Shown in pieces: positions 1 through 64,000 of a stretch of 64,000 bases of DNA. This DNA comes from Streptosporangiales bacterium (GTDB lineage Bacteria; Actinomycetota; Actinomycetes; Streptosporangiales; WHST01). Position numbers and translations under genes: made by a program. Under the pieces are notes generated by a model that saw nothing but the letters and a program-made list of their open reading frames with translations, was not told the origin of the DNA and made no database searches. Location of the stretch: positions 1 through 64,000 of the forward strand of contig WHST01000015.1 in NCBI GenBank assembly GCA_009379955.1. The letters run 5' to 3'. The stretch's first letter is position 1, and the number at the start of each line of letters is the position of its first letter.

Positions 1-78
1 ACCGACCACCCGGATCGGATCTATCGGATCGACATCGAACAAACCGTGACCATCAGCATCTCCAGGCACAACTCATGA
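1..78 (+). other. 3' end of an unidentified reading frame
   Basis: An open frame enters from the left edge and stops at TGA 76-78. The visible tail reads DHPDRIYRIDIEQTVTIS and a few more residues. Base composition is clearly lower in GC than the neighbouring proS, which would fit a foreign gene such as a transposase, but 25 residues are too few to name a family. It is convergent with proS. Positions 79-136 hold no gene or clear hairpin. Confidence 0.25.
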
Positions 79-136
79 TCTCGCGAAACCCGCCACGATC
101 AGCGGAACCCAACTGGCGTGTTACTGACCCACGCTC

Positions 137-1897
137 CTAGATCCCGACCGCCGCCCTGATCGCCGCCGTCGCGTCGTCGACGGCCACGTCGTCCCGCTCG
201 CCCGACCGGCGGTCGCGCAGCTCGACCTTGCCTTCGGCGAGCCCGCGCCCGACGACGACGAGGGTCGGGACGCCGAGCAGCTCGGCGTCGTTGAACTTCA
301 CGCCCGCCGACACTCCCCTGCGGTCGTCGAACAGCACCCGCACGCCGTGCGACTCCAGCTCCGCGGCGATGCGCTCGGCCGCGTCGAACACCGCGTCGTC
401 CTTGGCTGTCGCGACGAGATGGACGTCGGCCGGGCTCACCTCGCGGGGCCAGATGATGCCCTTCTCGTCGTGGGAGTTCTCGACGATCGCCGCGACGGCG
501 CGGGAGACGCCGATGCCGTACGAGCCCATCGTCACGGTCACCCGCGTGCCGTTCTGGTCGAGCACCTTCAGGTCGAGCACCTCGGCGTAGCGCCGGCCGA
601 GCTGGAAGATGTGGCCCATCTCGATCCCCCGCGCGGACGTCAGCTCCCCGCCGCACTGCGGGCACGGGTCACCGTCACGGATCTCGGCGGCCTCGATGGT
701 GCCGTCGGCGTCGAAGTCACGCCCGGCGACGAGGTCGATGACGTGCCGACCGGTCTCGTCGGCGCCGGTCACCCAGCGCGTGCCGGTGACGACGCGAGGG
801 TCGACGAGGTACCTGATGCCGCTGGCGTTCTTCTCCCCCAGCGCGCCCGGACCGATGTAGCCCTTGGCCAGGGTCGGATGAGCGGCGAAGTCGTCCTCGG
901 TGAACGGTTCGAGCTCGGCGGGCTCGACCTGGGCCTGCAGCCGCTTCTCGTCCACGTCGCGGTCACCGGGGACGCCCACTGCGATCGGCTCCCGCACGCC
1001 GTCGGGGTGGCGCAGCACGACGAGCACGTTCTTGAGCGTGTCGCCCGCGTGCCACGGGCGGTCGGCACGGGGGAACCGGGCGTTCAGGTCGTCGACGAGC
1101 GTCGCGATGGTCGGGGTGTCCGGGGTGTCCTCGGCGTGCGCCGCCGGCACGTCGTCGTACGCGACGGGCGGCGGAGTCGCGATGCGGACGGCCTCGACGT
1201 TGGCGGCGTAGTCACAGGTGGTGCAATGGACGTAGGTGTCCTCGCCGTTCTCGGCGACGGCGAGGAACTCCTCGCTCGCCGAACCGCCCATCGCCCCGGA
1301 CATCGCCGCGACGATCACGTACTCGAGGCCGAGCCGGTCGAAGATCCGCACGTACGCCTCGCGGTGCGCCTCGTACGAGGCGAGGAACGCGTCGTCGGAG
1401 ATGTCGAACGAGTAGGAGTCCTTCATCACGAACTCGCGCACGCGCAGGATGCCCGCCCTGGGCCGCTGCTCATCGCGGTACTTGTTCTGGATCTGGTACA
1501 GCGCGAGCGGGAGGTCCTTGTACGACGAGTAGAGGTCCTTCACCAGCAGGGTGAACATCTCCTCGTGCGTCGGGCCGAGGAGGTAGTCGCCGCCCCTGCG
1601 GTCCTTGAGCCGGAAGATGCTGTCGCCGTACTCGGTCCAGCGGTTCGACGCCTCGTACGGCTCGCGCGGCAGTAGCGCGGGGAAGTGCACCTCCTGCGCG
1701 CCGATCGCGTCCATCTCCTCGCGCACGATGCGCTCGACGTTGCGCAGCACCTGCCAGCCGAGCGGCAGCCACGAGTAGAGGCCGGGGCCGGCGCGGCGGA
1801 CGTAGCCACCACGCACGAGCAGCCGGTGACTCGGCACCTCGGCGTCGGCAGGATCCTCGCGCAGCGTGCGAAGAAACAGCGTCGACATCCTGAGCAC
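137..1897 (-). CDS. proS: Prolyl-tRNA synthetase, bacterial type with editing domain
   Basis: Cytoplasmic class II synthetase that charges tRNA(Pro). At 586 residues it has the usual size of the bacterial form. The N-terminus [20 protein letters not shown] and the motif 2 region [20 protein letters not shown] are diagnostic. An inserted editing (INS) domain containing [15 protein letters not shown] follows, with CTTC and CPQC pairs nearby, then the C-terminal anticodon-binding domain ([19 protein letters not shown]). I chose GTG 1897 because GAGGAG lies six bases upstream; an internal ATG at 1888 is the alternative. sqdB lies 98 bp upstream on the same strand. YbaK at 24752 would complement its proofreading. 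Confidence 0.96.
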
Positions 1898-1995
1898 GGT
1901 CAGCTCCTCGGGTTCGATGGTGGTGCCCGCGAGGATATCGACGTCGTTCGGCGGCCCGCACGCGGATATCCGGCCGCGGGCCCCGGGTGCTCGGC

Positions 1996-3174
1996 TCAGT
2001 CGCGGGACCGGTGCGGTGTCGGTGCACTGCTGGTCTCGCGCCAGCGGATCGAGGGACGCAGCGCGTCGAGGTCGACGCGCTGCTTGTGCTGCTCGATCAC
2101 CCGGTAGAGCGAGGCGAGCAGGGTGTCGGACAGCAGGTGCGGCTGCAGGCCGAGGTCGACGAGCGCGGTGTGCTGGACGTTGTAGTAGTGGTTCTCCAGC
2201 TCGACGCGCGGGTTGTCGACGTAGTCGATCTCGACGGGGTGCGGGTAGGTGTTCTGCACCGTCTTCGCGATCTCCTCCAGGGAGAACGACTCGGTCATCT
2301 GGTTGAACACGCGGAACTCCCCCGCGTCCGCGGGGTGCTCGCAGGCGAGGCGGATGCACTCGACGGTGTCGCGGATCTCGATCAACCCGCGCGTCTGGGT
2401 GCCCGAGCCGTAGACGGTGAGCGGCCTGCCGAGCACTGCCTGGATCGCGAAGCGGTTGAGCACCGTGCCGAACACGGCGTCGTAGTCGAACCTCGTCGCG
2501 AGCCGCGGGTCGAGCCTGGTCTCCTCGGTCTCCTGGCCGTAGACGACGCCCTGGTTGAGGTCGGTCGCCCGCAGGCCCCAGATGCGACAGCCGAACTCGA
2601 TGTTGTGGCTGTCGTGCACCTTCGACAGGTGGTAGAACGAGCCCGGCCGCTTCGGGAAGAGCATGCGGTCGCTGCGGCCGTTGTGGGTGACGTCGAGCCA
2701 GCCCTCCTCGATGTCGATGTTGGGCGTGCCGTACTCACCCATCGTGCCGAGCTTCACCAGGTGGATGTCGCGGTCGATCTCGCCGATCGCGAACATCAGG
2801 TTGAGCGTGCCGACGACGTTGTTGACCTGGGTGTAGACGGCGTGCTTGCGGTCGATCATCGAGTACGGCGCCGCGCGCTGCTCGGCGAAGTGCACGATCG
2901 CCTCGGGCCGGAAGTCGAGGACGGTCTGGTAGGTGAAGTCGGCGTCCTGCAGGTCGCCGCCGAAGACGGCGATCTCCTTGCCCGTGGCCTCGCGCCACAC
3001 CTTGACCCGCTCGTGCATCGGTGCGATCGGCACCAGGCTCTCGACGCCGAGCTCATGGTCGTACTGGCGGCGGACGTAGTTGTCGACGACACCGACGTCG
3101 TGGCCCCGCCTGGAGAGATACAGCGCGGTCGGCCAGCCGAGATAGCCGTCGCCGCCGAGGACGAGAATGCGCAT
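1996..3174 (-). CDS. sqdB: UDP-sulfoquinovose synthase-like NAD-dependent sugar enzyme (SqdB family)
   Basis: Extended short-chain dehydrogenase of 392 residues, predicted to convert UDP-glucose plus sulfite to UDP-sulfoquinovose, the sulfonated sugar donor of sulfolipid. It tracks plant SQD1/cyanobacterial SqdB along its length: the NAD fold starts [20 protein letters not shown], then [15 protein letters not shown], then [18 protein letters not shown] with the catalytic Thr near residue 144, and [13 protein letters not shown] with the Tyr-Lys pair at about 181/185. DLNQGVVYG and FRVFNQ are also retained. Start ATG 3174 has AAAGG nine bases upstream. Family membership is strong; use of the product in sulfolipid rather than in another glycan is open, because no SqdX or SqdD glycosyltransferase is visible. 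Confidence 0.88.
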
Positions 3175-3329
3175 CGACAAGGACCTTTGCGTTCGACAAC
3201 TGGGCACCCCGGGGCGAGCCGGCGCCGTTCGGCCGCTGCCGCCACCAGTCATTCGACCCTAGACCATCACCTGGCAAACTCATAACGACCTTGTCACGGA
3301 CGGAAACGACTTCGAGGGCGGGAACAACG

Positions 3330-4070
3330 GTGTCGTCAGCGAACTCCCAGGGACCGAGATCCGCTGGCCATGGCGCGTTCCTCGCCGCCACCGGACGCGA
3401 GGTCGAGGACTCCGGAAACCAGGTCAGGTACAAGCGGTACCAGCACGAGCTGATCAGGCCCCACTGCGGCGAGTCGGTCCTGGAGGTCGGTGCCGGACTC
3501 GGCGAGTTCGCCACCGTGCTCACCGAGCCGCGGCGGTACGTCGTCACCGACCTCGACCCCGACGCGGTCCGGCTGCTGGCCGCGCGGTTCGCCGACCGTC
3601 CCGGGGTGGAGGCGAGGCAGATGGACGCCGAGGGCGCCGTCGACCTCGACGAGCCGGTCGACACGGTCCTCGCGATCAACGTGCTCGAGCACATCGAAGA
3701 CGACGTCGACGCGCTGCGCACGCTCGCCGGCCATGTCCGGCCCGGGGGCACGGTGGTCATGTGGGTCCCCGGCTACCAGGCGCTCTACGGCGACTTCGAC
3801 CGCGCCGTCGGCCACTTCCGCAGGTACACCCCACGCGGGTTGCGCGGGGTGTTCGAAGCGGCCGGGCTGCGTCCCGGCACCGTCCGGCCGGTCAACATGC
3901 TGGGCGGCATCGCCTGGTGGCTCGCGGTGCGCCGGGGCGGGGTCGGCAGGCCCAACCCCCGCCTGGTGCGGATCTACGACCGCGTGGTCGTACCGATCAC
4001 CCGACTCGCGGAGAGGCATGTCACACCGCCGTTCGGACAGTCCGTGCTCGGCACGGCCTACGTGCCGTGA
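3330..4070 (+). CDS. Class I SAM-dependent methyltransferase
   Basis: Soluble Rossmann-fold methyltransferase of about 246 residues; substrate unknown. SAM motif I is LEVGAGLGEF (about 51-60), the acidic residue after strand 2 is in VVTDLDPD, and NVLEHIEDD and VRPGGTVVMWVPG are the usual later motifs. It resembles the Methyltransf_11/23 type often found beside GtrA and GT2 genes in polyprenyl-linked sugar clusters. GTG 3330 was chosen because it gives a normal length and GAGGGCGGG lies upstream. The gene is divergent from sqdB (155 bp apart) and followed after 22 bp by the GtrA gene. Confidence 0.82.
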   Translation: MSSANSQGPRSAGHGAFLAATGREVEDSGNQVRYKRYQHELIRPHCGESVLEVGAGLGEFATVLTEPRRYVVTDLDPDAVRLLAARFADRPGVEARQMDAEGAVDLDEPVDTVLAINVLEHIEDDVDALRTLAGHVRPGGTVVMWVPGYQALYGDFDRAVGHFRRYTPRGLRGVFEAAGLRPGTVRPVNMLGGIAWWLAVRRGGVGRPNPRLVRIYDRVVVPITRLAERHVTPPFGQSVLGTAYVP

Positions 4071-4092
4071 GCGCCGTCAGGAGTGCGGTACC

Positions 4093-4590
4093 GTGCAGAG
4101 CGAGATCATGCTGACATCACACGCCCCGCGGTTCCTGCGTTCGGGCACCGGACTGCGCCTGAGCAGGTACACGGTCTGCTCGATCATCGCGACCGTATGC
4201 TCCGAGGCCGTGTTCCTCTTCGTCTACGGCGTCGTCGGCGGCGGCAGCGTGCTCGCGTCCGTGCTCGGCTGGCTCGCCGGAGCGATCCCCAACTACACCC
4301 TCAACAGGTCGTGGACCTGGGGACTGCGGCACCGACCCGACCTGCGCCGAGAGGTGCTCCCGTACGTCGCGATCGTGCTGGCGACCGTCGGCGTCGCGAG
4401 CGTCACGACCCACGTCGCCGGCCTGCTCGTCCCGAAGATCACCGACACCCACTGGCTGCAGGTGGGGCTCGTGGGCGCGGTGTTCCTCGGCACCTACGGC
4501 GTGCTGTTCGCCGTGCGCTTCGTGCTCTTCGACCGGGTCTTCCGGCGCAGCCGCTCGCGCCGCCAGGTGCCGACGACCACGCGCAGGTAG
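4093..4590 (+). CDS. GtrA-like membrane protein
   Basis: Small polytopic protein of about 165 residues with four predicted membrane spans: SIIATVCSEAVFLFVYGVV, a second span before NYTLNRSWTWGLR, then two C-terminal spans. The NYTLNRSWTW stretch is a hallmark of the GtrA/DPMS_TM family, whose members are thought to flip or accommodate polyprenyl-phosphate-linked sugars for membrane glycosyltransferases. GTG 4093 has AGGAG nine bases upstream; an in-frame ATG at 4108 is possible. The 3' end overlaps the convergent glycosyltransferase gene by 97 bp. Its partner is probably that neighbour or another GT-C enzyme. Confidence 0.8.
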   Translation: MQSEIMLTSHAPRFLRSGTGLRLSRYTVCSIIATVCSEAVFLFVYGVVGGGSVLASVLGWLAGAIPNYTLNRSWTWGLRHRPDLRREVLPYVAIVLATVGVASVTTHVAGLLVPKITDTHWLQVGLVGAVFLGTYGVLFAVRFVLFDRVFRRSRSRRQVPTTTRR

Positions 4591-6767
4591 CGGTACCCGT
4601 ACACGAGGTTGCCGCCCTTCTTCGACTCCCCCTGGTTACGGCGCAGCATCGTCAGCGGCACCTCGCGGACGCGGTGACCGCGCGCGAGCACGCTGATCAA
4701 CAGCTCCGCCGACTGGTACTGGGGCTGACGCAGCTTGACGCGGCGGGTGAGCTCGGCCCGCATCGCGCGGAACCCGAACGAGGTGTCGGTGACGCGGGTG
4801 CCGGTGAGCGCGCTGACCAGCCACGCGAACACCGTGGTGCCGACGCGGCGGGTCAGGTCGGAGTTCTCCGTACGGCCGAGCGCGCGCGAGCCGGTGACGA
4901 AGTCGGCCGTCCCGTCGAGCAGCGGCTCGAGGAGGGCGTCGAGGCCGGCGATGTCGTACTGGCCGTCGGCGTCGGTGGTCACGATGTACTGCGCGCCGCG
5001 CTCCCTGGCGAGCTGGTAGCCGAGCCGCAGCGCCGCGCCCTGCCCGCGGTTGCGCGGCGCGCGACACGCGTAGGCGTCGTGCTTGAGCGCGACGTCGTAC
5101 GTCTCGTCGGCGCTGCCGTCGTCGACGACGAGGGTGTCGACGTCGAGGCCGCGGCACTCGCGCGGGATCTCGTCGACGACGGCACCGAGACCGCCGGCCT
5201 CGTTGTACGCCGCGATGACCACCACCACGGGGGCGAACCTGGCGTCGCCGTACCTGTCCGCGAACTCGCGCAACGCCTGCGCGTCCGTGGACTCGTCGGA
5301 CGGCCCACTCGTCTCGGGCAGCAGGGTCGACTCCGTCAGCACCTTCGTCTCCTCCGTTCTCCTGAACATCGCCGTGATCGCCAGCGCACCGGCGACGGGG
5401 AACAGCAGGATCGCGGGCAGCTGGTAACGCCACGAGAACTCGACCGCGGCCGCCACCACCAGGGTGATGCAGGGGATGCCCGCGATCAGCGCGATGAGCG
5501 CGCGTGCACCGGAGCGTCGTGCCCGGCCGAGGCCGAGCGCGCCGGCGACGGCCGCGAGCAGGCAGGCGCCCACGATCGTCCCCCTGGTGAACCCGACCTT
5601 CTGGTAGTCGACGAGGAAGGCGGCGAGGTCGGGCTGCACCCGGCGCTCACCTCCGCCCCACCGCTCGATGTGCTTCGTGACGTCGTACGAGTGCTGGTAC
5701 TCGCCCGGCGGGAACCGCCACCGGTCGACCGACGGCTCGCCCGGCAGTGTCTCCTTGCTCCACCAGAAACCGCGCAGGAAGTCGAACGCCACGGCCTGCA
5801 CCAGGTCGAGCGGCTGGTGCCTGATGATGCGGCGGGTCCACTCGGCGACGGCGGCGTTGTTGGACACGCCGGGCGGCGGCTCCAACCGCGTCACGGGGCG
5901 CTGCTTGTTCCAGTGGTACCAGTCGGGGCCGTGCCGCCGGTCCTCCGGCGGCGTGTCCTCGCACAGCACGCGCTGGTAGTCGGGCATCGTCAGCCCGCGG
6001 CAGTCGGCGAACGGCGCCACGCGTGAGTACGTCGCCATCACGTCGGACCTGGTGATGCGGAACTGCCCCGGGTACCAGGCGTTGTAGTACGTGGCGTACG
6101 CGAGGAGCGGGACGGCGTACGCGACGAGCAGCACGGCCACGGTGGAGAGCCGGCGGCGCCGGTTGTCGCCGGTCAGCAGCAGGTAGCCCACCGCGACGAC
6201 GACGCAGACGAGGCCGACGAGGCGCGACACCCCGGCTGCGCCGAGCACGCCACCGGCGAGGCCGGCGACCACGGGACCGGGGTTGCGGCGGGCGAGCAGC
6301 AGGATCGCGCCGAGCAGCAGCGCCTGGAACAGCGTGTCGGACATGATCAGCTGCTCGATCTGCAGCTGGTACGCGTCGAGCAGCACCGGCGCGGTCGCCA
6401 GCGCGGCGAGCCACGGCCAGGCGCCCCACCGGCGCAGCAGCGTGTACGCGCCGACGGCGATCAGCACGCCGAGCACATGGTTGGCGATCGGCGCGGCGAC
6501 GAGTGTCCGCGCGACGCGCAGGACGGGACCGAGCAGGAGGAACGTGTAGCCGAGCGGGCTGGTGCCGCCGGGGTCGGGATCGTCGATGGCGCCGAGGTAG
6601 CGCACCGAGTCGACGAAGAACAGCGACGGCAGGTACGCCAGCGTCGCCACCACCCGCAGCGCGATGCCCGCGGCGAGGAGCGTGAGGAAGAGCCAGTGCC
6701 GCCCGACCCACCTACCGACCGCACGTGCCATCCGTCGTGCGTCGGGGCTGGGTCGGGTGTCCCTCAT
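4494..6767 (-). CDS. Polytopic membrane glycosyltransferase-like region fused to a GT2 (DPM-like) domain
   Basis: A 757-residue fusion. Residues 1 to about 470 form a multi-span region resembling the PMT/GT39 superfamily: early loop FFVDSVRYLGAIDDPDPG, many hydrophobic helices, and a large extracytoplasmic loop between spans. Residues from about 510 are a cytosolic GT-A domain: VVVVIAAYNE, LVVDDGSADETYD, NRGQGAALRLG, the DxD region TTDADGQYD near residue 600, and TDTSFGFRAMRAEL. This is the layout of a polyprenyl-phosphate sugar synthase joined to a sugar transferase. The frame is intact. It shares ATGA with the upstream epimerase gene, so the two are translationally coupled. The sugar and acceptor are unknown; the extreme C-terminus is Lys/Arg-rich. 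Confidence 0.85.
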   Translation of the reverse strand: MRDTRPSPDARRMARAVGRWVGRHWLFLTLLAAGIALRVVATLAYLPSLFFVDSVRYLGAIDDPDPGGTSPLGYTFLLLGPVLRVARTLVAAPIANHVLGVLIAVGAYTLLRRWGAWPWLAALATAPVLLDAYQLQIEQLIMSDTLFQALLLGAILLLARRNPGPVVAGLAGGVLGAAGVSRLVGLVCVVVAVGYLLLTGDNRRRRLSTVAVLLVAYAVPLLAYATYYNAWYPGQFRITRSDVMATYSRVAPFADCRGLTMPDYQRVLCEDTPPEDRRHGPDWYHWNKQRPVTRLEPPPGVSNNAAVAEWTRRIIRHQPLDLVQAVAFDFLRGFWWSKETLPGEPSVDRWRFPPGEYQHSYDVTKHIERWGGGERRVQPDLAAFLVDYQKVGFTRGTIVGACLLAAVAGALGLGRARRSGARALIALIAGIPCITLVVAAAVEFSWRYQLPAILLFPVAGALAITAMFRRTEETKVLTESTLLPETSGPSDESTDAQALREFADRYGDARFAPVVVVIAAYNEAGGLGAVVDEIPRECRGLDVDTLVVDDGSADETYDVALKHDAYACRAPRNRGQGAALRLGYQLARERGAQYIVTTDADGQYDIAGLDALLEPLLDGTADFVTGSRALGRTENSDLTRRVGTTVFAWLVSALTGTRVTDTSFGFRAMRAELTRRVKLRQPQYQSAELLISVLARGHRVREVPLTMLRRNQGESKKGGNLVYGYRYLRVVVGTWRRERLRRKTRSKSTKRTANSTP

Positions 6768-7699
6768 GTGGCGGCGGCCGCCCGGAAGTCGTCCCAGACG
6801 GTGGCGAGTCCCGCCTCGAGGTCGTACGCGGGGGCGTAGCCGCGCGCGACCGACCTGCCGATGTCGACGACCACGGCCGGCATCTCGCCCGGCTTGGCCG
6901 CGACGTGACGCACCGGGATCTCGGCGCCGGTCACCGCGCGGGCGGCGGCCACGAGCTCGTTGACCGTGACCGACCGGCCTGCGCCGACGACGGCGGTGCC
7001 CTCGAGGTCTCCGGCGAGCGCGAGGCGCACGCCCTGGACGGCGTCGTCGACGTGGACGAGATCGCGCCGCTGCTCGCCGTCGCCGTAGACCTCGACGCCG
7101 CCGCCGTCGAGCGCGGCGCGCATCAGGCGCGGCACGAAGCTGTCCTTCTCGCCCATGCCCGGGCCGTAGACGTTGGTGAACCGCAGCGCGCAGGTGCGCA
7201 TGCCGTAGGCGCCGGCGTGGCCCGCGAGCAGCATCTCGCCCGCCGCCTTCGTGGCGCCGTACGGCGAGAGCGGATGCAGCGGGACGTCCTCGGTGATGGG
7301 TTCTGCGCCACGGTCGCCGACGACGGCGTTGGTCGACGCGAACACGAACGTGCCGACGTCGCGCTGCCTGGCCAGCTCAAGCAGCGCGCAGGTGAGGTCG
7401 ACGTTCATCCGGATGCAGACGTCGGGTTCCTCGACCGAGCGCAGGACCGAGGTGAACGCGGCGAGGTGGACGACGGCGTCGATATCGTCGGCGAAGGCCT
7501 TCTCCCTGGTGCCGGGGTCGAGCAGGTCGCCGGGCACGTGGCGCACCGCGGCGTCGGCGGGCTCGCGCAGGTCGGCCACGACGACCTCGTCTCCGCGGCG
7601 GCGGAGCTCTTCCACGACCCGGCTTCCGATGAAGCCGGCGCCGCCGGTCACCAGCACGCGCCGAGGAGGAGGGGAGGCCGACGTACTGCTCGTGGGCAT
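6764..7699 (-). CDS. NAD-dependent epimerase/dehydratase (sugar-nucleotide type)
   Basis: Extended SDR of 311 residues, probably acting on a nucleotide sugar. The NAD motif is VLVTGGAGFIGSRVVEEL near residues 14-31, followed by VVHLAAFTSV, a Ser-rich stretch FASTNAVVGD, the YGATKAAGE catalytic Tyr-xxx-Lys, and VYGPGMGEKDSFVPRL. It is GalE/RmlB-like in layout, but the substrate cannot be assigned. It is first in a coupled pair with the glycosyltransferase fusion. A GGGAG Shine-Dalgarno precedes ATG 7699, and a TAGACT -10-like hexamer lies at 7740-7745. Confidence 0.85.
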   Translation of the reverse strand: MPTSSTSASPPPRRVLVTGGAGFIGSRVVEELRRRGDEVVVADLREPADAAVRHVPGDLLDPGTREKAFADDIDAVVHLAAFTSVLRSVEEPDVCIRMNVDLTCALLELARQRDVGTFVFASTNAVVGDRGAEPITEDVPLHPLSPYGATKAAGEMLLAGHAGAYGMRTCALRFTNVYGPGMGEKDSFVPRLMRAALDGGGVEVYGDGEQRRDLVHVDDAVQGVRLALAGDLEGTAVVGAGRSVTVNELVAAARAVTGAEIPVRHVAAKPGEMPAVVVDIGRSVARGYAPAYDLEAGLATVWDDFRAAAAT

Positions 7700-7768
7700 C
7701 TGGAGGGCTCCCGAGGAAGACTACGGTCGGCTGCCGGTCAGTCTAGTGCGTGCCCGCTCTCCGCCGAC

Positions 7769-7896
7769 TTCACATGGCACTACCGGGCGTTGCGCCACCT
7801 CACATGGCACTACCTGGTCTAATGCCCCTTGTGCCCCGGTTCGTCGCCGGTAGTGCCATGTGAGGTACGGGACGAGCCGGTAGTGCCATGTGAGGT
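7769..7896. repeat. Four-copy inverted/direct repeat between genes
   Basis: Two forward copies of TCACATGGCACTACC (7770-7784 and 7800-7814; the second begins CCTCACATGG) are followed by two inverted copies GGTAGTGCCATGTGAGG (7849-7865 and 7879-7895). Several alternative hairpins are possible, with stems of up to about 17 bp. The array lies about 20 bp past the stop of the response-regulator gene and upstream of the epimerase promoter, so it could act as a terminator of the leftward two-component operon. No T-run is present. The rest of 7700-7915 holds only the epimerase promoter region. Confidence 0.75.
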
Positions 7897-7915
7897 GGCG
7901 GGACGCGCCGGGATG

Positions 7916-8530
7916 TCAGAGCCAGCCGCGGGTCTCGGCCACCCGGGCGGCCTCGGCCCTGGTGCGCGTGCCGGTCTTGCCGATGGCGCTGGACAGGTAG
8001 TTGCGGACGGTGCCCTCGGAGAGGAACAGCAGCCGCGCGATGTCGGCGACGGTGCCGCCGTCGCGTGCGGCGACGAGCACGTCGTGCTCACGGCCGGTGA
8101 GCGGCGACTCGCCGGCGGCCAGCGACGCCGCGGCGAGGTCGGGGTCGACGACCCGCAGGCCCGCGTGGACGCGGCGGATGGCGTCGGCGAGGCGTTCGAC
8201 CGGGGAGTCCTTCACCATGAAGCCGCTCGCGCCCGCCTCCATCGCGCGGCGCAGGTAGCCGGGACGCCCGAACGTCGTGACGACGAGGACGCGGCAGGCG
8301 GGGAGGGTCTCCCGCAGCGCGCCCGTGACCGCGATCCCGTCGAGCCCCGGCATCTCGACGTCGAGCAGCGCGACCTGCGGATCGGTCTCGCGCGCGAGCG
8401 CCACGACGTCGTCACCGCGTGCGGCCTGGGCGACGACGTCGATGTCGTCCTCCAGGGACAGCAGTGCCGCCATCGCGCCGCGGACGAGGTTCTGGTCGTC
8501 CGCGAGCAGCACTCTGATGACGTCGCTCAC
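7916..8530 (-). CDS. LuxR-family (NarL/DesR-like) response regulator
   Basis: A 204-residue two-component regulator. The receiver domain has the acidic pocket ADDQ (about 10-13), the phospho-acceptor Asp57 in VALLDVEMPG, Thr in VVTTFG and Lys in FMVKDSP. A C-terminal LuxR helix-turn-helix follows (SPLTGREHDVLVAA, SEGTVRNYLSSAIGKTGTRT). The cognate kinase gene lies immediately upstream on the same strand, and the ABC exporter genes precede it. By analogy with DesKR and LiaSR-type operons, the pair probably controls the linked transporter in response to membrane or envelope stress; that role is inferred from context. Confidence 0.92.
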   Translation of the reverse strand: MSDVIRVLLADDQNLVRGAMAALLSLEDDIDVVAQAARGDDVVALARETDPQVALLDVEMPGLDGIAVTGALRETLPACRVLVVTTFGRPGYLRRAMEAGASGFMVKDSPVERLADAIRRVHAGLRVVDPDLAAASLAAGESPLTGREHDVLVAARDGGTVADIARLLFLSEGTVRNYLSSAIGKTGTRTRAEAARVAETRGWL

Positions 8531-8553
8531 GTGTATCCCCCCGCGCCCGCCTC

Positions 8554-8647
8554 GTCGCTCCCCTCCGGCAGGCGCCGCGGGACGTCGCGAGTGGCGCGGC
8601 CGGCGTCGCGACCCCTACCTCCGGCTCGCTCCTCCGCTCCTGCGCTC
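8554..8647. repeat. Dispersed intergenic repeat, copy A
   Basis: This stretch between the kinase stop and the regulator start matches 25945-26039 in two blocks: CTCCGGCAGG(C/T)GCCGCG near the left end and GCGTCGCGACCCCTACCT plus the following CTCCTGCGCTC near the right end. The middle differs. Both copies separate two leftward genes. It contains GGAGG-like pieces in the transcript sense. Function unknown. Confidence 0.6.
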
Positions 8648-9788
8648 ACCCCGCCTCCGCCTCGATCCGTCGCTCGGGGACGACGACCCGCAGCCGGAAG
8701 CCGCCGGGCAGGTCGGCCGTGGCCGTCAGGGTGCCGCCGAGTGCGCCGACACGTTCGCGCAGGCCGGTCAGCCCCGTCCCCGGCTCGGCCGTGCCGCCGC
8801 GGCCGTCGTCGATCACCTCGACCGACGTCGACGTCACCTCGACCCGGCACGAGTGCGCCCGGCTGTGGCGTACGACGTTCGTCACGCCCTCGCGCACGAC
8901 CCAGCCGAACAGCACGCGCAGCTCCCCCGGCACCTCGTCGACGGCGTGCGGCAGGTTCGCGGCGATCCCCGCCGCGGCGAGCACCGACCTGGCCGAAGCG
9001 AGCTCGCCGGCGAGGGTGACCTCGCGGTAGCCGGCGACTGTCCGCCGCACGTCCTCCAGCGTCTCGCGGGCGAGCCGCTCGATGTCGGAGACCTCGGGCG
9101 CGACGTTCTCCGGCCGTCGCTCGGCGAGCTTGCGCGCGAGCTCCGCCTTCACGATGATCGCGGTGAGGCTGTGGCCGACGATGTCGTGCAGGTCGCGCGA
9201 GAACCGCGCGCGTTCGGCGTCGACGGCGAGCGCGGCGAGGTCCTCGTGGGCGCGCCTGATCACCGCCTCCTGACCCTGCATGCGCCTGACCACGAACATC
9301 AGGCCCGCCACCGCGGCCATGATGATCCCGAGCTCGACGGAGACGGGTTCGCCGAGCAGCCACGGCAGGATCCAGCTGACCCACATGACCGCCAGGACGG
9401 AGAGCTGAGTGGTGGCGAGCGGTGGCCAGACGATGATCGCGCCGGCGACGGCGAAGATGACGTACGTGGCGGCCGAGGTGCCGACGAACGAGGTCATCAC
9501 CAGCGCGATGGCGAGCAGGAGCACGGGGAGCAGCGCCAGTCCCCGCCGCCGGGCGCAGTGCATCCGCGCGAACCCGGCGTAGATGGTGGACCCGTAGGTG
9601 AAGACGAAGACGGCACTCAACGCCAGGCCGACGACACGCTCCCAGGTCGGGTGCGGGGCACCGAGCAGCTCGCTGAGCGGGTCGATGAGGTAGAGCAGCC
9701 AGACGCAGGAGAGCACCCAGCCGAACCGCCGGCCGGGATGCTTGGGCATCACGACCGACGGACGCGTCTCCTGCGGTTCCACGGTCAT
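8646..9788 (-). CDS. Sensor histidine kinase (DesK-like, HisKA_3)
   Basis: Membrane kinase of 380 residues. About five or six N-terminal spans (from WVLSCVWLLYLIDPL) make a DesK-type sensor without a large extracellular domain. The dimerisation box FSRDLHDIVGHSLTAIIVK carries the phospho-accepting His. The HATPase_c domain has the N box REGVTNVVRHS, the G1 region VIDDGRGG and GTGLTGLRERVGAL. ATG 9788 starts 20 bp after the permease stop, placing it in the ABC operon. It should phosphorylate the regulator encoded at 7916-8530. Confidence 0.92.
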   Translation of the reverse strand: MTVEPQETRPSVVMPKHPGRRFGWVLSCVWLLYLIDPLSELLGAPHPTWERVVGLALSAVFVFTYGSTIYAGFARMHCARRRGLALLPVLLLAIALVMTSFVGTSAATYVIFAVAGAIIVWPPLATTQLSVLAVMWVSWILPWLLGEPVSVELGIIMAAVAGLMFVVRRMQGQEAVIRRAHEDLAALAVDAERARFSRDLHDIVGHSLTAIIVKAELARKLAERRPENVAPEVSDIERLARETLEDVRRTVAGYREVTLAGELASARSVLAAAGIAANLPHAVDEVPGELRVLFGWVVREGVTNVVRHSRAHSCRVEVTSTSVEVIDDGRGGTAEPGTGLTGLRERVGALGGTLTATADLPGGFRLRVVVPERRIEAEAG

Positions 9789-9808
9789 CGGCAGCACCGT
9801 ACCCGCTG

Positions 9809-10534
9809 CTAGGCTCGCGCCGTGTCGGCGCGGAAGCGCCAGGCCGCGAACGCCGCGAACAGCACGCCCCAGAGCGCGAGCACGCCGACGCCCGTCCACC
9901 CGAACCCGGGTGCTCCCATCGCGGCGCGACCTGCCATGCCGAGCCAGTACGACGGGATGACGTGGGCGATCTGCGCCATCAGGTGCGGCATGACCTCGAC
10001 GGGGATCCACAGGCCACCGAGGATCGACATCCCGAAGAACGTGATCATCGTCACCGGCTGCACCAGGTCGACGTTGCCGACGTACCCGATGCCCACGCCC
10101 AGCAGCACGAACGGGATGACCGCGAGCCAGGTCGCACCGACCGCGAGCAGCCAGTGCTCCCACGGCATCCGTACGCCGGACGCGAACCCGACGGCGTACA
10201 CGACGACCAGTGACACGAGCGTCACCAGCCAGGCCACGATGCCCTTCGCGACGACGTACGCCGTGGACGGGAGCCCGGTGAGGCGCAGCTGCCGGTTCCA
10301 GCCGAGCTTGCGCTCCATCGCGATGTTCGCCGCAGAGAAGACCGAGGCTCCGATCGCTCCGTACGCCGCCATGCTCACCAGGATGTAGGCCGACGCACCG
10401 ATGCCGCCGAGCCTGCCGCCGCCGGTCTGGCTGAACACGAGGAACAGCACCGCGGGCATCGCGATGGTGAAGATCGCGGTGCGCGGGTTGCGCAGCACGC
10501 GCATGATCTCGAGCCGGATGTACTGGGCGTTCAC
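9809..10534 (-). CDS. ABC-2 type transporter permease
   Basis: Integral membrane protein of 241 residues with six predicted spans, starting VNAQYIRLEIMRVLRNPR and continuing TAIFTIAMPAVLFLVFS. It resembles ABC-2 permeases of the drug/lipid exporter kind. It is a half-size subunit expected to dimerise with two copies of the upstream ATPase. Start GTG 10534 overlaps the ATPase stop by four bases (GTGA). Likely cargo is an antibiotic, lipid or other envelope-active compound, judged only from the attached two-component system. Confidence 0.88.
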   Translation of the reverse strand: MNAQYIRLEIMRVLRNPRTAIFTIAMPAVLFLVFSQTGGGRLGGIGASAYILVSMAAYGAIGASVFSAANIAMERKLGWNRQLRLTGLPSTAYVVAKGIVAWLVTLVSLVVVYAVGFASGVRMPWEHWLLAVGATWLAVIPFVLLGVGIGYVGNVDLVQPVTMITFFGMSILGGLWIPVEVMPHLMAQIAHVIPSYWLGMAGRAAMGAPGFGWTGVGVLALWGVLFAAFAAWRFRADTARA

Positions 10535-11466
10535 GCGTCGTCTCCACTCGTCAGAGTCAGGAATGCCTCGGTCAGGTCGGCGCCGGACACCTCGATGTGC
10601 CGTACGTCGCGGTGCTGCTCGAGCAGTGCGTACAGCGCGGCGTCGGAGTCCGAGCACCGCAGCTCGACGGACGTCCCGTGCCGGCTCACCGACTCGACTC
10701 CCGGCAGCGCGGCGAGCCGGTCGGCGTCGACGTCGGCCAGCGTCGCCCTGATGACGCGCATCGTGCCGATGGCCTTGAGCTCGGTCGCCGACCCGTCGGC
10801 GACGATGCGCCCACGGCGGATCATCACGATGCGGTCGGCCTGCTCGTCGGCCTCCTCCAGGTAGTGCGTGGCGAAGAGGACGGTCTTGCCGGCCCGCGCC
10901 TCTGCGCGCATCGACGTCCAGAACGCGACCCGCGACGCGACGTCCATGCCCGCGGTGGGCTCGTCGAGGACGACGAGCTCCGGGTCGGGAACGATCGCCA
11001 TCGCGAACCGCACCCGCTGCATCTGCCCGCCGGAGAGCTTGCCCGCCTTCCGCTTGGCCAGGTCGGCGATGCCGGCCCGTTCGAGCGTCTCCCCGACCGG
11101 CAACGGCGATTTGTGCAGCGACGCGACGAGAGCGACGACCTCCTTGACGGTGACGTCGGGGAGGAGCTGCCCGAGCTGGAGCATCGCCCCGACGTGTCCC
11201 CCACCGACCGCCGCCTGCGGCGCCAGGCCGAAGATCTCGGCGGTCCCGGCGTCGGGTCTGGAGAGGCCGAGCATCATGTCGATCGTGGTGGACTTGCCCG
11301 CACCGTTGGGTCCGAGCAGCGCCACCACCTCTCCCGGCGCGATGGTGAGGTCCACGCCGTCGACGGCGACCGCGCTGCCGTACGCCTTGCGCAGTCCCGT
11401 CAGTGCGACGGCGACGCCGCCGGCCGCGTGCGGCGGGGCGTCGATCGTGAGCGTGTCGTTGGTCAT
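10531..11466 (-). CDS. ABC transporter ATP-binding protein
   Basis: Nucleotide-binding subunit of 311 residues. Walker A is GPNGAGKST (about 52-60), the Q-loop region is MLQLGQLLPDVTV, the signature is LSGGQMQRVRFA, Walker B is LVVLDEPTAGMD and the switch His is in ATHYLEEAD. It has the C-terminal extension of the DrrA/NatA class. ATG 11466 gives a start before TNDTLTIDAPP. First gene of the ATPase-permease-kinase-regulator operon. Confidence 0.93.
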   Translation of the reverse strand: MTNDTLTIDAPPHAAGGVAVALTGLRKAYGSAVAVDGVDLTIAPGEVVALLGPNGAGKSTTIDMMLGLSRPDAGTAEIFGLAPQAAVGGGHVGAMLQLGQLLPDVTVKEVVALVASLHKSPLPVGETLERAGIADLAKRKAGKLSGGQMQRVRFAMAIVPDPELVVLDEPTAGMDVASRVAFWTSMRAEARAGKTVLFATHYLEEADEQADRIVMIRRGRIVADGSATELKAIGTMRVIRATLADVDADRLAALPGVESVSRHGTSVELRCSDSDAALYALLEQHRDVRHIEVSGADLTEAFLTLTSGDDA

Positions 11467-11557
11467 GGCCACCACGATGCCGCCGTGACGGCGACGTGGG
11501 CAGTGATGCGCGTACGGCCCCGGCCGTGACATCTGTCAGGGGCGCGCGGAGCGCGGG

Positions 11558-12397
11558 TCAGAAGAGGACGGACATGAAGCGGCCGTTCTCGACGAAGCCG
11601 GCCCTGCGGTAGGCGGCGCGCGCCGGCGCGTTGTAGTCGTTGACGTACAGGCTCACCGCGGGCGCGATCGAGCGCATCGCCTCGGTGACGACGGCGGCGA
11701 TGCCGGCGGCCGCGATGCCCCGGCCGCGGTGCGACGGGGGCACCCAGACGCCCTGCACCTGGCAGGCGCGCCTGGTGACCGCCGCGATCTCCGCCTTGAA
11801 GATCACCGTGCCGCCCTCGATCCGCGCGAAGCCCCTGCCCTGCCGAACGAGCTCGGCGACGCGTGACCGGTAGAGCGTTCCGCCGTCGCCCGCGACCGGG
11901 GAGAGGCCGACCTCCTCGGTGAACATCGCCACACAGGCGGGCAGCACGATCTCGACCTCGTCCTCGCGCACGCGCCGGACTGCCGGGTCGCCGGCGTGCG
12001 GCGGTGGCCGGGTGGCGACCATGTGCGGCTGGGAGCGTACGGCACGCGCCGTGCCCCACGACGGTTCGAGCAGCCGCCAGAGCGGGTCGACGGCGTCGGC
12101 GGGACCGACGATCGACGAGCAGCGACGCCCCTGCCGCCTGGCGCGGTCGGCGAACGCGTGGACGGCCGCCTCCGTCGCCTGGACGGGCACGAGGTTGGCC
12201 CCGGCGTAGCAGATCGAGACGAGCTCACCGCGTTCGGCGTAGCCCCAGAGCTCGGCGCCGAGACGCCAGGGGTCGAGGCCGCAGAGGGCGACCCGGGAAC
12301 CCACGAAGACGTCGGTGACCGGATCGCGGTCGAGGAGGTCGGTGACGGCCGGGAGGTCGCGGTCGTCGAGGACGCGGAGCGGGGAGGTCCGGAGCAC
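11558..12397 (-). CDS. GNAT acetyltransferase with DUF4081 N-terminal domain
   Basis: About 279 residues. The N-terminal half (LRTSPLRVLDDRDLPAVTDL) matches the DUF4081 region found in actinobacterial GNAT proteins beside ispG. The C-terminal half is a GNAT fold with the acetyl-CoA loop VQGVWVPPSHRGRGIAAAGI and the final YNAPARAAYRRAGF. The substrate is unknown. I prefer GTG 12397, nine bases after GGAAGG, over the upstream GTG 12406, which is too close to that Shine-Dalgarno. It ends the leftward dxr-rseP-ispG cluster. Confidence 0.85.
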   Translation of the reverse strand: MLRTSPLRVLDDRDLPAVTDLLDRDPVTDVFVGSRVALCGLDPWRLGAELWGYAERGELVSICYAGANLVPVQATEAAVHAFADRARRQGRRCSSIVGPADAVDPLWRLLEPSWGTARAVRSQPHMVATRPPPHAGDPAVRRVREDEVEIVLPACVAMFTEEVGLSPVAGDGGTLYRSRVAELVRQGRGFARIEGGTVIFKAEIAAVTRRACQVQGVWVPPSHRGRGIAAAGIAAVVTEAMRSIAPAVSLYVNDYNAPARAAYRRAGFVENGRFMSVLF

Positions 12398-12442
12398 GCA
12401 CCCCACCCCTTCCGCAGAGTCTCCCGTAAGACCTTCGCGCTC

Positions 12443-13597
12443 CTAGGAGACCGTCACCTCTGGTGGGCCCGAGCTTACGCCGTCGGCGTCCATCTGCTCG
12501 GCGATCCGCATGGCCTCCTCGATGAGGGTCTCGACGATCTCGGCCTCCGGCACGGTCCTGACGACCTCGCCCTTGACGAAGATCTGGCCCTTGCCGTTGC
12601 CCGACGCGACGCCGAGGTCGGCCTCCCGCGCCTCGCCAGGCCCGTTGACGACACAGCCCATCACGGCGACGCGGAGCGGCACCTCCATGCCCTCGAGGCC
12701 GGCGGTCACCTCGTCGGCGAGCGTGTAGACGTCGACCTGCGCGCGTCCGCAGGACGGGCACGACACGATCTCGAGCTTGCGCGGCCGGAGCCCGAGCGAC
12801 TCGAGGATCGCGGAGCCGACCTTGACCTCCTCGACCGGAGGGGCGGACAGCGACACCCTGATCGTGTCGCCGATGCCCTCGGCGAGCAGCGCGCCGAACG
12901 CGGTCGCCGACTTGACCGTGCCCTGGAACGCCGGCCCGGCCTCGGTGACGCCGAGGTGGAGCGGGTAGTCGCAGCGGCTCGACAGCAGCCGGTACGCCTG
13001 CACCATCACGACCGGGTCGTGGTGCTTCACGGAGATCTTGATGTCGTGGAAGTCGTGCTCCTCGAAGAGCGACGCCTCCCACAACGCCGACTCGACGAGC
13101 GCCTCCGGCGTGGCCCTGCCGTACTTCTGCATCAGCCGCGGGTCGAGCGACCCCGCGTTGACGCCGATCCTGATCGGGGTGCCGTGGTCCTTCGCCCCGG
13201 CGGCGATCTCGGCGACCTTGTCGTCGAACTTCCTGATGTTGCCCGGGTTGACGCGTACCGCCGCGCAGCCCGCCTCGATCGCGGCGAAGACGTAGCGCGG
13301 CTGGAAGTGGATGTCGGCGATGACCGGGATCTGGCTGTGCCGCACGATCTCGGGCAGCGCATCGCTGTCGTCCTGGCTCGGCACGGCCACGCGGACGATG
13401 TCGCAGCCCGACGCGGTCAGCTCGGCGATCGACTGCAGCGTCTTGTCGACCTCGGTGGTCTTGGTGACGGTCATCGACTGCACCGAGATCGGGGCGCCGC
13501 CGCCCACGGGCACCGCACCGACCATGACCTGGCGGGTCTTGCGGCGCCCCGCCAGTGTGGCCGGCGGCAGCTCCGGCATACCGAGGTTGGTGGTCAT
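12443..13597 (-). CDS. ispG: 4-hydroxy-3-methylbut-2-enyl diphosphate synthase
   Basis: Iron-sulfur enzyme of the MEP pathway that converts MEcPP to HMBPP. At 384 residues it has the compact bacterial length without the plant insertion. It contains [38 protein letters not shown] and GVTEAGP. The [4Fe-4S] ligands are the Cys residues of [13 protein letters not shown] and the later [11 protein letters not shown]. It lies 24 bp after the RseP-like gene and works two steps or more downstream of Dxr, encoded in the same cluster. Confidence 0.97.
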
Positions 13598-13621
13598 CTC
13601 TCCAGTATCTCGATCATCGGC

Positions 13622-14842
13622 TCAGAACGGGCTCGCCAGCGGGTTGACGATGTCGGCCGCGATGAGCAGCACGCCGAGGCCGACGAGCAGGATGAACACC
13701 ACGTAGGTGGCCGGTAGCAGCTTGGTCATGTCGACCGGGCCCGGGTCGGGACGGCCGCGCTTGCGGGCGATGAACGCCTTGATCCGCTCCCAGAACAGGA
13801 CGGCGATGTGACCGCCGTCCATCGGCAGCAGCGGCAGCAGGTTGAAGACGCCGATGAAGACGTTGATGCCCTGCAGCATGTCGATCATCGCGGACGCCTT
13901 GGCGCGGGTGGGCTCATCGGAGCCGAACAGCGACCCGGCCATGCGACCCGCGCCGACCACGCTGCCCACCTGTCCGCCCTGGGTCTCGCCGCGCTCCGGG
14001 GAGAACAGCTGCGGGATCGCGCCGGGGATCTTCACGAGCGTCTGGAAGATCAGGCCGATCTCGCGTACGAACACCTGCCCCGTCATGACGACGGCCTCGC
14101 CCGGGCTCCACGTCTGGTAGCCCTCGACGCGCTCGCCCGCCGTGACGCCGAGGAACCCGACGCGGCGACCGGTCTCGGAATCGGTGATCGTGGCCAGCGT
14201 GACCGGGATGTCGATGGTCTTGCCGCCGCGTTCGACGGTGACCGTGACCCGGTCGCCGCCGCGTGCCTTCAGCTGGTCGGTCAGCTGCTTCCACGAGGTC
14301 ACCTGCCGGCCCTCGAAAGCCGTGACGCGGTCGCCCGGCTTGATCCCCCCGAGCGCCGCGGGCGACTTGGCGGCGCCCTCCTCGCAGCCGCCGGCGGTGG
14401 ACGTGGGCACGCAGGTGGAGACCCGGGCCATCTCGAGCGTCTGGCCCTTGATCGGCACGCCGACGCCCATCATCAGCACCATCAGCAGCACGATGCCGAT
14501 GACGAAGTGGGTCAGCGAGCCGGCGACGAGGACCAGGAACCGCTGCATCGGCTTCGCCCGCCAGAACGCCCGCGGCTGGTCGACGGGGTCGAGCTCCTCG
14601 AGCGGGGTCATGCCGAGGATGCGGACGTACGCACCGGCGGGGATGACCTTGAAGCCGTACTCGGTCTCGCCACGCTTGAACGACCAGATGCGGGGACCGA
14701 AGCCGATGAAGAACTCGGTCGCCTTCATGCCGAACCGGCGGGCGAAGAAGAAGTGGCCCCACTCGTGGCAGGCGATGGAGATGACGAGGGCGACCACGAA
14801 GATGGCGATGCCCACCCCGCCCAGCACAAGGAAGTTGGACAT
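13622..14842 (-). CDS. rseP: Site-2 membrane metalloprotease (RseP/Rip1 type)
   Basis: M50 intramembrane protease of 406 residues. The zinc motif HEWGH sits at about residues 26-30 in the first span, and the second metal motif is in NLLPLLPMDGGHIAVLF. A PDZ domain lies between (KPGDRVTAFEGRQVTSWKQL). In actinobacteria such proteases cut anti-sigma factors and affect envelope stress. The stop of dxr is two bases upstream of its start, so the two are cotranscribed. Substrates cannot be read from the sequence. Confidence 0.92.
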   Translation of the reverse strand: MSNFLVLGGVGIAIFVVALVISIACHEWGHFFFARRFGMKATEFFIGFGPRIWSFKRGETEYGFKVIPAGAYVRILGMTPLEELDPVDQPRAFWRAKPMQRFLVLVAGSLTHFVIGIVLLMVLMMGVGVPIKGQTLEMARVSTCVPTSTAGGCEEGAAKSPAALGGIKPGDRVTAFEGRQVTSWKQLTDQLKARGGDRVTVTVERGGKTIDIPVTLATITDSETGRRVGFLGVTAGERVEGYQTWSPGEAVVMTGQVFVREIGLIFQTLVKIPGAIPQLFSPERGETQGGQVGSVVGAGRMAGSLFGSDEPTRAKASAMIDMLQGINVFIGVFNLLPLLPMDGGHIAVLFWERIKAFIARKRGRPDPGPVDMTKLLPATYVVFILLVGLGVLLIAADIVNPLASPF

Positions 14843-14844
14843 CT

Positions 14845-16128
14845 CTACCGGCTACCCCTGTCTCCTCGGACTGCGCTGCTGTCTGATCGGCTGTCTGATC
14901 GAATGCCCGCGATCGTACGGGCCTGTTCTCGCGCCCAGCCGTCGGCGGCGAGTACCGCCTCGACGGTGAGCTCGCCGGCCCCGCCCTGGTCCGAGCGAGC
15001 CCGCTCGGACTCGTCGTGGGCGGCCACGACCCGCTGTACCGTATCGACGATACCGAGGAACGGCAGCCGGTGGTCGAGGAAGGCCCGCACGCATTCCTCG
15101 TTGGCCGCGTTGTAAACGGCGGGGTAGGTGCCGCCGAGCTCCCCCACCTCCCGCGCGAGCCGGATGGCGGGGAACGCCTCGTCGTCGAGCGGCAGGAACT
15201 CCCAGGTGTGGGCCGTGGTCCAGTCGACGGGCCGTGCCGCGTCCGCCACCCGGTGGGGCCAACCGAGCGCCAGGGCGATCGGGAGCCGCATGTCCGGCGG
15301 CGAGCACTGCGCCAGCGTGGAGCCGTCGACGAACTCGACCATCGAGTGGACCATCGACTGCGGGTGGACGACCACCTCGATGCGGTCGAACGGGATGTCG
15401 AAGAGCAGGTGGGCCTCGACGACCTCCAACGCCTTGTTGACGAGCGTCGCGCTGTTGACCGTGATCACCGGCCCCATCTGCCAGGTGGGGTGGGCCAGCG
15501 CCTGCTCGGGGGTCACGTCGGTCAGCTCCTCGCGGCGGCGGCCGCGGAACGGTCCGCCGCTGGCGGTCACGACGAGCTTGCGCACCTCGTGGCCGTCGCC
15601 ACCGCGCAGGCACTGGGCGAGGGCGGAGTGCTCGGAGTCGACGGGCACGATCTGCCCGGGCGCGGCGAGATCGCGGACGAGCGACCCGCCGACGATCAGC
15701 GACTCCTTGTTCGCCAACGCGAGGATGCGTCCGGCCCGCAACGCTGCGAGCGTCGGACGGAGGCCGGCGGCGCCGTCGACCGCGTTGAGCACGACGTCGC
15801 ACGGCCACTCGGCGAGCTCGGCGACGGCCTGGGGTCCCGCGAGGATCTTCGGCAGCCGGTACTCGCCGCGCGAGTACCCGCGGCGCTGCGCCTCCGAGTA
15901 CAGGGCGAGCTGGACGTCCTGGACGGCCGTCGGCCGCGCGACGGCCACGATGGCGACCCCGAGGTCGAGCGCCTGCCGGACGAGCAGCTCGGGGTTGCCG
16001 CCGCCCGCGGCGATGCCGACGACGCGGAACTTGTCCCGGTTGTCCGCTACGACCTCGAGCGCCTGGGTGCCGACCGAACCGGTGGAGCCGAGGACGACGA
16101 CGTCGCGACGGGGCGCAGAGGGAGGCAC
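14845..16128 (-). CDS. dxr: 1-deoxy-D-xylulose 5-phosphate reductoisomerase
   Basis: NADPH-dependent enzyme making MEP, the first committed step of the MEP isoprenoid pathway; about 427 residues. Motifs are [19 protein letters not shown] for [43 protein letters not shown] and [21 protein letters not shown] chose GTG 16128 because it begins just before the conserved N-terminus; no clear Shine-Dalgarno is present and in-frame starts at 16173 and 16230 exist. It heads the leftward cluster and is divergent from the HEAT gene (136 bp gap). Confidence 0.95.
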
Positions 16129-16264
16129 GCGCCCATTGTTCCGCACCGCGTGTCGAGCCGGGCCGGGGCCCATATCAGCAGCGTGCGACGCCGCCGACAC
16201 CGACTGTCCCCCGCTTCCGGGCCATGCCACACAGGGCTACCCTGCTCTTCAGGGGGACGGCGTT

Positions 16265-17098
16265 ATGGGGCGCGCTGCCGTGCACATCTTCCTACCGTCG
16301 TCGGGAGTCAGTCCGTTGTCGCGCACCGCTTGGCGGCACGAGGCCATACGCGCCTGCGCTACACGCGACCCCGTCCAGGTCGAGAAGGTCCTGCGGACCT
16401 ACACCGAGCTGTCCACCGGCACCGCACCCGACGCGCTCAAGATGTTCCTCGTCCGCTGGCTGAAGCCGCCCGACTGGCCGCTCCTGCGTGGGCTCGCCGA
16501 CAGCGAGGACGCCTCGGCGCGGCAGGTGGCGGCGCTGCTCGTCCCGTCCGCCTGGCTGGTCAGGGCCGCCGCCGCGGAGGCCAGGCTGCGCAAGCTCGCA
16601 CGCGACGAGTCCCCCGCGGTCCGCGACTGGGTGGCGCTCGCCATCGCCGACCTGGTGACCTCGTACGCCGACGGCGCCGACGTCGTCAGGCGCTGGGCCC
16701 AGCACTCGCTCATCGAAGCGCGGCGGGCGGCCGCCGTCGGCACCGGCTGGGCGGCCGCGTCCGCCGACACCGCCACCGCGCGGCGCCTGCTCGACGCGCT
16801 GACCCCGATGATGTCCGACGGCACCGAGGAGGTCCGCTACGTCCTCGCGCCGGTGGCCATCGGCGACGGCATGCTGCGCTACCACCCGGACCTCACCCTG
16901 GCCTGGCTCGCCGCACTCGCCACGGCGCCGGAGCCGCAGACCAGGTGGGGCGTCGCCCGGGCACTCGGCTGCCGGGCGGCACGCGTGCACCAGGAAGCGG
17001 CGTGGCGGGTGCTCGCCCCGCTGGTGGAGGACGACGAGCAGGAGGTCCGCCAGGCCGCCAGGCTGGCCGCCGCGTCCCTCAGCCCCTCGATGTTCTGA
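16265..17098 (+). CDS. HEAT-repeat protein of unknown function
   Basis: Helical protein of 277 residues, rich in Ala, Arg and Leu, built of repeated short helix pairs (SARQVAALLVPSAWLV, AVRDWVALAIADLV, TRWGVARALGCRAARVH, EVRQAARLAAASL). Such HEAT or armadillo-like scaffolds bind proteins or DNA; the final part resembles DNA-alkylation-repair-type helices, but no catalytic residues can be named. ATG 16265 follows AGGGGGAC. No signal peptide or membrane span is seen. It is convergent with the Pro-rich membrane protein gene. Confidence 0.72.
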   Translation: MGRAAVHIFLPSSGVSPLSRTAWRHEAIRACATRDPVQVEKVLRTYTELSTGTAPDALKMFLVRWLKPPDWPLLRGLADSEDASARQVAALLVPSAWLVRAAAAEARLRKLARDESPAVRDWVALAIADLVTSYADGADVVRRWAQHSLIEARRAAAVGTGWAAASADTATARRLLDALTPMMSDGTEEVRYVLAPVAIGDGMLRYHPDLTLAWLAALATAPEPQTRWGVARALGCRAARVHQEAAWRVLAPLVEDDEQEVRQAARLAAASLSPSMF

Positions 17099-17126
17099 CC
17101 CGGGCTCGGTCGGGACCGCGTCGGGA

Positions 17127-17218
17127 GTTGATCACGTTAACCCAGCGAACAGGGACTTCACCTCGTGCAGGGACGAGGTGAAGTCGACGTTGATCACGTT
17201 AACGTGATCAACGTCGAC
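17127..17218. repeat. Two-hairpin palindromic 3' element, copy 1
   Basis: Three parts lie between two convergent genes. A half-site GTTGATCACGTTAAC is at 17127-17141. A hairpin with a perfect 13-bp stem (GACTTCACCTCGT at 17154-17166 and its complement at 17173-17185) has a 6-base loop. A perfect 36-bp palindrome occupies 17183-17218 with core GATCACGTTAACGTGATC. The same hairpin-plus-palindrome pair recurs at 54209-54269. It ends 17 bp from the stop of the leftward gene and probably acts as a bidirectional terminator, though it lacks a T-run. Confidence 0.85.
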
Positions 17219-17235
17219 ACCTCAGCGCGAGCGCC

Positions 17236-17928
17236 TCAGCGGGCGGGTGGGCCGACCTTGCAGTGGCGGCGGACGGCGTCGAGGTTGAGCAGGGCGGCGG
17301 CGGCGATGGCGGCGAACAGGCCGACGAAGTGGACGACCACGCCCGAGCCGATGTAGTAGGCCTCGAGCACGCCGAACGCGCCGACGGAGGCGAGCGCGGC
17401 GCCCCACGGACCGCGGCGGCGGGTGAGCAGGAGCAGGCCGAACGTCACCCACGCGACTCCGCACGCCGCCTGCGCGATCGCGAGGAACAGCGGGTCGCCG
17501 CCGAGCACCAGGACACCGATGTTGCCCCCGTCGAGGTAGCCGAGCACCGCGGTGATCGCGTTGGTCGCGCCCGCGCCGACGAGCAGGGCGACCGCGGCGA
17601 GCACGAACAGGAGGCTGCCGGGCGGCTGTGCCGGCCGGTTCGCGGTGGCCGCGGGCGGAGCCATGGGCGGAGCCATGGGCGGAGCCATGGGCGGAGCCAT
17701 GGGCGGAGCCATGGGCTGCTGCTGCGGTGGGAGCGCCGGTGCCGTGGTCGGGTACGCGCCGGGTGCGGGCGGGGGGCCGCCCTGGAACGGTGGCCCCGGC
17801 GGGTAGCCCTGCCCGTAGCCGGGGACGTAGCCCTGACCGCCGGGGTACGGCGCCTGGGGTCGCCCCGGCGACGGCGGGCCCTGCGGCGGCATCGGCCGCT
17901 GCGGCTGCCCTGGTCCTTGTCCGTACAC
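17236..17928 (-). CDS. Pro/Gly-rich membrane protein with MAPP tandem repeat
   Basis: A 230-residue protein. Residues 1 to about 100 are a disordered Pro/Gly/Gln-rich cytoplasmic tail ending in five exact MAPP repeats, encoded by a 12-bp unit repeated at 17653-17712. Then come four predicted membrane spans (SLLFVLAAVALLVGAG, the LFLAIAQAACGVAW region and two more). No known catalytic domain is seen; the layout resembles actinobacterial Pro-rich-tail membrane proteins. GTG 17928 has GGAGG seven bases upstream. It lies 24 bp after hisF in the same direction and may be cotranscribed with the his genes. Confidence 0.75.
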   Translation of the reverse strand: MYGQGPGQPQRPMPPQGPPSPGRPQAPYPGGQGYVPGYGQGYPPGPPFQGGPPPAPGAYPTTAPALPPQQQPMAPPMAPPMAPPMAPPMAPPAATANRPAQPPGSLLFVLAAVALLVGAGATNAITAVLGYLDGGNIGVLVLGGDPLFLAIAQAACGVAWVTFGLLLLTRRRGPWGAALASVGAFGVLEAYYIGSGVVVHFVGLFAAIAAAALLNLDAVRRHCKVGPPAR

Positions 17929-17952
17929 GCGCCCTCCTCCCGGCGGACCAGC

Positions 17953-18729
17953 CTACGCGGCCGGAGCCGTGCGGACGGGGTGGCCCGCCGCGGCGAGCGT
18001 CGCCTTGACCTCGCCGATCCGGAACCGCCCGAAGTGGAACACGGTCGCGGCGAGCACCGCGTCGGCGCCGGCGGCCACGGCCGGCGGGAAGTCGGCGAGC
18101 CCGCCCGCCCCGCCACTGGCGACGACGGGCACCGACACCACAGACCTGATCGCGCGGATGAGCTCGAGGTCGTAGCCGTCGCCGGTGCCGTCGGCGTCCA
18201 TCGAGTTCAGCGTCACCTCGCCGGCGCCGAGCTCGGCCGCACGCGCCGCCCACTCGACCGCGTCGATGCCGGTGCCGCGGCGGCCGCCGTGGGTGGTCAC
18301 CTCGAAGCCGGACGGTGTGCCGGGTGCGCGGCGTACGTCCATCGACAGCACGACACACTGCGACCCGAAGCGCTCGGCGGCCTCGCGCAGCAGCTCGGGC
18401 CGCGCGACCGCACCGGTGTTGACCGTCACCTTGTCGGCGCCCGCACGGAGCAGCCGGTCGACGTCGGCGACCTCACGCACGCCGCCGCCGACGGTCAGCG
18501 GGATGAACACCTGCTCGGCCGTGCGGCGCACCACGTCGTACGTGGTCGAACGGTCCTGGGCACTCGCGGTGATGTCGAAGAAGACGAGCTCGTCGGCCCC
18601 CTCGGCGTCGTAGACCCGGGCGAGCTCGACCGGGTCACCGGCGTCGCGCAGGTCGGTGAACCGCACGCCCTTGACGACCCGCCCGGCGTCGACATCGAGG
18701 CAGGGGATGACTCTCACGGCAACCGTCAC
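17953..18729 (-). CDS. hisF: Imidazole glycerol phosphate synthase cyclase subunit
   Basis: TIM-barrel cyclase of 258 residues that joins PRFAR and HisH-derived ammonia into IGP and AICAR. Catalytic Asp is in [15 protein letters not shown]; the second is in VVLSMDVRR. Phosphate-binding loops are in LTVGGGVR and ASGGAGG. GTG 18729 overlaps the adk stop by four bases (GTGA); a second GTG at 18717 would still keep the conserved core. The partner HisH is encoded three genes upstream. Confidence 0.96.
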
Positions 18730-19391
18730 GGGCGCTCGAGCTCCTCCGGTACGGACACGGGCAGGCCGAGGCGTTCGCGGATCGTGCGCTGGACGGCGCC
18801 CCGCTCGGCACGCGCGTCGACGGTCACGACGAACTCCTTGCGCTGGAAGAGCTCGAGCACGGGGTTGGTCTTGCCGTGGTAGTCGCGCAGCCGCGCCGCG
18901 AGTGCCTCCTCGGTGTCGTCCTCGCGGGTCACGAGCTCGCGGCCGCAGACGTCGCACCGGTCGTCGACCTCCGGGTGGTGCGCGATGAGGTTGTAGTCCA
19001 TGCCGCAGCCGGCGCACAGCCGCCGCGCGAGCACGCGGCGGCGCACCTCGTCGTCGGGCAGGTCGAGGTGGATGACACCGTCGATGTCGTAGCTCTCCAG
19101 GAAGAACTCCGCCTGCCGCGCGTTGCGCGGGAACCCGTCGACGATGAAGCCGTAGTTCCAGTCGTGCTGGTCGAGCCGTTCCCGCACGACGGACTCGACC
19201 ATGTCGTCGTCGACGAGCTCCCCGGCCGCCATGATGCGACGCACCTGCGCGCCGAGCTTGGTGTGGCTCTGCACGTGCCAGCGGAAGATGTCACCCACAC
19301 TCATGTGCACGAGGTCGAAGTCCCTGGCGAGCAGCGCGCTCTGCGTGCCCTTGCCGCTGCCCTGGACACCCATGATCACGTACTTGCGCAT
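18726..19391 (-). CDS. adk: Adenylate kinase with zinc-type LID, inside the his operon
   Basis: Nucleoside monophosphate kinase of 221 residues. P-loop GVQGSGKGT at 8-16, NMP-binding region with [16 protein letters not shown] at 85-90, and a LID domain with four Cys (C126, C129, C146, C149) that should hold a structural zinc. The C-terminal region has [13 protein letters not shown]. The usual bacterial adk sits in the secY-adk-map ribosomal-protein cluster, so this is probably a second copy. It is coupled to hisF by GTGA, with a clear GGGAGG Shine-Dalgarno. Its link to histidine synthesis may be nucleotide balance, since HisF releases AICAR and HisG uses ATP; this is inference. Confidence 0.88.
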
Positions 19392-19407
19392 GGTCCCGCC
19401 TCCCTCG

Positions 19408-20127
19408 TCATGCCACGGCCGCCAACGCCTCGGGCAGGGTGAACGCGCCCGCATACAGCGCCTTGCCGACGATCACGCCCTCGACGCCGTCGGCGGCGAG
19501 CGTCGACAGGGCGCGCAGGTCGTCGAGCGTCGCGACGCCGCCGCTCGCCACCACCGGCTTGCCCGTGGCGGCGCAGACCTCGCGGAGCAGGTCGACGTTG
19601 GGCCCGCGCAGCGTGCCGTCCTTCGTCACGTCGGTGACGACGTATCGCGCACACCCGTCGCGCTCGAGGCGCTCGAGCACCTCGAAGAGGTCGCCGCCCT
19701 CCCGCGTCCAGCCGCGGGCGGCGAGGGTGCGGCCGCGGACGTCGAGCCCGACGGCGATCCTCGGCCCGTACTCGGCGATCGCGGCGGCGCACCACTGCGG
19801 CTGCTCGAGCGCCGCCGTGCCGAGGTTCACCCGCGTGCACCCGGTCGCCAGGGCGGCCACGAGGCTCTCGTCGTCGCGGATGCCGCCGGACAGCTCCACC
19901 TGGACGTCGAGGCCGGCGACGACCTTCGCGAGCAGGTCGCGGTTGGAGCCGCGCCCGAACGCCGCGTCGAGGTCGACGAGGTGGATCCACTCCGCACCCT
20001 GTTCCTGCCACGCCTGGGCGGCGAGGTGCGGGTCGCCGTACGACGTCTCGGTGCCGGCCTCCCCCTGCACCAGGCGCACGGCCTGGCCGTCCGCGACGTC
20101 GACGGCGGGCAGCAGCTCGATGGGCAC
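19408..20127 (-). CDS. priA: Phosphoribosyl isomerase A (HisA; possibly bifunctional PriA)
   Basis: TIM-barrel isomerase of 239 residues converting ProFAR to PRFAR. Motifs are [18 protein letters not shown] with the catalytic Asp, [37 protein letters not shown] with the second catalytic Asp, and [12 protein letters not shown]. Actinobacterial homologues that lack trpF act on both histidine and tryptophan intermediates; bifunctionality here is inferred from taxonomy and from residues such as RGWTREGG. It lies 40 bp after hisH and 16 bp before adk. Confidence 0.94.
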
Positions 20128-20167
20128 GTGGGTCCTCTCGGTCGGGTCTGGTGTCCTGGCGGGACGG

Positions 20168-20797
20168 TCAGCTCAGGGTGGCGACCCAGTTGCGCAGCAG
20201 CCGCGCACCCGAGTCGCCGGACTTCTCCGGGTGGAACTGCACTGCCGACAGCGGGCCGTTCTCCACCGCCGCGACGAACCGCTCGCCGTGCTCGGCCCAC
20301 GTGACCAGAGGGGTCCGGTATCGGTCGCCCGGCAGGTCGAGCTGCCGCGCAGCGTAGGAGTGCACGAAGTAGAAGCGCTCGCCGGCGCCGATGCCGTCGA
20401 ACAGCCGCGAGCCCTCGGGAGCGGTGACGGTGTTCCAGCCCATATGCGGGAGCACCTTGGCGTCGAGGCGCTCGACGACGCCCGGCCACTCCCCGCAGCC
20501 CTCCGTCTCGACGCCGTGCTCGACACCGCGCTCGAAGAGGACCTGCATGCCGACGCAGATGCCGAGCACGGGCCTGCCAGCCGCGAGCCGGCGCCCGACG
20601 AGCTGGTCGCCGCGCACCTCGCGTATCCCTCGCATGCACGCCGCGAACGCCCCGACGCCAGGCACGACCAGGCCGTCGGCGTCCATCGCCCTCGCGAAGT
20701 CGGCCGTCACCTCGACGTCGGCGCCCGTACGTGCCAGCGCCCGCTCCGCCGACCGCAGGTTGCCCGACCCGTAGTCGAGCACGACAACGGTGCTCAT
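20168..20797 (-). CDS. hisH: Imidazole glycerol phosphate synthase glutamine amidotransferase subunit
   Basis: Class I glutamine amidotransferase of 209 residues. The catalytic Cys is in [14 protein letters not shown]; His and Glu are in [13 protein letters not shown]. The N-terminus [18 protein letters not shown] and the oxyanion stretch VPGVGAF are typical. It delivers ammonia to HisF. ATG 20797 overlaps the upstream hypothetical gene's stop (ATGA). Confidence 0.96.
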
Positions 20798-21558
20798 TCT
20801 CTCCCGCCCCTCGTGCTCGTGATGCCCACCTTCGACCGGCCGACGCCGAGCCAGGCCGCGAGCACGGCAACACCGGTCGCGATGACCGCGAACACGGCGG
20901 TGCCCCACGACCCCTCGCGGAACGCCTGCACCCACACGAACAGCGCGAAGCACGCGAGACCGAGCGCGACGATCCGCAGCGTACGGCTGTTGTCGCGGCG
21001 CTTGACCGGGACGGGCTCCAGCACCAGGTAGTCGGCGTCCGCGCCCTCGTGCGCCTCGGACGTCGCCGTCCCGACGAGGTACGGGGGCAGCGCGAGCAGT
21101 CCCGCCAGCCGGCGGTGCCGCACGACCTCGTCGACCTCGGCGTCGCGCACCAGCACCTCGGCGAGCTCGTCGCCGAGGTCGAGACGCCCGCACGCCTTCG
21201 CGAGCACCTCCGCGTCGCCGCCCTCGCTCAGCAGGTCCTCGCCGGTCCACTCGCCGGGCCGCGAGACGTAGTAGCCGGTCGCCTTGCCGTGGTCGAACAG
21301 GTCGTAGCCGAGCACCCGGCCCTCGAAGACGCTCACGAGCACGACCGTGGAGTCGACCCGGTCGGACAGGCGCAGCGCGACGGACGACGGCGGCTTGCGG
21401 TCGGCGCCGACGAGCCCGTACCCGTCGCCGTCGAGGAACACCCCGCACCACTCGCCCGCCTGCGGTCCCACCACGCCGGGGATGCCGGCGACCTCGAGCA
21501 CGCCCACCGTCTCGTCGACCGGCGCGCGTACCGCGAGGTTCACGTACGTGGTCGCCAC
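20794..21558 (-). CDS. Hypothetical protein with C-terminal membrane hairpin, between hisB and hisH
   Basis: Unrecognised protein of 254 residues. The first 190 residues are soluble, with a beta-rich start ([20 protein letters not shown], then [13 protein letters not shown]), followed by two closely spaced spans ([18 protein letters not shown] and the next). It overlaps hisH by four bases, so it belongs to the his operon. The foldback element abuts the GTG 21558 start and leaves no Shine-Dalgarno; the element may have replaced the native start region, and a further GTG lies five codons in. No catalytic motif is evident. Confidence 0.7.
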
Positions 21559-21725
21559 TAGTGTCTCGCGTCAGAGGTTGTTAGCCGCTGCCGGCGTCCA
21601 GGTGGGTGCATCGCAAGGCGGAGGTGAGCCCTCGTACTGGGCGTACTTGGGCTCTGCCGACAACGCAGCGAGGTGCCCGCCTGGGCGTCGGCAGGGGCGC
21701 ACGTATCTCTCACGCGGGACACTAG
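21558..21725. mobile_element. MITE-like foldback element
   Basis: About 168 bp bounded by 14-bp inverted ends with one mismatch (CTAGTGTCTCGCGT at 21558-21571; ACGCGGGACACTAG at 21712-21725). The outermost CTAG occurs on both sides and may be a 4-bp target duplication. Internal arms are also complementary, with CGCTGCCGGCGTCCAGG at 21586-21602 facing the complement around 21681-21696, so the whole unit folds back. It has no coding capacity and sits between hisB and the next his-operon gene. Confidence 0.75.
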
Positions 21726-21726
21726 C

Positions 21727-23429
<1,703 letters not shown>

Positions 23430-24713
23430 TCACTGACGTTCGCGTACCGCGGCCACATGCGCGTGGAGATGCTCGGCCGAGCCGAGCGCGTCGATGTGGT
23501 CGGCGACGCCGGCGAGTGCCTCACGCGTGTACTCCACGACGTGGACGCCCTTGAGGAACGACTGGACGGACAGCCCGCCGGTGTGCCGTGCGGTGCCACC
23601 GGTCGGCAGGACGTGGTTGGACCCGGCGAGGTAGTCGCCAAGCGGCACCGGCGAGTACTCCCCCACGAATATCGCGCCGGCGTTGCGGACCCGCGCCGCG
23701 ACGTCACGCGCGTTCGCGGTGAGCACCTCGACGTGCTCCGCCGCCCAGGCGTCGACGACCTCGAGCGCCTGGTCGAGGTCGCGGACGAGCACGAGCGCGG
23801 ACTGGTTCGCGAGCGACGGCTCGACGAGCGCGCGGTTGGGCGTGTGCGGCACGCGGGCGGCGAGCTCGGCCGCGACGGCGTCGAGCAGCTCGACGGAGTC
23901 GGTGACGAGCATGACGGCCGAGTTGTCGGAGTGCTCGGCCTGCGCCATCAGGTCGACCGCGACGTACGCCGGGGTCGCCGACGCGTCGGCGAGCACGCAC
24001 ACCTCGCTCGGGCCGGCCTCGGCGTCGATGCCGACGACACCGCGCAGCAGTCGCTTGGCCGCGGCGACGTAGACGTTGCCAGGCCCGGCGACGAGGTCGA
24101 CGGGCGCGCACTCGGCCGTGCCGTACGCGAACATGGCCACCGCCTGCGCCCCGCCGACGGCGTAGACCTCGTCGACGCCGAGCAGCGCGCACGCGGCGAG
24201 GATCGTGGGGTGCGGCAGTCCGGTCTGCCTGTCGGGCGGTGAGGCGACGGCAGCTGCGTCGACGCCCGCGACCTGGGCCGGCACGACGTTCATCACGACG
24301 CTCGACGGCAGCGGCACGAGCCCGGCGGGGGCGTACAGCCCGACCCGGTGGATCGGAACCCAGCGCTCGGTCACGGTGCCGCCCGGCACGACCTGGGTGG
24401 CGACGTCGGCGCGGCGCTGTGCCTCGTGGACGATCCGCGCCCGCCTGATCGCCTCGTCGAGGGCGGCACGCACCCTGTCGTCGAGGTCGACCAGCGCCTT
24501 CTCCAGCGCCTCGGCCGGCACCCGCGTGGTGGTCAGCTCGACGCCGTCGAACCGCCGGGTCGCGTCGACGACGGCCGCGAGCCCGCGCTGCTCGACGTCC
24601 GCGCACACGGGACGGACGGCGTCGAGGGCCGCTTCGACGTCGAGCGCGGCGCGCGGCAGCAGCCCGCGCACCTCGTCGGCGGCGCGCTCGCGGAGGTCGA
24701 GACGTCGGATCAC
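23430..24713 (-). CDS. hisD: Histidinol dehydrogenase
   Basis: Zinc- and NAD-dependent enzyme of 427 residues that oxidises histidinol to histidine. Motifs are [65 protein letters not shown] and [20 protein letters not shown]. The start is GTG 24713 before [17 protein letters not shown] -10 hexamer ends seven bases upstream of this GTG, which suggests a leaderless transcript. First gene of the his operon seen here; hisG, hisI and hisE are not in the window. Confidence 0.97.
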
Positions 24714-24720
24714 CCGGCCG

Positions 24721-24744
24721 ATTCTATGCTGCCCGGTCTAGGCT
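24721..24744. promoter_or_regulatory. Divergent leaderless promoter pair (hisD / ybaK)
   Basis: Only 38 bp separate the two start codons. Leftward, TAGAAT (24726 to 24721) ends seven bases before the hisD GTG; rightward, TAGGCT (24739-24744) ends seven bases before the ybaK ATG. Both spacings are those of leaderless actinobacterial promoters, and neither gene has a Shine-Dalgarno. The -35 regions are poor and must overlap each other and the opposite -10. Confidence 0.6.
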
Positions 24745-24751
24745 GACGCCG

Positions 24752-25228
24752 ATGGCAGGCTCAGGGACGCCCGCGACGATCGCCGCCACGCGGGCGCGGA
24801 TCGCGTTCACGCTGCACGCGTACGAGCACGACGAGAGCGCCGCGTCGTACGGCCTGGAGGCCGCGGCGGCACTCGGGGTGGAGCCCGAGCGCGTGTACAA
24901 GACGCTGGTCGCCGAGGTCGACGGCGCGCTCACGGTCGGCGTGGTACCCGTCGACGCCTCGCTCGACCTCAAGGCCCTCGCCCAGGCGGCGGGTGGGAAG
25001 AGGGCGACGCTCGCCGACCCGCGGAAGGCCGAGCGCGCGACGGGCTACGTCGTCGGCGGCATCAGTCCGCTCGGCCAGAAGCGCAGGCTGCCGGTGTTCG
25101 TCGACGCGTCGGCGTCGTCGTACACCACCGTGTACGTCTCCGCGGGGCGGCGGGGTCTCGACATCGAGCTCGCCCCCGCCGACCTGCTGGCGCTCAGCGG
25201 CGGCCGGACCGCCGCCCTCGCCCGCTGA
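24752..25228 (+). CDS. ybaK: Cys-tRNA(Pro)/Cys-tRNA(Cys) deacylase, YbaK/EbsC family
   Basis: Trans-editing protein of 158 residues that removes cysteine from mischarged tRNA(Pro). The YbaK/ProX fold is shown by YEHDESAASYGLEAAAALGV, VYKTLVAEVDG, the conserved Lys region ALAQAAGGKRATLADPRKAE, TGYVVGGISPLGQKRRLPVF and YVSAGRRGLDIELAP. It complements ProS (137-1897), whose INS domain handles Ala-tRNA(Pro). The last 35 bp overlap the convergent sulfotransferase-like gene. Confidence 0.95.
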   Translation: MAGSGTPATIAATRARIAFTLHAYEHDESAASYGLEAAAALGVEPERVYKTLVAEVDGALTVGVVPVDASLDLKALAQAAGGKRATLADPRKAERATGYVVGGISPLGQKRRLPVFVDASASSYTTVYVSAGRRGLDIELAPADLLALSGGRTAALAR

Positions 25229-25928
25229 CCCGCCGACCGAGCAGCATGGCGCCGACGGTGAGCGCCAGGGCACCCGCACCCACGGCGACGAGGCCGCGCT
25301 TGACGCCGCGGACCCGCTCGTTCATCGACTCCCTGTCGTTGACGTGCGGGAACGGCACGTCGGGGACGGGGACGCCGAGGAACGCGCACAGCGGCTCCCA
25401 GCCCTCGCGTACCTCGAAGACGAGCAGCCGGTCGCTCGGCACCTCGGCCCGTACCTCGTCGTTGTGCCGCCGGTAGACGCCGAGCGCGTACTCCTTGTCG
25501 GCGAACCGGCCGAAGAACGTGCCGTGCCAGATCACGTCGCCCGTCAACGCGTGCATGCCCCGTGCGGGCGGGTAGAGCAGGCCGGCGAACGCCGCGAAGG
25601 CGCCCGACATCCCGTAGATCGTCTCGCGCACGCTCTCGTACCAGCGGTCGGGATCGCGGACGCTGAGGATCACCTTGGCGTCGGGGTACGCGCGGACCAG
25701 CTCGCGCCAGAACCGCGCGCCCGGCCAGTCGACGGTGGACCGGTAGCCCGCGAAGAGCTCGTCCCAGTCGACCGGGAGCCCCGCGGCGGCCTGCCGCCAC
25801 ACCTGCTTGTGCCGCGGCGTGGCCATCACCTCGGTCATGTGGTAGCACGGCCCGACACCCAGCTGCTCCAACGCCTCCTTGAGCGAGAGCGTGCCGGTGC
25901 GGCCGAACCCGGCTCCGACGACCTTCAC
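25194..25928 (-). CDS. Sulfotransferase-family protein with C-terminal membrane span
   Basis: A 244-residue protein beginning with a phosphosulfate-binding P-loop, VVGAGFGRTGTLSLKEALEQ, as in the Sulfotransfer_4 family. Later motifs are VDWDELFAGYRSTVDWPG, AKVILSVRDPDRWYESVRET and LVFEVREGWEPLCAFLG. A final span (GLVAVGAGALALTVGAMLL) with an Arg-rich tail suggests anchoring at the inner membrane. The acceptor is unknown, and many family members have not been shown to transfer sulfate. It might relate to the sulfosugar enzyme at 1996-3174, but distance gives no support. Confidence 0.78.
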   Translation of the reverse strand: MKVVGAGFGRTGTLSLKEALEQLGVGPCYHMTEVMATPRHKQVWRQAAAGLPVDWDELFAGYRSTVDWPGARFWRELVRAYPDAKVILSVRDPDRWYESVRETIYGMSGAFAAFAGLLYPPARGMHALTGDVIWHGTFFGRFADKEYALGVYRRHNDEVRAEVPSDRLLVFEVREGWEPLCAFLGVPVPDVPFPHVNDRESMNERVRGVKRGLVAVGAGALALTVGAMLLGRRVSGRGRRSGRR

Positions 25929-25944
25929 CTGACGCGCCCGCTTC

Positions 25945-26039
25945 CTCGCTCACCTCCGGCAGGTGCCGCGACGACGCCCTTCCCCGTCCCACAGGCGTCG
26001 CGACCCCTACCTGCGGCTCGTTCGTCAGCTCCTGCGCTC
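25945..26039. repeat. Dispersed intergenic repeat, copy B
   Basis: Counterpart of 8554-8647. Shared blocks are CTCCGGCAGGTGCCGCG at the left and GCGTCGCGACCCCTACCT with the following CTCCTGCGCTC at the right; the central 25 bp are unrelated. It also lies between two leftward genes. The remainder of 25929-26065 holds no gene. Confidence 0.6.
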
Positions 26040-26065
26040 TCCACCACGTGCCTCCCGGTGTCGAC

Positions 26066-26956
26066 TCACCCCGCGTCGGTCGGGCGCGGCAGGATCATCG
26101 TAGGCACGGGCGAACGGCGGACGATCTTGTTGGCCCGCGAGCCGAGGAACACCCGCGTGACCATGCCCACAGCGCTCGACCCGAGGGCCAGCACGTCGCC
26201 CTCGGTCCAGCCGAGCGTCTCGACCGCGTCGCCCCAGGTGCGGCCACTGACGACGGACGGCTCGACGCCGGCCGGTACGTCCGGCAGCGACGCGAGCGCC
26301 TCGCGCTGCGCGGCGACGACCTGCTCGTGCCACTGCGTCAGGACGGTCGCCTCGGCGCGCAGGCCGACCCCTGCCGTGGGTGTCTCGTGCCTGCCGACGA
26401 GGAAGCTGGCCACCCGCATCGGGACGCCGAGCCGGCCGGCCAGCGCCGCGGTCGCCGCGAGCACGTCGCGTGCCTCCGGCGTGCCGGCGAACGCACACGT
26501 CAACCGCGTGGCGCGGTCGAACGAGCCGGCCGTGAAGCCGCGGGGCGCGAGGAGGAGCGGCACCGGCGAGCTGTGCAGCAGCCGGTCGCTGGTGCTGCCG
26601 AGCACGACGCGGCCGAACGGACCGCCGGACGACGAGCCCACGACGAGCGTCGAGGCCCCGTGCTCGGCGACGGCGTCGAGCAGGCCCGCGGGCACCGAGC
26701 GCGCGCGTCTGGTGACGAACGTCGCCTCGACGGAGTCGCCGAGCATCTCGCGTGCGTCGGCGAGCGCCCGGTCGGCCTGGGTGCGACGCCACTGGTCGTA
26801 CTCGGCGTCGACCCGCGCGGAGCTGGGGTAGTTCCAGGGCTCGGGGATCACCGTGCACACGACGAGCGGTTCCCCCGCCGCGGCCGCGAACAGCCGCGCG
26901 GCGTCGAGCCCTGCGCGACCGGACTCGACTGGCGGCAGGCTGACGAGGACCGTCAT
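26066..26956 (-). CDS. Universal stress protein with two UspA domains
   Basis: Cytoplasmic protein of 296 residues made of two UspA folds. Domain 1 starts TVLVSLPPVESGRAG and has the ATP-loop-like GSSSGGPFGRVVLGSTSDRL; domain 2 has ALGSSAVGMVTRVFLGSRANKI. Both retain the G-2x-G-9x-G(S/T)-like pattern of the ATP-binding subgroup. Physiological partner unknown. ATG 26956 overlaps the stop of the 37-codon frame upstream, which in turn overlaps the permease stop, so expression may be coupled to the permease. Confidence 0.85.
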   Translation of the reverse strand: MTVLVSLPPVESGRAGLDAARLFAAAAGEPLVVCTVIPEPWNYPSSARVDAEYDQWRRTQADRALADAREMLGDSVEATFVTRRARSVPAGLLDAVAEHGASTLVVGSSSGGPFGRVVLGSTSDRLLHSSPVPLLLAPRGFTAGSFDRATRLTCAFAGTPEARDVLAATAALAGRLGVPMRVASFLVGRHETPTAGVGLRAEATVLTQWHEQVVAAQREALASLPDVPAGVEPSVVSGRTWGDAVETLGWTEGDVLALGSSAVGMVTRVFLGSRANKIVRRSPVPTMILPRPTDAG

Positions 26957-27066
26957 GAGGTGGCCTCCAAAGCGAGCATCGCAGCGAGAACGCCGACGGC
27001 GGGTCGCGCGATCACCGCACGTGAGCGAGGAGCGGAGCGGAGGAGGCTGCCGGGAAGCACCGTCAT
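26953..27066 (-). CDS. Possible 37-residue coupling peptide between permease and stress-protein genes
   Basis: The frame starts at ATG 27066 inside the ATGA shared with the permease stop and ends in an ATGA shared with the start of the stress-protein gene. It begins MTVLPGSLL, near the stress protein's own MTVLVSLPP, and both starts follow GAGGCCACC(C/T)C, so the spacer looks like a product of local duplication. The peptide is Ala/Arg-rich and resembles no family I know. It may be a translational bridge, a vestige or a non-expressed accident. Confidence 0.35.
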   Translation of the reverse strand: MTVLPGSLLRSAPRSRAVIARPAVGVLAAMLALEATS

Positions 27067-28502
27067 GGGGTGGCCTCATCCGTGGGCTGGGCGAGCCGGG
27101 AGTGGCGGCGGGCGTAGGTGACGTAGTAGACCATCGCGACGGCCAACCAGATCGCGAAGGCGACGAGCGTGATCCGGTCCAGGCCGGAGATGAGGTAGAG
27201 GCAGGCGGCCACCGCGAGCACGGGCGTGACGGGGTAGCCGGGTACGCGGAAACCGCGTGGCAGGTGCGGGGAGGTGCGGCGCAGGATCATCACGCCGACC
27301 GCCACCACGGTGAACGCCGCGAGCGTGCCGACGCTGGTGAGGTCGGCGAGGTAGTCGAGCGGCACCAGCCCCGCGAGGATCGCGACCACGATCGCGACGA
27401 TGATCGTGTTCTGGATCGGCGTCAGCGTCCGCGCGTCGACCCGGCTGAAGACCGGCGGGAGCATGCCGTCGCGGCCCATCGCGAACAGGATGCGGGTCTG
27501 CCCGTACAGCGAGACGAGCGTGATGCCGAAGATGGAGACGACCGCGCCCGCCGCCAGGATGACCGCCGGCCAGCCCGCGCCGGTGACGTCGCGCAGGATC
27601 GCCGCGAGGCCGGCCTCCTGTCCCTCGAACCGCTCCCACGGCTGCGCGCCGACCGCTGATACGGCGACGAGGATGTAGACGGCGGTGACGATGACGAGGG
27701 CGAGGACGATCGCCATCGGCAGCGTCCGCCGCGGGTCGCGCACCTCCTCGCCGGCCGTCGACACAGCGTCGAGGCCGATGAACGAGAAGAAGATCGAGCC
27801 GGCGGCGACACCGACGCCGGCCACGCCGAACGGCGCGAAGTTCGACAGGTTGCCGGACCGGAACCCGGTGAACGCGATCGCCACGAACATCAGCAGCACC
27901 GCGACCTTGATGATGACCATCACGGTGTTGACCCGGGCGGACTCGCTCGTCCCCCGGATCAGCAGCAGCGCGCACATGGCGACGAGGAAGACGGCCGGCA
28001 GGTTGATGACGCCGCCCGCCGAGGGCGCGAAGGACAGGGCGGTGGGGATGGTGACGCCGACGGTGTCGCCGAGCAGCGAGTTGAGGTACTCCGACCAGCC
28101 GACGGCGACGGCCGCGCACGCGACGCCGTACTCCAGCAGCAGGCAGGCTCCCACACCGAACGCGACGATCTCGCCGAGCGTCGCGTAGGCGTACGAGTAC
28201 GACGATCCCGACACGGGGATGATCGAGGCGAGCTCGGCGTAGCACAGTGCCGTGAGCCCGGCGGTGACGCCCGCGAGCACGAACGACAGGATCACCGCGG
28301 GTCCGGCCTCGGGCACGGCCTGGCCGAGGACGAAGAAGATGCCGGTGCCGACGGTCGAGCCGACACCGAACATGGTGAGCTGGAACAGGCCGATCGACCG
28401 TCGCAACGTGCCCTTGCTCGCGTCGTCGGCGCCGGTCTCCCTCGCCATCGCGTCGATCGGCTTGCGCCGGAGCACGCTCCGCGAGACCGTCGGTGTCGCC
28501 AT
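27063..28502 (-). CDS. APC-family amino acid permease (1)
   Basis: Inner-membrane transporter of 479 residues with about 12 spans. The APC hallmark FGVGSTVGTGIFFVLGQAV lies in span 1, followed by CYAELASIIPVSGSSYSYAY and FFSFIGLDAVSTAGEEVRDP. It resembles cationic amino-acid transporters of the YfnA/CAT type. ATG 28502 is 11 bp after the second permease gene, so the two permeases form a tandem. Substrate is not assignable. Confidence 0.9.
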   Translation of the reverse strand: MATPTVSRSVLRRKPIDAMARETGADDASKGTLRRSIGLFQLTMFGVGSTVGTGIFFVLGQAVPEAGPAVILSFVLAGVTAGLTALCYAELASIIPVSGSSYSYAYATLGEIVAFGVGACLLLEYGVACAAVAVGWSEYLNSLLGDTVGVTIPTALSFAPSAGGVINLPAVFLVAMCALLLIRGTSESARVNTVMVIIKVAVLLMFVAIAFTGFRSGNLSNFAPFGVAGVGVAAGSIFFSFIGLDAVSTAGEEVRDPRRTLPMAIVLALVIVTAVYILVAVSAVGAQPWERFEGQEAGLAAILRDVTGAGWPAVILAAGAVVSIFGITLVSLYGQTRILFAMGRDGMLPPVFSRVDARTLTPIQNTIIVAIVVAILAGLVPLDYLADLTSVGTLAAFTVVAVGVMILRRTSPHLPRGFRVPGYPVTPVLAVAACLYLISGLDRITLVAFAIWLAVAMVYYVTYARRHSRLAQPTDEATP

Positions 28503-28513
28503 GGCCAGCCTCC

Positions 28514-29920
28514 TCAGGTCCTGCGCGTGTGGAGGAGGAGACGCTCCTCCGCGTCGTGACCGCCGGCGACCGAGGGCGTCCGGAGGACGAACACGAGACC
28601 GAGCAACCACCACAGCCCGACGATCACCCATTCGTAGGGCCAGATCAGCGCGGCCGGCATGCCCGGGAGGTACAGCACACCGAGACCGAGCGCCAGCACG
28701 GCGGCGACGACGCCGACCGGCACGCCGCCACGCACCCGGAAGGGACGTTCCATCGCCGGCTCGCGCACCCGGAGGATGACGAACGAGACCGCGACCATGA
28801 AGAACGCGACGACGATGTTGATGCCGCCGGCGTCGACGAGCCAGACGAGCGTCTGCTCACCGAACAGCGGCGCGGCACCGGACAGCACGCCGATGAACAG
28901 CAGGGCGTTGCTCGGCGTGCGGAATCGCGGGTGCAGCCGGCCGAACCAGCGCGGCAACATGCCCGAGTGCGCCATCGCGTAGACCAGGCGGCTGGCCCCG
29001 ATGAGGAAGGCGTTCCAGCTCGTCAGGATGCCGGCGATGCCGCCGAGGACGAGCAGCTGACCCATCAGCCGGCTGTCCCACAGGGCGGCCATCCCGTCGG
29101 CGGACGCGAGGTCGGTCTTCACCAGGTCGCTCACCGGCATCGACGTGCCAACGGTCAGCATGATCATGGCGTACCAGACGACGGCCAGCGCGACCGAGAC
29201 CAGCAGCAGCTGGCCGATCCTCCGCGCCGGCACGTTGATCTCCTCGGCCGACTGCGGGATCACATCGAACCCCACGTAGAAGAACGGCGTCGCGACGAGC
29301 ACCCCGATGACGCCGAGCGCCCCGCCGGTGAACAGCGGCTCGAGGTGCCCGGGGTCGCCGCCCACGAACGAGCCGGTGAGGAGCGTCAGGCCGCATGCCC
29401 CGAGGAAGAGCACGGCGACCATCTGGAACACCGCGGCGGGGCGGACGCCGATGTAGTTGATGACCGTCATGAGGACGGCGCCGCCGATGCCGACGGCCAC
29501 CCACGTGACGTGCACGTCGCTGCCGGCAACGCTCCACATCCGCCCGGCCAGCATGTCGGGGAACAGGTACAGGAGGGTCTGCGGCAGGGCGACCGCCTCG
29601 AACGCCGCGACCGTCACGTACCCGAGTACCAGCGCCCACGAGGTGACGAACGCCGGGCGCGAGCCCATGGCGCGCAGCGCGTAGTTGTGCTCCCCGCCGG
29701 CCGTCGGCATCGCCGCGACCAGCTCGGCGTAGGTGAGGCCGACGAACGCGATGACGATGCCGCCGATGACGAACGCCAGCGCCGCGCCGACACTCCCCGC
29801 GCCGCCGACGAAATCGCCGGTCCTGACGATCCAGCCGAAGCCGATCATCGCGCCGAACGCGACGGCGATGACGTCTCCGCGGCGAAGGACGCGGGTGAAG
29901 CTCGCGGTGTCCTGGCTCAT
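28514..29920 (-). CDS. APC-family amino acid permease (2)
   Basis: Second, divergent APC transporter, 468 residues and about 12 spans. It contains VIAVAFGAMIGFGWIVRTGDFV, LTYAELVAAMPTAGGEHNYAL, FYVGFDVIPQSAEEINVPAR and a Trp-rich last span. The GGEHNYALRAMG stretch is typical of a subfamily close to putrescine/ethanolamine-like permeases, but the substrate is unknown. It starts the permease-permease-stress protein run and lies 69 bp after the phosphatase gene. Confidence 0.88.
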   Translation of the reverse strand: MSQDTASFTRVLRRGDVIAVAFGAMIGFGWIVRTGDFVGGAGSVGAALAFVIGGIVIAFVGLTYAELVAAMPTAGGEHNYALRAMGSRPAFVTSWALVLGYVTVAAFEAVALPQTLLYLFPDMLAGRMWSVAGSDVHVTWVAVGIGGAVLMTVINYIGVRPAAVFQMVAVLFLGACGLTLLTGSFVGGDPGHLEPLFTGGALGVIGVLVATPFFYVGFDVIPQSAEEINVPARRIGQLLLVSVALAVVWYAMIMLTVGTSMPVSDLVKTDLASADGMAALWDSRLMGQLLVLGGIAGILTSWNAFLIGASRLVYAMAHSGMLPRWFGRLHPRFRTPSNALLFIGVLSGAAPLFGEQTLVWLVDAGGINIVVAFFMVAVSFVILRVREPAMERPFRVRGGVPVGVVAAVLALGLGVLYLPGMPAALIWPYEWVIVGLWWLLGLVFVLRTPSVAGGHDAEERLLLHTRRT

Positions 29921-29989
29921 CGGTCCGCCTCGCGCTGGACGATCGTGACGGGCCTGTTCTTAGCACGACCGGCCGCGCGAGCACCAGGG

Positions 29990-30766
29990 TCAGACCTTGG
30001 CGGCGCGCTCCACGAACGGGTCGAGCACGGCGGGACTGCCCGCCGCGATCAGCGGCACGCCGCTCGCGGTGTCGATCCACCCCGCGACGCCGCCCGCCGC
30101 CCGCACGACCGCGACACCCGCTGCGACATCCCAGTCGTTGACGCCGTAGCCGAGGTAGACGTCGAGCTGACCGAGCGCCACGGCCATCAGGTCGCACGCC
30201 GACGAGCCGGTGCGCCGGAAGTCGCGCACCTGCGGCATCAGGTCGGTGAGGACCTCCATGATGCGGACCCGCAGGTCGTCGTCGCCGGCCAGGCCGACGG
30301 AGAAGATGACCGACGACAGGTCGGTGGTGCCCGTGACGCCGGGCACGGTGTCGCGCGCGACCGAGACGCCCTCGCCGCCGGCGATCCAGTCCCCGGTGGT
30401 CGGGCGGACGAGCGCGCCCGCGACGAAGTCGCCGTCGCGCTCCGCGCCGACCGAGACGGCGTAGTCGTCGCGCCGGTGGACGAAGTTCATCGTGCCGTCG
30501 AGCGGGTCGACGACCCAGGTGACACCGGAGGTGCCGGCGCGTCGCCCCGACTCCTCCGACAGTACGGCGTCGGCGGGACGCGCGGACAGCAGCGTCCGCA
30601 GGATCGCGGCGTCGGCCGCGTGGTCGGCGGCGGTGACGAAGTCGTGCGCGTTGGCCTTGGTGCTGATGTCGAGGTCGCCCGCGCGGACGACCGTACGGAT
30701 CGCGTCGGCGCCCAGCTGGGCGGCCACCAGGGCGACATGGGCAAGGGAACCGCCGGATGCGCTCAT
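29990..30766 (-). CDS. hisN: Inositol monophosphatase-family enzyme, likely histidinol-phosphate phosphatase
   Basis: Magnesium-dependent phosphatase of 258 residues. Motif A is VVDPLDGTMNFVHR, with the preceding Glu in AVLSEESG; motif B is NDWDVAAGVAVVRAAGG. Actinobacteria use an IMPase-type HisN for histidinol phosphate, and this gene lies about 5 kb from hisD in an organism with a monofunctional HisB; those points favour HisN, but inositol phosphatase or CysQ-like activity cannot be excluded. It lies 23 bp after the DUF2567 gene. Confidence 0.75.
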   Translation of the reverse strand: MSASGGSLAHVALVAAQLGADAIRTVVRAGDLDISTKANAHDFVTAADHAADAAILRTLLSARPADAVLSEESGRRAGTSGVTWVVDPLDGTMNFVHRRDDYAVSVGAERDGDFVAGALVRPTTGDWIAGGEGVSVARDTVPGVTGTTDLSSVIFSVGLAGDDDLRVRIMEVLTDLMPQVRDFRRTGSSACDLMAVALGQLDVYLGYGVNDWDVAAGVAVVRAAGGVAGWIDTASGVPLIAAGSPAVLDPFVERAAKV

Positions 30767-30789
30767 CGGCGCCAGCCTACCCAGGAGGT

Positions 30790-31443
30790 TCAGCCGCCCT
30801 GCTCTCCCTGCGGCCCGGTGTACGGGTACGCCGAGGTATGGTCGCCCGCCTCGCGGATCGGCGGCAGCTCCCTGGGTGGCGGCGGCGCGGTCGACCTCGA
30901 CCTGGTGAACCTGCGCTGCACCTCCTCGGTCAGCACGCCGAGGAACACGGTGAGCGTCGCGGCGAGCGGCCACAGCGTGAGGACGCCCTTGGCGCGTACG
31001 TCGAGCGGTGCCAGCAGGTGCTGCCCGTCGCGGACGGCGGCGACCGCGGCGTCGTACTCCGCGGCGCCGAACCAGTGCCCGACCTGCCAGGCGACCACCG
31101 AGGCGACGGTGGCCCCGATCGCGAGACCGACGACCGCGCCGAGGATGCGGCGGTGGAACACCGCGTGGCAGGCGCTGCCGCTGAGGATGCCCGCCACGAG
31201 CGCGATGACCGCGAACCACCCGTCGGCGGCGATCGGCGCGCCGGGGACGGGCTCGGTGTAGAGGCCGACGCCCTGGTCGAACTGGTACTCGGTGCGCGGC
31301 GCGATGACGTGCCACAGCAGCCCGGCGAGCGCACCGAGCAGCGCCAGCACGCCCACCACGATCAGGGCGGCCACCAGGTGCGAGACCACGAGACGTGCCG
31401 TACCCGCCGACCTGGTCTCGCTCCGCTGGACCGTCACCGTCAC
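30790..31443 (-). CDS. Membrane protein, DUF2567-like
   Basis: A 217-residue protein with four predicted spans: SHLVAALIVVGVLALLGALA, the WFAVIALVAGILSGSA region, ILGAVVGLAIGATVASVVAW and TLWPLAATLTVFLGVL. Its first periplasmic loop carries TEYQFDQGVGLYTEPVPG, and its C-terminal tail is Pro/Arg-rich. This fits actinobacterial DUF2567 proteins. GTG 31443 overlaps the amidohydrolase stop by four bases. Confidence 0.72.
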   Translation of the reverse strand: MTVTVQRSETRSAGTARLVVSHLVAALIVVGVLALLGALAGLLWHVIAPRTEYQFDQGVGLYTEPVPGAPIAADGWFAVIALVAGILSGSACHAVFHRRILGAVVGLAIGATVASVVAWQVGHWFGAAEYDAAVAAVRDGQHLLAPLDVRAKGVLTLWPLAATLTVFLGVLTEEVQRRFTRSRSTAPPPPRELPPIREAGDHTSAYPYTGPQGEQGG

Positions 31444-32537
31444 GGCCGCACCACCTCGCGTCCCGACACCACGGCGAGCGGCGACGTCCACGACTTCGGC
31501 TCGCTCAGCGGATCGGCGGGCAGGACGACCATGTGCGCCCGCCGGCCGACGACGACCGCCGGCTCGCACCGGCCGCGCAGGCCGTGCACGCCGGCCGAGC
31601 CCTCGGTCGCCGCCCGCATCGCGCCCTCGTCGCCCAGGCCCGCCTCCGCGAGGAGCGCGAGCTCCTCGACGTCGACGCCTGTCGAGGTGCCGGTGTTACC
31701 GAGGTCGGTGCCGTAGACCAGCGGCACGCCGGCGCCGACGAGGGCCCTGGCGTTGGCCCGTACCGCGTTCGCCTGCGGCCCGCCCTGCCCGACGAGCGTA
31801 TGCAGGGTGGAGACCACGGGCACCTCCTCGAGCGCGAGCCTGGCCACCAGGTGCGTCGGCAGGTGCTCGACCGGCAGGTGCGCGAGCTCGTCGGCACCGG
31901 CGTCGAGCGCGCGGGAGACCATCTCGACCGTCAGGGCGTGGCAGGTGACCGCGAGACCGGCGTCGTGCGCCGCGTCGACGACCGCGCGGACGACCTCGGC
32001 CGGCGGCACCGGCAGGCCGTCGGCGGGCTCGAGCGCCACCTTCACCACGTCGACGCCGGCGTCGACCAGCGTGCCGACGGCGCGCCGCGCCTCACCCGGC
32101 GAGCCGAGGAAGCGGGCGAACCCGCGGGCGCCCCAGGACCGCGACGGGTAGCCGCCGGGAGCGGTGAGGAGGGGGCCGGATACCGCGACGACGGGAACGG
32201 CGTCGGGTGCCCGCCGATCGCGGGCATCGTCGACCGGGGAGCCAAGGTCACGGACCGCCACGACGCCGCCCGCGGCCATCGCGGCGGCCGAGCCGAAGGC
32301 CAGGTGGACGTGCGCGTCGACCACGCCGGGACCCACCCAGCCACCCGCGACCACGGGCACGCCGTCGGGCAGGTCGACGAGGTGCGCGGGGCCGTACGCC
32401 GCGACGATCCCCTCGGCGTCGACGACGACCACGGCGTCGTCGATCGCCGGCTCACCTCCGCCGGGCCACAGCCGTCCCCGCAGGACGTACCCGCGCGGGC
32501 GGGCGGTGACGCCGGCGGTCGGCTCCTCACGTGTCAT
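31440..32537 (-). CDS. Amidohydrolase-superfamily protein
   Basis: TIM-barrel hydrolase of 365 residues. The first metal motif is VDAHVHLAF, later His is in LAVTCHALTVE and the probable metal Asp in PLVYGTDLGNTGTSTGVD. The N-terminal beta-sandwich has DDAVVVVDAEGIVAAYGP. It resembles imidazolonepropionase-like or prolidase-like amidohydrolases, but the specificity is unclear. ATG 32537 was chosen at the start of TREEPTAG. It is first in the run amidohydrolase-DUF2567-phosphatase and divergent from the truncated gene at 32712. Confidence 0.82.
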   Translation of the reverse strand: MTREEPTAGVTARPRGYVLRGRLWPGGGEPAIDDAVVVVDAEGIVAAYGPAHLVDLPDGVPVVAGGWVGPGVVDAHVHLAFGSAAAMAAGGVVAVRDLGSPVDDARDRRAPDAVPVVAVSGPLLTAPGGYPSRSWGARGFARFLGSPGEARRAVGTLVDAGVDVVKVALEPADGLPVPPAEVVRAVVDAAHDAGLAVTCHALTVEMVSRALDAGADELAHLPVEHLPTHLVARLALEEVPVVSTLHTLVGQGGPQANAVRANARALVGAGVPLVYGTDLGNTGTSTGVDVEELALLAEAGLGDEGAMRAATEGSAGVHGLRGRCEPAVVVGRRAHMVVLPADPLSEPKSWTSPLAVVSGREVVRP

Positions 32538-32656
32538 CGGGCGACAGCCTACGGGCACCGCGGGTCCCCGACGGCGAGAGCGCCCGATGGGGACCGAGCG
32601 TCCGGGCCTCCACCCGATCAGAACATCGGCGACGGCCGCGACGACAGGGAGCGGTG

Positions 32657-32701
32657 TTGACCGTAGTGGAGCAGACGGGATTACCGTCACCTTCCAAGGA
32701 G
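32657..32701 (+). promoter_or_regulatory. Promoter and ribosome-binding site of a truncated gene
   Basis: TTGACC at 32657-32662 is followed at 18-19 bp by TTACCG/TACCGT (32681-32687), and AAGGAG at 32696-32701 lies ten bases before ATG 32712. The signals look functional although the reading frame behind them is broken. The rest of 32538-32711 shows nothing else. Confidence 0.45.
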
Positions 32702-32711
32702 TGAGGACCCG

Positions 32712-32840
32712 ATGACCACCCGGATCTCGAACCCCGACACCGGCAAGCGCGTCACGGTCAGCACACCCGCCGAGGTCGACCAACCTGTCACCGAGCTGTC
32801 CGACCCCGAAGGCCTCCAATCCCGATATGTCTGCCGCCGT
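32712..32840 (+). pseudogene. N-terminal remnant of a small protein, cut at the island edge
   Basis: A good Shine-Dalgarno precedes ATG 32712. The first 35-40 codons read like a real small protein, beginning TTRISNPDTGKRVTVSTPAE, which recalls short phage-like proteins with an SNPxTGKRV start. From about 32830 composition and codon use change; the frame stays open to 33170 only by running into Arg/Pro-rich sequence. I infer the gene was truncated when the accessory segment arrived. The end coordinate is approximate. Confidence 0.45.
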
Positions 32841-32923
32841 CGAAGGTTCGTCACATGCCCCTGCTCGCTGGCGTGCACGCGGGATACAGCTACTTGCCTA
32901 TGCCGGCGAGCGAGAATCAGTTG

Positions 32924-33010
32924 TCAGCTGTTGCTCGTCGCAAGGGCCCAGAACACGACGGCCACAGTGAAGAACAGCGCCAGGAATACAAGCTTTGTCC
33001 CTTCCCGCAT
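32924..33010 (-). CDS. Possible 28-residue single-span membrane peptide
   Basis: A short frame starts MREGTK, continues with one hydrophobic helix (LVFLALFFTVAVVFWALA) and ends in a few polar residues. GAGGGGACG lies just before the ATG. The basic N-terminus and single span resemble small membrane proteins, but with 28 codons chance cannot be excluded. It lies in the accessory segment, downstream of the terminator hairpin. Confidence 0.35.
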   Translation of the reverse strand: MREGTKLVFLALFFTVAVVFWALATSNS

Positions 33011-33058
33011 CGTCCCCTCAGTTCGTCTCGTGTCCGCACGCATGGGCGTGTGTCGGCC

Positions 33059-33094
33059 GGGCGGGGTGGCACGGCGAATATGGCCACCCCGCCC
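33059..33094. terminator. Strong hairpin downstream of the DUF397 gene
   Basis: GGGCGGGGTGGC (33059-33070) pairs perfectly with GCCACCCCGCCC (33083-33094) across a 12-base loop. A second hairpin, GACCGACC/GGTCGGTC at 33126-33148, touches the DUF397 stop codon. Together they look like a terminator for the leftward gene. Confidence 0.65.
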
Positions 33095-33146
33095 TGTCTG
33101 TCCGGCAGTAGGGGCGCGACCGCCGGACCGACCACCGTGGGGTCGG

Positions 33147-33371
33147 TCAGCTGAACTCGCCGGCCGCTGAGCCCCGCACGAACGCGCGGAACTCCGCGTT
33201 GTCGAAGCACAACGCGCCGAGCTGCGGGTTCTTGGAGTCGCGGAGGGCCACTCCGCCGTCGAGCAACGAGACCTCGACGCAGTTGTCCGGCTGGCTGAAG
33301 CTCGACTTGCGCCACGACGCGTTCGTCAGGTCCTGGCTGTAGAGATCGTCCTTGGCTACTGGCTGGGTCAT
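33147..33371 (-). CDS. DUF397 protein
   Basis: A 74-residue protein with the family signature: ASWRKSSFSQPDNCVEVSLL, then GGVALRDSKNPQ, then FDNAEFRAFVRGSAAGEF. DUF397 proteins are abundant in filamentous actinomycetes and usually sit next to XRE regulators of the WhiJ class, affecting development or antibiotic production. Here the XRE-like gene (34025) is on the other strand about 650 bp away. AAGGA precedes ATG 33371 at eight bases. Confidence 0.88.
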   Translation of the reverse strand: MTQPVAKDDLYSQDLTNASWRKSSFSQPDNCVEVSLLDGGVALRDSKNPQLGALCFDNAEFRAFVRGSAAGEFS

Positions 33372-33529
33372 GCTGGTTCCTTCCGATTCTCGAGGTAACC
33401 CGCCGGGCCGTTGCCTGGCGGGTGGGCCAGCCGTGCACCTTGCCATCGGGCGTCGGTCCACGGCCGGCTCGGTCTCACGACGACCCGGTCTCTCATCGAT
33501 CGACAGACCGGCATGGGCTCGTCGAGGTA

Positions 33530-33745
33530 CTAGACGTTGTTCCACACGAAGAGGCCGTACTTGTCGGCCAGGCACATCGGGCACGGCAACCGGTTCAGGT
33601 GTAGGCGACACCGTTCGCGTTCTACCGCCTGGTCGCCGTCCTCCGTCGCGCCGTCCCCCTGCGCCACCTCTGGTTGCGTCATCTCGCCAGCAGTTGAGGT
33701 GGCCGTGCTCTTGGGTTTGTCGCCGCCTGCACCAGCACTGTTCAT
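33530..33745 (-). CDS. Small unrecognised protein with a C-terminal CPMC motif
   Basis: A 71-residue frame with a polar, low-complexity N-terminus rich in Gly, Thr and Glu, ending CPMCLADKYGLFVWNNV. A GGGAGGGGCAAGG stretch precedes ATG 33745. The terminal Cys pair could bind metal or be oxidised. It is leftward like the DUF397 gene and 158 bp upstream of it; 33372-33529 holds no gene I can support. No family recognised. Confidence 0.45.
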   Translation of the reverse strand: MNSAGAGGDKPKSTATSTAGEMTQPEVAQGDGATEDGDQAVERERCRLHLNRLPCPMCLADKYGLFVWNNV

Positions 33746-34024
33746 CCGCCTTGCCCCTCCCTGATCGCCTCGCCGGAGTTGGTGAGCGAGACGGTCGCCG
33801 GCTCGGGGCCAAGGCGACCGCCCGGCCACGTTGACGCGTCAGCCGCCCCGTCTCTGCACAGTCCGTCGTGTGTGGCGTTGCCGGCCAGTGCACCGCGTTT
33901 CGAGCAACGGCCGGGAGGGGAACAACGCGTCAAGACCGTCAACTTGTCAGCGGCATCTGCTGCCTACTTCGTCCTGACCTGGTAGAACGGTGCTCGACTG
34001 CAGTTGACGGGGGTGAGGCGCAAG

Positions 34025-35446
34025 GTGACGTCGGGGCAACCGAATGGTGTGCTTGCCGCGCTGCTGACCGAGCTGGACTGGTCACCGCGCGCGCTCGCGC
34101 GGCGCATCAACCGCCACTACGGCGCGGGTACTGTCGCCGAGACTGCTCCCTATCACTGGCGTGACGCGGGTCGTGTTCCCCGCACACCGGTACCCAGTTA
34201 CGTCGCTGGTGTGTTGGCACGCGAGCTTGGCCGCCCGGTAACGGTTGCGGAGCTATGGCAGGGTAACGCCAGCGAGTCGGCGGTCAGCACGACCGCTGAC
34301 CAGGCGATGCATCAGCCGTGGTCACGTGCCGGGGCCCTCGCCGTCCTCGATGACTGGCTGGTCTCCGGACTCGTGGATCGGCGACAGTTCCTTGCCGTCA
34401 CTGGCGCAACGTTGACGGCGATGATCTCGGGCTATACGCCGGACGGCATTGGTCGTCTCGTCGCGGCGCTCAACGGCGGCCGGGTCGTGGATCCTTTGCT
34501 TGAGCAGATCGAGCAGGGCATCCCGCTACTTCAGCGCCTCGACGACGCCACGGGCGGCGGTACACACCTCACCTACATCGGCACACAGTTCCGGGCCGTG
34601 ACCCTGGTGCTTCGTCGGGGAGGGCACTCGGCGAAGGTGGAAGCCCGGTTGTTCGTGGCACTGGCGGAGCTTGGTCAGCTTGCGGGTTGGATGGCTTTCG
34701 ACGCCGGGGGACATGGACTCGCTCAGCGGTACTTCTTTACGGCACTGCGCGCGGCCAACGAAGCCGGGTACCGGTCGATGGCCGCGCATGTCCTTGCTGA
34801 CCTTGCCTTCCAGGCAGCCACGTGTGAACGGCCGACGGACGCCGTCACGCTGGGCGAGACTGCGCTGCGCGCATCAACCAATGCACCGGCGACCGTGCGT
34901 GCCTCGGTACTCAGCCGCGCCGCGTACGGCTACGCCATCGCGGACCGAACCACCGAGTTTGAGCGTGCCTATCGCGATGGTCTCGAAGTTCTGGACCGGC
35001 GGGGCGAGGACGAACCAGCCTGGATGTACTTCCTCACGGCCAACCATCTGGATGCCCAGGCGGGGTACGCACTCGTCCACGCCGGTATTCTCGCCCTCGA
35101 CCACGGCGACTCTGCGCGTGCTGGTTCGCTGCTGCGGCAGGGCCACCGTCTTCTCCGGACAGGTGTGCACGACACGCCCCTGACCGACGAGACACAACAA
35201 CGACGTGCGATGTTCGAAGGCGCATGGCTGGCTGTCGCGGCAGCCGGGCGAGGTGACCTGGAACAGGCATGCATCGAGGGCCGCCACGCCCTCGCGCGAA
35301 CCACAAGCGTCGAGTCGAGTCGCAGCATGGACGTACTCCGCGCGCTCCACGTCCGGCTCCGCCACCGTCACCAGAACGAACACGTTGCAGACTTCCTCCC
35401 CGTCCTCGACGCCGCCACCTCCGGCTCGGCCTTCCCACGTAGCTAA
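34025..35446 (+). CDS. XRE-like regulator with TPR-type C-terminal region
   Basis: A 473-residue protein. Residues 5-75 hold a helix-turn-helix of the XRE kind (VLAALLTELDWSPRALARRI, later VPSYVAGVLARELGRPVTVA). A linker with DRRQFLAVTGATLTAMISGY is followed by about 300 residues of helical repeats of the type found in actinobacterial signal-responsive regulators. GTG 34025 is preceded by GGTGAGG at six bases; TTG 34004 is an upstream alternative. It is followed after 14 bp by the D-amino-acid oxidase gene, so the pair is an operon. GC and codon use are lower than in flanking core genes. Positions 33746-34024 carry no other supported gene. Confidence 0.75.
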   Translation: MTSGQPNGVLAALLTELDWSPRALARRINRHYGAGTVAETAPYHWRDAGRVPRTPVPSYVAGVLARELGRPVTVAELWQGNASESAVSTTADQAMHQPWSRAGALAVLDDWLVSGLVDRRQFLAVTGATLTAMISGYTPDGIGRLVAALNGGRVVDPLLEQIEQGIPLLQRLDDATGGGTHLTYIGTQFRAVTLVLRRGGHSAKVEARLFVALAELGQLAGWMAFDAGGHGLAQRYFFTALRAANEAGYRSMAAHVLADLAFQAATCERPTDAVTLGETALRASTNAPATVRASVLSRAAYGYAIADRTTEFERAYRDGLEVLDRRGEDEPAWMYFLTANHLDAQAGYALVHAGILALDHGDSARAGSLLRQGHRLLRTGVHDTPLTDETQQRRAMFEGAWLAVAAAGRGDLEQACIEGRHALARTTSVESSRSMDVLRALHVRLRHRHQNEHVADFLPVLDAATSGSAFPRS

Positions 35447-35460
35447 CTGCACGAGGCGAC

Positions 35461-36426
35461 ATGACGACACGCCCTCCGGTCGATGCACTCGTCATCGGTG
35501 CGGGAGTCATTGGGTTGGCGACCGCCATCACCTTCGCCGAGGCCGGGCACCGCGTCCTCGTGAGAACCGCGGAACCGTTGGAACAGACGACCTCTGCCGT
35601 GGCTGGCGCACTCTGGGGGCCGTGGATGGCAGAACCCGCCGACAGAGCCATGACCTGGGCCGCGCACACTTTGACCTTCCTCACCGATCTAGCGGGCCGA
35701 CCCGGAACCGGGGTACGCGTCGCTACCGGTACCGACGTGTCGAACGTCGAGCACGAGCCACCCGAATGGTTCTCCCTTCTCCGAGGATTGCGGCCGTGCC
35801 ATGGAGACGAGCTGCCTCCCGGGTATGCGCACGGCAACCGCTACACCGCACCGCTGGTCGATATGCCCGTCCACCTTCGGTATTTGGCCAATCGATTACA
35901 CGCGGCCGGAGGCGAGATCGCTGTCGAGTCGGTAGACACGATCGAGGACGCTGCTGACTTGGCGCTGCTCATCATCAACTGCGCGGGGCTCGGCGCACGC
36001 AACCTCGCCTCGGACACGCAGCTCTATCCGGTCCGTGGTCAACACGTCGTCGTCACCAACCCCGGGATTACCGACTTCCTAGAGGTCGACACCGCCGACT
36101 CCCCCGACCTTGTCGCGATCTACCCGCACGGAGATCACGTCGTCCTCGGCGGCACCGCAGAACCACATCGCTGGGACCGCACTCCGGACCCAGTAACTGC
36201 GGCCGCCATCCTGAAGCGCTGCACGGCACTCGACCCACGCCTCCGCGACGCCGAGATCATCGAACACCGCGTCGGGCTCCGGCCAACGCGACCGCAGGTA
36301 CGCCTCGAACTCGGGCAGGGGCCGAGCGGCAGCATCGTTGTACACAACTACGGACATGGTGGAGCGGGTGTAAGCCTCTCCTGGGGATGCGCTGCCAAAG
36401 CATTCACCCTGGTGTCTCAGCTCTAG
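35461..36426 (+). CDS. D-amino-acid oxidase-like FAD enzyme
   Basis: FAD-dependent oxidoreductase of 321 residues. The dinucleotide fold is DALVIGAGVIGLATAITFAE; substrate-domain landmarks are SAVAGALWGPWM, the central NCAGLGARNLASD, VRGQHVVVTNPG and the C-terminal HNYGHGGAGVSLSWGCA, which closes on the flavin. This matches the DAO family, which oxidises D-amino acids to keto acids with release of peroxide. ATG 35461 has GAGG close upstream. Its partner in the operon is the XRE/TPR regulator. The right edge of the accessory segment lies between its stop and the dnaE stop. Confidence 0.88.
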   Translation: MTTRPPVDALVIGAGVIGLATAITFAEAGHRVLVRTAEPLEQTTSAVAGALWGPWMAEPADRAMTWAAHTLTFLTDLAGRPGTGVRVATGTDVSNVEHEPPEWFSLLRGLRPCHGDELPPGYAHGNRYTAPLVDMPVHLRYLANRLHAAGGEIAVESVDTIEDAADLALLIINCAGLGARNLASDTQLYPVRGQHVVVTNPGITDFLEVDTADSPDLVAIYPHGDHVVLGGTAEPHRWDRTPDPVTAAAILKRCTALDPRLRDAEIIEHRVGLRPTRPQVRLELGQGPSGSIVVHNYGHGGAGVSLSWGCAAKAFTLVSQL

Positions 36427-36520
36427 CGGAGTGATATCTCGATCCACAGCAACCGATGAGCAGATCGACCGAATCGCACGTAGGGCAGCACGAACCCGCA
36501 GCTGCGCCGCCGGCAGACAC

Positions 36521-39500
36521 CTAACCGAACGCGACGGCGCCCGCGCCGAGAAGCTGCTTGAGGTCGCCCATCAGGGCCGACGACGGCGTGACGCGGAACC
36601 TGTCGTCGAGCCTCACCACGCGCGCGCCGTTGCCGCCGGACAGGTGGAGCCGCACCTCGGTGACACCCGGGTGCGTGCCGAGCACGTCCTTGAGCTTGTC
36701 GACGACGGGCGGCGTGCACCTGGCGACCGGGAGGGAGAGGACCACCGGGCCGACCTGGCGCTCGCCGAGGTCGGGGACGGTGACGTCCTGCGCGCGCAGC
36801 CGCGGCGCGTCCTCGCGCTTGTCGAGACGGCCCTTGACCACGATGACGGCGTCCTCGGAGAGCAGGGTGCCGTACTGCTGGTAGGTCTGCGGGAAGAACA
36901 GCACCTCGAGCGTGCCTTCGAGGTCCTCGAGCTGCGCGACCGCCCACGGGGCGCCCTGCTTGGTGATCCGGCGCGTGAGTCCCGTGACCAGGCCGGCGCA
37001 GGTGAGCATCACGCCGTTCTGGTGCTCGCCGTCGACGAGGGACGCGAGCGAGCAGTCGGCGATCGACGCGAGCACGTGCTCGAGGCCGAGCAGCGGGTGG
37101 TCGGAGACGTAGAGGCCGAGCATCTCGCGCTCGTACGCGAGCAGCGCGGCCTTGTCCCACTCCTCCGGCACGATGGTGATGTCGAGGCTGAAGTCGACGG
37201 CCTCGTCGTCGCCCCCGCCGAAGCCGAACAGGGAGTCCTGCCCGATCGCCTCGTTGCGCTTGACCTCGACGACGGCGTCGATCGCGCGCTCGTGCATCTC
37301 CAGCAGCCCGCGCCTGGTATGCCCGAGCGAGTCGAAGCCGCCCGCCTTGATCAGCGACTCGATGACCCTCTTGTTGCAGACCTGGACAGGCACCTTGCGC
37401 AGGAAGTCCTGGAAGCTCTCGAACGCGCCCTGTGCCTGCCGCGCCTTGACGATCTCGGCGACGACGTTGCGGCCGACGTTGCGGATCGCGGCGAGGCCGA
37501 ACCTGATGTCGGTGCCCCGGGGGGTGAAGTCGGCGTCGGACTCGTTGACGTCGGGCGGCAGCACCTTGACGCCCATGCGGCGGCACTCGTGCAGGTAGAT
37601 GGCCGCCTTGTCCTTGTCGTCCTTGACGCTGGTGAGCAGCGCGGACATGTACTCGGACGGGTAGTTGGCCTTGAGGTGCGCGGTCCAGTAGGAGACGAGG
37701 CCGTACGCGGCCGAGTGCGCCTTGTTGAAGGCGTAGTCGGAGAACGGGACGAGGATGTCCCACAGCGTGGTGATCGCGTGGTCGCTGTAGCCCTTGTCGC
37801 GCATGCCCTGCGCGAACGGCTCGAACTCCTTGTCGAGGATCTCCTTCTTCTTCTTGCCCATCGCGCGGCGGAGCAGGTCAGCGGCACCGAGCGAGTAGCC
37901 GGCGACCTTCTGCGCGATCGCGATGACCTGCTCCTGGTAGACGATCAGGCCGAACGTCTCGTCGAGGATCTCGGCGAGCGGCTCCTCCAGCTCCTTGTGG
38001 ATCGGGATGATCGGCTTGCGCGCGTTCTTGCGGTCGGCGTACTCGTTGTGCGAGTTCGCGCCCATCGGGCCGGGCCGGTAGAGGGCGCCGACGGCGGAGA
38101 TGTCCTCGAAGCTCGTCGGCCGCATCGAGCGCAGCAAGGACCGCATCGGCCCGCCGTCGAGCTGGAACACCCCGAGCGTGTCGCCGCGGGACAGCAGCTC
38201 GAACGTCGCCTCGTCGACGAGCGGCAGCTCCTCCAGGAGGAGGGTCTCGCCACGGTTGGTCTCGACGTGCTTGAGGCAGTCGTCGAGCACGGTGAGGTTG
38301 CGCAGCCCGAGGAAGTCCATCTTCAGCAGGCCGAGGTTCTCGCACGCGCCCATGTCGAACTGGGTGATGATCGCGCCGTCCTGCTCGCGACGCTGGATCG
38401 GGATGACGTCGATCAGCGGCTCGCCGGACAGGATCACGCCGGCGGCATGGACGCCCCACTGCCGCTTCAGGCCCTCGAGGCCGCGGGCGGTGTCGACGAC
38501 GCGGCGTACCTCGGCCTCGGCCTCGTAGAGCTGCCGGAACTCCTGAGCCTCGGCGTGGCGTGGGTGCTTCTCGTCGAAGATGCCCGAGAGCGGGATGTCC
38601 TTGCCCATCACCGTCGGCGGCATCGCCTTGGTGACCCGGTCACCCATCGAGAACGGGTAGCCGAGGACGCGCGAGGAGTCCTTGATCGCCTGCTTGGCCT
38701 TGATGGTGCCGTAGGTGATGATCTGCGAGACGCGGTCCTCGCCGTACTTCTCCGTGGCGTACCTGATCATGTCGCCGCGCCGACGCTCGTCGAAGTCGAG
38801 GTCGATGTCGGGCATCGAGACGCGGTCGGGGTTGAGGAAGCGTTCGAACAGCAGCCCGTGTGCCATCGGGTCGAGCGCGGTGATGCCCAGGGCCCAGGAG
38901 ATCACCGCGCCGGCCGCGGACCCGCGCCCCGGGCCGACCCGGATGTCGTTCTCCTTGGCGTGCCTGATCAGGTCGGCGACGACGAGGAAGTAGCCGGGGT
39001 AGCCCATCTGGATGATGACGCCGAGCTCGTACTCGGCCTGTGCCTCGTACTTGTCGGGGATGCCGTCGGGGAAGAGCCCGGCCAGACCGCGCCAGACCTC
39101 CTTGCGCAGCCAGGACGCCTCGGTCTCGCCCTCGGGCACCGGCGAGCGCGGCTGCAGGTCGCGGTGCGCGAACGCGGAGTCGTAGCCACCGCAGCGCTCG
39201 GCGATCAGCAGCGTGTTGTCGCACGCCTCGGGGATCTCCCGCCACAGCCGGCGCATCTCCTCGGGCGACTTGAGATAGAAGTCGTCGGCGTCGAGCTTGA
39301 ACCGCTTCGGGTCGGCGAGGGTCTTGCCCGACTGCACGCACAGCAGCGCCTCGTGCGCCTTGGCGTCCTCCTTATGCGTGTAGTGCAGGTCGTTGGTCGC
39401 GACGAACGGCATGCCGAGGTCGCGGGCGAGCCTGATGAGGTCCTTCTGGACGCGCTGCTCGATGCCGAGGCCGTGGTCCATCAGCTCACAGAAGAACGAG

Positions 39501-40060
39501 TCGGTCCCGAAGATCTCGCGGAACTCGCCGGCGGAGCGCTTCGCGCCCTCGTAGTTGCCCTGCCGCAGGAGGGTCTGGATCTCGCCGCTCGGGCAGCCGG
39601 TCGTCGCGATGAGCCCCTTGCCGTACCGGCCGAGCAGCTCCTTGTCCATGCGGGGCTTGTAGTAGAAGCCCTCCAGGCTCGCGAGCGAGGACAGCTTGAA
39701 CAGGTTGTGCAGGCCGTCGAGGGTCTCCGCGAGCATGGTCAGGTGCGTGTACGCACCGCCGCCGGAGACGTCGTCCTCGCCGCCCTCGGCCCAGCGGACC
39801 CTGGTGCGCTCGAACCGGCTGCCGGGCGCGAGGTAGGCCTCGGTGCCGACGATCGGCTTGACCCCGGCATTGGTGGCCTGGTGGAAGAAGTCGTAGGCAC
39901 CGAACAGGTTGCCGTGGTCGGTCATCGCCAGCGCCGGCATGCCCATACGGGCGGTCTCGGCGAACAGGTCGGGAAGCCGCGCCGCGCCGTCGAGCATGGA
40001 GTACTCGGTGTGCACGTGCAGGTGGACGAAGGACTCATCGGCTGTGGCCGACCCGCTCAA
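36521..40060 (-). CDS. dnaE: DNA polymerase III alpha subunit
   Basis: Main replicative polymerase, 1179 residues from the chosen start. The N-terminal PHP domain begins FVHLHVHTEYSMLDGAARLP and keeps MTDHGNL; the polymerase core has VGPGRGSAAGAVISWALGI and the catalytic Asp pair in MPDIDLDFDERRRGD, followed by the third catalytic Asp region. The tail holds helix-hairpin-helix and OB-fold parts (GLVTGLTRRITKQG). TTG 40060 is favoured because GAGGAGG lies eight bases upstream; GTG 40081 gives seven more residues and has no Shine-Dalgarno. Single uninterrupted frame. Confidence 0.96.
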   Translation of the reverse strand: MSGSATADESFVHLHVHTEYSMLDGAARLPDLFAETARMGMPALAMTDHGNLFGAYDFFHQATNAGVKPIVGTEAYLAPGSRFERTRVRWAEGGEDDVSGGGAYTHLTMLAETLDGLHNLFKLSSLASLEGFYYKPRMDKELLGRYGKGLIATTGCPSGEIQTLLRQGNYEGAKRSAGEFREIFGTDSFFCELMDHGLGIEQRVQKDLIRLARDLGMPFVATNDLHYTHKEDAKAHEALLCVQSGKTLADPKRFKLDADDFYLKSPEEMRRLWREIPEACDNTLLIAERCGGYDSAFAHRDLQPRSPVPEGETEASWLRKEVWRGLAGLFPDGIPDKYEAQAEYELGVIIQMGYPGYFLVVADLIRHAKENDIRVGPGRGSAAGAVISWALGITALDPMAHGLLFERFLNPDRVSMPDIDLDFDERRRGDMIRYATEKYGEDRVSQIITYGTIKAKQAIKDSSRVLGYPFSMGDRVTKAMPPTVMGKDIPLSGIFDEKHPRHAEAQEFRQLYEAEAEVRRVVDTARGLEGLKRQWGVHAAGVILSGEPLIDVIPIQRREQDGAIITQFDMGACENLGLLKMDFLGLRNLTVLDDCLKHVETNRGETLLLEELPLVDEATFELLSRGDTLGVFQLDGGPMRSLLRSMRPTSFEDISAVGALYRPGPMGANSHNEYADRKNARKPIIPIHKELEEPLAEILDETFGLIVYQEQVIAIAQKVAGYSLGAADLLRRAMGKKKKEILDKEFEPFAQGMRDKGYSDHAITTLWDILVPFSDYAFNKAHSAAYGLVSYWTAHLKANYPSEYMSALLTSVKDDKDKAAIYLHECRRMGVKVLPPDVNESDADFTPRGTDIRFGLAAIRNVGRNVVAEIVKARQAQGAFESFQDFLRKVPVQVCNKRVIESLIKAGGFDSLGHTRRGLLEMHERAIDAVVEVKRNEAIGQDSLFGFGGGDDEAVDFSLDITIVPEEWDKAALLAYEREMLGLYVSDHPLLGLEHVLASIADCSLASLVDGEHQNGVMLTCAGLVTGLTRRITKQGAPWAVAQLEDLEGTLEVLFFPQTYQQYGTLLSEDAVIVVKGRLDKREDAPRLRAQDVTVPDLGERQVGPVVLSLPVARCTPPVVDKLKDVLGTHPGVTEVRLHLSGGNGARVVRLDDRFRVTPSSALMGDLKQLLGAGAVAFG

Positions 40061-40367
40061 GCCCGGAACCTCCTCGGTCACGTCACGCCGACACCAACGC
40101 GGCGAGGCTCCCGGGGAAGGAGGCCGTGCGGACGTCCACCGGTCACCGCGGCCGGGCCGCGCCTCGGGACTCGAGGCGCGGAACGCTCCGCGAAGGGCGC
40201 CGGTCGACGCCGCAGGAGCGGGTCGTACTCGCCGTGGTCGAGCTTAGTCCGCGCCGCCGACAGCACCGCGGAAGACCCGCCGCTCCCCCCGACGTCGGTA
40301 CGCGGACGAGGAGACTCCCGGCGTGCCGGACGCGCGGACCGGGGCGGGACGGCCACCATGGGGTCCC
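40061..40367. other. Divergent intergenic region between dnaE and a membrane-protein gene
   Basis: About 300 bp without a supportable gene. On the dnaE side, a TAAGCT -10-like hexamer (40246 to 40241 on the minus strand) is the only promoter-like signal, without a good -35. No RNA gene or strong hairpin seen. Confidence 0.4.
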
Positions 40368-40853
40368 ATGTCCGCACCTCCCGCCGCCCTCGCCGTCACA
40401 CACCGACACCCGTGGGTCCTCGTCGCCGGCATCGCCCTGCCCGTCGCGGTGGCCGTGCTGGCCTGGTGGGCCGGCTCGGCGTTGAACTTCCTCGACCAGG
40501 GGACCGACTACGCGACGGCGCCCCCGTCGCCGCTGTCCCCCGGCCTCCTGCTTCCCGGCGTGCTGGCCCTGGCGGCGCTCGCGGCGGCGGTCGTCGTCTG
40601 GGTGCGCGCCGCGGCGTCGCGCCGGCTGCGGCCCGCGTGGTGGGTCGTCCAGGCGCTGGCCTCCGGGGCCGGCCTGGTCACGGGGTTCTGCCTCGCCGTG
40701 ATCTTCGTCGACACCGTCGACGCGAACATCGGGGCCGGGCTCGCGGTCCTGTTCGGCGGCCCGCTGGTGGTCGTCCTGCTGGCGGGTGCGGCCGCCGTCT
40801 CCCTGGTCCTGGCCCGCGCCCGCGGTCGCCGCGCCTGGGCAGGCGAGGCGTAG
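40368..40853 (+). CDS. Small membrane protein of unknown function
   Basis: A 161-residue protein with four predicted spans: PWVLVAGIALPVAVAVLAWW, LLLPGVLALAALAAAVVVWV, the VVQALASGAGLVTGFCLAVI region and VLFGGPLVVVLLAGAAAVSL. The loop after span 1 is polar (NFLDQGTDYATAP). No family recognised. ATG 40368 gives the first hydrophobic span about 15 residues in; the Shine-Dalgarno is weak. It is convergent with the chorismate-mutase fusion gene. Confidence 0.6.
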   Translation: MSAPPAALAVTHRHPWVLVAGIALPVAVAVLAWWAGSALNFLDQGTDYATAPPSPLSPGLLLPGVLALAALAAAVVVWVRAAASRRLRPAWWVVQALASGAGLVTGFCLAVIFVDTVDANIGAGLAVLFGGPLVVVLLAGAAAVSLVLARARGRRAWAGEA

Positions 40854-40856
40854 CGG

Positions 40857-40915
40857 CCCGCTGACCGGTTGGCCCGTGACGGGCGCCGACTCGTCACGGT
40901 GAACCGGTCAGCGGG
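40857..40915. terminator. Bidirectional terminator-like nested hairpin
   Basis: CCCGCTGACCGGTT (40857-40870) pairs perfectly with AACCGGTCAGCGGG (40902-40915). An inner stem CCGTGACG/CGTCACGG lies within. It fills the gap between two convergent genes; its right arm includes the stop codon of the leftward fusion gene. No T-run. Confidence 0.7.
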
Positions 40916-41897
40916 AGTTCGTGGTGGTGCAGGGGTTGCTGTCGGAACGCTGCTCGTCGTCGGCGGCGTCGAGGCCGGCGAGGATCACCGCCTCCACGAC
41001 GAGGGCGAGCCGTTCGGCGCCGAGGCGTGGGGCCCGGCGCGCCATGGCCTCCACGATCGCACGCTCCCTCGCGGGGTCCCTGCCGGCGCGCCCGCCGACG
41101 GGCTTGATCTGCTGGATGGTCGCCGCGATGCGGGCACGCTGCTCGAGCAGGGTGGCGAGGGCGGCGTCGGCCCGGTCGATGGCGTCGCGCCCGTCGGCGA
41201 GGTTCTGCGGCACCTCGTCGCGCAGCAGCGGAGCGAGCACGGTCGCCTGCTCCGTGACCCTCGCGGTGACGGCCGCGTCGGCACCCTCACCGAGCAGCAG
41301 GCCGTCGGCACCGGCGGCGACGGCCGCGGGGACGAGGTCGGGGTCGCTACTGACGTCGACGACCACGGGCATCTCCGTCCGCGTACGCGTGTCGCGGACG
41401 AGCCTGAGGTCGACGACGAGGTGGTCGACGGTGTTGCTCCGGCTGCCGCCCTCGCACAACATGACGTCGGCGTTGCCCTCGGCCGTGCAGTACTCCGCCG
41501 AGGCGAGCCACTCCGCCGGGGTGGCGTACGTGCCCCGCTGGAGCAGCACCGGCAGCCGCAGCCGGCCCACCGCGCGGAGCAGCTGGAAGTCCTGCATCCA
41601 GTCGCCCCCCACCAGCACGCCGTCGGCGTGCGCGGCGATCGCCGGGAGGTCGGCGGCGGAGAACGGCTCGACGACCAGCGGACCGGACACGGTGGTGCGC
41701 ATCCGGCGCAGCTCCTCCACGGCGGGACGGCTGCCGTGGTGGCGTCGCAGGCTGGTGACGGTGATGGCGGCTCCGCTGCCCGCTCCGGCGAGCACGGGCA
41801 CGGCGCCGGCTCCGATCCGGGCGCTGCCGATCCGCACCTCGCGGGTCTGTGCCTGTCGGGTCTCTGCCTGCCGCTGGGGCTCTGCCTGCTGGCTCAC
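40908..41897 (-). CDS. Degenerate DAHP-synthase-like domain fused to AroQ chorismate mutase
   Basis: A 329-residue protein. Residues about 30-225 follow the type I DAHP-synthase/KDO8P-synthase barrel (GGDWMQDFQLL at 98, VLLQRGTYATPAEW, AEGNADVMLCEGGSRSNT), but catalytic landmarks are changed: GPC becomes GAG, the KPRTSP loop is missing, the Lys before RG is Gln, CERGIR is CEGGSR, and the metal His of DPSH is absent (VDVSSDP). Residues 236-312 are an AroQ helix bundle with R254, K265 and the RxxxRE pair in RDPARERA, so mutase activity is plausible. GTG 41897 has GGAGAGG seven bases upstream. The barrel may be regulatory. Confidence 0.7.
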   Translation of the reverse strand: MSQQAEPQRQAETRQAQTREVRIGSARIGAGAVPVLAGAGSGAAITVTSLRRHHGSRPAVEELRRMRTTVSGPLVVEPFSAADLPAIAAHADGVLVGGDWMQDFQLLRAVGRLRLPVLLQRGTYATPAEWLASAEYCTAEGNADVMLCEGGSRSNTVDHLVVDLRLVRDTRTRTEMPVVVDVSSDPDLVPAAVAAGADGLLLGEGADAAVTARVTEQATVLAPLLRDEVPQNLADGRDAIDRADAALATLLEQRARIAATIQQIKPVGGRAGRDPARERAIVEAMARRAPRLGAERLALVVEAVILAGLDAADDEQRSDSNPCTTTNSR

Positions 41898-41944
41898 GGG
41901 GGTCCCTCTCCTCACGGTCGGGGCCGGTTCCCATGCCAGACGTC

Positions 41945-42015
41945 CACCCGAAAACCGGCTCTGTTCATGACGAGAGCCAGAGACGTCGTCGCCTCTGGCT
42001 CGGCCGATTCGGGTG
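41945..42015 (-). promoter_or_regulatory. Nested hairpins in the leader of the chorismate-mutase gene
   Basis: Inner stem GAGCCAGAG (41974-41982) pairs with CTCTGGCTC (41993-42001). It sits inside an outer stem CACCCGAA (41945-41952)/TTCGGGTG (42008-42015). On the minus strand these lie between a possible leader peptide and GTG 41897. Position and symmetry suggest attenuation or mRNA stability control; not demonstrated. Confidence 0.5.
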
Positions 42016-42034
42016 CGCGCTGGTCAGGGTGTGC

Positions 42035-42091
42035 TCACGCTGCCGCGCCGGCCCGAACCGGCTCGGTAAACGTGCGATACATCGTGACCAT
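42035..42091 (-). CDS. Possible 18-residue leader peptide MVTMYRTFTEPVRAGAAA
   Basis: The frame begins six bases after a TACGCT -10-like hexamer (42103 to 42098 on the minus strand), as in leaderless transcripts, and carries one Tyr and one Phe codon near its start. It precedes the nested hairpins and the chorismate-mutase fusion. A single Tyr and Phe is weak evidence for attenuation. Confidence 0.3.
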   Translation of the reverse strand: MVTMYRTFTEPVRAGAAA

Positions 42092-42108
42092 GCGCCGAGC
42101 GTACCGTG

Positions 42109-42159
42109 GCGTCCTGCATTCGAGGAAACCGGTGTCCCACGGAACGAGACGCAGGACGC
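42109..42159. terminator. Hairpin downstream of the pseudouridine synthase gene
   Basis: GCGTCCTGC (42109-42117) pairs with GCAGGACGC (42151-42159) across a 33-base loop, two bases past the stop codon of the leftward gene. A plausible terminator or 3' end-stabilising stem, separating it from the chorismate-mutase transcript. Confidence 0.45.
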
Positions 42160-42160
42160 G

Positions 42161-43090
42161 TCAGGACTCCTCCGCGACGACGTCGAGAGCGTGCCGGAGG
42201 TCGTCGGGATACCCGGTCTCGTACGCGACCGGCCGCCCGGTGCCCGGGTGCTCGAATCCCAGTCGTACGGCGTGCAGCCACTGCCGGGTGAGTCCGAGCC
42301 GTTCGGCGAGCACGGGGTCGGCGCCGTACATGTGGTCACCGACGCACGGGTGCTTGACGGCGGCCATGTGCACCCGGATCTGGTGGGTGCGCCCGGTCTC
42401 GAGCCTGACCTCGAGCAGGGTGGCGTAGCGGAACGCCTCGACCGTGTCGTAGTGCGTCACGCTCGGCTTGCCCGACGCCACGACCGCCCATTTGTACTCC
42501 TCCCGCGGATGCCGGTCGAGCGGGGCGTCGATCGTGCCGCGCAGCGGGTCGGGGTGCCCCTGTACGAGGGCGTGGTAGGTCTTGTCGACGGTGCGCTCCC
42601 GGAACGCGCGCTTGAGCGCCGCGTACGCGCGCTCCGACCTGGCGACGACCATGACCCCGCTCGTGCCGGCGTCGAGGCGGTGCACGATGCCCTGCCGCTC
42701 GGCCGCGCCGGCGAGGCTGAGGTGGTAGCCGGCCGCGGCGAGGCCGGCGACGACGGTGGGGCCGGTCCACCCGGGTGCCGCGTGGACCGCCACGCCGATC
42801 GGCTTGTCGAGCACGAGGATGTCGTCGTCGTCGTGCAGGACGCGCATGCCGGGGACCGGCTCGGGCACGACGCGTCGCGGTGCGGGGGGCGCGGGCAGGT
42901 CGACGTCGAGCCACTGGCCGCCCGTCACCCGGGTCGACTTGCTGGCCTCCTCGCCGTCGAGCAGCACCTGGCCCTCGCCGACGAGGCTCGCGGCGACCGT
43001 ACGGGAGAGACCGAACATCCGCGCCAGTGCCGCGTCGAGCCGCTCGCCGGTCAACCCCTCGGGCACCGGCAGGGTGCGGCGGTCACTCAC
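42161..43090 (-). CDS. RluA-family pseudouridine synthase (RluC/RluD type)
   Basis: A 309-residue rRNA-modifying enzyme. The N-terminal S4 domain reads [20 protein letters not shown]; the catalytic domain has [20 protein letters not shown], the catalytic Asp in [18 protein letters not shown], and the later [20 protein letters not shown] and [20 protein letters not shown]. Its position after lspA is conserved in many bacteria. GTG 43090 overlaps the lspA stop by eight bases. The exact uridine target cannot be read from the sequence. Confidence 0.93.
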
Positions 43091-43682
43091 GGCCGCCGTC
43101 ACCCCCGTCGGCGGCGGGTGTGGGCACCAGCTCCTTGTCGTTCGTCGCGCGGGTGCCGTCGACACCGATCCCGCGGAGCGCGACGACGACGGCGAGCACG
43201 CCGCCGCAGACGACGGCCGAGTCGGCGATGTTGAAGATGGGCCAGTACGGCAGCTGGATCCAGTCGACGACGTGACCGGTGAGCGGGCCCGGGGCCCGCA
43301 GCAACCGGTCGGTGAGGTTGCCGAGGGCGCCACCGAGGATCAGGCCGAACGCGATCGCCCAGCCGCGGCTGCGGAGCCGCGTGGCCGTCCGCACGATGAA
43401 GGCCACGACGGCGATCACGATCAGCGAGAGCACAATGGTGAGGCTGCCCGCGAGGCCGAATGCCGCGCCCGGGTTCCTGATCACGTTGAGCGTGAGTAGG
43501 CCGCCGAGCAGCTCGATGTCGCGGCGGCCCTCGAGCTCGGCGACGACGGTCACCTTGGTCGCGATGTCGAGGCCGAGCGCCACCGCGGCGATGACGGCGA
43601 GCAACACGAAACGGCGAGGGCGAGCAGGTGCGGTCCCGTTCTCCTCGGAGCGGGTCTCCTCGTCAGTCAGCTCGACCTCCAC
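43083..43682 (-). CDS. lspA: Lipoprotein signal peptidase
   Basis: Aspartic membrane protease of 199 residues that cleaves prolipoprotein signal peptides. Four spans are predicted. Family motifs are [23 protein letters not shown] with the first catalytic Asp, and [12 protein letters not shown] with the second. The first 25 residues are an acidic cytoplasmic extension ([16 protein letters not shown]). GTG 43682 is chosen by length; its Shine-Dalgarno is poor and it lies 17 bp after the TraR/DksA stop, so it may depend on coupling. Confidence 0.94.
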
Positions 43683-43699
43683 GCTCGGGGACCACCGGG

Positions 43700-44494
43700 T
43701 TACCGGCGTTCCTCCCGTTGCTTGCACACGACGCACAGGGTCGCTCGCGGGAACACCCGCAGCCGTTCCTTGCCGATCGGCCCGCCACAACTCTCGCATA
43801 CCCCGTAGCTGCCCGCGTCGATGCGTTCGATCGCGCGCTCGTTCTGGGCGATGAGGTCGCGGGCGTTGTTGACCAGGGAGATCTCGTGCTCGCGCTCGGA
43901 CGCCTTGCTCCCCTGGTCGGCCTGGTCCTCGCCCCCGCCGTCGGTGCCGTCGCGCAACCGGTTGGCGAGGTCGGACTCCGCCTTCGTGACCTCCTCGAGC
44001 AACGACTCCAGCTCGGCGGTCAGCTTGCCCCTGATCGCGGCCAGCTCGTCGGCGGAGAACCCGGAGACACGGTCGGGACGCGGCTTCGCGGGCGCCTTCT
44101 TGACCGGCGCCTTCTTCGCCGCCGGAGCGGCCTTCTTCGCAGGCGCCTTCCTGACCGGTGCCCTCTTCGCCGCCGGAACCGCCTTCTTGGCCGCCGCCTT
44201 CTTCGCCGGTGCCCTCTTCGCCGCCGCCTTCTTGGCCACAGCCTTCTTCGCTGGCGCCTTCTTCTTCGTCGCCGGCGCCGCCTTCTTGGCCGCCACCTTC
44301 TTCGCGGGCGCCTTCCCGGCTGGTGCCTTCGGCGTCCCCGCGGCGATCTTGCGTGCCGCGGGCCTGGCCGATGTCCGCTTGGCAGACGTCGCCGTGGCGC
44401 CGCCCCCCGACGTCACGCCGGTCCTGCGACCGGCGCCTGCGGGCCGCTTCGCCGCCGGTGAGCTGTTTCTGGCCACTGCGGTCTCCTCTGCCAT
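43700..44494 (-). CDS. TraR/DksA zinc-finger protein with a long Lys/Ala-rich histone-H1-like N-terminus
   Basis: A 264-residue protein. Residues 1 to about 140 are a low-complexity basic tail of PAKKA and AAKK repeats, like histone H1 or the HupB tail. From [20 protein letters not shown] a coiled coil leads to [20 protein letters not shown] and a C4 zinc finger [25 protein letters not shown]. The core is the DksA/TraR fold, which reaches RNA polymerase through its secondary channel; the basic tail should add nucleic-acid affinity. ATG 44494 is taken; TTG 44512 is upstream. It heads the leftward run with lspA and the pseudouridine synthase. Confidence 0.85.
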
Positions 44495-44611
44495 GAGGCC
44501 GGACGACACCAATGATCATGCGCTGGCCGCATGGTAGGTGCCGGACCCACCTGCGGCAACGTACCGCGCCGCGGTGGCGACCGACGGCGCGCGCGAGCCG
44601 ACGCCAGCGAG

Positions 44612-44946
44612 TACACTCGGGTCTCGCGTCGATGGGGACACGGTTCACCGCACGCAGCCGGCCAGCGACTCGGGGATGGTGCGAGCCCGAGGGCGTGCGC
44701 GGTGCGATCATCACCCCGGAGCGGTCGGAAGAACGAGACATCAGGCCCGTAACGGCACAGATCCGGCGGGTCGGTCTTCAGTAGAGCCGGCAGGCAACGA
44801 AGGGGGCACGCGGCCGGCACCACGGTGTCGCGCCTCGGCCAAGGAGGGTGGTACCGCGGGGGCCCGCGCCGGACCGGGCCGCTCGTCCCTCCGTCGGAGC
44901 ACGCGGGACCGGACCCGCACCGACGGAGCCCGCAGGAGGCCACGCC
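44612..44946 (+). promoter_or_regulatory. T-box riboswitch leader of ileS (translational type)
   Basis: The T-box core AGGGTGGTACCGCG is at 44845-44858; its variable base is T, matching the A discriminator of tRNA(Ile). Upstream, ATC codons at 44707-44712 lie in a position fit for the specifier loop of a short stem I. A TACACT -10-like hexamer is at 44612-44617. Downstream, a CCTCCG stretch near 44890 can pair with the GGAGG before ATG 44947, so uncharged tRNA(Ile) probably frees the ribosome-binding site, as in other actinobacterial ileS leaders. Outer boundaries are estimates. Confidence 0.88.
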
Positions 44947-47900
44947 ATGGGGACCCACCCCTTCCGCCCGCTCGCCGCCCAGGTCGACCTGCCGTCCGTC
45001 GACCACGACGTGCTCGACCGGTGGGAGAAGCGGCGGATCTTCGAGCGCTCCCTCGAGGCCACCGCCGACGGCCCGCTGTGGGTCTTCTACGAGGGCCCAC
45101 CCACCGCGAACGGCCTCCCCGGCGCCCACCACATCGAGCCGCGGGTCTTCAAGGACGTCTACCCGCGGTTCAAGACGATGCAGGGCTACCACGTGCCCCG
45201 CAAGGCCGGCTGGGACTGCCACGGGCTGCCCGTCGAGATCGCCGTCGAGCAGGAGCTCGGCTTCTCCGGCAAGCCCGACATCGAGCGGTACGGCATCGCC
45301 GAGTTCAACGAGCGCTGCCGGCAGTCGGTCCTGCGCCACGTCGACGCGTTCGAGCAGCTCACCCGCCGCATGGCGTTCTGGACCGACATGTCCAACGCGT
45401 ACCGGACCATGGACTCCTCGTACGTGCAGAGCGTCTGGTGGTCGCTCAAGCAGGTGTTCGACAAGGGCCTGCTGTTCCGCGACTACCGCATCACGCCCTA
45501 CTGCCCCCGCTGCGGCACCGGCCTGTCCGACCACGAGCTCGGCCAGCCCGGCGTCTACACCGACGTCTCCGACCCGTCGGTGTACGTCCGGCTGCCGCTC
45601 ACCTCGGGCCCGCTCGCCGGCCGGGCCGACCTCCTGGTCTGGACCACGACGCCGTGGACCCTGGTGTCCAACACCGCGGTCGCCGTCCACCCCGACGTCA
45701 CGTACGTCGTCGCGCGGCACGCGGGCGACGAGCGCGGCCTGGTGGTCGCCGAGCCGCTGGTCGAGAGCGCGCTCGGCGAGGGCTGGACCGTCGAACAGCG
45801 CATCAGCGGCCGCGAGCTCGAGCGCTGGACGTACGAGCCGCCGTTCGCGCTCGTCGACGTGCCCGGCGCCCACTACGTCGTCCTCGCCGACTACGTCACC
45901 ACCGAGGACGGCACCGGCCTGGTCCACCAGTCGCCCGCGTTCGGCGCCGACGACATGGCGGTCGCCAAGGCGTACGACCTGCCGGTGGTCAACCCGATCG
46001 AGCGCGACGGCCGCTTCGCCGCCGACGTCCCGCTGGTCGGTGGCAAGGGCTTCAAGGAGGCCGACCCGTCGCTCGTCGACGATCTGCGTGCGCGCGGCAG
46101 GCTCTTCCGCGCGCTCACCTACACCCACAGCTACCCGCACTGCTGGCGGTGCCACACCGCGCTGCTCTACTACGCGCTGCCCGCCTGGTACGTCCGCACG
46201 ACCGCGATCAAGGACGCGCTGCTCCGTGAGAACGACCGCACCGACTGGCACCCGGAGACCATCAGGACCGGCCGGTACGGCGACTGGCTGCAGAACAACG
46301 TCGACTGGGCGCTGTCGCGCGACCGCTACTGGGGCACGCCGCTGCCCATCTGGACCTGCGCGAACGAGCATCTCACCTGCGTCGGGTCGCTGACCGAGCT
46401 GGGCGAGCGCGCCGGTCGCGACCTCACGGATCTCGACCCGCACCGCCCGTACATCGACGAGGTGACGTTCGCCTGCCCGCAGTGCGGCGAGACCGCGACG
46501 CGGGTGCCGCAGGTCATCGACGCCTGGTACGACTCCGGCTCCATGCCGTTCGCGCAGTGGGGCTACCCGCACGCCGAGGGCAGTGCCGCCGAGATCGAGC
46601 GCCGCTACCCCGCGGACTTCATCTGCGAGGCGATCGACCAGACCCGCGGCTGGTTCTACAGCCTGATGGCGATCGGCACGCTCGTCTTCGACGAGTCGGC
46701 GTACCGCACCGTGCTCGTGCTCGGCCACATCATCGACGCCGAGGGCCGCAAGATGAGCAAGCACCTCGGCAACGTCCTCGAGCCGATGCCGCTCATGGAA
46801 CGCCACGGCGCCGACGGCGTGCGGTGGCTGCTGCTGTGCGTCGGCAACCCCTGGTCGACCCGCAGGATCGGGCACGAGCTGATCGACGAGGTGGTCCGCC
46901 GGGTCCTGCTGACCTACTGGAACACCGCGTCGTTCCTGGTGCTGTACGCGAACGCCGCCGCCGACGGCCCCGACGGCCGGCCGTGGACCCCCGCGCTGTC
47001 CGCCGAGGCACCGCCCGTCGCCGAGCGTCCGCTGATCGACCAGTGGGCGTTGTCGGAGCTGTACGCGACGGTCGGCGAGGTGACCGACGCGATGGAGGCG
47101 TTCGACTCGGTCCGCGCCGGCCGCCGGATCGGCGAGTTCGTCGACGACCTGTCGAACTGGTACGTCCGCCGCTCCCGCCGCCGCTTCTGGCAGGGCTTCG
47201 GCACGGCGGAGGGCGCGGCGGCGTTCGCCACGCTCCACGAGTGCGTCGAGACGCTGACCAGGCTGCTCGCGCCGTTCACCCCGTTCGTGGCCGACGAGGT
47301 GTGGGAGTCGCTGCGCGGCGACTCCCCCGAGGTACCCGACTCCGTGCACCTGGCGAGCTGGCCGAACCGGCGCGACGACCTCGTCGACACCGAGCTGTCC
47401 GGGCACATGGCACTCGTCCGCCGGCTCGTCGAGCTGGGCCGGGCGACGCGTGCGACGTCGGGCGTCCGCACCCGGCAGCCGCTCGGGCGGGCGCTGGTGG
47501 GAGCGACCGGCTGGACCCGGCTGCCCGACCAGCTGCGCGACGAGGTCGCGGCCGAGCTCAACGTCGCGCACCTCGCCGACCTCGCGGACGAGGGCGCGGA
47601 GCTGGTGGAGCTCGCCGTCAAGCCGAACTTCCGCACGCTCGGCCGCCGGTTCGCGAAGGAGACCCCTGCCGTCGCCGCGGCGATCACCGCGGCCGACGCG
47701 GGAGCCCTCGTGGCGGCCGTCCGCGGCGGGCACGCGACGGTCGAGATGGGCGGCCGCGAGGTCGAGCTGGCCGCCGACGACGTCCTCGTCACCGAGACGC
47801 CGCGGGAGGGCTGGGCGGTGGCCACCGAACACGGGGTCACGGTCGCGCTCGACCTCGAGCTCACGCCCGCGCTGGTCCGGGCGGGCCTGGTCAGGGAGAC

Positions 47901-48135
47901 GATCCGGGTGGTGCAGGAGGCGCGGAAGGCCGCCGGCTTCGAGGTGTCCGACCGCGTCGAGCTGGCCTGGCGGGCCGACGGCGACGACCTCGCCCTGGCG
48001 CTGCGCGAGGCCCGCGACACGGTCGCCCGCGAGGTGCTCGCCACCGCGGTCACCGAGTCCGCGAGCGATGCCGACGCCCACCGCTCCCGCGACGACGCCC
48101 TCGGCCTGACGGTGTGGCTCCGCAAGGTGGACTGA
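44947..48135 (+). CDS. ileS: Isoleucyl-tRNA synthetase
   Basis: Class I synthetase of 1062 residues. The signature HIGH region is the actinobacterial variant PTANGLPGAHHIEPRVFKD; WDCHGLPVE follows, then the CP1 editing domain with LLVWTTTPWTL, RGWFYSLM, and KMSKHLGN for KMSKS. The anticodon-binding region starts near WALSELYATV, with a C-terminal extension. Length and motifs fit the long, eukaryote-like IleS2 class. ATG 44947 has AGGAGG eight bases upstream, and the T-box controls it. Confidence 0.97.
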   Translation: MGTHPFRPLAAQVDLPSVDHDVLDRWEKRRIFERSLEATADGPLWVFYEGPPTANGLPGAHHIEPRVFKDVYPRFKTMQGYHVPRKAGWDCHGLPVEIAVEQELGFSGKPDIERYGIAEFNERCRQSVLRHVDAFEQLTRRMAFWTDMSNAYRTMDSSYVQSVWWSLKQVFDKGLLFRDYRITPYCPRCGTGLSDHELGQPGVYTDVSDPSVYVRLPLTSGPLAGRADLLVWTTTPWTLVSNTAVAVHPDVTYVVARHAGDERGLVVAEPLVESALGEGWTVEQRISGRELERWTYEPPFALVDVPGAHYVVLADYVTTEDGTGLVHQSPAFGADDMAVAKAYDLPVVNPIERDGRFAADVPLVGGKGFKEADPSLVDDLRARGRLFRALTYTHSYPHCWRCHTALLYYALPAWYVRTTAIKDALLRENDRTDWHPETIRTGRYGDWLQNNVDWALSRDRYWGTPLPIWTCANEHLTCVGSLTELGERAGRDLTDLDPHRPYIDEVTFACPQCGETATRVPQVIDAWYDSGSMPFAQWGYPHAEGSAAEIERRYPADFICEAIDQTRGWFYSLMAIGTLVFDESAYRTVLVLGHIIDAEGRKMSKHLGNVLEPMPLMERHGADGVRWLLLCVGNPWSTRRIGHELIDEVVRRVLLTYWNTASFLVLYANAAADGPDGRPWTPALSAEAPPVAERPLIDQWALSELYATVGEVTDAMEAFDSVRAGRRIGEFVDDLSNWYVRRSRRRFWQGFGTAEGAAAFATLHECVETLTRLLAPFTPFVADEVWESLRGDSPEVPDSVHLASWPNRRDDLVDTELSGHMALVRRLVELGRATRATSGVRTRQPLGRALVGATGWTRLPDQLRDEVAAELNVAHLADLADEGAELVELAVKPNFRTLGRRFAKETPAVAAAITAADAGALVAAVRGGHATVEMGGREVELAADDVLVTETPREGWAVATEHGVTVALDLELTPALVRAGLVRETIRVVQEARKAAGFEVSDRVELAWRADGDDLALALREARDTVAREVLATAVTESASDADAHRSRDDALGLTVWLRKVD

Positions 48136-48182
48136 CCCACCGCACCGTCACCTGGCACCTCCGGTCGCGCCCCCGATCCGCT

Positions 48183-48262
48183 GGGGACCCCAACGGGGGC
48201 AGGCACCACGACCGGGGACCCCAACCGGCGCGGGCGCCACGACCGGCGACCCCGACCGGGGT
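48183..48262. repeat. 31-bp tandem repeat between convergent genes
   Basis: Two units of 31 bp, 48183-48213 and 48214-48244, share GGGGACCCCAAC and a C-terminal CCACGACC part; a third, partial unit follows and forms a small hairpin GACCCCGACCGGGGTC. It fills the space between ileS and the convergent membrane protein gene and may contribute to termination. Confidence 0.65.
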
Positions 48263-49143
48263 CAGGGCGTGGGGGCGCCGCAGACCGTGCAGGGGGTGAG
48301 TCCCTCGTCGCGCGCCTGCGCCACCGTCAGGTCGCGGACCTCGGTCTCGTCCTCCCTGGCGTCCTGGACGACCTGGCAGGTCTCGAGGTGGTACCGGCGC
48401 TGACCGGCGACCGTCGCGACCGTCGCGTCGTCGGCCGCCGTCTCCTCGGGCTCGGGCTCGGCCTCGTCCGGCTTGGCCTCGTCGGTCTTGGGCCCGTCGT
48501 CCGGCTCGGCCTCGTCAGGCTCGGCGTCGTCGGTCTTGGCCTCGTCGTCCGGCTTGGCCTCGTCGTCCGGCTCGGCGGCGTCCGGCTCGGCGGCGGAGTC
48601 GTCGGCCTCGGTGTCCTCGGCTATGGCCTGGTCCGCCCGCGCCGCGAGGACGGAGTCGGGCCGACAGGCGGTGCAGGCGACGTAGCCCTGGGCACGGGCC
48701 TCGGCGAGCTCGAGCTCGTCGGTCTCACGGCCACCGACCTGCCGGCAGGTCGGCAGGTGGTAGCGCAGCCGCCCGGGCACCACGACCACGGTGGCGTCGT
48801 CGGGCGCTGCGACCGCCGTGGCGGAGCCGCCCTTGACTGCGGCCCCCTGCCGGCGCGTCTTCCGACCGGACGCCTGCTGACCGGTCGGCTTCACCGCCGC
48901 GGCGGGCCGCTTCCGCGCGCCCTTCGCACCCTTACCCGCGGCACCGCTCTTCGCGGTCCGCTTGGACGTGCCACCCCGAGCGCGGAGCTGGTCACGGCCG
49001 CGGAACACACCGACCACCCAACACACCGCCGAGACCAGGCTCACCCCGATCGAGGCGTACACGAGGACGAAGTTCGACAGCACGAGGCCCACGACCAGCA
49101 GACCGATCGCGCCCAGCACGAGGAGCCCGCTGATCGCGATCAT
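48262..49143 (-). CDS. Membrane protein with two Ada-like HxxxC...CxxC zinc modules
   Basis: A 293-residue protein. Two N-terminal spans (IAISGLLVLGAIGLLVVGLV and NFVLVYASIGVSLVSAVCWV) are followed by a basic linker, then module 1 (H129, C133, C157, C160), an acidic low-complexity stretch rich in EPDDEAKPDD, and module 2 (H252, C256, C285, C288). Each module reads (R)RYHLxTC, then AxxxG, then CTxC, like small zinc ribbons of the Ada N-terminal or nuclease-associated type. Ligand unknown. It is convergent with ileS and lies downstream of divIVA on the same strand. Confidence 0.7.
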   Translation of the reverse strand: MIAISGLLVLGAIGLLVVGLVLSNFVLVYASIGVSLVSAVCWVVGVFRGRDQLRARGGTSKRTAKSGAAGKGAKGARKRPAAAVKPTGQQASGRKTRRQGAAVKGGSATAVAAPDDATVVVVPGRLRYHLPTCRQVGGRETDELELAEARAQGYVACTACRPDSVLAARADQAIAEDTEADDSAAEPDAAEPDDEAKPDDEAKTDDAEPDEAEPDDGPKTDEAKPDEAEPEPEETAADDATVATVAGQRRYHLETCQVVQDAREDETEVRDLTVAQARDEGLTPCTVCGAPTP

Positions 49144-49240
49144 CGGTGTCCCCCTGGCCTGGCCGTGGCGCTACCCGTCCGCACAGCCGGGCAGGACAGG
49201 GCGAACCCCGTGGCCGTCGACTCGTCCGTCGGTGTCCGGC

Positions 49241-50155
49241 CTACTCGCCCATCCGCGGCGGAGCGTGCGAAGCCGTCTTCTCCAGCTTCTCCAGCTCGCC
49301 GGTCAGGTACGACTTCAGCCTGCTCCGGTACTCGCGCTCGAAGGTCCTGAGCACCTCGATGCGCTGCTCGAGCTTCTCCCGCTCGGTGATGAGCGAACCC
49401 ATCGCCGACCGGTGCTTCTCCTGCGAGTCGCGGTCGAGGTCCTCGGCACGACGGCGCGCGTCGGAGACCAGCTTGTCCGCCTCGGTGCGGGCCTTGCGCA
49501 GCACCTCGTCGGCCTTCTGCTGGGCGGTGGCGACGTGCTCGTCGTGGACCTGCTGGGCCAATGCGAGCAGGCGTGCGGCGGAGTCCGGCACCTGGCCGCC
49601 CCCGGCCGCGGCCATCAGACCACTGGCGAGGTTCCCGCCGGCGGCCGCGTGCGTGCCGGGCGCTGCCGGGTACACGTCGTTCTTCGGCGCCTCGACCTGG
49701 TGCGGCACGGCCTCGCCGATCGGCCCCGGGTAGGCGGCGGTGTCCGGCGGTGGCGGAACGTTCCCGTGCGGGTTGCCAGCGCTCTGAGCCTGGTAGTCCG
49801 GTCCCCCCGGCGGCATCGGTGGGGTCTGTTCAGGAGCATGACCAGGCTGGCCGTTCTGCGAAGCGTGCTCGGCACCTGGACCGGCACCGTTGCCCCCCTG
49901 GCTGTGGTGTCCCCCCTGACGCTGACCCTGAAATGCTGCCGCTCCCTGCTGTTGGGCGAGCGAACCCGAGAGGTAGGACTGGTCGCCCGTGACCTCGGCA
50001 AGGCGACGGCGAAGCTCGTCGTTCTCGGTGATGAGCCGATCGAGTTCCGCCTCGACCTCGTCGAGGAAAGAGTCCACCTCTTCCTCGTCGTATCCTGGGC
50101 GGAGGCGCGTGGTATTGAACTGCTTGTTACGCACGTCCGCGGGTGTCAGCGGCAT
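49241..50155 (-). CDS. divIVA: DivIVA-domain polar/septal coiled-coil protein
   Basis: A 304-residue protein. The N-terminal DivIVA membrane-targeting segment is TPADVRNKQFNTTRLRPGYD followed by EEEVDSFLDEVEAELDRLI. A Pro/Gln/Gly-rich spacer (about 80-180) leads to a long C-terminal coiled coil (ADEVLRKARTEADKLVSDAR). This is the Wag31 layout, which directs polar growth and septum placement in actinobacteria. ATG 50155 has GGAGAGGAC directly upstream. Its place after yggT is the conserved dcw order. Confidence 0.93.
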   Translation of the reverse strand: MPLTPADVRNKQFNTTRLRPGYDEEEVDSFLDEVEAELDRLITENDELRRRLAEVTGDQSYLSGSLAQQQGAAAFQGQRQGGHHSQGGNGAGPGAEHASQNGQPGHAPEQTPPMPPGGPDYQAQSAGNPHGNVPPPPDTAAYPGPIGEAVPHQVEAPKNDVYPAAPGTHAAAGGNLASGLMAAAGGGQVPDSAARLLALAQQVHDEHVATAQQKADEVLRKARTEADKLVSDARRRAEDLDRDSQEKHRSAMGSLITEREKLEQRIEVLRTFEREYRSRLKSYLTGELEKLEKTASHAPPRMGE

Positions 50156-50219
50156 GTCCTCTCCTGCGGGTGGTCGGAGATGTGTGTCCAGGTGACGGTA
50201 CTCGATAGCGGAGCCCACG

Positions 50220-50507
50220 TCACACGAGACCCATGAGTACCTGGATCAGGATCATCACCACGATGAACAGAATGATGAAACTCACGTCGAGGCTGAACCC
50301 GCCCAGGCGAAGCGGCGGGATGATCTTTCTGAGCGCCCGCAACGGCGGATCCGTCACCGTGTAGACGCCCTCGCACACGACCAGCCAGAACCCGTGCGGC
50401 ACCCACGAGCGGGCGAACATCTGCACGTAGTCGAGGACCAGCCGGCCGATCAGGACGTACATGAACAGCCGGAGGACGTAGACGGCGGTCACCAGGGCGA
50501 AGGTCAC
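50220..50507 (-). CDS. yggT: YggT family membrane protein
   Basis: A 95-residue protein with two spans (VLRLFMYVLIGRLVLDYVQM and FIILFIVVMILIQVLMGLV) flanking the family motif TDPPLRALRKIIPPLRLGG. The role is not firmly known; YggT homologues sit between sepF and divIVA and are linked to division or osmotic stress. GTG 50507 has GGAG nine bases upstream. Confidence 0.9.
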   Translation of the reverse strand: MTFALVTAVYVLRLFMYVLIGRLVLDYVQMFARSWVPHGFWLVVCEGVYTVTDPPLRALRKIIPPLRLGGFSLDVSFIILFIVVMILIQVLMGLV

Positions 50508-50683
50508 AGGTTGATTCTCCCCGGGTCATACGCAATGTCGTCAAATCCACCGCACTCCGCTACCACTCACTCCGTTGTGTCGCGGCCGCGGGACGGGAGA
50601 TCCGGCGTGTCGTGTCGCCTTGCGGCCCGCGTGACCGAGGTGTCCGGCCGGGACTGTCCGCCACCGGTCACCGCGGGCGGCGG

Positions 50684-51187
50684 TCAGCTCTGGTTGTAGA
50701 AGCCGCCCTCGGCGATCCTGGCCTTGTCCTCCGCGGTCACCGAGATGTCGGGCGGCGACAGCAGGAAGACCCGGCTCGTCACCCGGTCGATGCTGCCGCG
50801 CTGCCCGAAGGTGAGACCCGCGGAGAAGTCGACCAGGCGCTTGGCGTCGGCGTCGCCCATCTCGGTGAGGTTCATGATCACCGGGATGCCGCTGCGGAAC
50901 TGCTCACCGATCGTCCGCGCGTCGTTGTACGTGCGCGGGTGCACGGTGGTGATCCGGCTGAGGTCGGCGCGGATCGGCTCGACCACCGCGGGCGTGGACG
51001 GTCGCCGCTCGCCGTCGTCGTCGACGACGGGCGCCAGCGAGGGGCGTTCGCCGCGTCGCGAGCCGCGATCGCGGTCCGCCGACCGGTCACGCCGGGAGTC
51101 GTACTCGTCCTCGTAGTCGAAGCCGTCGTCGTCGTAGTCCTCGACCAGACCGAGGTAGCTCATCGTCCTGCGCATGAAACCCGGCAT
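50684..51187 (-). CDS. sepF: Cell division protein SepF
   Basis: FtsZ membrane anchor and bundling protein of 167 residues. The N-terminal amphipathic helix ([16 protein letters not shown]) is followed by an acidic, disordered linker and the SepF core: [40 protein letters not shown] and [19 protein letters not shown]. Between it and yggS lie 93 bp with no hairpin noticed. Confidence 0.96.
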
Positions 51188-51280
51188 GCTCGCTGGTCCT
51201 CCACTCCCGTTACATGGCCGCTGCCTGCTGGCCGGTGACTGGGCATGGGCCTTCGCGTGACCAGTCCCCCTGTGATGACA

Positions 51281-51985
51281 CTACCGAGGAAACGGCCGCT
51301 TCCCGAGCAACGCCGTGCCGATACGTACGTGTGTCGCGCCGGCGGCGATGCCCGCCTCGAGGTCACCGCTCATGCCGGCCGACAGCATCGACGCCTCCGG
51401 ATGCTCGGCGCGCACCGCTCCCGCGACCTCGGCGAGGGTGGCGAACGCCGGCTCCGGCGCGCGGTCGAGCGGCGCGATGCCCATGACGCCCGCGACCGTG
51501 ACGCCGTCGGTGGCGGCGATCCGCGCGGCGAGGCGCGGCACCTCGGCCGGCGGCACTCCCCCGCGCTCGACCCGCTCGTCGAGCCGCACCTCGACGAGGC
51601 AGCCGACCGGCCGACCGGCCCGGACGGCCTCCCTGCCGAGGGTGTCGACGAGGCGGTCCCTGTCGACCGAGTGGACGTAGTGGGCGTAACCGACGACGGA
51701 GCGGCACTTGTTGGTCTGCAACTGGCCGACGAAGTGCCAGGTCAGTGAGAGGTCGGCGCAGGCGGCGGCCTTGGGCGCGGCGTCCTGGTCGCGGTTCTCC
51801 CCGATCTCGGTGACGCCGAGACCCGCGAGCAGGCGGACGTCGGAGGCGGGGAACGTCTTGGTGACGGCGACGAGCGTGATCTCGCCGGGGTCGCGACCGG
51901 CGGCCGCGCATGCCGCCGCGATGCGCGCACGCACGTCCGCGAGGTTCGCCGCCAGCTCGGACGTCCGCCGGTCGTCGGTCGTCAC
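51281..51985 (-). CDS. yggS: PLP homeostasis protein, YggS/PROSC family
   Basis: A 234-residue PLP-binding TIM barrel. The PLP lysine is in ITLVAVTKTFPASDVRLLAG; GENRDQD, LTWHFVGQLQTNKC, GVMGIAPLD and SMLSAGMSGDLEAGIAAGAT are further hallmarks. It buffers free PLP and has no known enzyme activity. GTG 51985 overlaps the pgeF stop (GTGA). Confidence 0.95.
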   Translation of the reverse strand: MTTDDRRTSELAANLADVRARIAAACAAAGRDPGEITLVAVTKTFPASDVRLLAGLGVTEIGENRDQDAAPKAAACADLSLTWHFVGQLQTNKCRSVVGYAHYVHSVDRDRLVDTLGREAVRAGRPVGCLVEVRLDERVERGGVPPAEVPRLAARIAATDGVTVAGVMGIAPLDRAPEPAFATLAEVAGAVRAEHPEASMLSAGMSGDLEAGIAAGATHVRIGTALLGKRPFPR

Positions 51986-52740
51986 GGCGCGCCCGCGTCC
52001 GTGTCGTGCACCCAGACGTAGCCGGCGAACCGTCCGGTCTCACCGTCGCGGCGGTAGGAGTAGTGAGCCGGCGACTCGATCGTGCAGGTGGGCACGCGGG
52101 TGACGTCGCCGACGCCGGCGGCGCGCAACTGGGCGACGACTCCGCCGGGGACGTCGACCGCGGGGGTGCCGTGGCGCGTCGTCGCCCAGGCCTCGCGGAC
52201 GCCGGACGCCTCGACCACCTCGGCGCGCATCTCCTCCGGCACCTCGTAGCACGCGCCGCACACCGCGGGGCCGACGAGGGCGCGGATGCGCGCGGGATCC
52301 GCGCCGAGCGCGCGCATGCCGTCGACCGTCCGCGGGACGACACCCGCCGCGAGGCCCGGCCGGCCTGCGTGGGCCGCACCCACCACCCGCCGCTCCGGAT
52401 CGGCGAGGAGCACGGGCGTGCAGTCGGCGACGCGGACGGCGAGCGCGATGCCGGCGCGGTCGGTGACCACGCCGTCGACCCTGGGTGGATCCCCGGGCCA
52501 CGGCCCGTCGACGACCGCGACGTCGGCGCCGTGCACCTGGTGCATCCACACGACCCGCGCCGGGTCGATGCCCGCCTCGGCGGCGACCCGCGCGCGGTTC
52601 GCGGCGACGTGGGCGGCGTCGTCCCCGCTCGTGCCGCCGCCGAGGTTCAGCTCGGCGTACGGACCCTCGCTGCGCCCTCCCCTGCGGTCGGTGAACAGCG
52701 CGGACACGCCCGGCCCCAGCTCGTACCGATCGAGGCTCAC
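51982..52740 (-). CDS. pgeF: Peptidoglycan editing factor PgeF (laccase-domain, YfiH)
   Basis: Cu/Zn-type enzyme of 252 residues. Key motifs are VVWMHQVHGADVAVVD, VADCTPVLLADP with the metal Cys, GAAHAGRPGLAAGVV with the metal His, and VGPAVCGACYEVP. Family members release L-Ser wrongly placed in UDP-MurNAc peptides, which fits a gene next to ftsZ and the mur genes. GTG 52740 starts 10 bp after the ftsZ stop. Confidence 0.93.
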   Translation of the reverse strand: MSLDRYELGPGVSALFTDRRGGRSEGPYAELNLGGGTSGDDAAHVAANRARVAAEAGIDPARVVWMHQVHGADVAVVDGPWPGDPPRVDGVVTDRAGIALAVRVADCTPVLLADPERRVVGAAHAGRPGLAAGVVPRTVDGMRALGADPARIRALVGPAVCGACYEVPEEMRAEVVEASGVREAWATTRHGTPAVDVPGGVVAQLRAAGVGDVTRVPTCTIESPAHYSYRRDGETGRFAGYVWVHDTDAGAP

Positions 52741-52750
52741 GGGCGACGCT

Positions 52751-54025
52751 CTACTTGAGGAAGTCGGGCACGTCGAGCTCGTCGTCGTCCTCGACGGCGG
52801 GTGGGCGTACGGGTTCGCGCACCGGCTCGTGCGACACGCCGTTGCCGTTGCCGCGCACGCCGGAGGCGACCTCTTCCCTGGACTCGCGGGTCGACGGAGT
52901 GAACGTGACGCCGCCCGCCGGTGCGCCGACGTGGCCGGCGCGGCTCTGGCCGCCCGCCGAGTGGCCGTTCTGCCCGGTCGACGGCCGGCCCGCTGAGGCG
53001 GGCTCCTGGCCCTGCGGGCCGTTGCCGGCGGGCGTCTCGAGGCGACCCGGACGCGGCGCCGCCTCCTTCGGCTTCATCTCACCGCCGTCGAAGCCGGCGG
53101 CGATGACCGTGACGCGCACCTCGTCGCCGAGCGCGTCGTCGATGACGGCGCCGAAGATGATGTTGGCGTCGGCGTGTGCCGCCTGGGAGACGAGGTTGGC
53201 CGCCTCGTGGATCTCGAAGAGACCGAGGTCGGAGCCGCCGGAGATCGACAGCAGCACCCCGTGCGCGCCATCGATCGACGCCTCGAGCAGCGGGCTGGAG
53301 ATGGCCATCTCGGAGGCCGCCACCGAACGGTCGTCGCCGCGCGCGGAGCCGATGCCCATGAGCGCCGAGCCCGCGCCGGACATGACCGACTTGACGTCGG
53401 CGAAGTCGAGGTTGATGAGACCGGGGGTGGTGATCAGGTCGGTGATGCCCTGCACACCGGAGAGCAGCACCTGGTCGGCCGCCTTGAAGGCGTCGAGCAC
53501 GCTCACCGCGCGGTCGGAGATCGAGAGCAGCCGGTCGTTCGGGATGACGATGAGGGTGTCGACCTCCTCGCGCAGCCGCGCGATGCCCTCCTCCGCCTGC
53601 CCGGCCCTGCGCTTGCCCTCGAACCCGAACGGGCGGGTGACGACGCCGATGGTGAGAGCGCCGAGCGACCGGGCGACGCTGGCGACGACGGGCGCGCCGC
53701 CGGTGCCGGTGCCGCCGCCCTCGCCCGCGGTCACGAACACCATGTCGGCGCCCTTGATGACCTCTTCGATCTCCTCGCGGTGGTCCTCGGCCGCCTGCCG
53801 ACCCACGTCGGGGTTGGCGCCGGCGCCGAGACCCCTGGTCATCTCGCGGCCGACGTCGAGCTTGACGTCGGCATCGCTCATCAGCAGGGCCTGGGCGTCG
53901 GTGTTGATCGCGACGAACTCGACCCCCTTGAGGCCGACCTCGATCATGCGGTTGACGGCGTTGACGCCGCCGCCACCGATACCGACGACCTTGATGACCG
54001 CCAGGTAGTTGTGCGGTGCTGTCAC
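52751..54025 (-). CDS. ftsZ: Cell division GTPase FtsZ
   Basis: Tubulin-like GTPase of 424 residues that forms the Z-ring. GTP-binding motifs are [16 protein letters not shown] and [15 protein letters not shown]; the T7 loop is [12 protein letters not shown] Pro/Gly-rich linker precedes the conserved C-terminal peptide [11 protein letters not shown], which binds SepF and other partners. GTG 54025 has GAGAGGGACC upstream. Confidence 0.98.
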
Positions 54026-54190
54026 GTCGAGGTCCCTCTCGCTATCCCTGCGACCCTAACCCTGAACTAGAGAGTTAGAGTTATGTCAACCTGTCACCCT
54101 GCTCCGCACAGTAGGAACGCCCAGAAGCGAAAGCAACGACGTACGTCGGCGTGTCGTCAGCCGGCCGTCCGCAGCGACCTCGTCGCACCA

Positions 54191-54269
54191 CTTCACCTCA
54201 CGAACGTGGGCTTCACCTCGTCCCGGCACGAGGTGAAGCCGCCGTTGATCACGTTAACGTGATCAACGG
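54191..54269. repeat. Two-hairpin palindromic 3' element, copy 2
   Basis: Copy of the element at 17127-17218. Hairpin GGCTTCACCTCGT (54209-54221)/ACGAGGTGAAGCC (54228-54240), 13-bp perfect stem with 6-base loop, then a perfect 28-bp palindrome at 54242-54269 with core GATCACGTTAACGTGATC. A half hairpin arm CTTCACCTCA lies at 54191. It begins 14 bp after the ftsQ stop, so it probably ends the murE-ftsQ transcript ahead of the ftsZ promoter region. No gene in 54026-54282. Confidence 0.85.
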
Positions 54270-54282
54270 GAGAAGGCCGGGG

Positions 54283-55032
54283 TCAGCGGCGGCGGACGGT
54301 GGCGGTGGCCGGGGTGCTGACGTCGTAGACCCTGCCCTTCGGCTCCGCCTTGCGCAGGGCGGCGAGCACGCGGGCCTTCTCGGTCGACTGCGACGGGTTG
54401 CCCCACACCACGACGACGGACCTGGGCAGGTGCAGCCGGACGGAGTCCTCGCTCGTGGCCGAGACCCGGCGGACGTCGTCGCGCAGGGAGTCGGGCAGGC
54501 GTTCGACGACGGCCAGCGCCGACGTGGTCGCCGAGTCGCCCGGACGGGGCGTGGCGACGCCGAGGACGGGCAGCGACGGGCGCTTCGCCTGGGTCGCGAC
54601 CACCACGGCGGCGTGGTCGATCAGCCACCACGAGCCGTTGCGCTCGACGGCGACGACGGGCACCCGTTCGCGGATCTCGATGCGCAGGGTGGTCGGCCAG
54701 CTGCGGCCGACCGACACCTCCTCGACCTGGGCGAGCCGCGCGACGCGCGCCTCGACGGCGTCGACGTCGATCCTGGCGAGCGGGGTGCCCATCGGCACCG
54801 CCGCGGCCTTCCGCACCTGCGCGGCGTCGAGCCGGTGGACGCCGGTCACCTCGACGGTGCGCGCCGCGAACACGCCCGACCCGTACAGCAGGTAGAGCCA
54901 CCCGCCGATCGCGGCGAGCGCGAGCAGCACGCCGAACACCTTGACGCCGCGACCGCGCCGCCCCGGCGCGCCGCCGGACGCGGAACCGGAACGGCCGGTG
55001 GCCGCCCGGTCCGTGCTCCGCGTGGTGCTCAT
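54283..55032 (-). CDS. ftsQ: Cell division protein FtsQ
   Basis: Bitopic divisome protein of 249 residues: a Gly/Arg-rich cytoplasmic N-terminus, one span (VFGVLLALAAIGGWLYLLYG), then a POTRA domain (VEVTGVHRLDAAQVRKAAAV, TPLARIDVDAVEARVARL) and the FtsQ beta domain (VSVGRSWPTTLRIEIRERVP). It bridges FtsW/PBP and the Z-ring. Lies 16 bp after murC. Confidence 0.95.
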   Translation of the reverse strand: MSTTRSTDRAATGRSGSASGGAPGRRGRGVKVFGVLLALAAIGGWLYLLYGSGVFAARTVEVTGVHRLDAAQVRKAAAVPMGTPLARIDVDAVEARVARLAQVEEVSVGRSWPTTLRIEIRERVPVVAVERNGSWWLIDHAAVVVATQAKRPSLPVLGVATPRPGDSATTSALAVVERLPDSLRDDVRRVSATSEDSVRLHLPRSVVVVWGNPSQSTEKARVLAALRKAEPKGRVYDVSTPATATVRRR

Positions 55033-55048
55033 CGGTCTACGCGCCCGC

Positions 55049-56470
55049 TCACACCGCTGCGCTGCCCTGCAGCTGCTCGAGCACCTCGGGTCCGATCATC
55101 GTGACGTCGCCTGCGCCGATGGTGAGGACGAGGTCGCCTGGCCGGGCGAGCCCGGCCACCAGCGCGGGGACCGCGGACCAGGACGGCTCGAACCGGACGC
55201 GACCGCTCGGCAGGCTGACGGCGTCGGCGACCAGCGCGCCGGTCACGCCGGGCTCGGGGTCCTCGCGCGCGGCGTACACCTCCATCACGACGACCTCGTC
55301 GGCGAGCGAGAGCGCCTCGCCGAACCGGTCGGCGAAGAGCCTGGTGCGGCTGTACAGGTGCGGCTGGAAGCACGCCACGATCCGGCCGTCGCCGGCGACG
55401 TCGCGCGCCGCGACGAGGTCGGCGGTGATCTCGGTGGGGTGGTGGGCGTAGCTGTCGAAGACGCGCACTCCCCCGGCCGTGCCCTTGGGCTCGAACCGCC
55501 GGCGGGTGCCGCTGAACCGGCCGAGACCCTCGCGCAGGTCGGAGAACGAGAAGCCGAGCCCGAGGCCGACGGTCAGGGCCGCGCAGGTGTTGAGGACGTT
55601 GTGCAGACCGGGGATCACGATGTCGACGGTGCCGAGCCTGCGCCCTCCGTGCACCACCTCGAACGTGGTGCCGAGCCCGTGGCTCTCGACGTCGACCGCG
55701 CGCAGGTCGGCGTCGGCGCCGGTGCCGTAGGTGCGCACGTCGATGCCGCGCTCCCGTGCCGTCGCGGCGAGCGTCGCGGCCCCCGGGTCGTCGGTACACG
55801 CGACGAGGAAGCCGTCGGGGTCGATGCGGTCGAGGAACCTGACGAACGCCTCGGCGTACGCCTCCTCGGTGCCGTAGTTGTCGAGGTGGTCGGCCTCGAC
55901 GTTGGTCACGATCGCGGCGTACGGGGACAGCATGAGGAACGAGCCGTCGCTCTCGTCGACCTCGGCGACGAAGATGTCGCCGCTGCCGTCGTGTGCGTTG
56001 GCGCCCGACTCGTTGAGCTCGCCCCCGATCGCGAACGACGGGTCGGCGGCGCAGTGCTGCAGGGCCACGGTCAGCAGCGACGTGGTCGTCGTCTTGCCGT
56101 GGGTGCCGGCGACGGCGACCCCGCGCTGCCCGGCCATGACGCTCGCCAGCGCGGCCGCGCGCGGCAGCACCCGCAGGCCCGCCTCGTGTGCGGCGACCGG
56201 CTCGGGATGGTCGCGCCTGATCGCGGTCGACACGACGAGGCTGTCGGCATCCGACACGTGCGCGGCGTCGTGACCGACGTGGACGGTCGCACCGATCGCC
56301 TGCAGTGCCGACAGGGCGCGCGACTCCTTCGCGTCGCAGCCCGACACCTCGACGCCGCGCGACAGCAGGATGCGGGCGATGCCCGACATCCCGGCGCCGC
56401 CGATGCCCATGAAGTGGACCCGCCCGAGCTCGTCGGCGGACACCAGGTCGACCGGCTCGATCAGCGCCAT
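55049..56470 (-). CDS. murC: UDP-N-acetylmuramate-L-alanine ligase
   Basis: Mur ligase of 473 residues adding L-Ala to UDP-MurNAc. N-terminal HFMGIGGAGMSGIARILLSR, ATP loop VAVAGTHGKTTTTSLL, then VEADHLDNYG and FDSYAHHPTEITADL. Start ATG 56470 lies one base after the murG stop codon. Confidence 0.98.
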   Translation of the reverse strand: MALIEPVDLVSADELGRVHFMGIGGAGMSGIARILLSRGVEVSGCDAKESRALSALQAIGATVHVGHDAAHVSDADSLVVSTAIRRDHPEPVAAHEAGLRVLPRAAALASVMAGQRGVAVAGTHGKTTTTSLLTVALQHCAADPSFAIGGELNESGANAHDGSGDIFVAEVDESDGSFLMLSPYAAIVTNVEADHLDNYGTEEAYAEAFVRFLDRIDPDGFLVACTDDPGAATLAATARERGIDVRTYGTGADADLRAVDVESHGLGTTFEVVHGGRRLGTVDIVIPGLHNVLNTCAALTVGLGLGFSFSDLREGLGRFSGTRRRFEPKGTAGGVRVFDSYAHHPTEITADLVAARDVAGDGRIVACFQPHLYSRTRLFADRFGEALSLADEVVVMEVYAAREDPEPGVTGALVADAVSLPSGRVRFEPSWSAVPALVAGLARPGDLVLTIGAGDVTMIGPEVLEQLQGSAAV

Positions 56471-56471
56471 G

Positions 56472-57566
56472 TCACTGCCCTTCTCCCCTCTCGCGCACCG
56501 CGCGCAGCACCATCTCGCGCAGCGCCTCGCCCGCGTCGCGCCGGCCGGCGCCGACCGCCGAGCGCGCCATCGCCGACAGCCGGTCGCCGTCGGCCAGCAG
56601 CGGCAGCACCGTCTCGCGGATCCAGGTGGCGTCGAGGTCGCCGTCGTCGACGAGGACTCCGCCACCGGCCTCGACGATCGGTGCGGCGTTGCGCCGCTGC
56701 TCGCCGTTGCCGATGGGCAGCGGGACGTACGCCGCCGGCAGGCCTACCGCCGACAGCTCGGCGCACGTCATCATGCCCGCGCGGCACAACGCGAGATCGG
56801 CCGCGGCGTAGGCGAGGTCCATGCGGTCGACGAAGTTCACGGTGACGTACGGCGGCGAGCCCTCGGGGAGGTCGATCTCGAGGGTGTTCTTCGGCCCGGT
56901 GACATGGAGCACCTGGACGCCCGCCGCGGCGAGGTCGGGGGCCGCGGACCGGACGGCCGCGTTGACCGACCTCGCCCCCTGCGAGCCGCCGAACACCAGC
57001 AGGGTCGGCAGGTCGGGCGCGAGCCCGAACAGCTCGCGCGCCTCGGCCCGGCTCGCCGCCCGGTCGAGCCGCAAGATCGTGTCGCGCAGCGGCACACCGG
57101 TGACCTGGGCGTGCGGGAGCTTGGTGCCCGGCACGGTAATCGCGACGTACGGCGTGAAGCCCGCCCCCACCCGGTTGGCCAGGCCGGGCAGCGGGTTGGC
57201 CTCGTGCACGACGATCGGCACCTTGCGCCGGCGTGCGGCGAGGTAGGCGGGCAGCGCGACGTAGCCGCCGAAGCCGACGAGGACGTCGGCCTGCTTCGCG
57301 TCGAGGACGCGCGCGGCGGCACTCACGGCCTTCGCGACCCGCACGGGCAGCGAGACGAGCTGAGGGCTCGGCCGGCGGGGCAGCGGCACCGGCGGGATGA
57401 GCTCGAGGTCGTAGCCGCGCTTGGGAACGAGCATCGTCTCGAGCCCGCGTTCGGTGCCGAGTGCGGTGATGCCGACCCCCGGGTCGGCGGCTCGCAGCAC
57501 GTCGGCCAGGTTGAGCGCCGGCTCGATGTGCCCGGCCGTGCCGCCCCCGGCGATCACTACGTGCAT
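56472..57566 (-). CDS. murG: Lipid II-forming GlcNAc transferase MurG
   Basis: GT28 enzyme of 364 residues at the inner face of the membrane. N-terminal [20 protein letters not shown], then [41 protein letters not shown] and the C-terminal [18 protein letters not shown] with [13 protein letters not shown]. It adds GlcNAc to lipid I made by MraY. Confidence 0.97.
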
Positions 57567-57612
57567 GTCCTGTCTGCCTCCGTGCCTCAACCCCGGTGCC
57601 ACCGACGAGCCG

Positions 57613-58896
57613 CTACTTCTTTTTCCGCGCCGCCCGCCCGTAGCCGAGCCAGCCGAACGCCCGCGCGAGTGGACCGGGTCCGCGCCCGGCGAGCGCGCGC
57701 TGTGCCCCTGGTTCGCGCCGGGCGAACGACAGCAGCATGCCGAGCGCCACCATCGTCGGTAGCAACGCGGACCCACCGTACGACACGAGCGGCAACGGGA
57801 TGCCGGTGATGGGCAGGACGCCGATCACCGCCCCGATGTTGACGATCGCCTGCACGAGCAGCCACGCGGTGACGGCACCCGCCGCGAGCCGGATGAACGG
57901 GTCGGTGACCCGGCGGGCGATGCGGAAGCCGGCGTACGCGAGCAGCGCGAACAGCGCCAGGACGACGAGGCTGCCGACCAGCCCGAGCTCCTCGCCGATG
58001 ATGGCGAAGATGAAGTCGGTGTAGCCGTGCGGCAGGTAGCCCCACTTCTCCCTGCTGGCACCGAGGCCGAGGCCGAACAGCCCCCCGCTCGCGATCGCGT
58101 AGATGCCCTGGACGGCCTGGTAGCCGGTGTTGCCGGCGTCGGCGAACGGGTCGGCGAAGCTGGTGATCCGCGCCATGCGGTACGGCTCCCTCGCGATGAA
58201 CACGATGACCAGGCCGATGACCGACGCGAACAGCGCCGCGAACAGCCGGATCGGCGCGCCGACGATCCAGAGCAGGGCGAGCAGGATGGTGAGCAGGACC
58301 AGGGTGGTGCCGAGGTCCTTGCCGAGCATCACGAGCAGGACGATCAGGCCGGCGCCGGGGATGAGCGGCACCAGCAGGTGCCGCCACTCGCGCAGCGTGC
58401 CGAGCTTCTGCTTGCGGGCGAGCAGGTCGGCGCCCCAGAGCACGAACCCGAGCTTCGCGACCTCCGACGGCTGGATGTGGAACGGGCCGCCGAAGTCGAT
58501 CCATCGCTGCGCGCCGTTGACCTCGCGGCCGAGACCGGGCACGAGGGTGAGGGCGAGCAGCACGACGGAGGCGACGAGCAGCGGGTACGCGAGCCCGCGC
58601 CACAGGCCCACCGGCATCCGCGCGCTCAGCCACAGGGCGACGACGCCCACACCGATCCAGATCGCCTGCCGGGTGAAGTAGTAGTACGACGAGTCGCCCG
58701 CGGCGTACGCGTCGACGCTCGACGCCGACAGCACCATGAGCAGGCCGAGCGCGCTGAGCAGCGCGGTGCAGCCGAGCACGAGGTAGTACGAGGCGTGCGG
58801 GCGGTCGAACAGCCGTCGCACGAGGGCGAGCCGCGACCTGACGTCGAACCACGGCGTCGAGGCGGCCTCGTCACCGGTCTCCGTGGAGGTCGTCAT
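57613..58896 (-). CDS. ftsW: SEDS-family peptidoglycan polymerase FtsW
   Basis: Septal SEDS protein of 427 residues with about ten spans. Motifs: [13 protein letters not shown]-like stretch read here as [35 protein letters not shown]-type loop [14 protein letters not shown] and the [21 protein letters not shown]-terminal motif. ATG 58896 overlaps the murD stop (ATGA). The murG start lies 46 bp downstream. Confidence 0.96.
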
Positions 58897-60293
58897 CTCG
58901 TACCGACCCAGCGGCGGGCGGCGGCGGCGAAGGCGTCACCGCGCGCCGGGTAGTTCGGGAACATGTCCCAGGAGGCGCCGGCGGGAGAGAGCAGGACGGT
59001 GTCGCCCGGGCGCGCGAACCGGGCCGCCTCGGCAACGACGGCATCCATGACCCCAGTGTCGGTCGAGGAGACCTCCACGACCGGGACATTCGGTGCGTGT
59101 CGCACGAGTGCGTCCCGGATCACGGCCCGGTCGCGGCCCAGCAGGACCGCCGCGCGCATCCGCCGGTGGTGCGCGGCGACGACGTCGTCGACCCGGGCGC
59201 CCTTGAGTAGGCCGCCGGCGATCCACACCACGTGGTCGTACGCGGACAGCGCCGCGGCGACGGCGTGCGGGTTGGTGGCCTTCGAGTCGTCCACGAACCG
59301 CACGCCCGCGCCCTCGGCGACCAGGGTCAGCCGGTGCGCGTCAGGGCGGAACGCCCGCAGGCCGTCGCGCACGGCGGCGGCCGGCACGCCGTACGCGCGG
59401 GCGAGCGCGGCGGCGGCGAGCGCGTTGGCCACGTTGTGCGGCGCCGGCGGCGAGACGTCGGCGACGGCGGCGAGCTCCGCCGCGCCGGCGCCCCCCGCGA
59501 ACGCGCCGTCGACCAGCGCCCCGCCGTCGACGCCGAGCTGCCCTGGGCCTGGCGGGCCGAGCGTGAACGAGATCGCGCCACGACGTCCCGCGGCCAGTCC
59601 CGCGCTCTCGGTGTCGTCGGCGTTGTAGACGACGGTCGTGCCCTTGCCCCAGATACGGGCCTTGGCGTCGCGGTACGCCTCGTACGAGCCGTGCCAGTCG
59701 AGGTGGTCGGGCGCGACGTTCAGCACCGTCGCGGCCAGCGGGCGCAGGCTCTCCGACCAGTGCAGCTGGAAGCTCGACAGCTCGACGGCGAGCGCCTGGT
59801 AGGGCGGGTCGGCGAGCACCGCGTCGACGATCGGCGCGCCGACGTTGCCCGCGGCGGTCGCCCGGACGCCGGCGGCCTCCAGGATCGCGGCGAGCATGCG
59901 GACGGCCGTCGTCTTGCCGTTGGTCCCCGTGATCGCCAGCCAGGGAGCGGGGTCGGGCCCGCGCAGCCGCCACGCCAGCTCGACCTCGCCGTAGACCGGC
60001 AGTCCGCGGCCGGCGGCCGCCGCGAGCAGCGGCGCCTGCGGCGCCCACCCCGGCGAGGTGACGACCAGCTCCGTGTCGTCCGGCAGCACGACCGCGGCGC
60101 CGAGACGGACCGCAACGCCGTCGCCCGCCAGGCCCACGGCGCGGTCGCGCTGGGCGTCGCCGTCGCCGGTGTCGACGACGGTCACCACGGCGCCGAGCCG
60201 GCTCAGGACCCGCGCGGCGGCCGTGCCGGACACGCCGATGCCCGTGACGCAGACCCGGCGGCCCGCCCACCGCTCGCGGCGGCGGGCCCTCAC
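58893..60293 (-). CDS. murD: UDP-N-acetylmuramoylalanine-D-glutamate ligase
   Basis: Mur ligase of about 466 residues adding D-Glu. [20 protein letters not shown] at the N-terminus, ATP loop [44 protein letters not shown] and [20 protein letters not shown] 60293 overlaps the mraY stop by four bases (GTGA), so it is translationally coupled. Confidence 0.96.
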
Positions 60294-61345
60294 GTGAGCC
60301 AGCGGCCGTAGAACACGCCGAGTCCGCCGGCGACGCACAGGCCGGTGACGATCCAGAACCGCACCACGATCGTCACCTCGTTCCAGCCGACGAGCTCGAA
60401 GTGGTGCTGCAGCGGCGCCATGCGGAACACCCGTCTATGGGTGATCTTGAAGAACCCGACCTGGATGATGACCGACATCGTGATGATGACGAACAGCCCG
60501 CCGAGCAGCAGGAGCAGCAGCTCGGTGCGGGTGAGGATGGCCATCGCCGCCATCACGCCGCCGAGTGCCAGCGACCCGGTGTCGCCCATGAAGATGCGGG
60601 CGGGCGGCGCGTTCCACCACAGGAAGCCGAAGCATGCGCCGGTGACGGCGGCGGCGACGACCGCGAGGTCGAGCGGATCCCGCACCGTGTAGCAGCTCGG
60701 AACCAGCGTGGTGGCACAGCTGTTGCGGAACTGCCAGTTGCCGATGATGACGTATGACGCGAACACCATCACCGACGCGCCGGTCGCCAGCCCGTCGAGG
60801 CCGTCGGTGAGGTTCACGCCGTTGGACGCCCCGGCGACCATGAGCAGTGACAGCACGACGAAGACGATCGGCCCGAGGTAGAGCCAGGTCAGGTCGCGGT
60901 CGAACGAGAGGTACGCCGAGCCCGGCGTCAGTCCCTGCGAGTTGGGGAAGCGCAGGGCGAGCAGGGCGAACGCGATCGCGAGCACAGCCTGGCCGAGTGT
61001 CTTGGCACCGCTGCGCAGGCCGAGACTGCGCTGCTTCCAGATCTTGATGAAGTCGTCGAGGAAGCCGACGAAGCCGAGGCCGGCCATCAGGCCGAGCGCG
61101 AGCCCGCCGGAGACGGTCGGCCGGTTCATCGTGACCAGGTGCGCGATGCCGTACCCGAGCAGGGTCGCGATGATGATCACCGCGCCGCCCATGGTGGGCG
61201 TACCGCGCTTGGTGTGGTGGCTCGTCGGGCCGTCGTCGCGGATCAGCTGGCCGTATCCGTAGCGACGGAAGACGCTGATGGCGACAGGGGTGCCGAGCAG
61301 CGCGATGAACAGGGCTATCGCGCCGGAGAAGAGGACCAACCTCAC
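60290..61345 (-). CDS. mraY: Phospho-N-acetylmuramoyl-pentapeptide transferase
   Basis: Polytopic enzyme of 351 residues that makes lipid I from UDP-MurNAc-pentapeptide and undecaprenyl phosphate. It holds [37 protein letters not shown] with the catalytic Asp pair, [16 protein letters not shown] and [15 protein letters not shown]. It begins three bases after the murF stop. Confidence 0.98.
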
Positions 61346-61348
61346 GGG

Positions 61349-62749
61349 TTACTGCTCCCTCTCTGCAGTTCCTCGCGCCGCCATCCGGTCCCCCACCCAG
61401 CGGAGTCCGGCGTCTCGGGACGACTTGAACAGTACGACGTCTCCGCCCCGAAGCTCGGCATCCAGCAGGTCTTCGGCCGTGTCGCCGTCCGGTACGCGCA
61501 CGGCACGACCGCTCCAGCCGGACACGCCGGACGCGCCGTCGGCGACCCCACCCGCGCCTGCGCCGACCGCCACGACGAGGTCGACACCGCACTCGGCGGC
61601 GTATGCGCCGAGTCGCACGTGCTCGGCGGCGGACGTCTCGCCGAGCTCGAGCATCTCCCCGAGCACCGCGACGGTCCTGCGCCCGCCGGCGAGGTGCACG
61701 AGCGTGCGCAGCGCGGCCGCCGCGGACACCGGGTTGGCGTTGTAGGCGTCGTTGACGACCGTCACCCCGTCGGGACGCTCGCGGAGCTCCATCCGGTGCC
61801 GGCTCTGTGGCACCGCCTCACCCAGGCCCGCGGCGACCTGCTCGGGCGACATGCCGACCTCGAGTGCGACGGCCGCGGCGGCGAGCGCGTTGGACACCTG
61901 GTGCTCGCCGTGCAGCCGCAGCCGTACCGCGGCGGATCCCGCCGGCGTCATCAGCGTGAACGACGGGCGGGCGGCGGCGTCGAGCGTGACCTCGTCGGCG
62001 CCGACGTCCGCGCCGGGTGTCGTGCCGAACGTGACCACGCGCGCCTTCGTGCGCTCGGCCATCGCGGCGACGCGCTCGTCGTCCGCGTTGAGCACCGCGA
62101 CACCGTCGTCCGGCAGTGCCTCGACGAGCTCGCCCTTGGCGGCGGCGATGGCCTCCGGGCTGCCGAACTCGCCCAGGTGGGCGACGCCCACGTTGAGGAC
62201 GACGCCGATCCGCGGTGTGGCGACCGCGCACAGCTCGGCGATGTGTCCCGCACCCCGCGCGCCCATCTCGAGGACGAGGCACGCGGTGTCGGTGCCGGCG
62301 CGGAGCACGGTGAGCGGGAAGCCGATCTCGTTGTTGAACGACTCCGGCGGCGCGACCGTCGGGCCGACCGCGGGCAGCAGTTGGGCGAGGAGGTCCTTGG
62401 TGCCGGTCTTGCCCGCGGAGCCCGTCACCCCGATCACGGTGGTGCCGTCGAGCCGCCGCGCGACCGCGTGGGCGAGGCGCGCGAGACCGGCCACGGTGTC
62501 GTCGACCACCACTGCGGGCACGCCGACCGGTCGGGTCGCCAGCACGGCCGTCGCACCCGCCGCCACCGCCGCGGCGGCGAAGTCGTGGCCGTCGACGCGT
62601 TCGCCCGGCACGGCGACGAACAGTGCGCCGGCGTCCACCTGCCGCGAGTCGACGACGACGGGACCGGTCACCGGGGCGGCGGGGTCGCGCGCGTCGGACA
62701 GCGAGCCGGCCACGGCACCGGCGACCTCGGCCAGCGTCATGGCGATCAT
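61349..62749 (-). CDS. murF: UDP-MurNAc-tripeptide D-alanyl-D-alanine ligase
   Basis: Mur ligase of 466 residues adding D-Ala-D-Ala. VIGVTGSAGKTGTKDLLAQL is the ATP loop; also FNNEIGFPLTVLRAG, EMGARGAGHIAELC, NADDERVAAMAERT and VVNDAYNANPVSAAAAL. ATG 62749 overlaps the murE stop (ATGA). Confidence 0.97.
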   Translation of the reverse strand: MIAMTLAEVAGAVAGSLSDARDPAAPVTGPVVVDSRQVDAGALFVAVPGERVDGHDFAAAAVAAGATAVLATRPVGVPAVVVDDTVAGLARLAHAVARRLDGTTVIGVTGSAGKTGTKDLLAQLLPAVGPTVAPPESFNNEIGFPLTVLRAGTDTACLVLEMGARGAGHIAELCAVATPRIGVVLNVGVAHLGEFGSPEAIAAAKGELVEALPDDGVAVLNADDERVAAMAERTKARVVTFGTTPGADVGADEVTLDAAARPSFTLMTPAGSAAVRLRLHGEHQVSNALAAAAVALEVGMSPEQVAAGLGEAVPQSRHRMELRERPDGVTVVNDAYNANPVSAAAALRTLVHLAGGRRTVAVLGEMLELGETSAAEHVRLGAYAAECGVDLVVAVGAGAGGVADGASGVSGWSGRAVRVPDGDTAEDLLDAELRGGDVVLFKSSRDAGLRWVGDRMAARGTAEREQ

Positions 62750-64000
62750 GACGTGGTGTCCCCCCGGCTCGCGTCGGGGCGTCCGCCGGATGCGTCGTCC
62801 ATGCGGGCAATGGTGTCGTGCAGCACCTGGCGATCATCGAACGGGTGCACCACTCCGCCGACGTCCTGGCCCTGCTCGTGCCCCTTGCCCGCGACGACGA
62901 CCACGTCGTCGGCGCCGGCCAGCGACACCGCGGTCACGACGGCCGCGCGGCGGTCGACCTCGACCACCACGTCGGCGCGCTCGGAGACGGGGACGGTGTC
63001 GGCGCCCGACCGCATCGCGTCGAGGATCGCGACCGGGTCCTCCGACCGGGGGTTGTCCGAGGTCAGCACGGCGACGTCGGCGAGTCGGGCCGCCGCCGCC
63101 CCCATCAGCGGACGCTTCATGCGGTCCCTGTCACCGCCGCAGCCGAGCACCACGATCAGGCGTCCGCGGGTGACGGGGCGCAGCGTGCGCAGCAGGCACT
63201 CCACGGCGTCGGGCGTGTGCGCGTAGTCGACGACGGCGAGGAACGCCTGGCCCGCCGACACGCGCTCCATCCGGCCCGGCACGCCGACCGCGGTCTCGAG
63301 GCCGGTGAGCGCCTCGGCGTGTGGGACGCCCGCGGTCACCAGCATCGCGACGGCGAGCAGGCCGTTCGCGACGTTGAACGCGCCGGGCAGGCGCACGGTC
63401 GCCTCGCCCTTCTCCCCGCCGGGTCCCGTTACGCAGAACGTGCTGCCGTCGGGACGCAGGTCGGCGTCGCGCGCGTGCCAGTCGGCCTCGGTGTCTCCCG
63501 TCGCGCACGTGTGCACCGGGATCGTGGCCTCCCCGGCCAGCCTCCGCCCCCACTCGGCGTCGACGCAGACGACGCCGCTGCGGCTCAGCTCGGGGGTGAA
63601 CAACCGCGCCTTCGTGCGGAAGTAGTCATCGAGGTCGGGATGGAAGTCGAGGTGGTCCTCGCTCAGGTTGGTGAAGCCGGCGACGTCGAAACGCACGCCG
63701 CCCACCCGGCCGAGCACGAGCGCGTGGCTCGACACCTCGAGCACGACGGCGGTGACCCCGCGCTCGCGCATGACGGCGAACAGGGCGTGCAGGTCGGTCG
63801 CCTCGGGCGTGGTCCTGATGCTGTCGACGCTCTCGTCGCCCACCCGGGTCGCGACCGTGCCGACGAGACCGGTCGTGTGGCCGGCGGCGCGCAGGCCGGC
63901 CTCGACGAGGTACGCCGTCGTCGTCTTGCCGTTGGTGCCGGTGATGCCGAGCACCAGCAGGTCGGCGGCGGGATCGCCGTACACCCACGCGGCCGCGCGG
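62746..64000 (-). CDS. murE: UDP-MurNAc-tripeptide synthetase MurE, 5' end outside the window
   Basis: The C-terminal 418 or so codons of a Mur ligase; the N-terminal UDP-binding domain lies beyond position 64000. Visible are the ATP loop [50 protein letters not shown] and VLTSDNPRSEDP. The DNPR motif is that of meso-diaminopimelate-adding enzymes, so the peptidoglycan probably carries DAP; LL-DAP-containing relatives can share it. Confidence 0.96.
   Translation of the reverse strand, partial: RAAAWVYGDPAADLLVLGITGTNGKTTTAYLVEAGLRAAGHTTGLVGTVATRVGDESVDSIRTTPEATDLHALFAVMRERGVTAVVLEVSSHALVLGRVGGVRFDVAGFTNLSEDHLDFHPDLDDYFRTKARLFTPELSRSGVVCVDAEWGRRLAGEATIPVHTCATGDTEADWHARDADLRPDGSTFCVTGPGGEKGEATVRLPGAFNVANGLLAVAMLVTAGVPHAEALTGLETAVGVPGRMERVSAGQAFLAVVDYAHTPDAVECLLRTLRPVTRGRLIVVLGCGGDRDRMKRPLMGAAAARLADVAVLTSDNPRSEDPVAILDAMRSGADTVPVSERADVVVEVDRRAAVVTAVSLAGADDVVVVAGKGHEQGQDVGGVVHPFDDRQVLHDTIARMDDASGGRPDASRGDTTS

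Follow-up and report, generated by a model that had tools for sequence, protein, structure and literature searches.

Chorismate mutase catalyzes the first step of phenylalanine and tyrosine synthesis, and DAHP synthase is the first enzyme of the pathway. In the window, the whole stretch of 64,000 nucleotides of Streptosporangiales DNA that we analyzed, one gene joins a barrel resembling the latter enzyme to a mutase domain, and the barrel appears to lack the catalytic motifs of a synthase. What, if anything, does such a barrel do for the mutase? When a pseudoenzyme domain turns up in a metabolic pathway, it is usually as a single case. Here we consider it moderately probable that the fusion is the cell's chorismate mutase, with a selected pseudoenzyme barrel acting as scaffold or regulator and with expression set by a leader RNA.

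Architecture and predicted fold of the fusion protein

The gene runs on the minus strand from a GTG start at 41897 to the end of its stop codon at 40908, and an AG-rich stretch resembling a Shine-Dalgarno sequence lies upstream of the GTG. The gene and its parts are as follows:

40908..41897, minus strand: fusion gene for a DAHP-synthase-like putative pseudoenzyme barrel and an AroQ chorismate mutase, 329 aa (open reading frame, Pfam and orthologues)
41220..41840, minus strand: putative pseudo-DAHP-synthase barrel, about residues 20–226 (AlphaFold2 (AF2) model with DSSP, Foldseek against the PDB, Pfam)
41430..41672 (approximate span), minus strand: dead-site motifs VEPFS (76–80), WMQDF (100–104), QRG (120–122) and CEGGSR (148–153) (alignment, counts over 44 orthologues, strand positions)
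40935..41204, minus strand: AroQ chorismate mutase domain, about residues 232–321 (Pfam and residue counts over 70 family members)

Pfam placed DAHP_synth_1 at residues 55–200 (E 8e-19) and CM_2 at residues 237–294 (E 3e-10), both over the curated cut-off. The best NCBIfam matches were DAHP-synthase/CM models, at 102 bits and far under the 279-bit cut-off, and the nearest solved structures by sequence match were the AroQ-DAHP synthases of Geobacillus and Listeria. The layout of a bifunctional DAHP synthase-chorismate mutase is present, with both domains in one chain and the DAHP synthase first. The first-pass annotation had likened the N-terminal half to type I DAHP synthase, a likeness borne out by Pfam DAHP_synth_1, AF2 and Foldseek and now placed in type I-β.

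AF2 was given an alignment of eight rows, namely the fusion protein, a relative at 79% identity and six DAHP or KDO8P synthases. Structure prediction returned the DAHP-synthase (β/α)8 fold without helix α1, a result that partly restates homology because the alignment contained synthases. The N-terminal hairpin, all strands β1–β8 and a helix α8 running into the mutase were present in the predicted barrel, and DSSP showed the first two strands without an intervening helix. The pLDDT was about 90 over most of the barrel (block means over residues 21–220 mostly 81–96, with dips at 51–60 and 151–160), and the mutase helices were poorly predicted (pLDDT 55–70). The top PDB matches of the barrel model in Foldseek were the DAHP synthases 3pg8, 1vs1, 5j6f and 1vr6.

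Loss of the synthase site and conservation of a new pattern

Residues were counted over the 44 orthologues with an alignable barrel, aligned to four canonical type I-β synthases. The metal ligands Cys, His and Glu were kept in none of the 44 and are gone from the window protein too, and the equivalents of E. coli Arg92, Lys97, Arg165, Lys186 and Arg234 were missing in 44/44. Arg99, which belongs to the poorly aligned KPRTS loop, aligned with Arg in two of the 44 and is not kept in the window protein. The first-pass annotation had listed the metal Cys, the KPRTSP loop, the Arg of CERG and the metal His as lost; these losses hold in the window protein and, save for Arg99, are common to all 44 alignable orthologues. 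Two further losses lie beyond that list, as the Arg of GARN (the Arg165 equivalent) is Asp and the catalytic Lys of LKRG (the Lys186 equivalent) is Gln in the window protein. The catalytic roles given to these residues are those that we take to be established for DAHP synthases.

Other positions in the barrel were kept or newly fixed. The Glu of TEV (Glu77), the Arg after the former Lys (Arg121) and the Cys-Glu of LCERG occurred in 44/44, and the Arg of GIR in 41/44. Trp100 stood in place of the Asn of GARN in all 44, and Gln in place of the Lys in 37. The sites VEPFS, WMQDF, QRG and CEGGSR lie at the C-terminal ends of strands β3–β6. Because the kept and the newly conserved residues are common to the 44 orthologues, the dead site reads as a conserved new pattern (WMQDF, QRG, CEsGsR) and not as random decay, and its conservation over genera is far past chance.

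Judged from inspection of its residues, the DAHP synthase half is predicted to be inactive. That the protein is still a DAHP synthase with an altered active site is scarcely credible: the retained Glu of TEV, Arg of LKRG, CE and second Arg of CERGIR would fit such an enzyme, but the metal ligands and the equivalents named above are lost in 44/44, with Arg at position 99 in two, and canonical DAHP synthases of types I and II are already encoded in the genome. In another reading, the barrel has taken up a new function, ligand binding or catalysis, that is not aimed at the mutase. Conservation is strong at the C-terminal ends of strands β2–β6, the mouth of the old active site, and the conserved Trp100, Asp103 and Gln120 are residues absent from DAHP synthases. 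We nevertheless find this reading very improbable, as the metal and phosphate ligands have all gone, Pfam, NCBIfam and Foldseek gave no match to another enzyme family, and the domain can be deleted with the mutase staying, as described below.

Distribution, erosion and selection

In a sample of 299 genomes of the order, about 100 carry the fusion, called as a single-span match of at least roughly 225 residues at no less than 47% identity and counted by hand. In a sample of 395 genomes from the class, the gene was found only in three families, the window's own (f1), f3 and f21. Amycolatopsis methanolica reportedly has a Phe-repressed mutase, CMII; an identification of the gene with CMII was dropped in view of this distribution. 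The following genes flank the fusion:

42161..43300, minus strand (3′ end of rluD at 42161, 5′ end approximate): upstream neighbour, an rluD-like pseudouridine synthase, followed by lspA-like and dksA/traR-like genes; gene order conserved in several families
36521..40081, minus strand: downstream neighbour dnaE, which adjoins the mutase gene in most relatives, fused or alone

The rluD-lspA-dksA block also adjoins the gene in several families, again with both fused and lone mutases. Separately, the TraR/DksA-type protein at window positions 43700–44512 (minus strand) has a long N-terminal tail, rich in Lys, Ala and Pro (KAPAKKA), that is reminiscent of the tails of histone H1.

The state of the barrel varies among these loci. 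By our own classification of 69 genes, with the short contig fragment L115 left out, the dead site is intact in 34, the barrel is partial in 11 (family f21) and absent in 12, and the rest are eroded. A full pseudo-barrel is found in f1, in much of f3 and in the f21 member G530, and the fusion is therefore probably ancestral to all three families. Eroded barrels occur in genera g8, g3, g15 and g18 and the mutase alone in g20 and g4, and each of g3, g8, g15, g18 and g45 holds more than one barrel state. Within g45, a precise in-frame deletion removes the barrel from G251 and G201 as compared with G204 and G195, and spares the leader, the ribosome site, the first codons, the last barrel helix and the mutase. 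Since several lineages have eroded, shrunk or deleted the barrel yet keep the mutase, persistence of the mutase does not depend on the barrel there, which counts against an obligatory role.

Selection was gauged with simple Nei-Gojobori estimates of dN/dS on close pairs. For 12 pairs with an intact dead site, dN/dS was 0.09–0.54 in the barrel (median 0.26) and 0.04–0.28 in the mutase (median 0.20); for nine pairs with an eroded barrel, it was 0.27–0.49 in the barrel (median 0.33), with a mutase median of 0.20. The intact barrel is thus under purifying selection, with a constraint nearly that of the mutase (medians 0.26 versus 0.20).

These data bear on the main rival explanation, that of a vestigial barrel, a dead enzyme retained only because it is in frame and folds, slowly eroding and with no specific effect on the mutase. 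We hold this to be somewhat unlikely. Erosion has run in parallel, with a partial barrel in f21 against the full one of its relative G530 and eroded ones in g8, g3, g15 and g18; the mutase stands alone in g20 and g4, two g45 genomes carry the clean deletion, and all eroded or barrel-less lineages tested also have a second, AroH mutase. Against a mere vestige stand the dN/dS of the intact barrel, near that of the mutase, and the new motif set, which is common across genera and to G530, though a folding constraint could explain part of both. The proposal in the first-pass annotation of a pseudoenzyme joined to an AroQ mutase agrees with the predicted DAHP-synthase fold, the conserved dead site and the purifying selection.

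The mutase domain and other mutases in the genomes

The AroQ domain had been credited with the Arg-Lys-Arg-Glu set, and the set is indeed present: the equivalents of Arg11, Arg28, Lys39, Asp48, Arg51 and Glu52 are kept in 70/70 family members. The credit does not extend to the equivalents of Ser84 and Gln88, which are Gly and Ala in the window protein; over the family, the former is Gly and the latter Ala or Ser in 70/70, and the helix 3 pair of the AroQ-α type is absent. The position after the Gln88 equivalent is Glu in 64 of the 70 and Gln in three (67/70 together). As to the marks of AroQ-δ, position 39 is Lys, not Arg, in 70/70, and the C-terminus reads GLxxAE with no Arg-Gly dyad. From these residues the AroQ domain is apparently competent, and its activity may be low, as Ser84 and Gln88 are absent in all members; in E. 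coli, the change Gln88Ala costs about 2×10^4 in mutase activity (PMC4281200). In a separate observation, the f21 mutases (L075–L083, L086–L088) end in a conserved PVWR/AVWR tail that is absent in the other families and is possibly a docking tail.

In the window's own draft genome, the profile search with PF01817 matched only the fusion gene, and neither the AroH family PF07736 nor an MtCM query gave a match; prephenate dehydratase is present. AroH was absent from all three genomes of the window's genus (f1; drafts, 97%, 100% and 77% complete), and an AroH-class mutase was found in all 23 other genomes tested (f2, f3 and f21). The MtCM query detected no AroQ-δ gene in these genomes, and its matches in f21 proved to be chance matches to ClpB. 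CM_2 searches alone had given the impression that some relatives have no chorismate mutase at all, which the AroH matches ruled out; with an AroH mutase present, these relatives were able to lose the AroQ gene altogether. Among matches that pass the first filter of the search in these draft genomes, the fusion is the only detectable mutase of the window's genus, whether AroQ, AroH or AroQ-δ-like, and the data suggest that it carries the whole branch there.

The own genome also holds a second type II DAHP-synthase-like frame (G000:C48:39706-40869; L044, L045; 427 aa). It matches profile positions 3–166 and 228–433, with 60 bases between the two matches and about 60 profile positions unmatched, and is possibly another altered synthase.

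The mutase might be weak alone and work only when complexed with a type II DAHP synthase, as MtCM does, the barrel being incidental to docking or part of it. MtCM is also without Ser84 and Gln88, here absent in 70/70, and needs its DAHP synthase (PMC4281200, PMC7762937), and type II DAHP synthase genes occur in the own genome. We judge this arrangement improbable, however: the equivalents of Lys39 and Asp48 are kept, unlike in MtCM, the Arg-Gly dyad that defines AroQ-δ is absent, and the Glu or Gln found one position on in 67/70 could replace Gln88.

A leader RNA upstream of the gene

Between the fusion gene and its rluD-like neighbour lie the elements of a leader:

42035..42091, minus strand: leader peptide open reading frame MVTMYRTFTEPVRAGAAA, with a UUU Phe codon at 42070–42068 (homologous leaders compared)
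42003..42062, minus strand: leader helix 1, GCCGGTTCGGG (42062–42052) paired with CCCGAATCGGC (42013–42003) (covariation count; fold)
41974..42001, minus strand: terminator-like hairpin GAGCCAGAGGCGACGACGTCTCTGGCTC (comparison with relatives, covariation, fold)

Over 62 loci, a leader made of a short Tyr/Phe open reading frame, a helix and a terminator-like hairpin precedes nearly every copy of the gene, mutase fused or alone. The peptide typically has the form M..RYFAFTEPAPG. The Phe codon of its conserved core is UUU in 62/62 leaders, as against 10 of the 133 Phe codons in the genes themselves; most of the 62 leaders have more Phe or Tyr codons, and some have a single aromatic codon. Comparison of 26 sequences showed the leader helices to be 96.6% paired, with seven doubly changed pairs versus 2.3 in shuffles, and sliding the helix partner destroyed this covariation signal. 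The window leader folds with a z of -3.9. The terminator stem covaries as well, and helix 1 does not overlap it. In most relatives the hairpin reads GGCAGAGAC..GTCTCTGCC, with a run of U after it. In the leader region (window 41897–42091, minus strand), another inverted repeat, GCCGG..CCGGC, lies on either side of the stretch ahead of the ribosome-binding site.

We propose the leader as an attenuator, and it stays a proposal because the U run is missing behind the window hairpin and we could not establish an antiterminator that is mutually exclusive with it. The leader resembles pheL-type transcription attenuators in its short peptide with Phe/Tyr codons, its hairpin and, in most relatives, its U run, and differs from them in having only one invariant Phe codon (UUU). 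It had no match in Rfam. No RNA elements for Phe or Tyr were reported from Actinobacteria in a survey of 2005 (PMC1262725).

Discussion

Taken with the barrel and mutase data, we favor a role of the barrel as scaffold or regulator of the mutase, in a scheme for which we infer chorismate mutase activity, assembly, ligand, regulation and attenuation mechanism. The C-terminal AroQ domain would convert chorismate to prephenate. The barrel would have lost every tested PEP-phosphate and metal ligand, together with helix α1, before the families diverged, and would make no DAHP; in lineages with an intact barrel, it would be a selected pseudoenzyme domain. Most likely, it joins dimers of the mutase into a larger assembly, and the mouth of its old active site, altered and conserved, most likely binds a ligand or partner and thereby tunes the mutase. 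Expression would probably be set by the leader RNA, through coupling of translation of the short Tyr/Phe peptide to the intrinsic-terminator-like hairpin. As a tentative possibility, the dead site may, after remodeling, serve as an allosteric sensor (of Phe, Tyr or a DAHP-synthase partner, for instance) that controls the mutase, in the direction opposite to that of the known fusions and in a genus with no other detectable chorismate mutase.

Among known systems, AroA(Q) of Porphyromonas gingivalis (PgiDAH7PS-CM) likewise carries a type I-β barrel and, C-terminal to it, an AroQ mutase on a single chain. Its barrel improves the Km of the mutase about tenfold, since cutting the mutase from the barrel takes the Km for chorismate from 19 to 207 μM (PMC12202928), which is the closest experimental parallel to the role that we favor. 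Both halves are active there, whereas the window barrel is without the synthase ligands and helix α1. The AroQ-DAHP synthases of Bacillus, Listeria and Geobacillus (PDB 3nvt, 5j6f) give the best sequence matches for both window domains but have the reversed domain order and an active synthase, and their mutase domain keeps the Gln88 equivalent (GLELQE, versus GLxLAE in the window family). MtCM (Rv0948c), of the AroQ-δ class, is actinobacterial and also without the Ser84 and Gln88 equivalents; unlike the fusion, it has no barrel, Arg46 for Lys39 and a C-terminal Arg-Gly dyad. A search of the open-access literature turned up no description of a chorismate mutase joined to a dead DAHP synthase.

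One gene at a conserved chromosomal position thus offers a dead domain in intact, eroded, shrunken and cleanly deleted form, some of these within one genus. Because versions from intact to deleted exist at one position, natural variants can reveal what a dead domain contributes to an enzyme that can be measured. The choice between vestige and role is directly testable through the natural barrel-less relatives, which keep the mutase and the Phe/Tyr-coded leader RNA. For these soil actinobacteria, the locus points to a leader RNA recorded neither by Rfam nor by the survey of Actinobacteria from 2005 (PMC1262725), and to an alternative actinobacterial control of the Phe/Tyr branch point, beside the complex of AroQ-δ with type II DAHP synthase.
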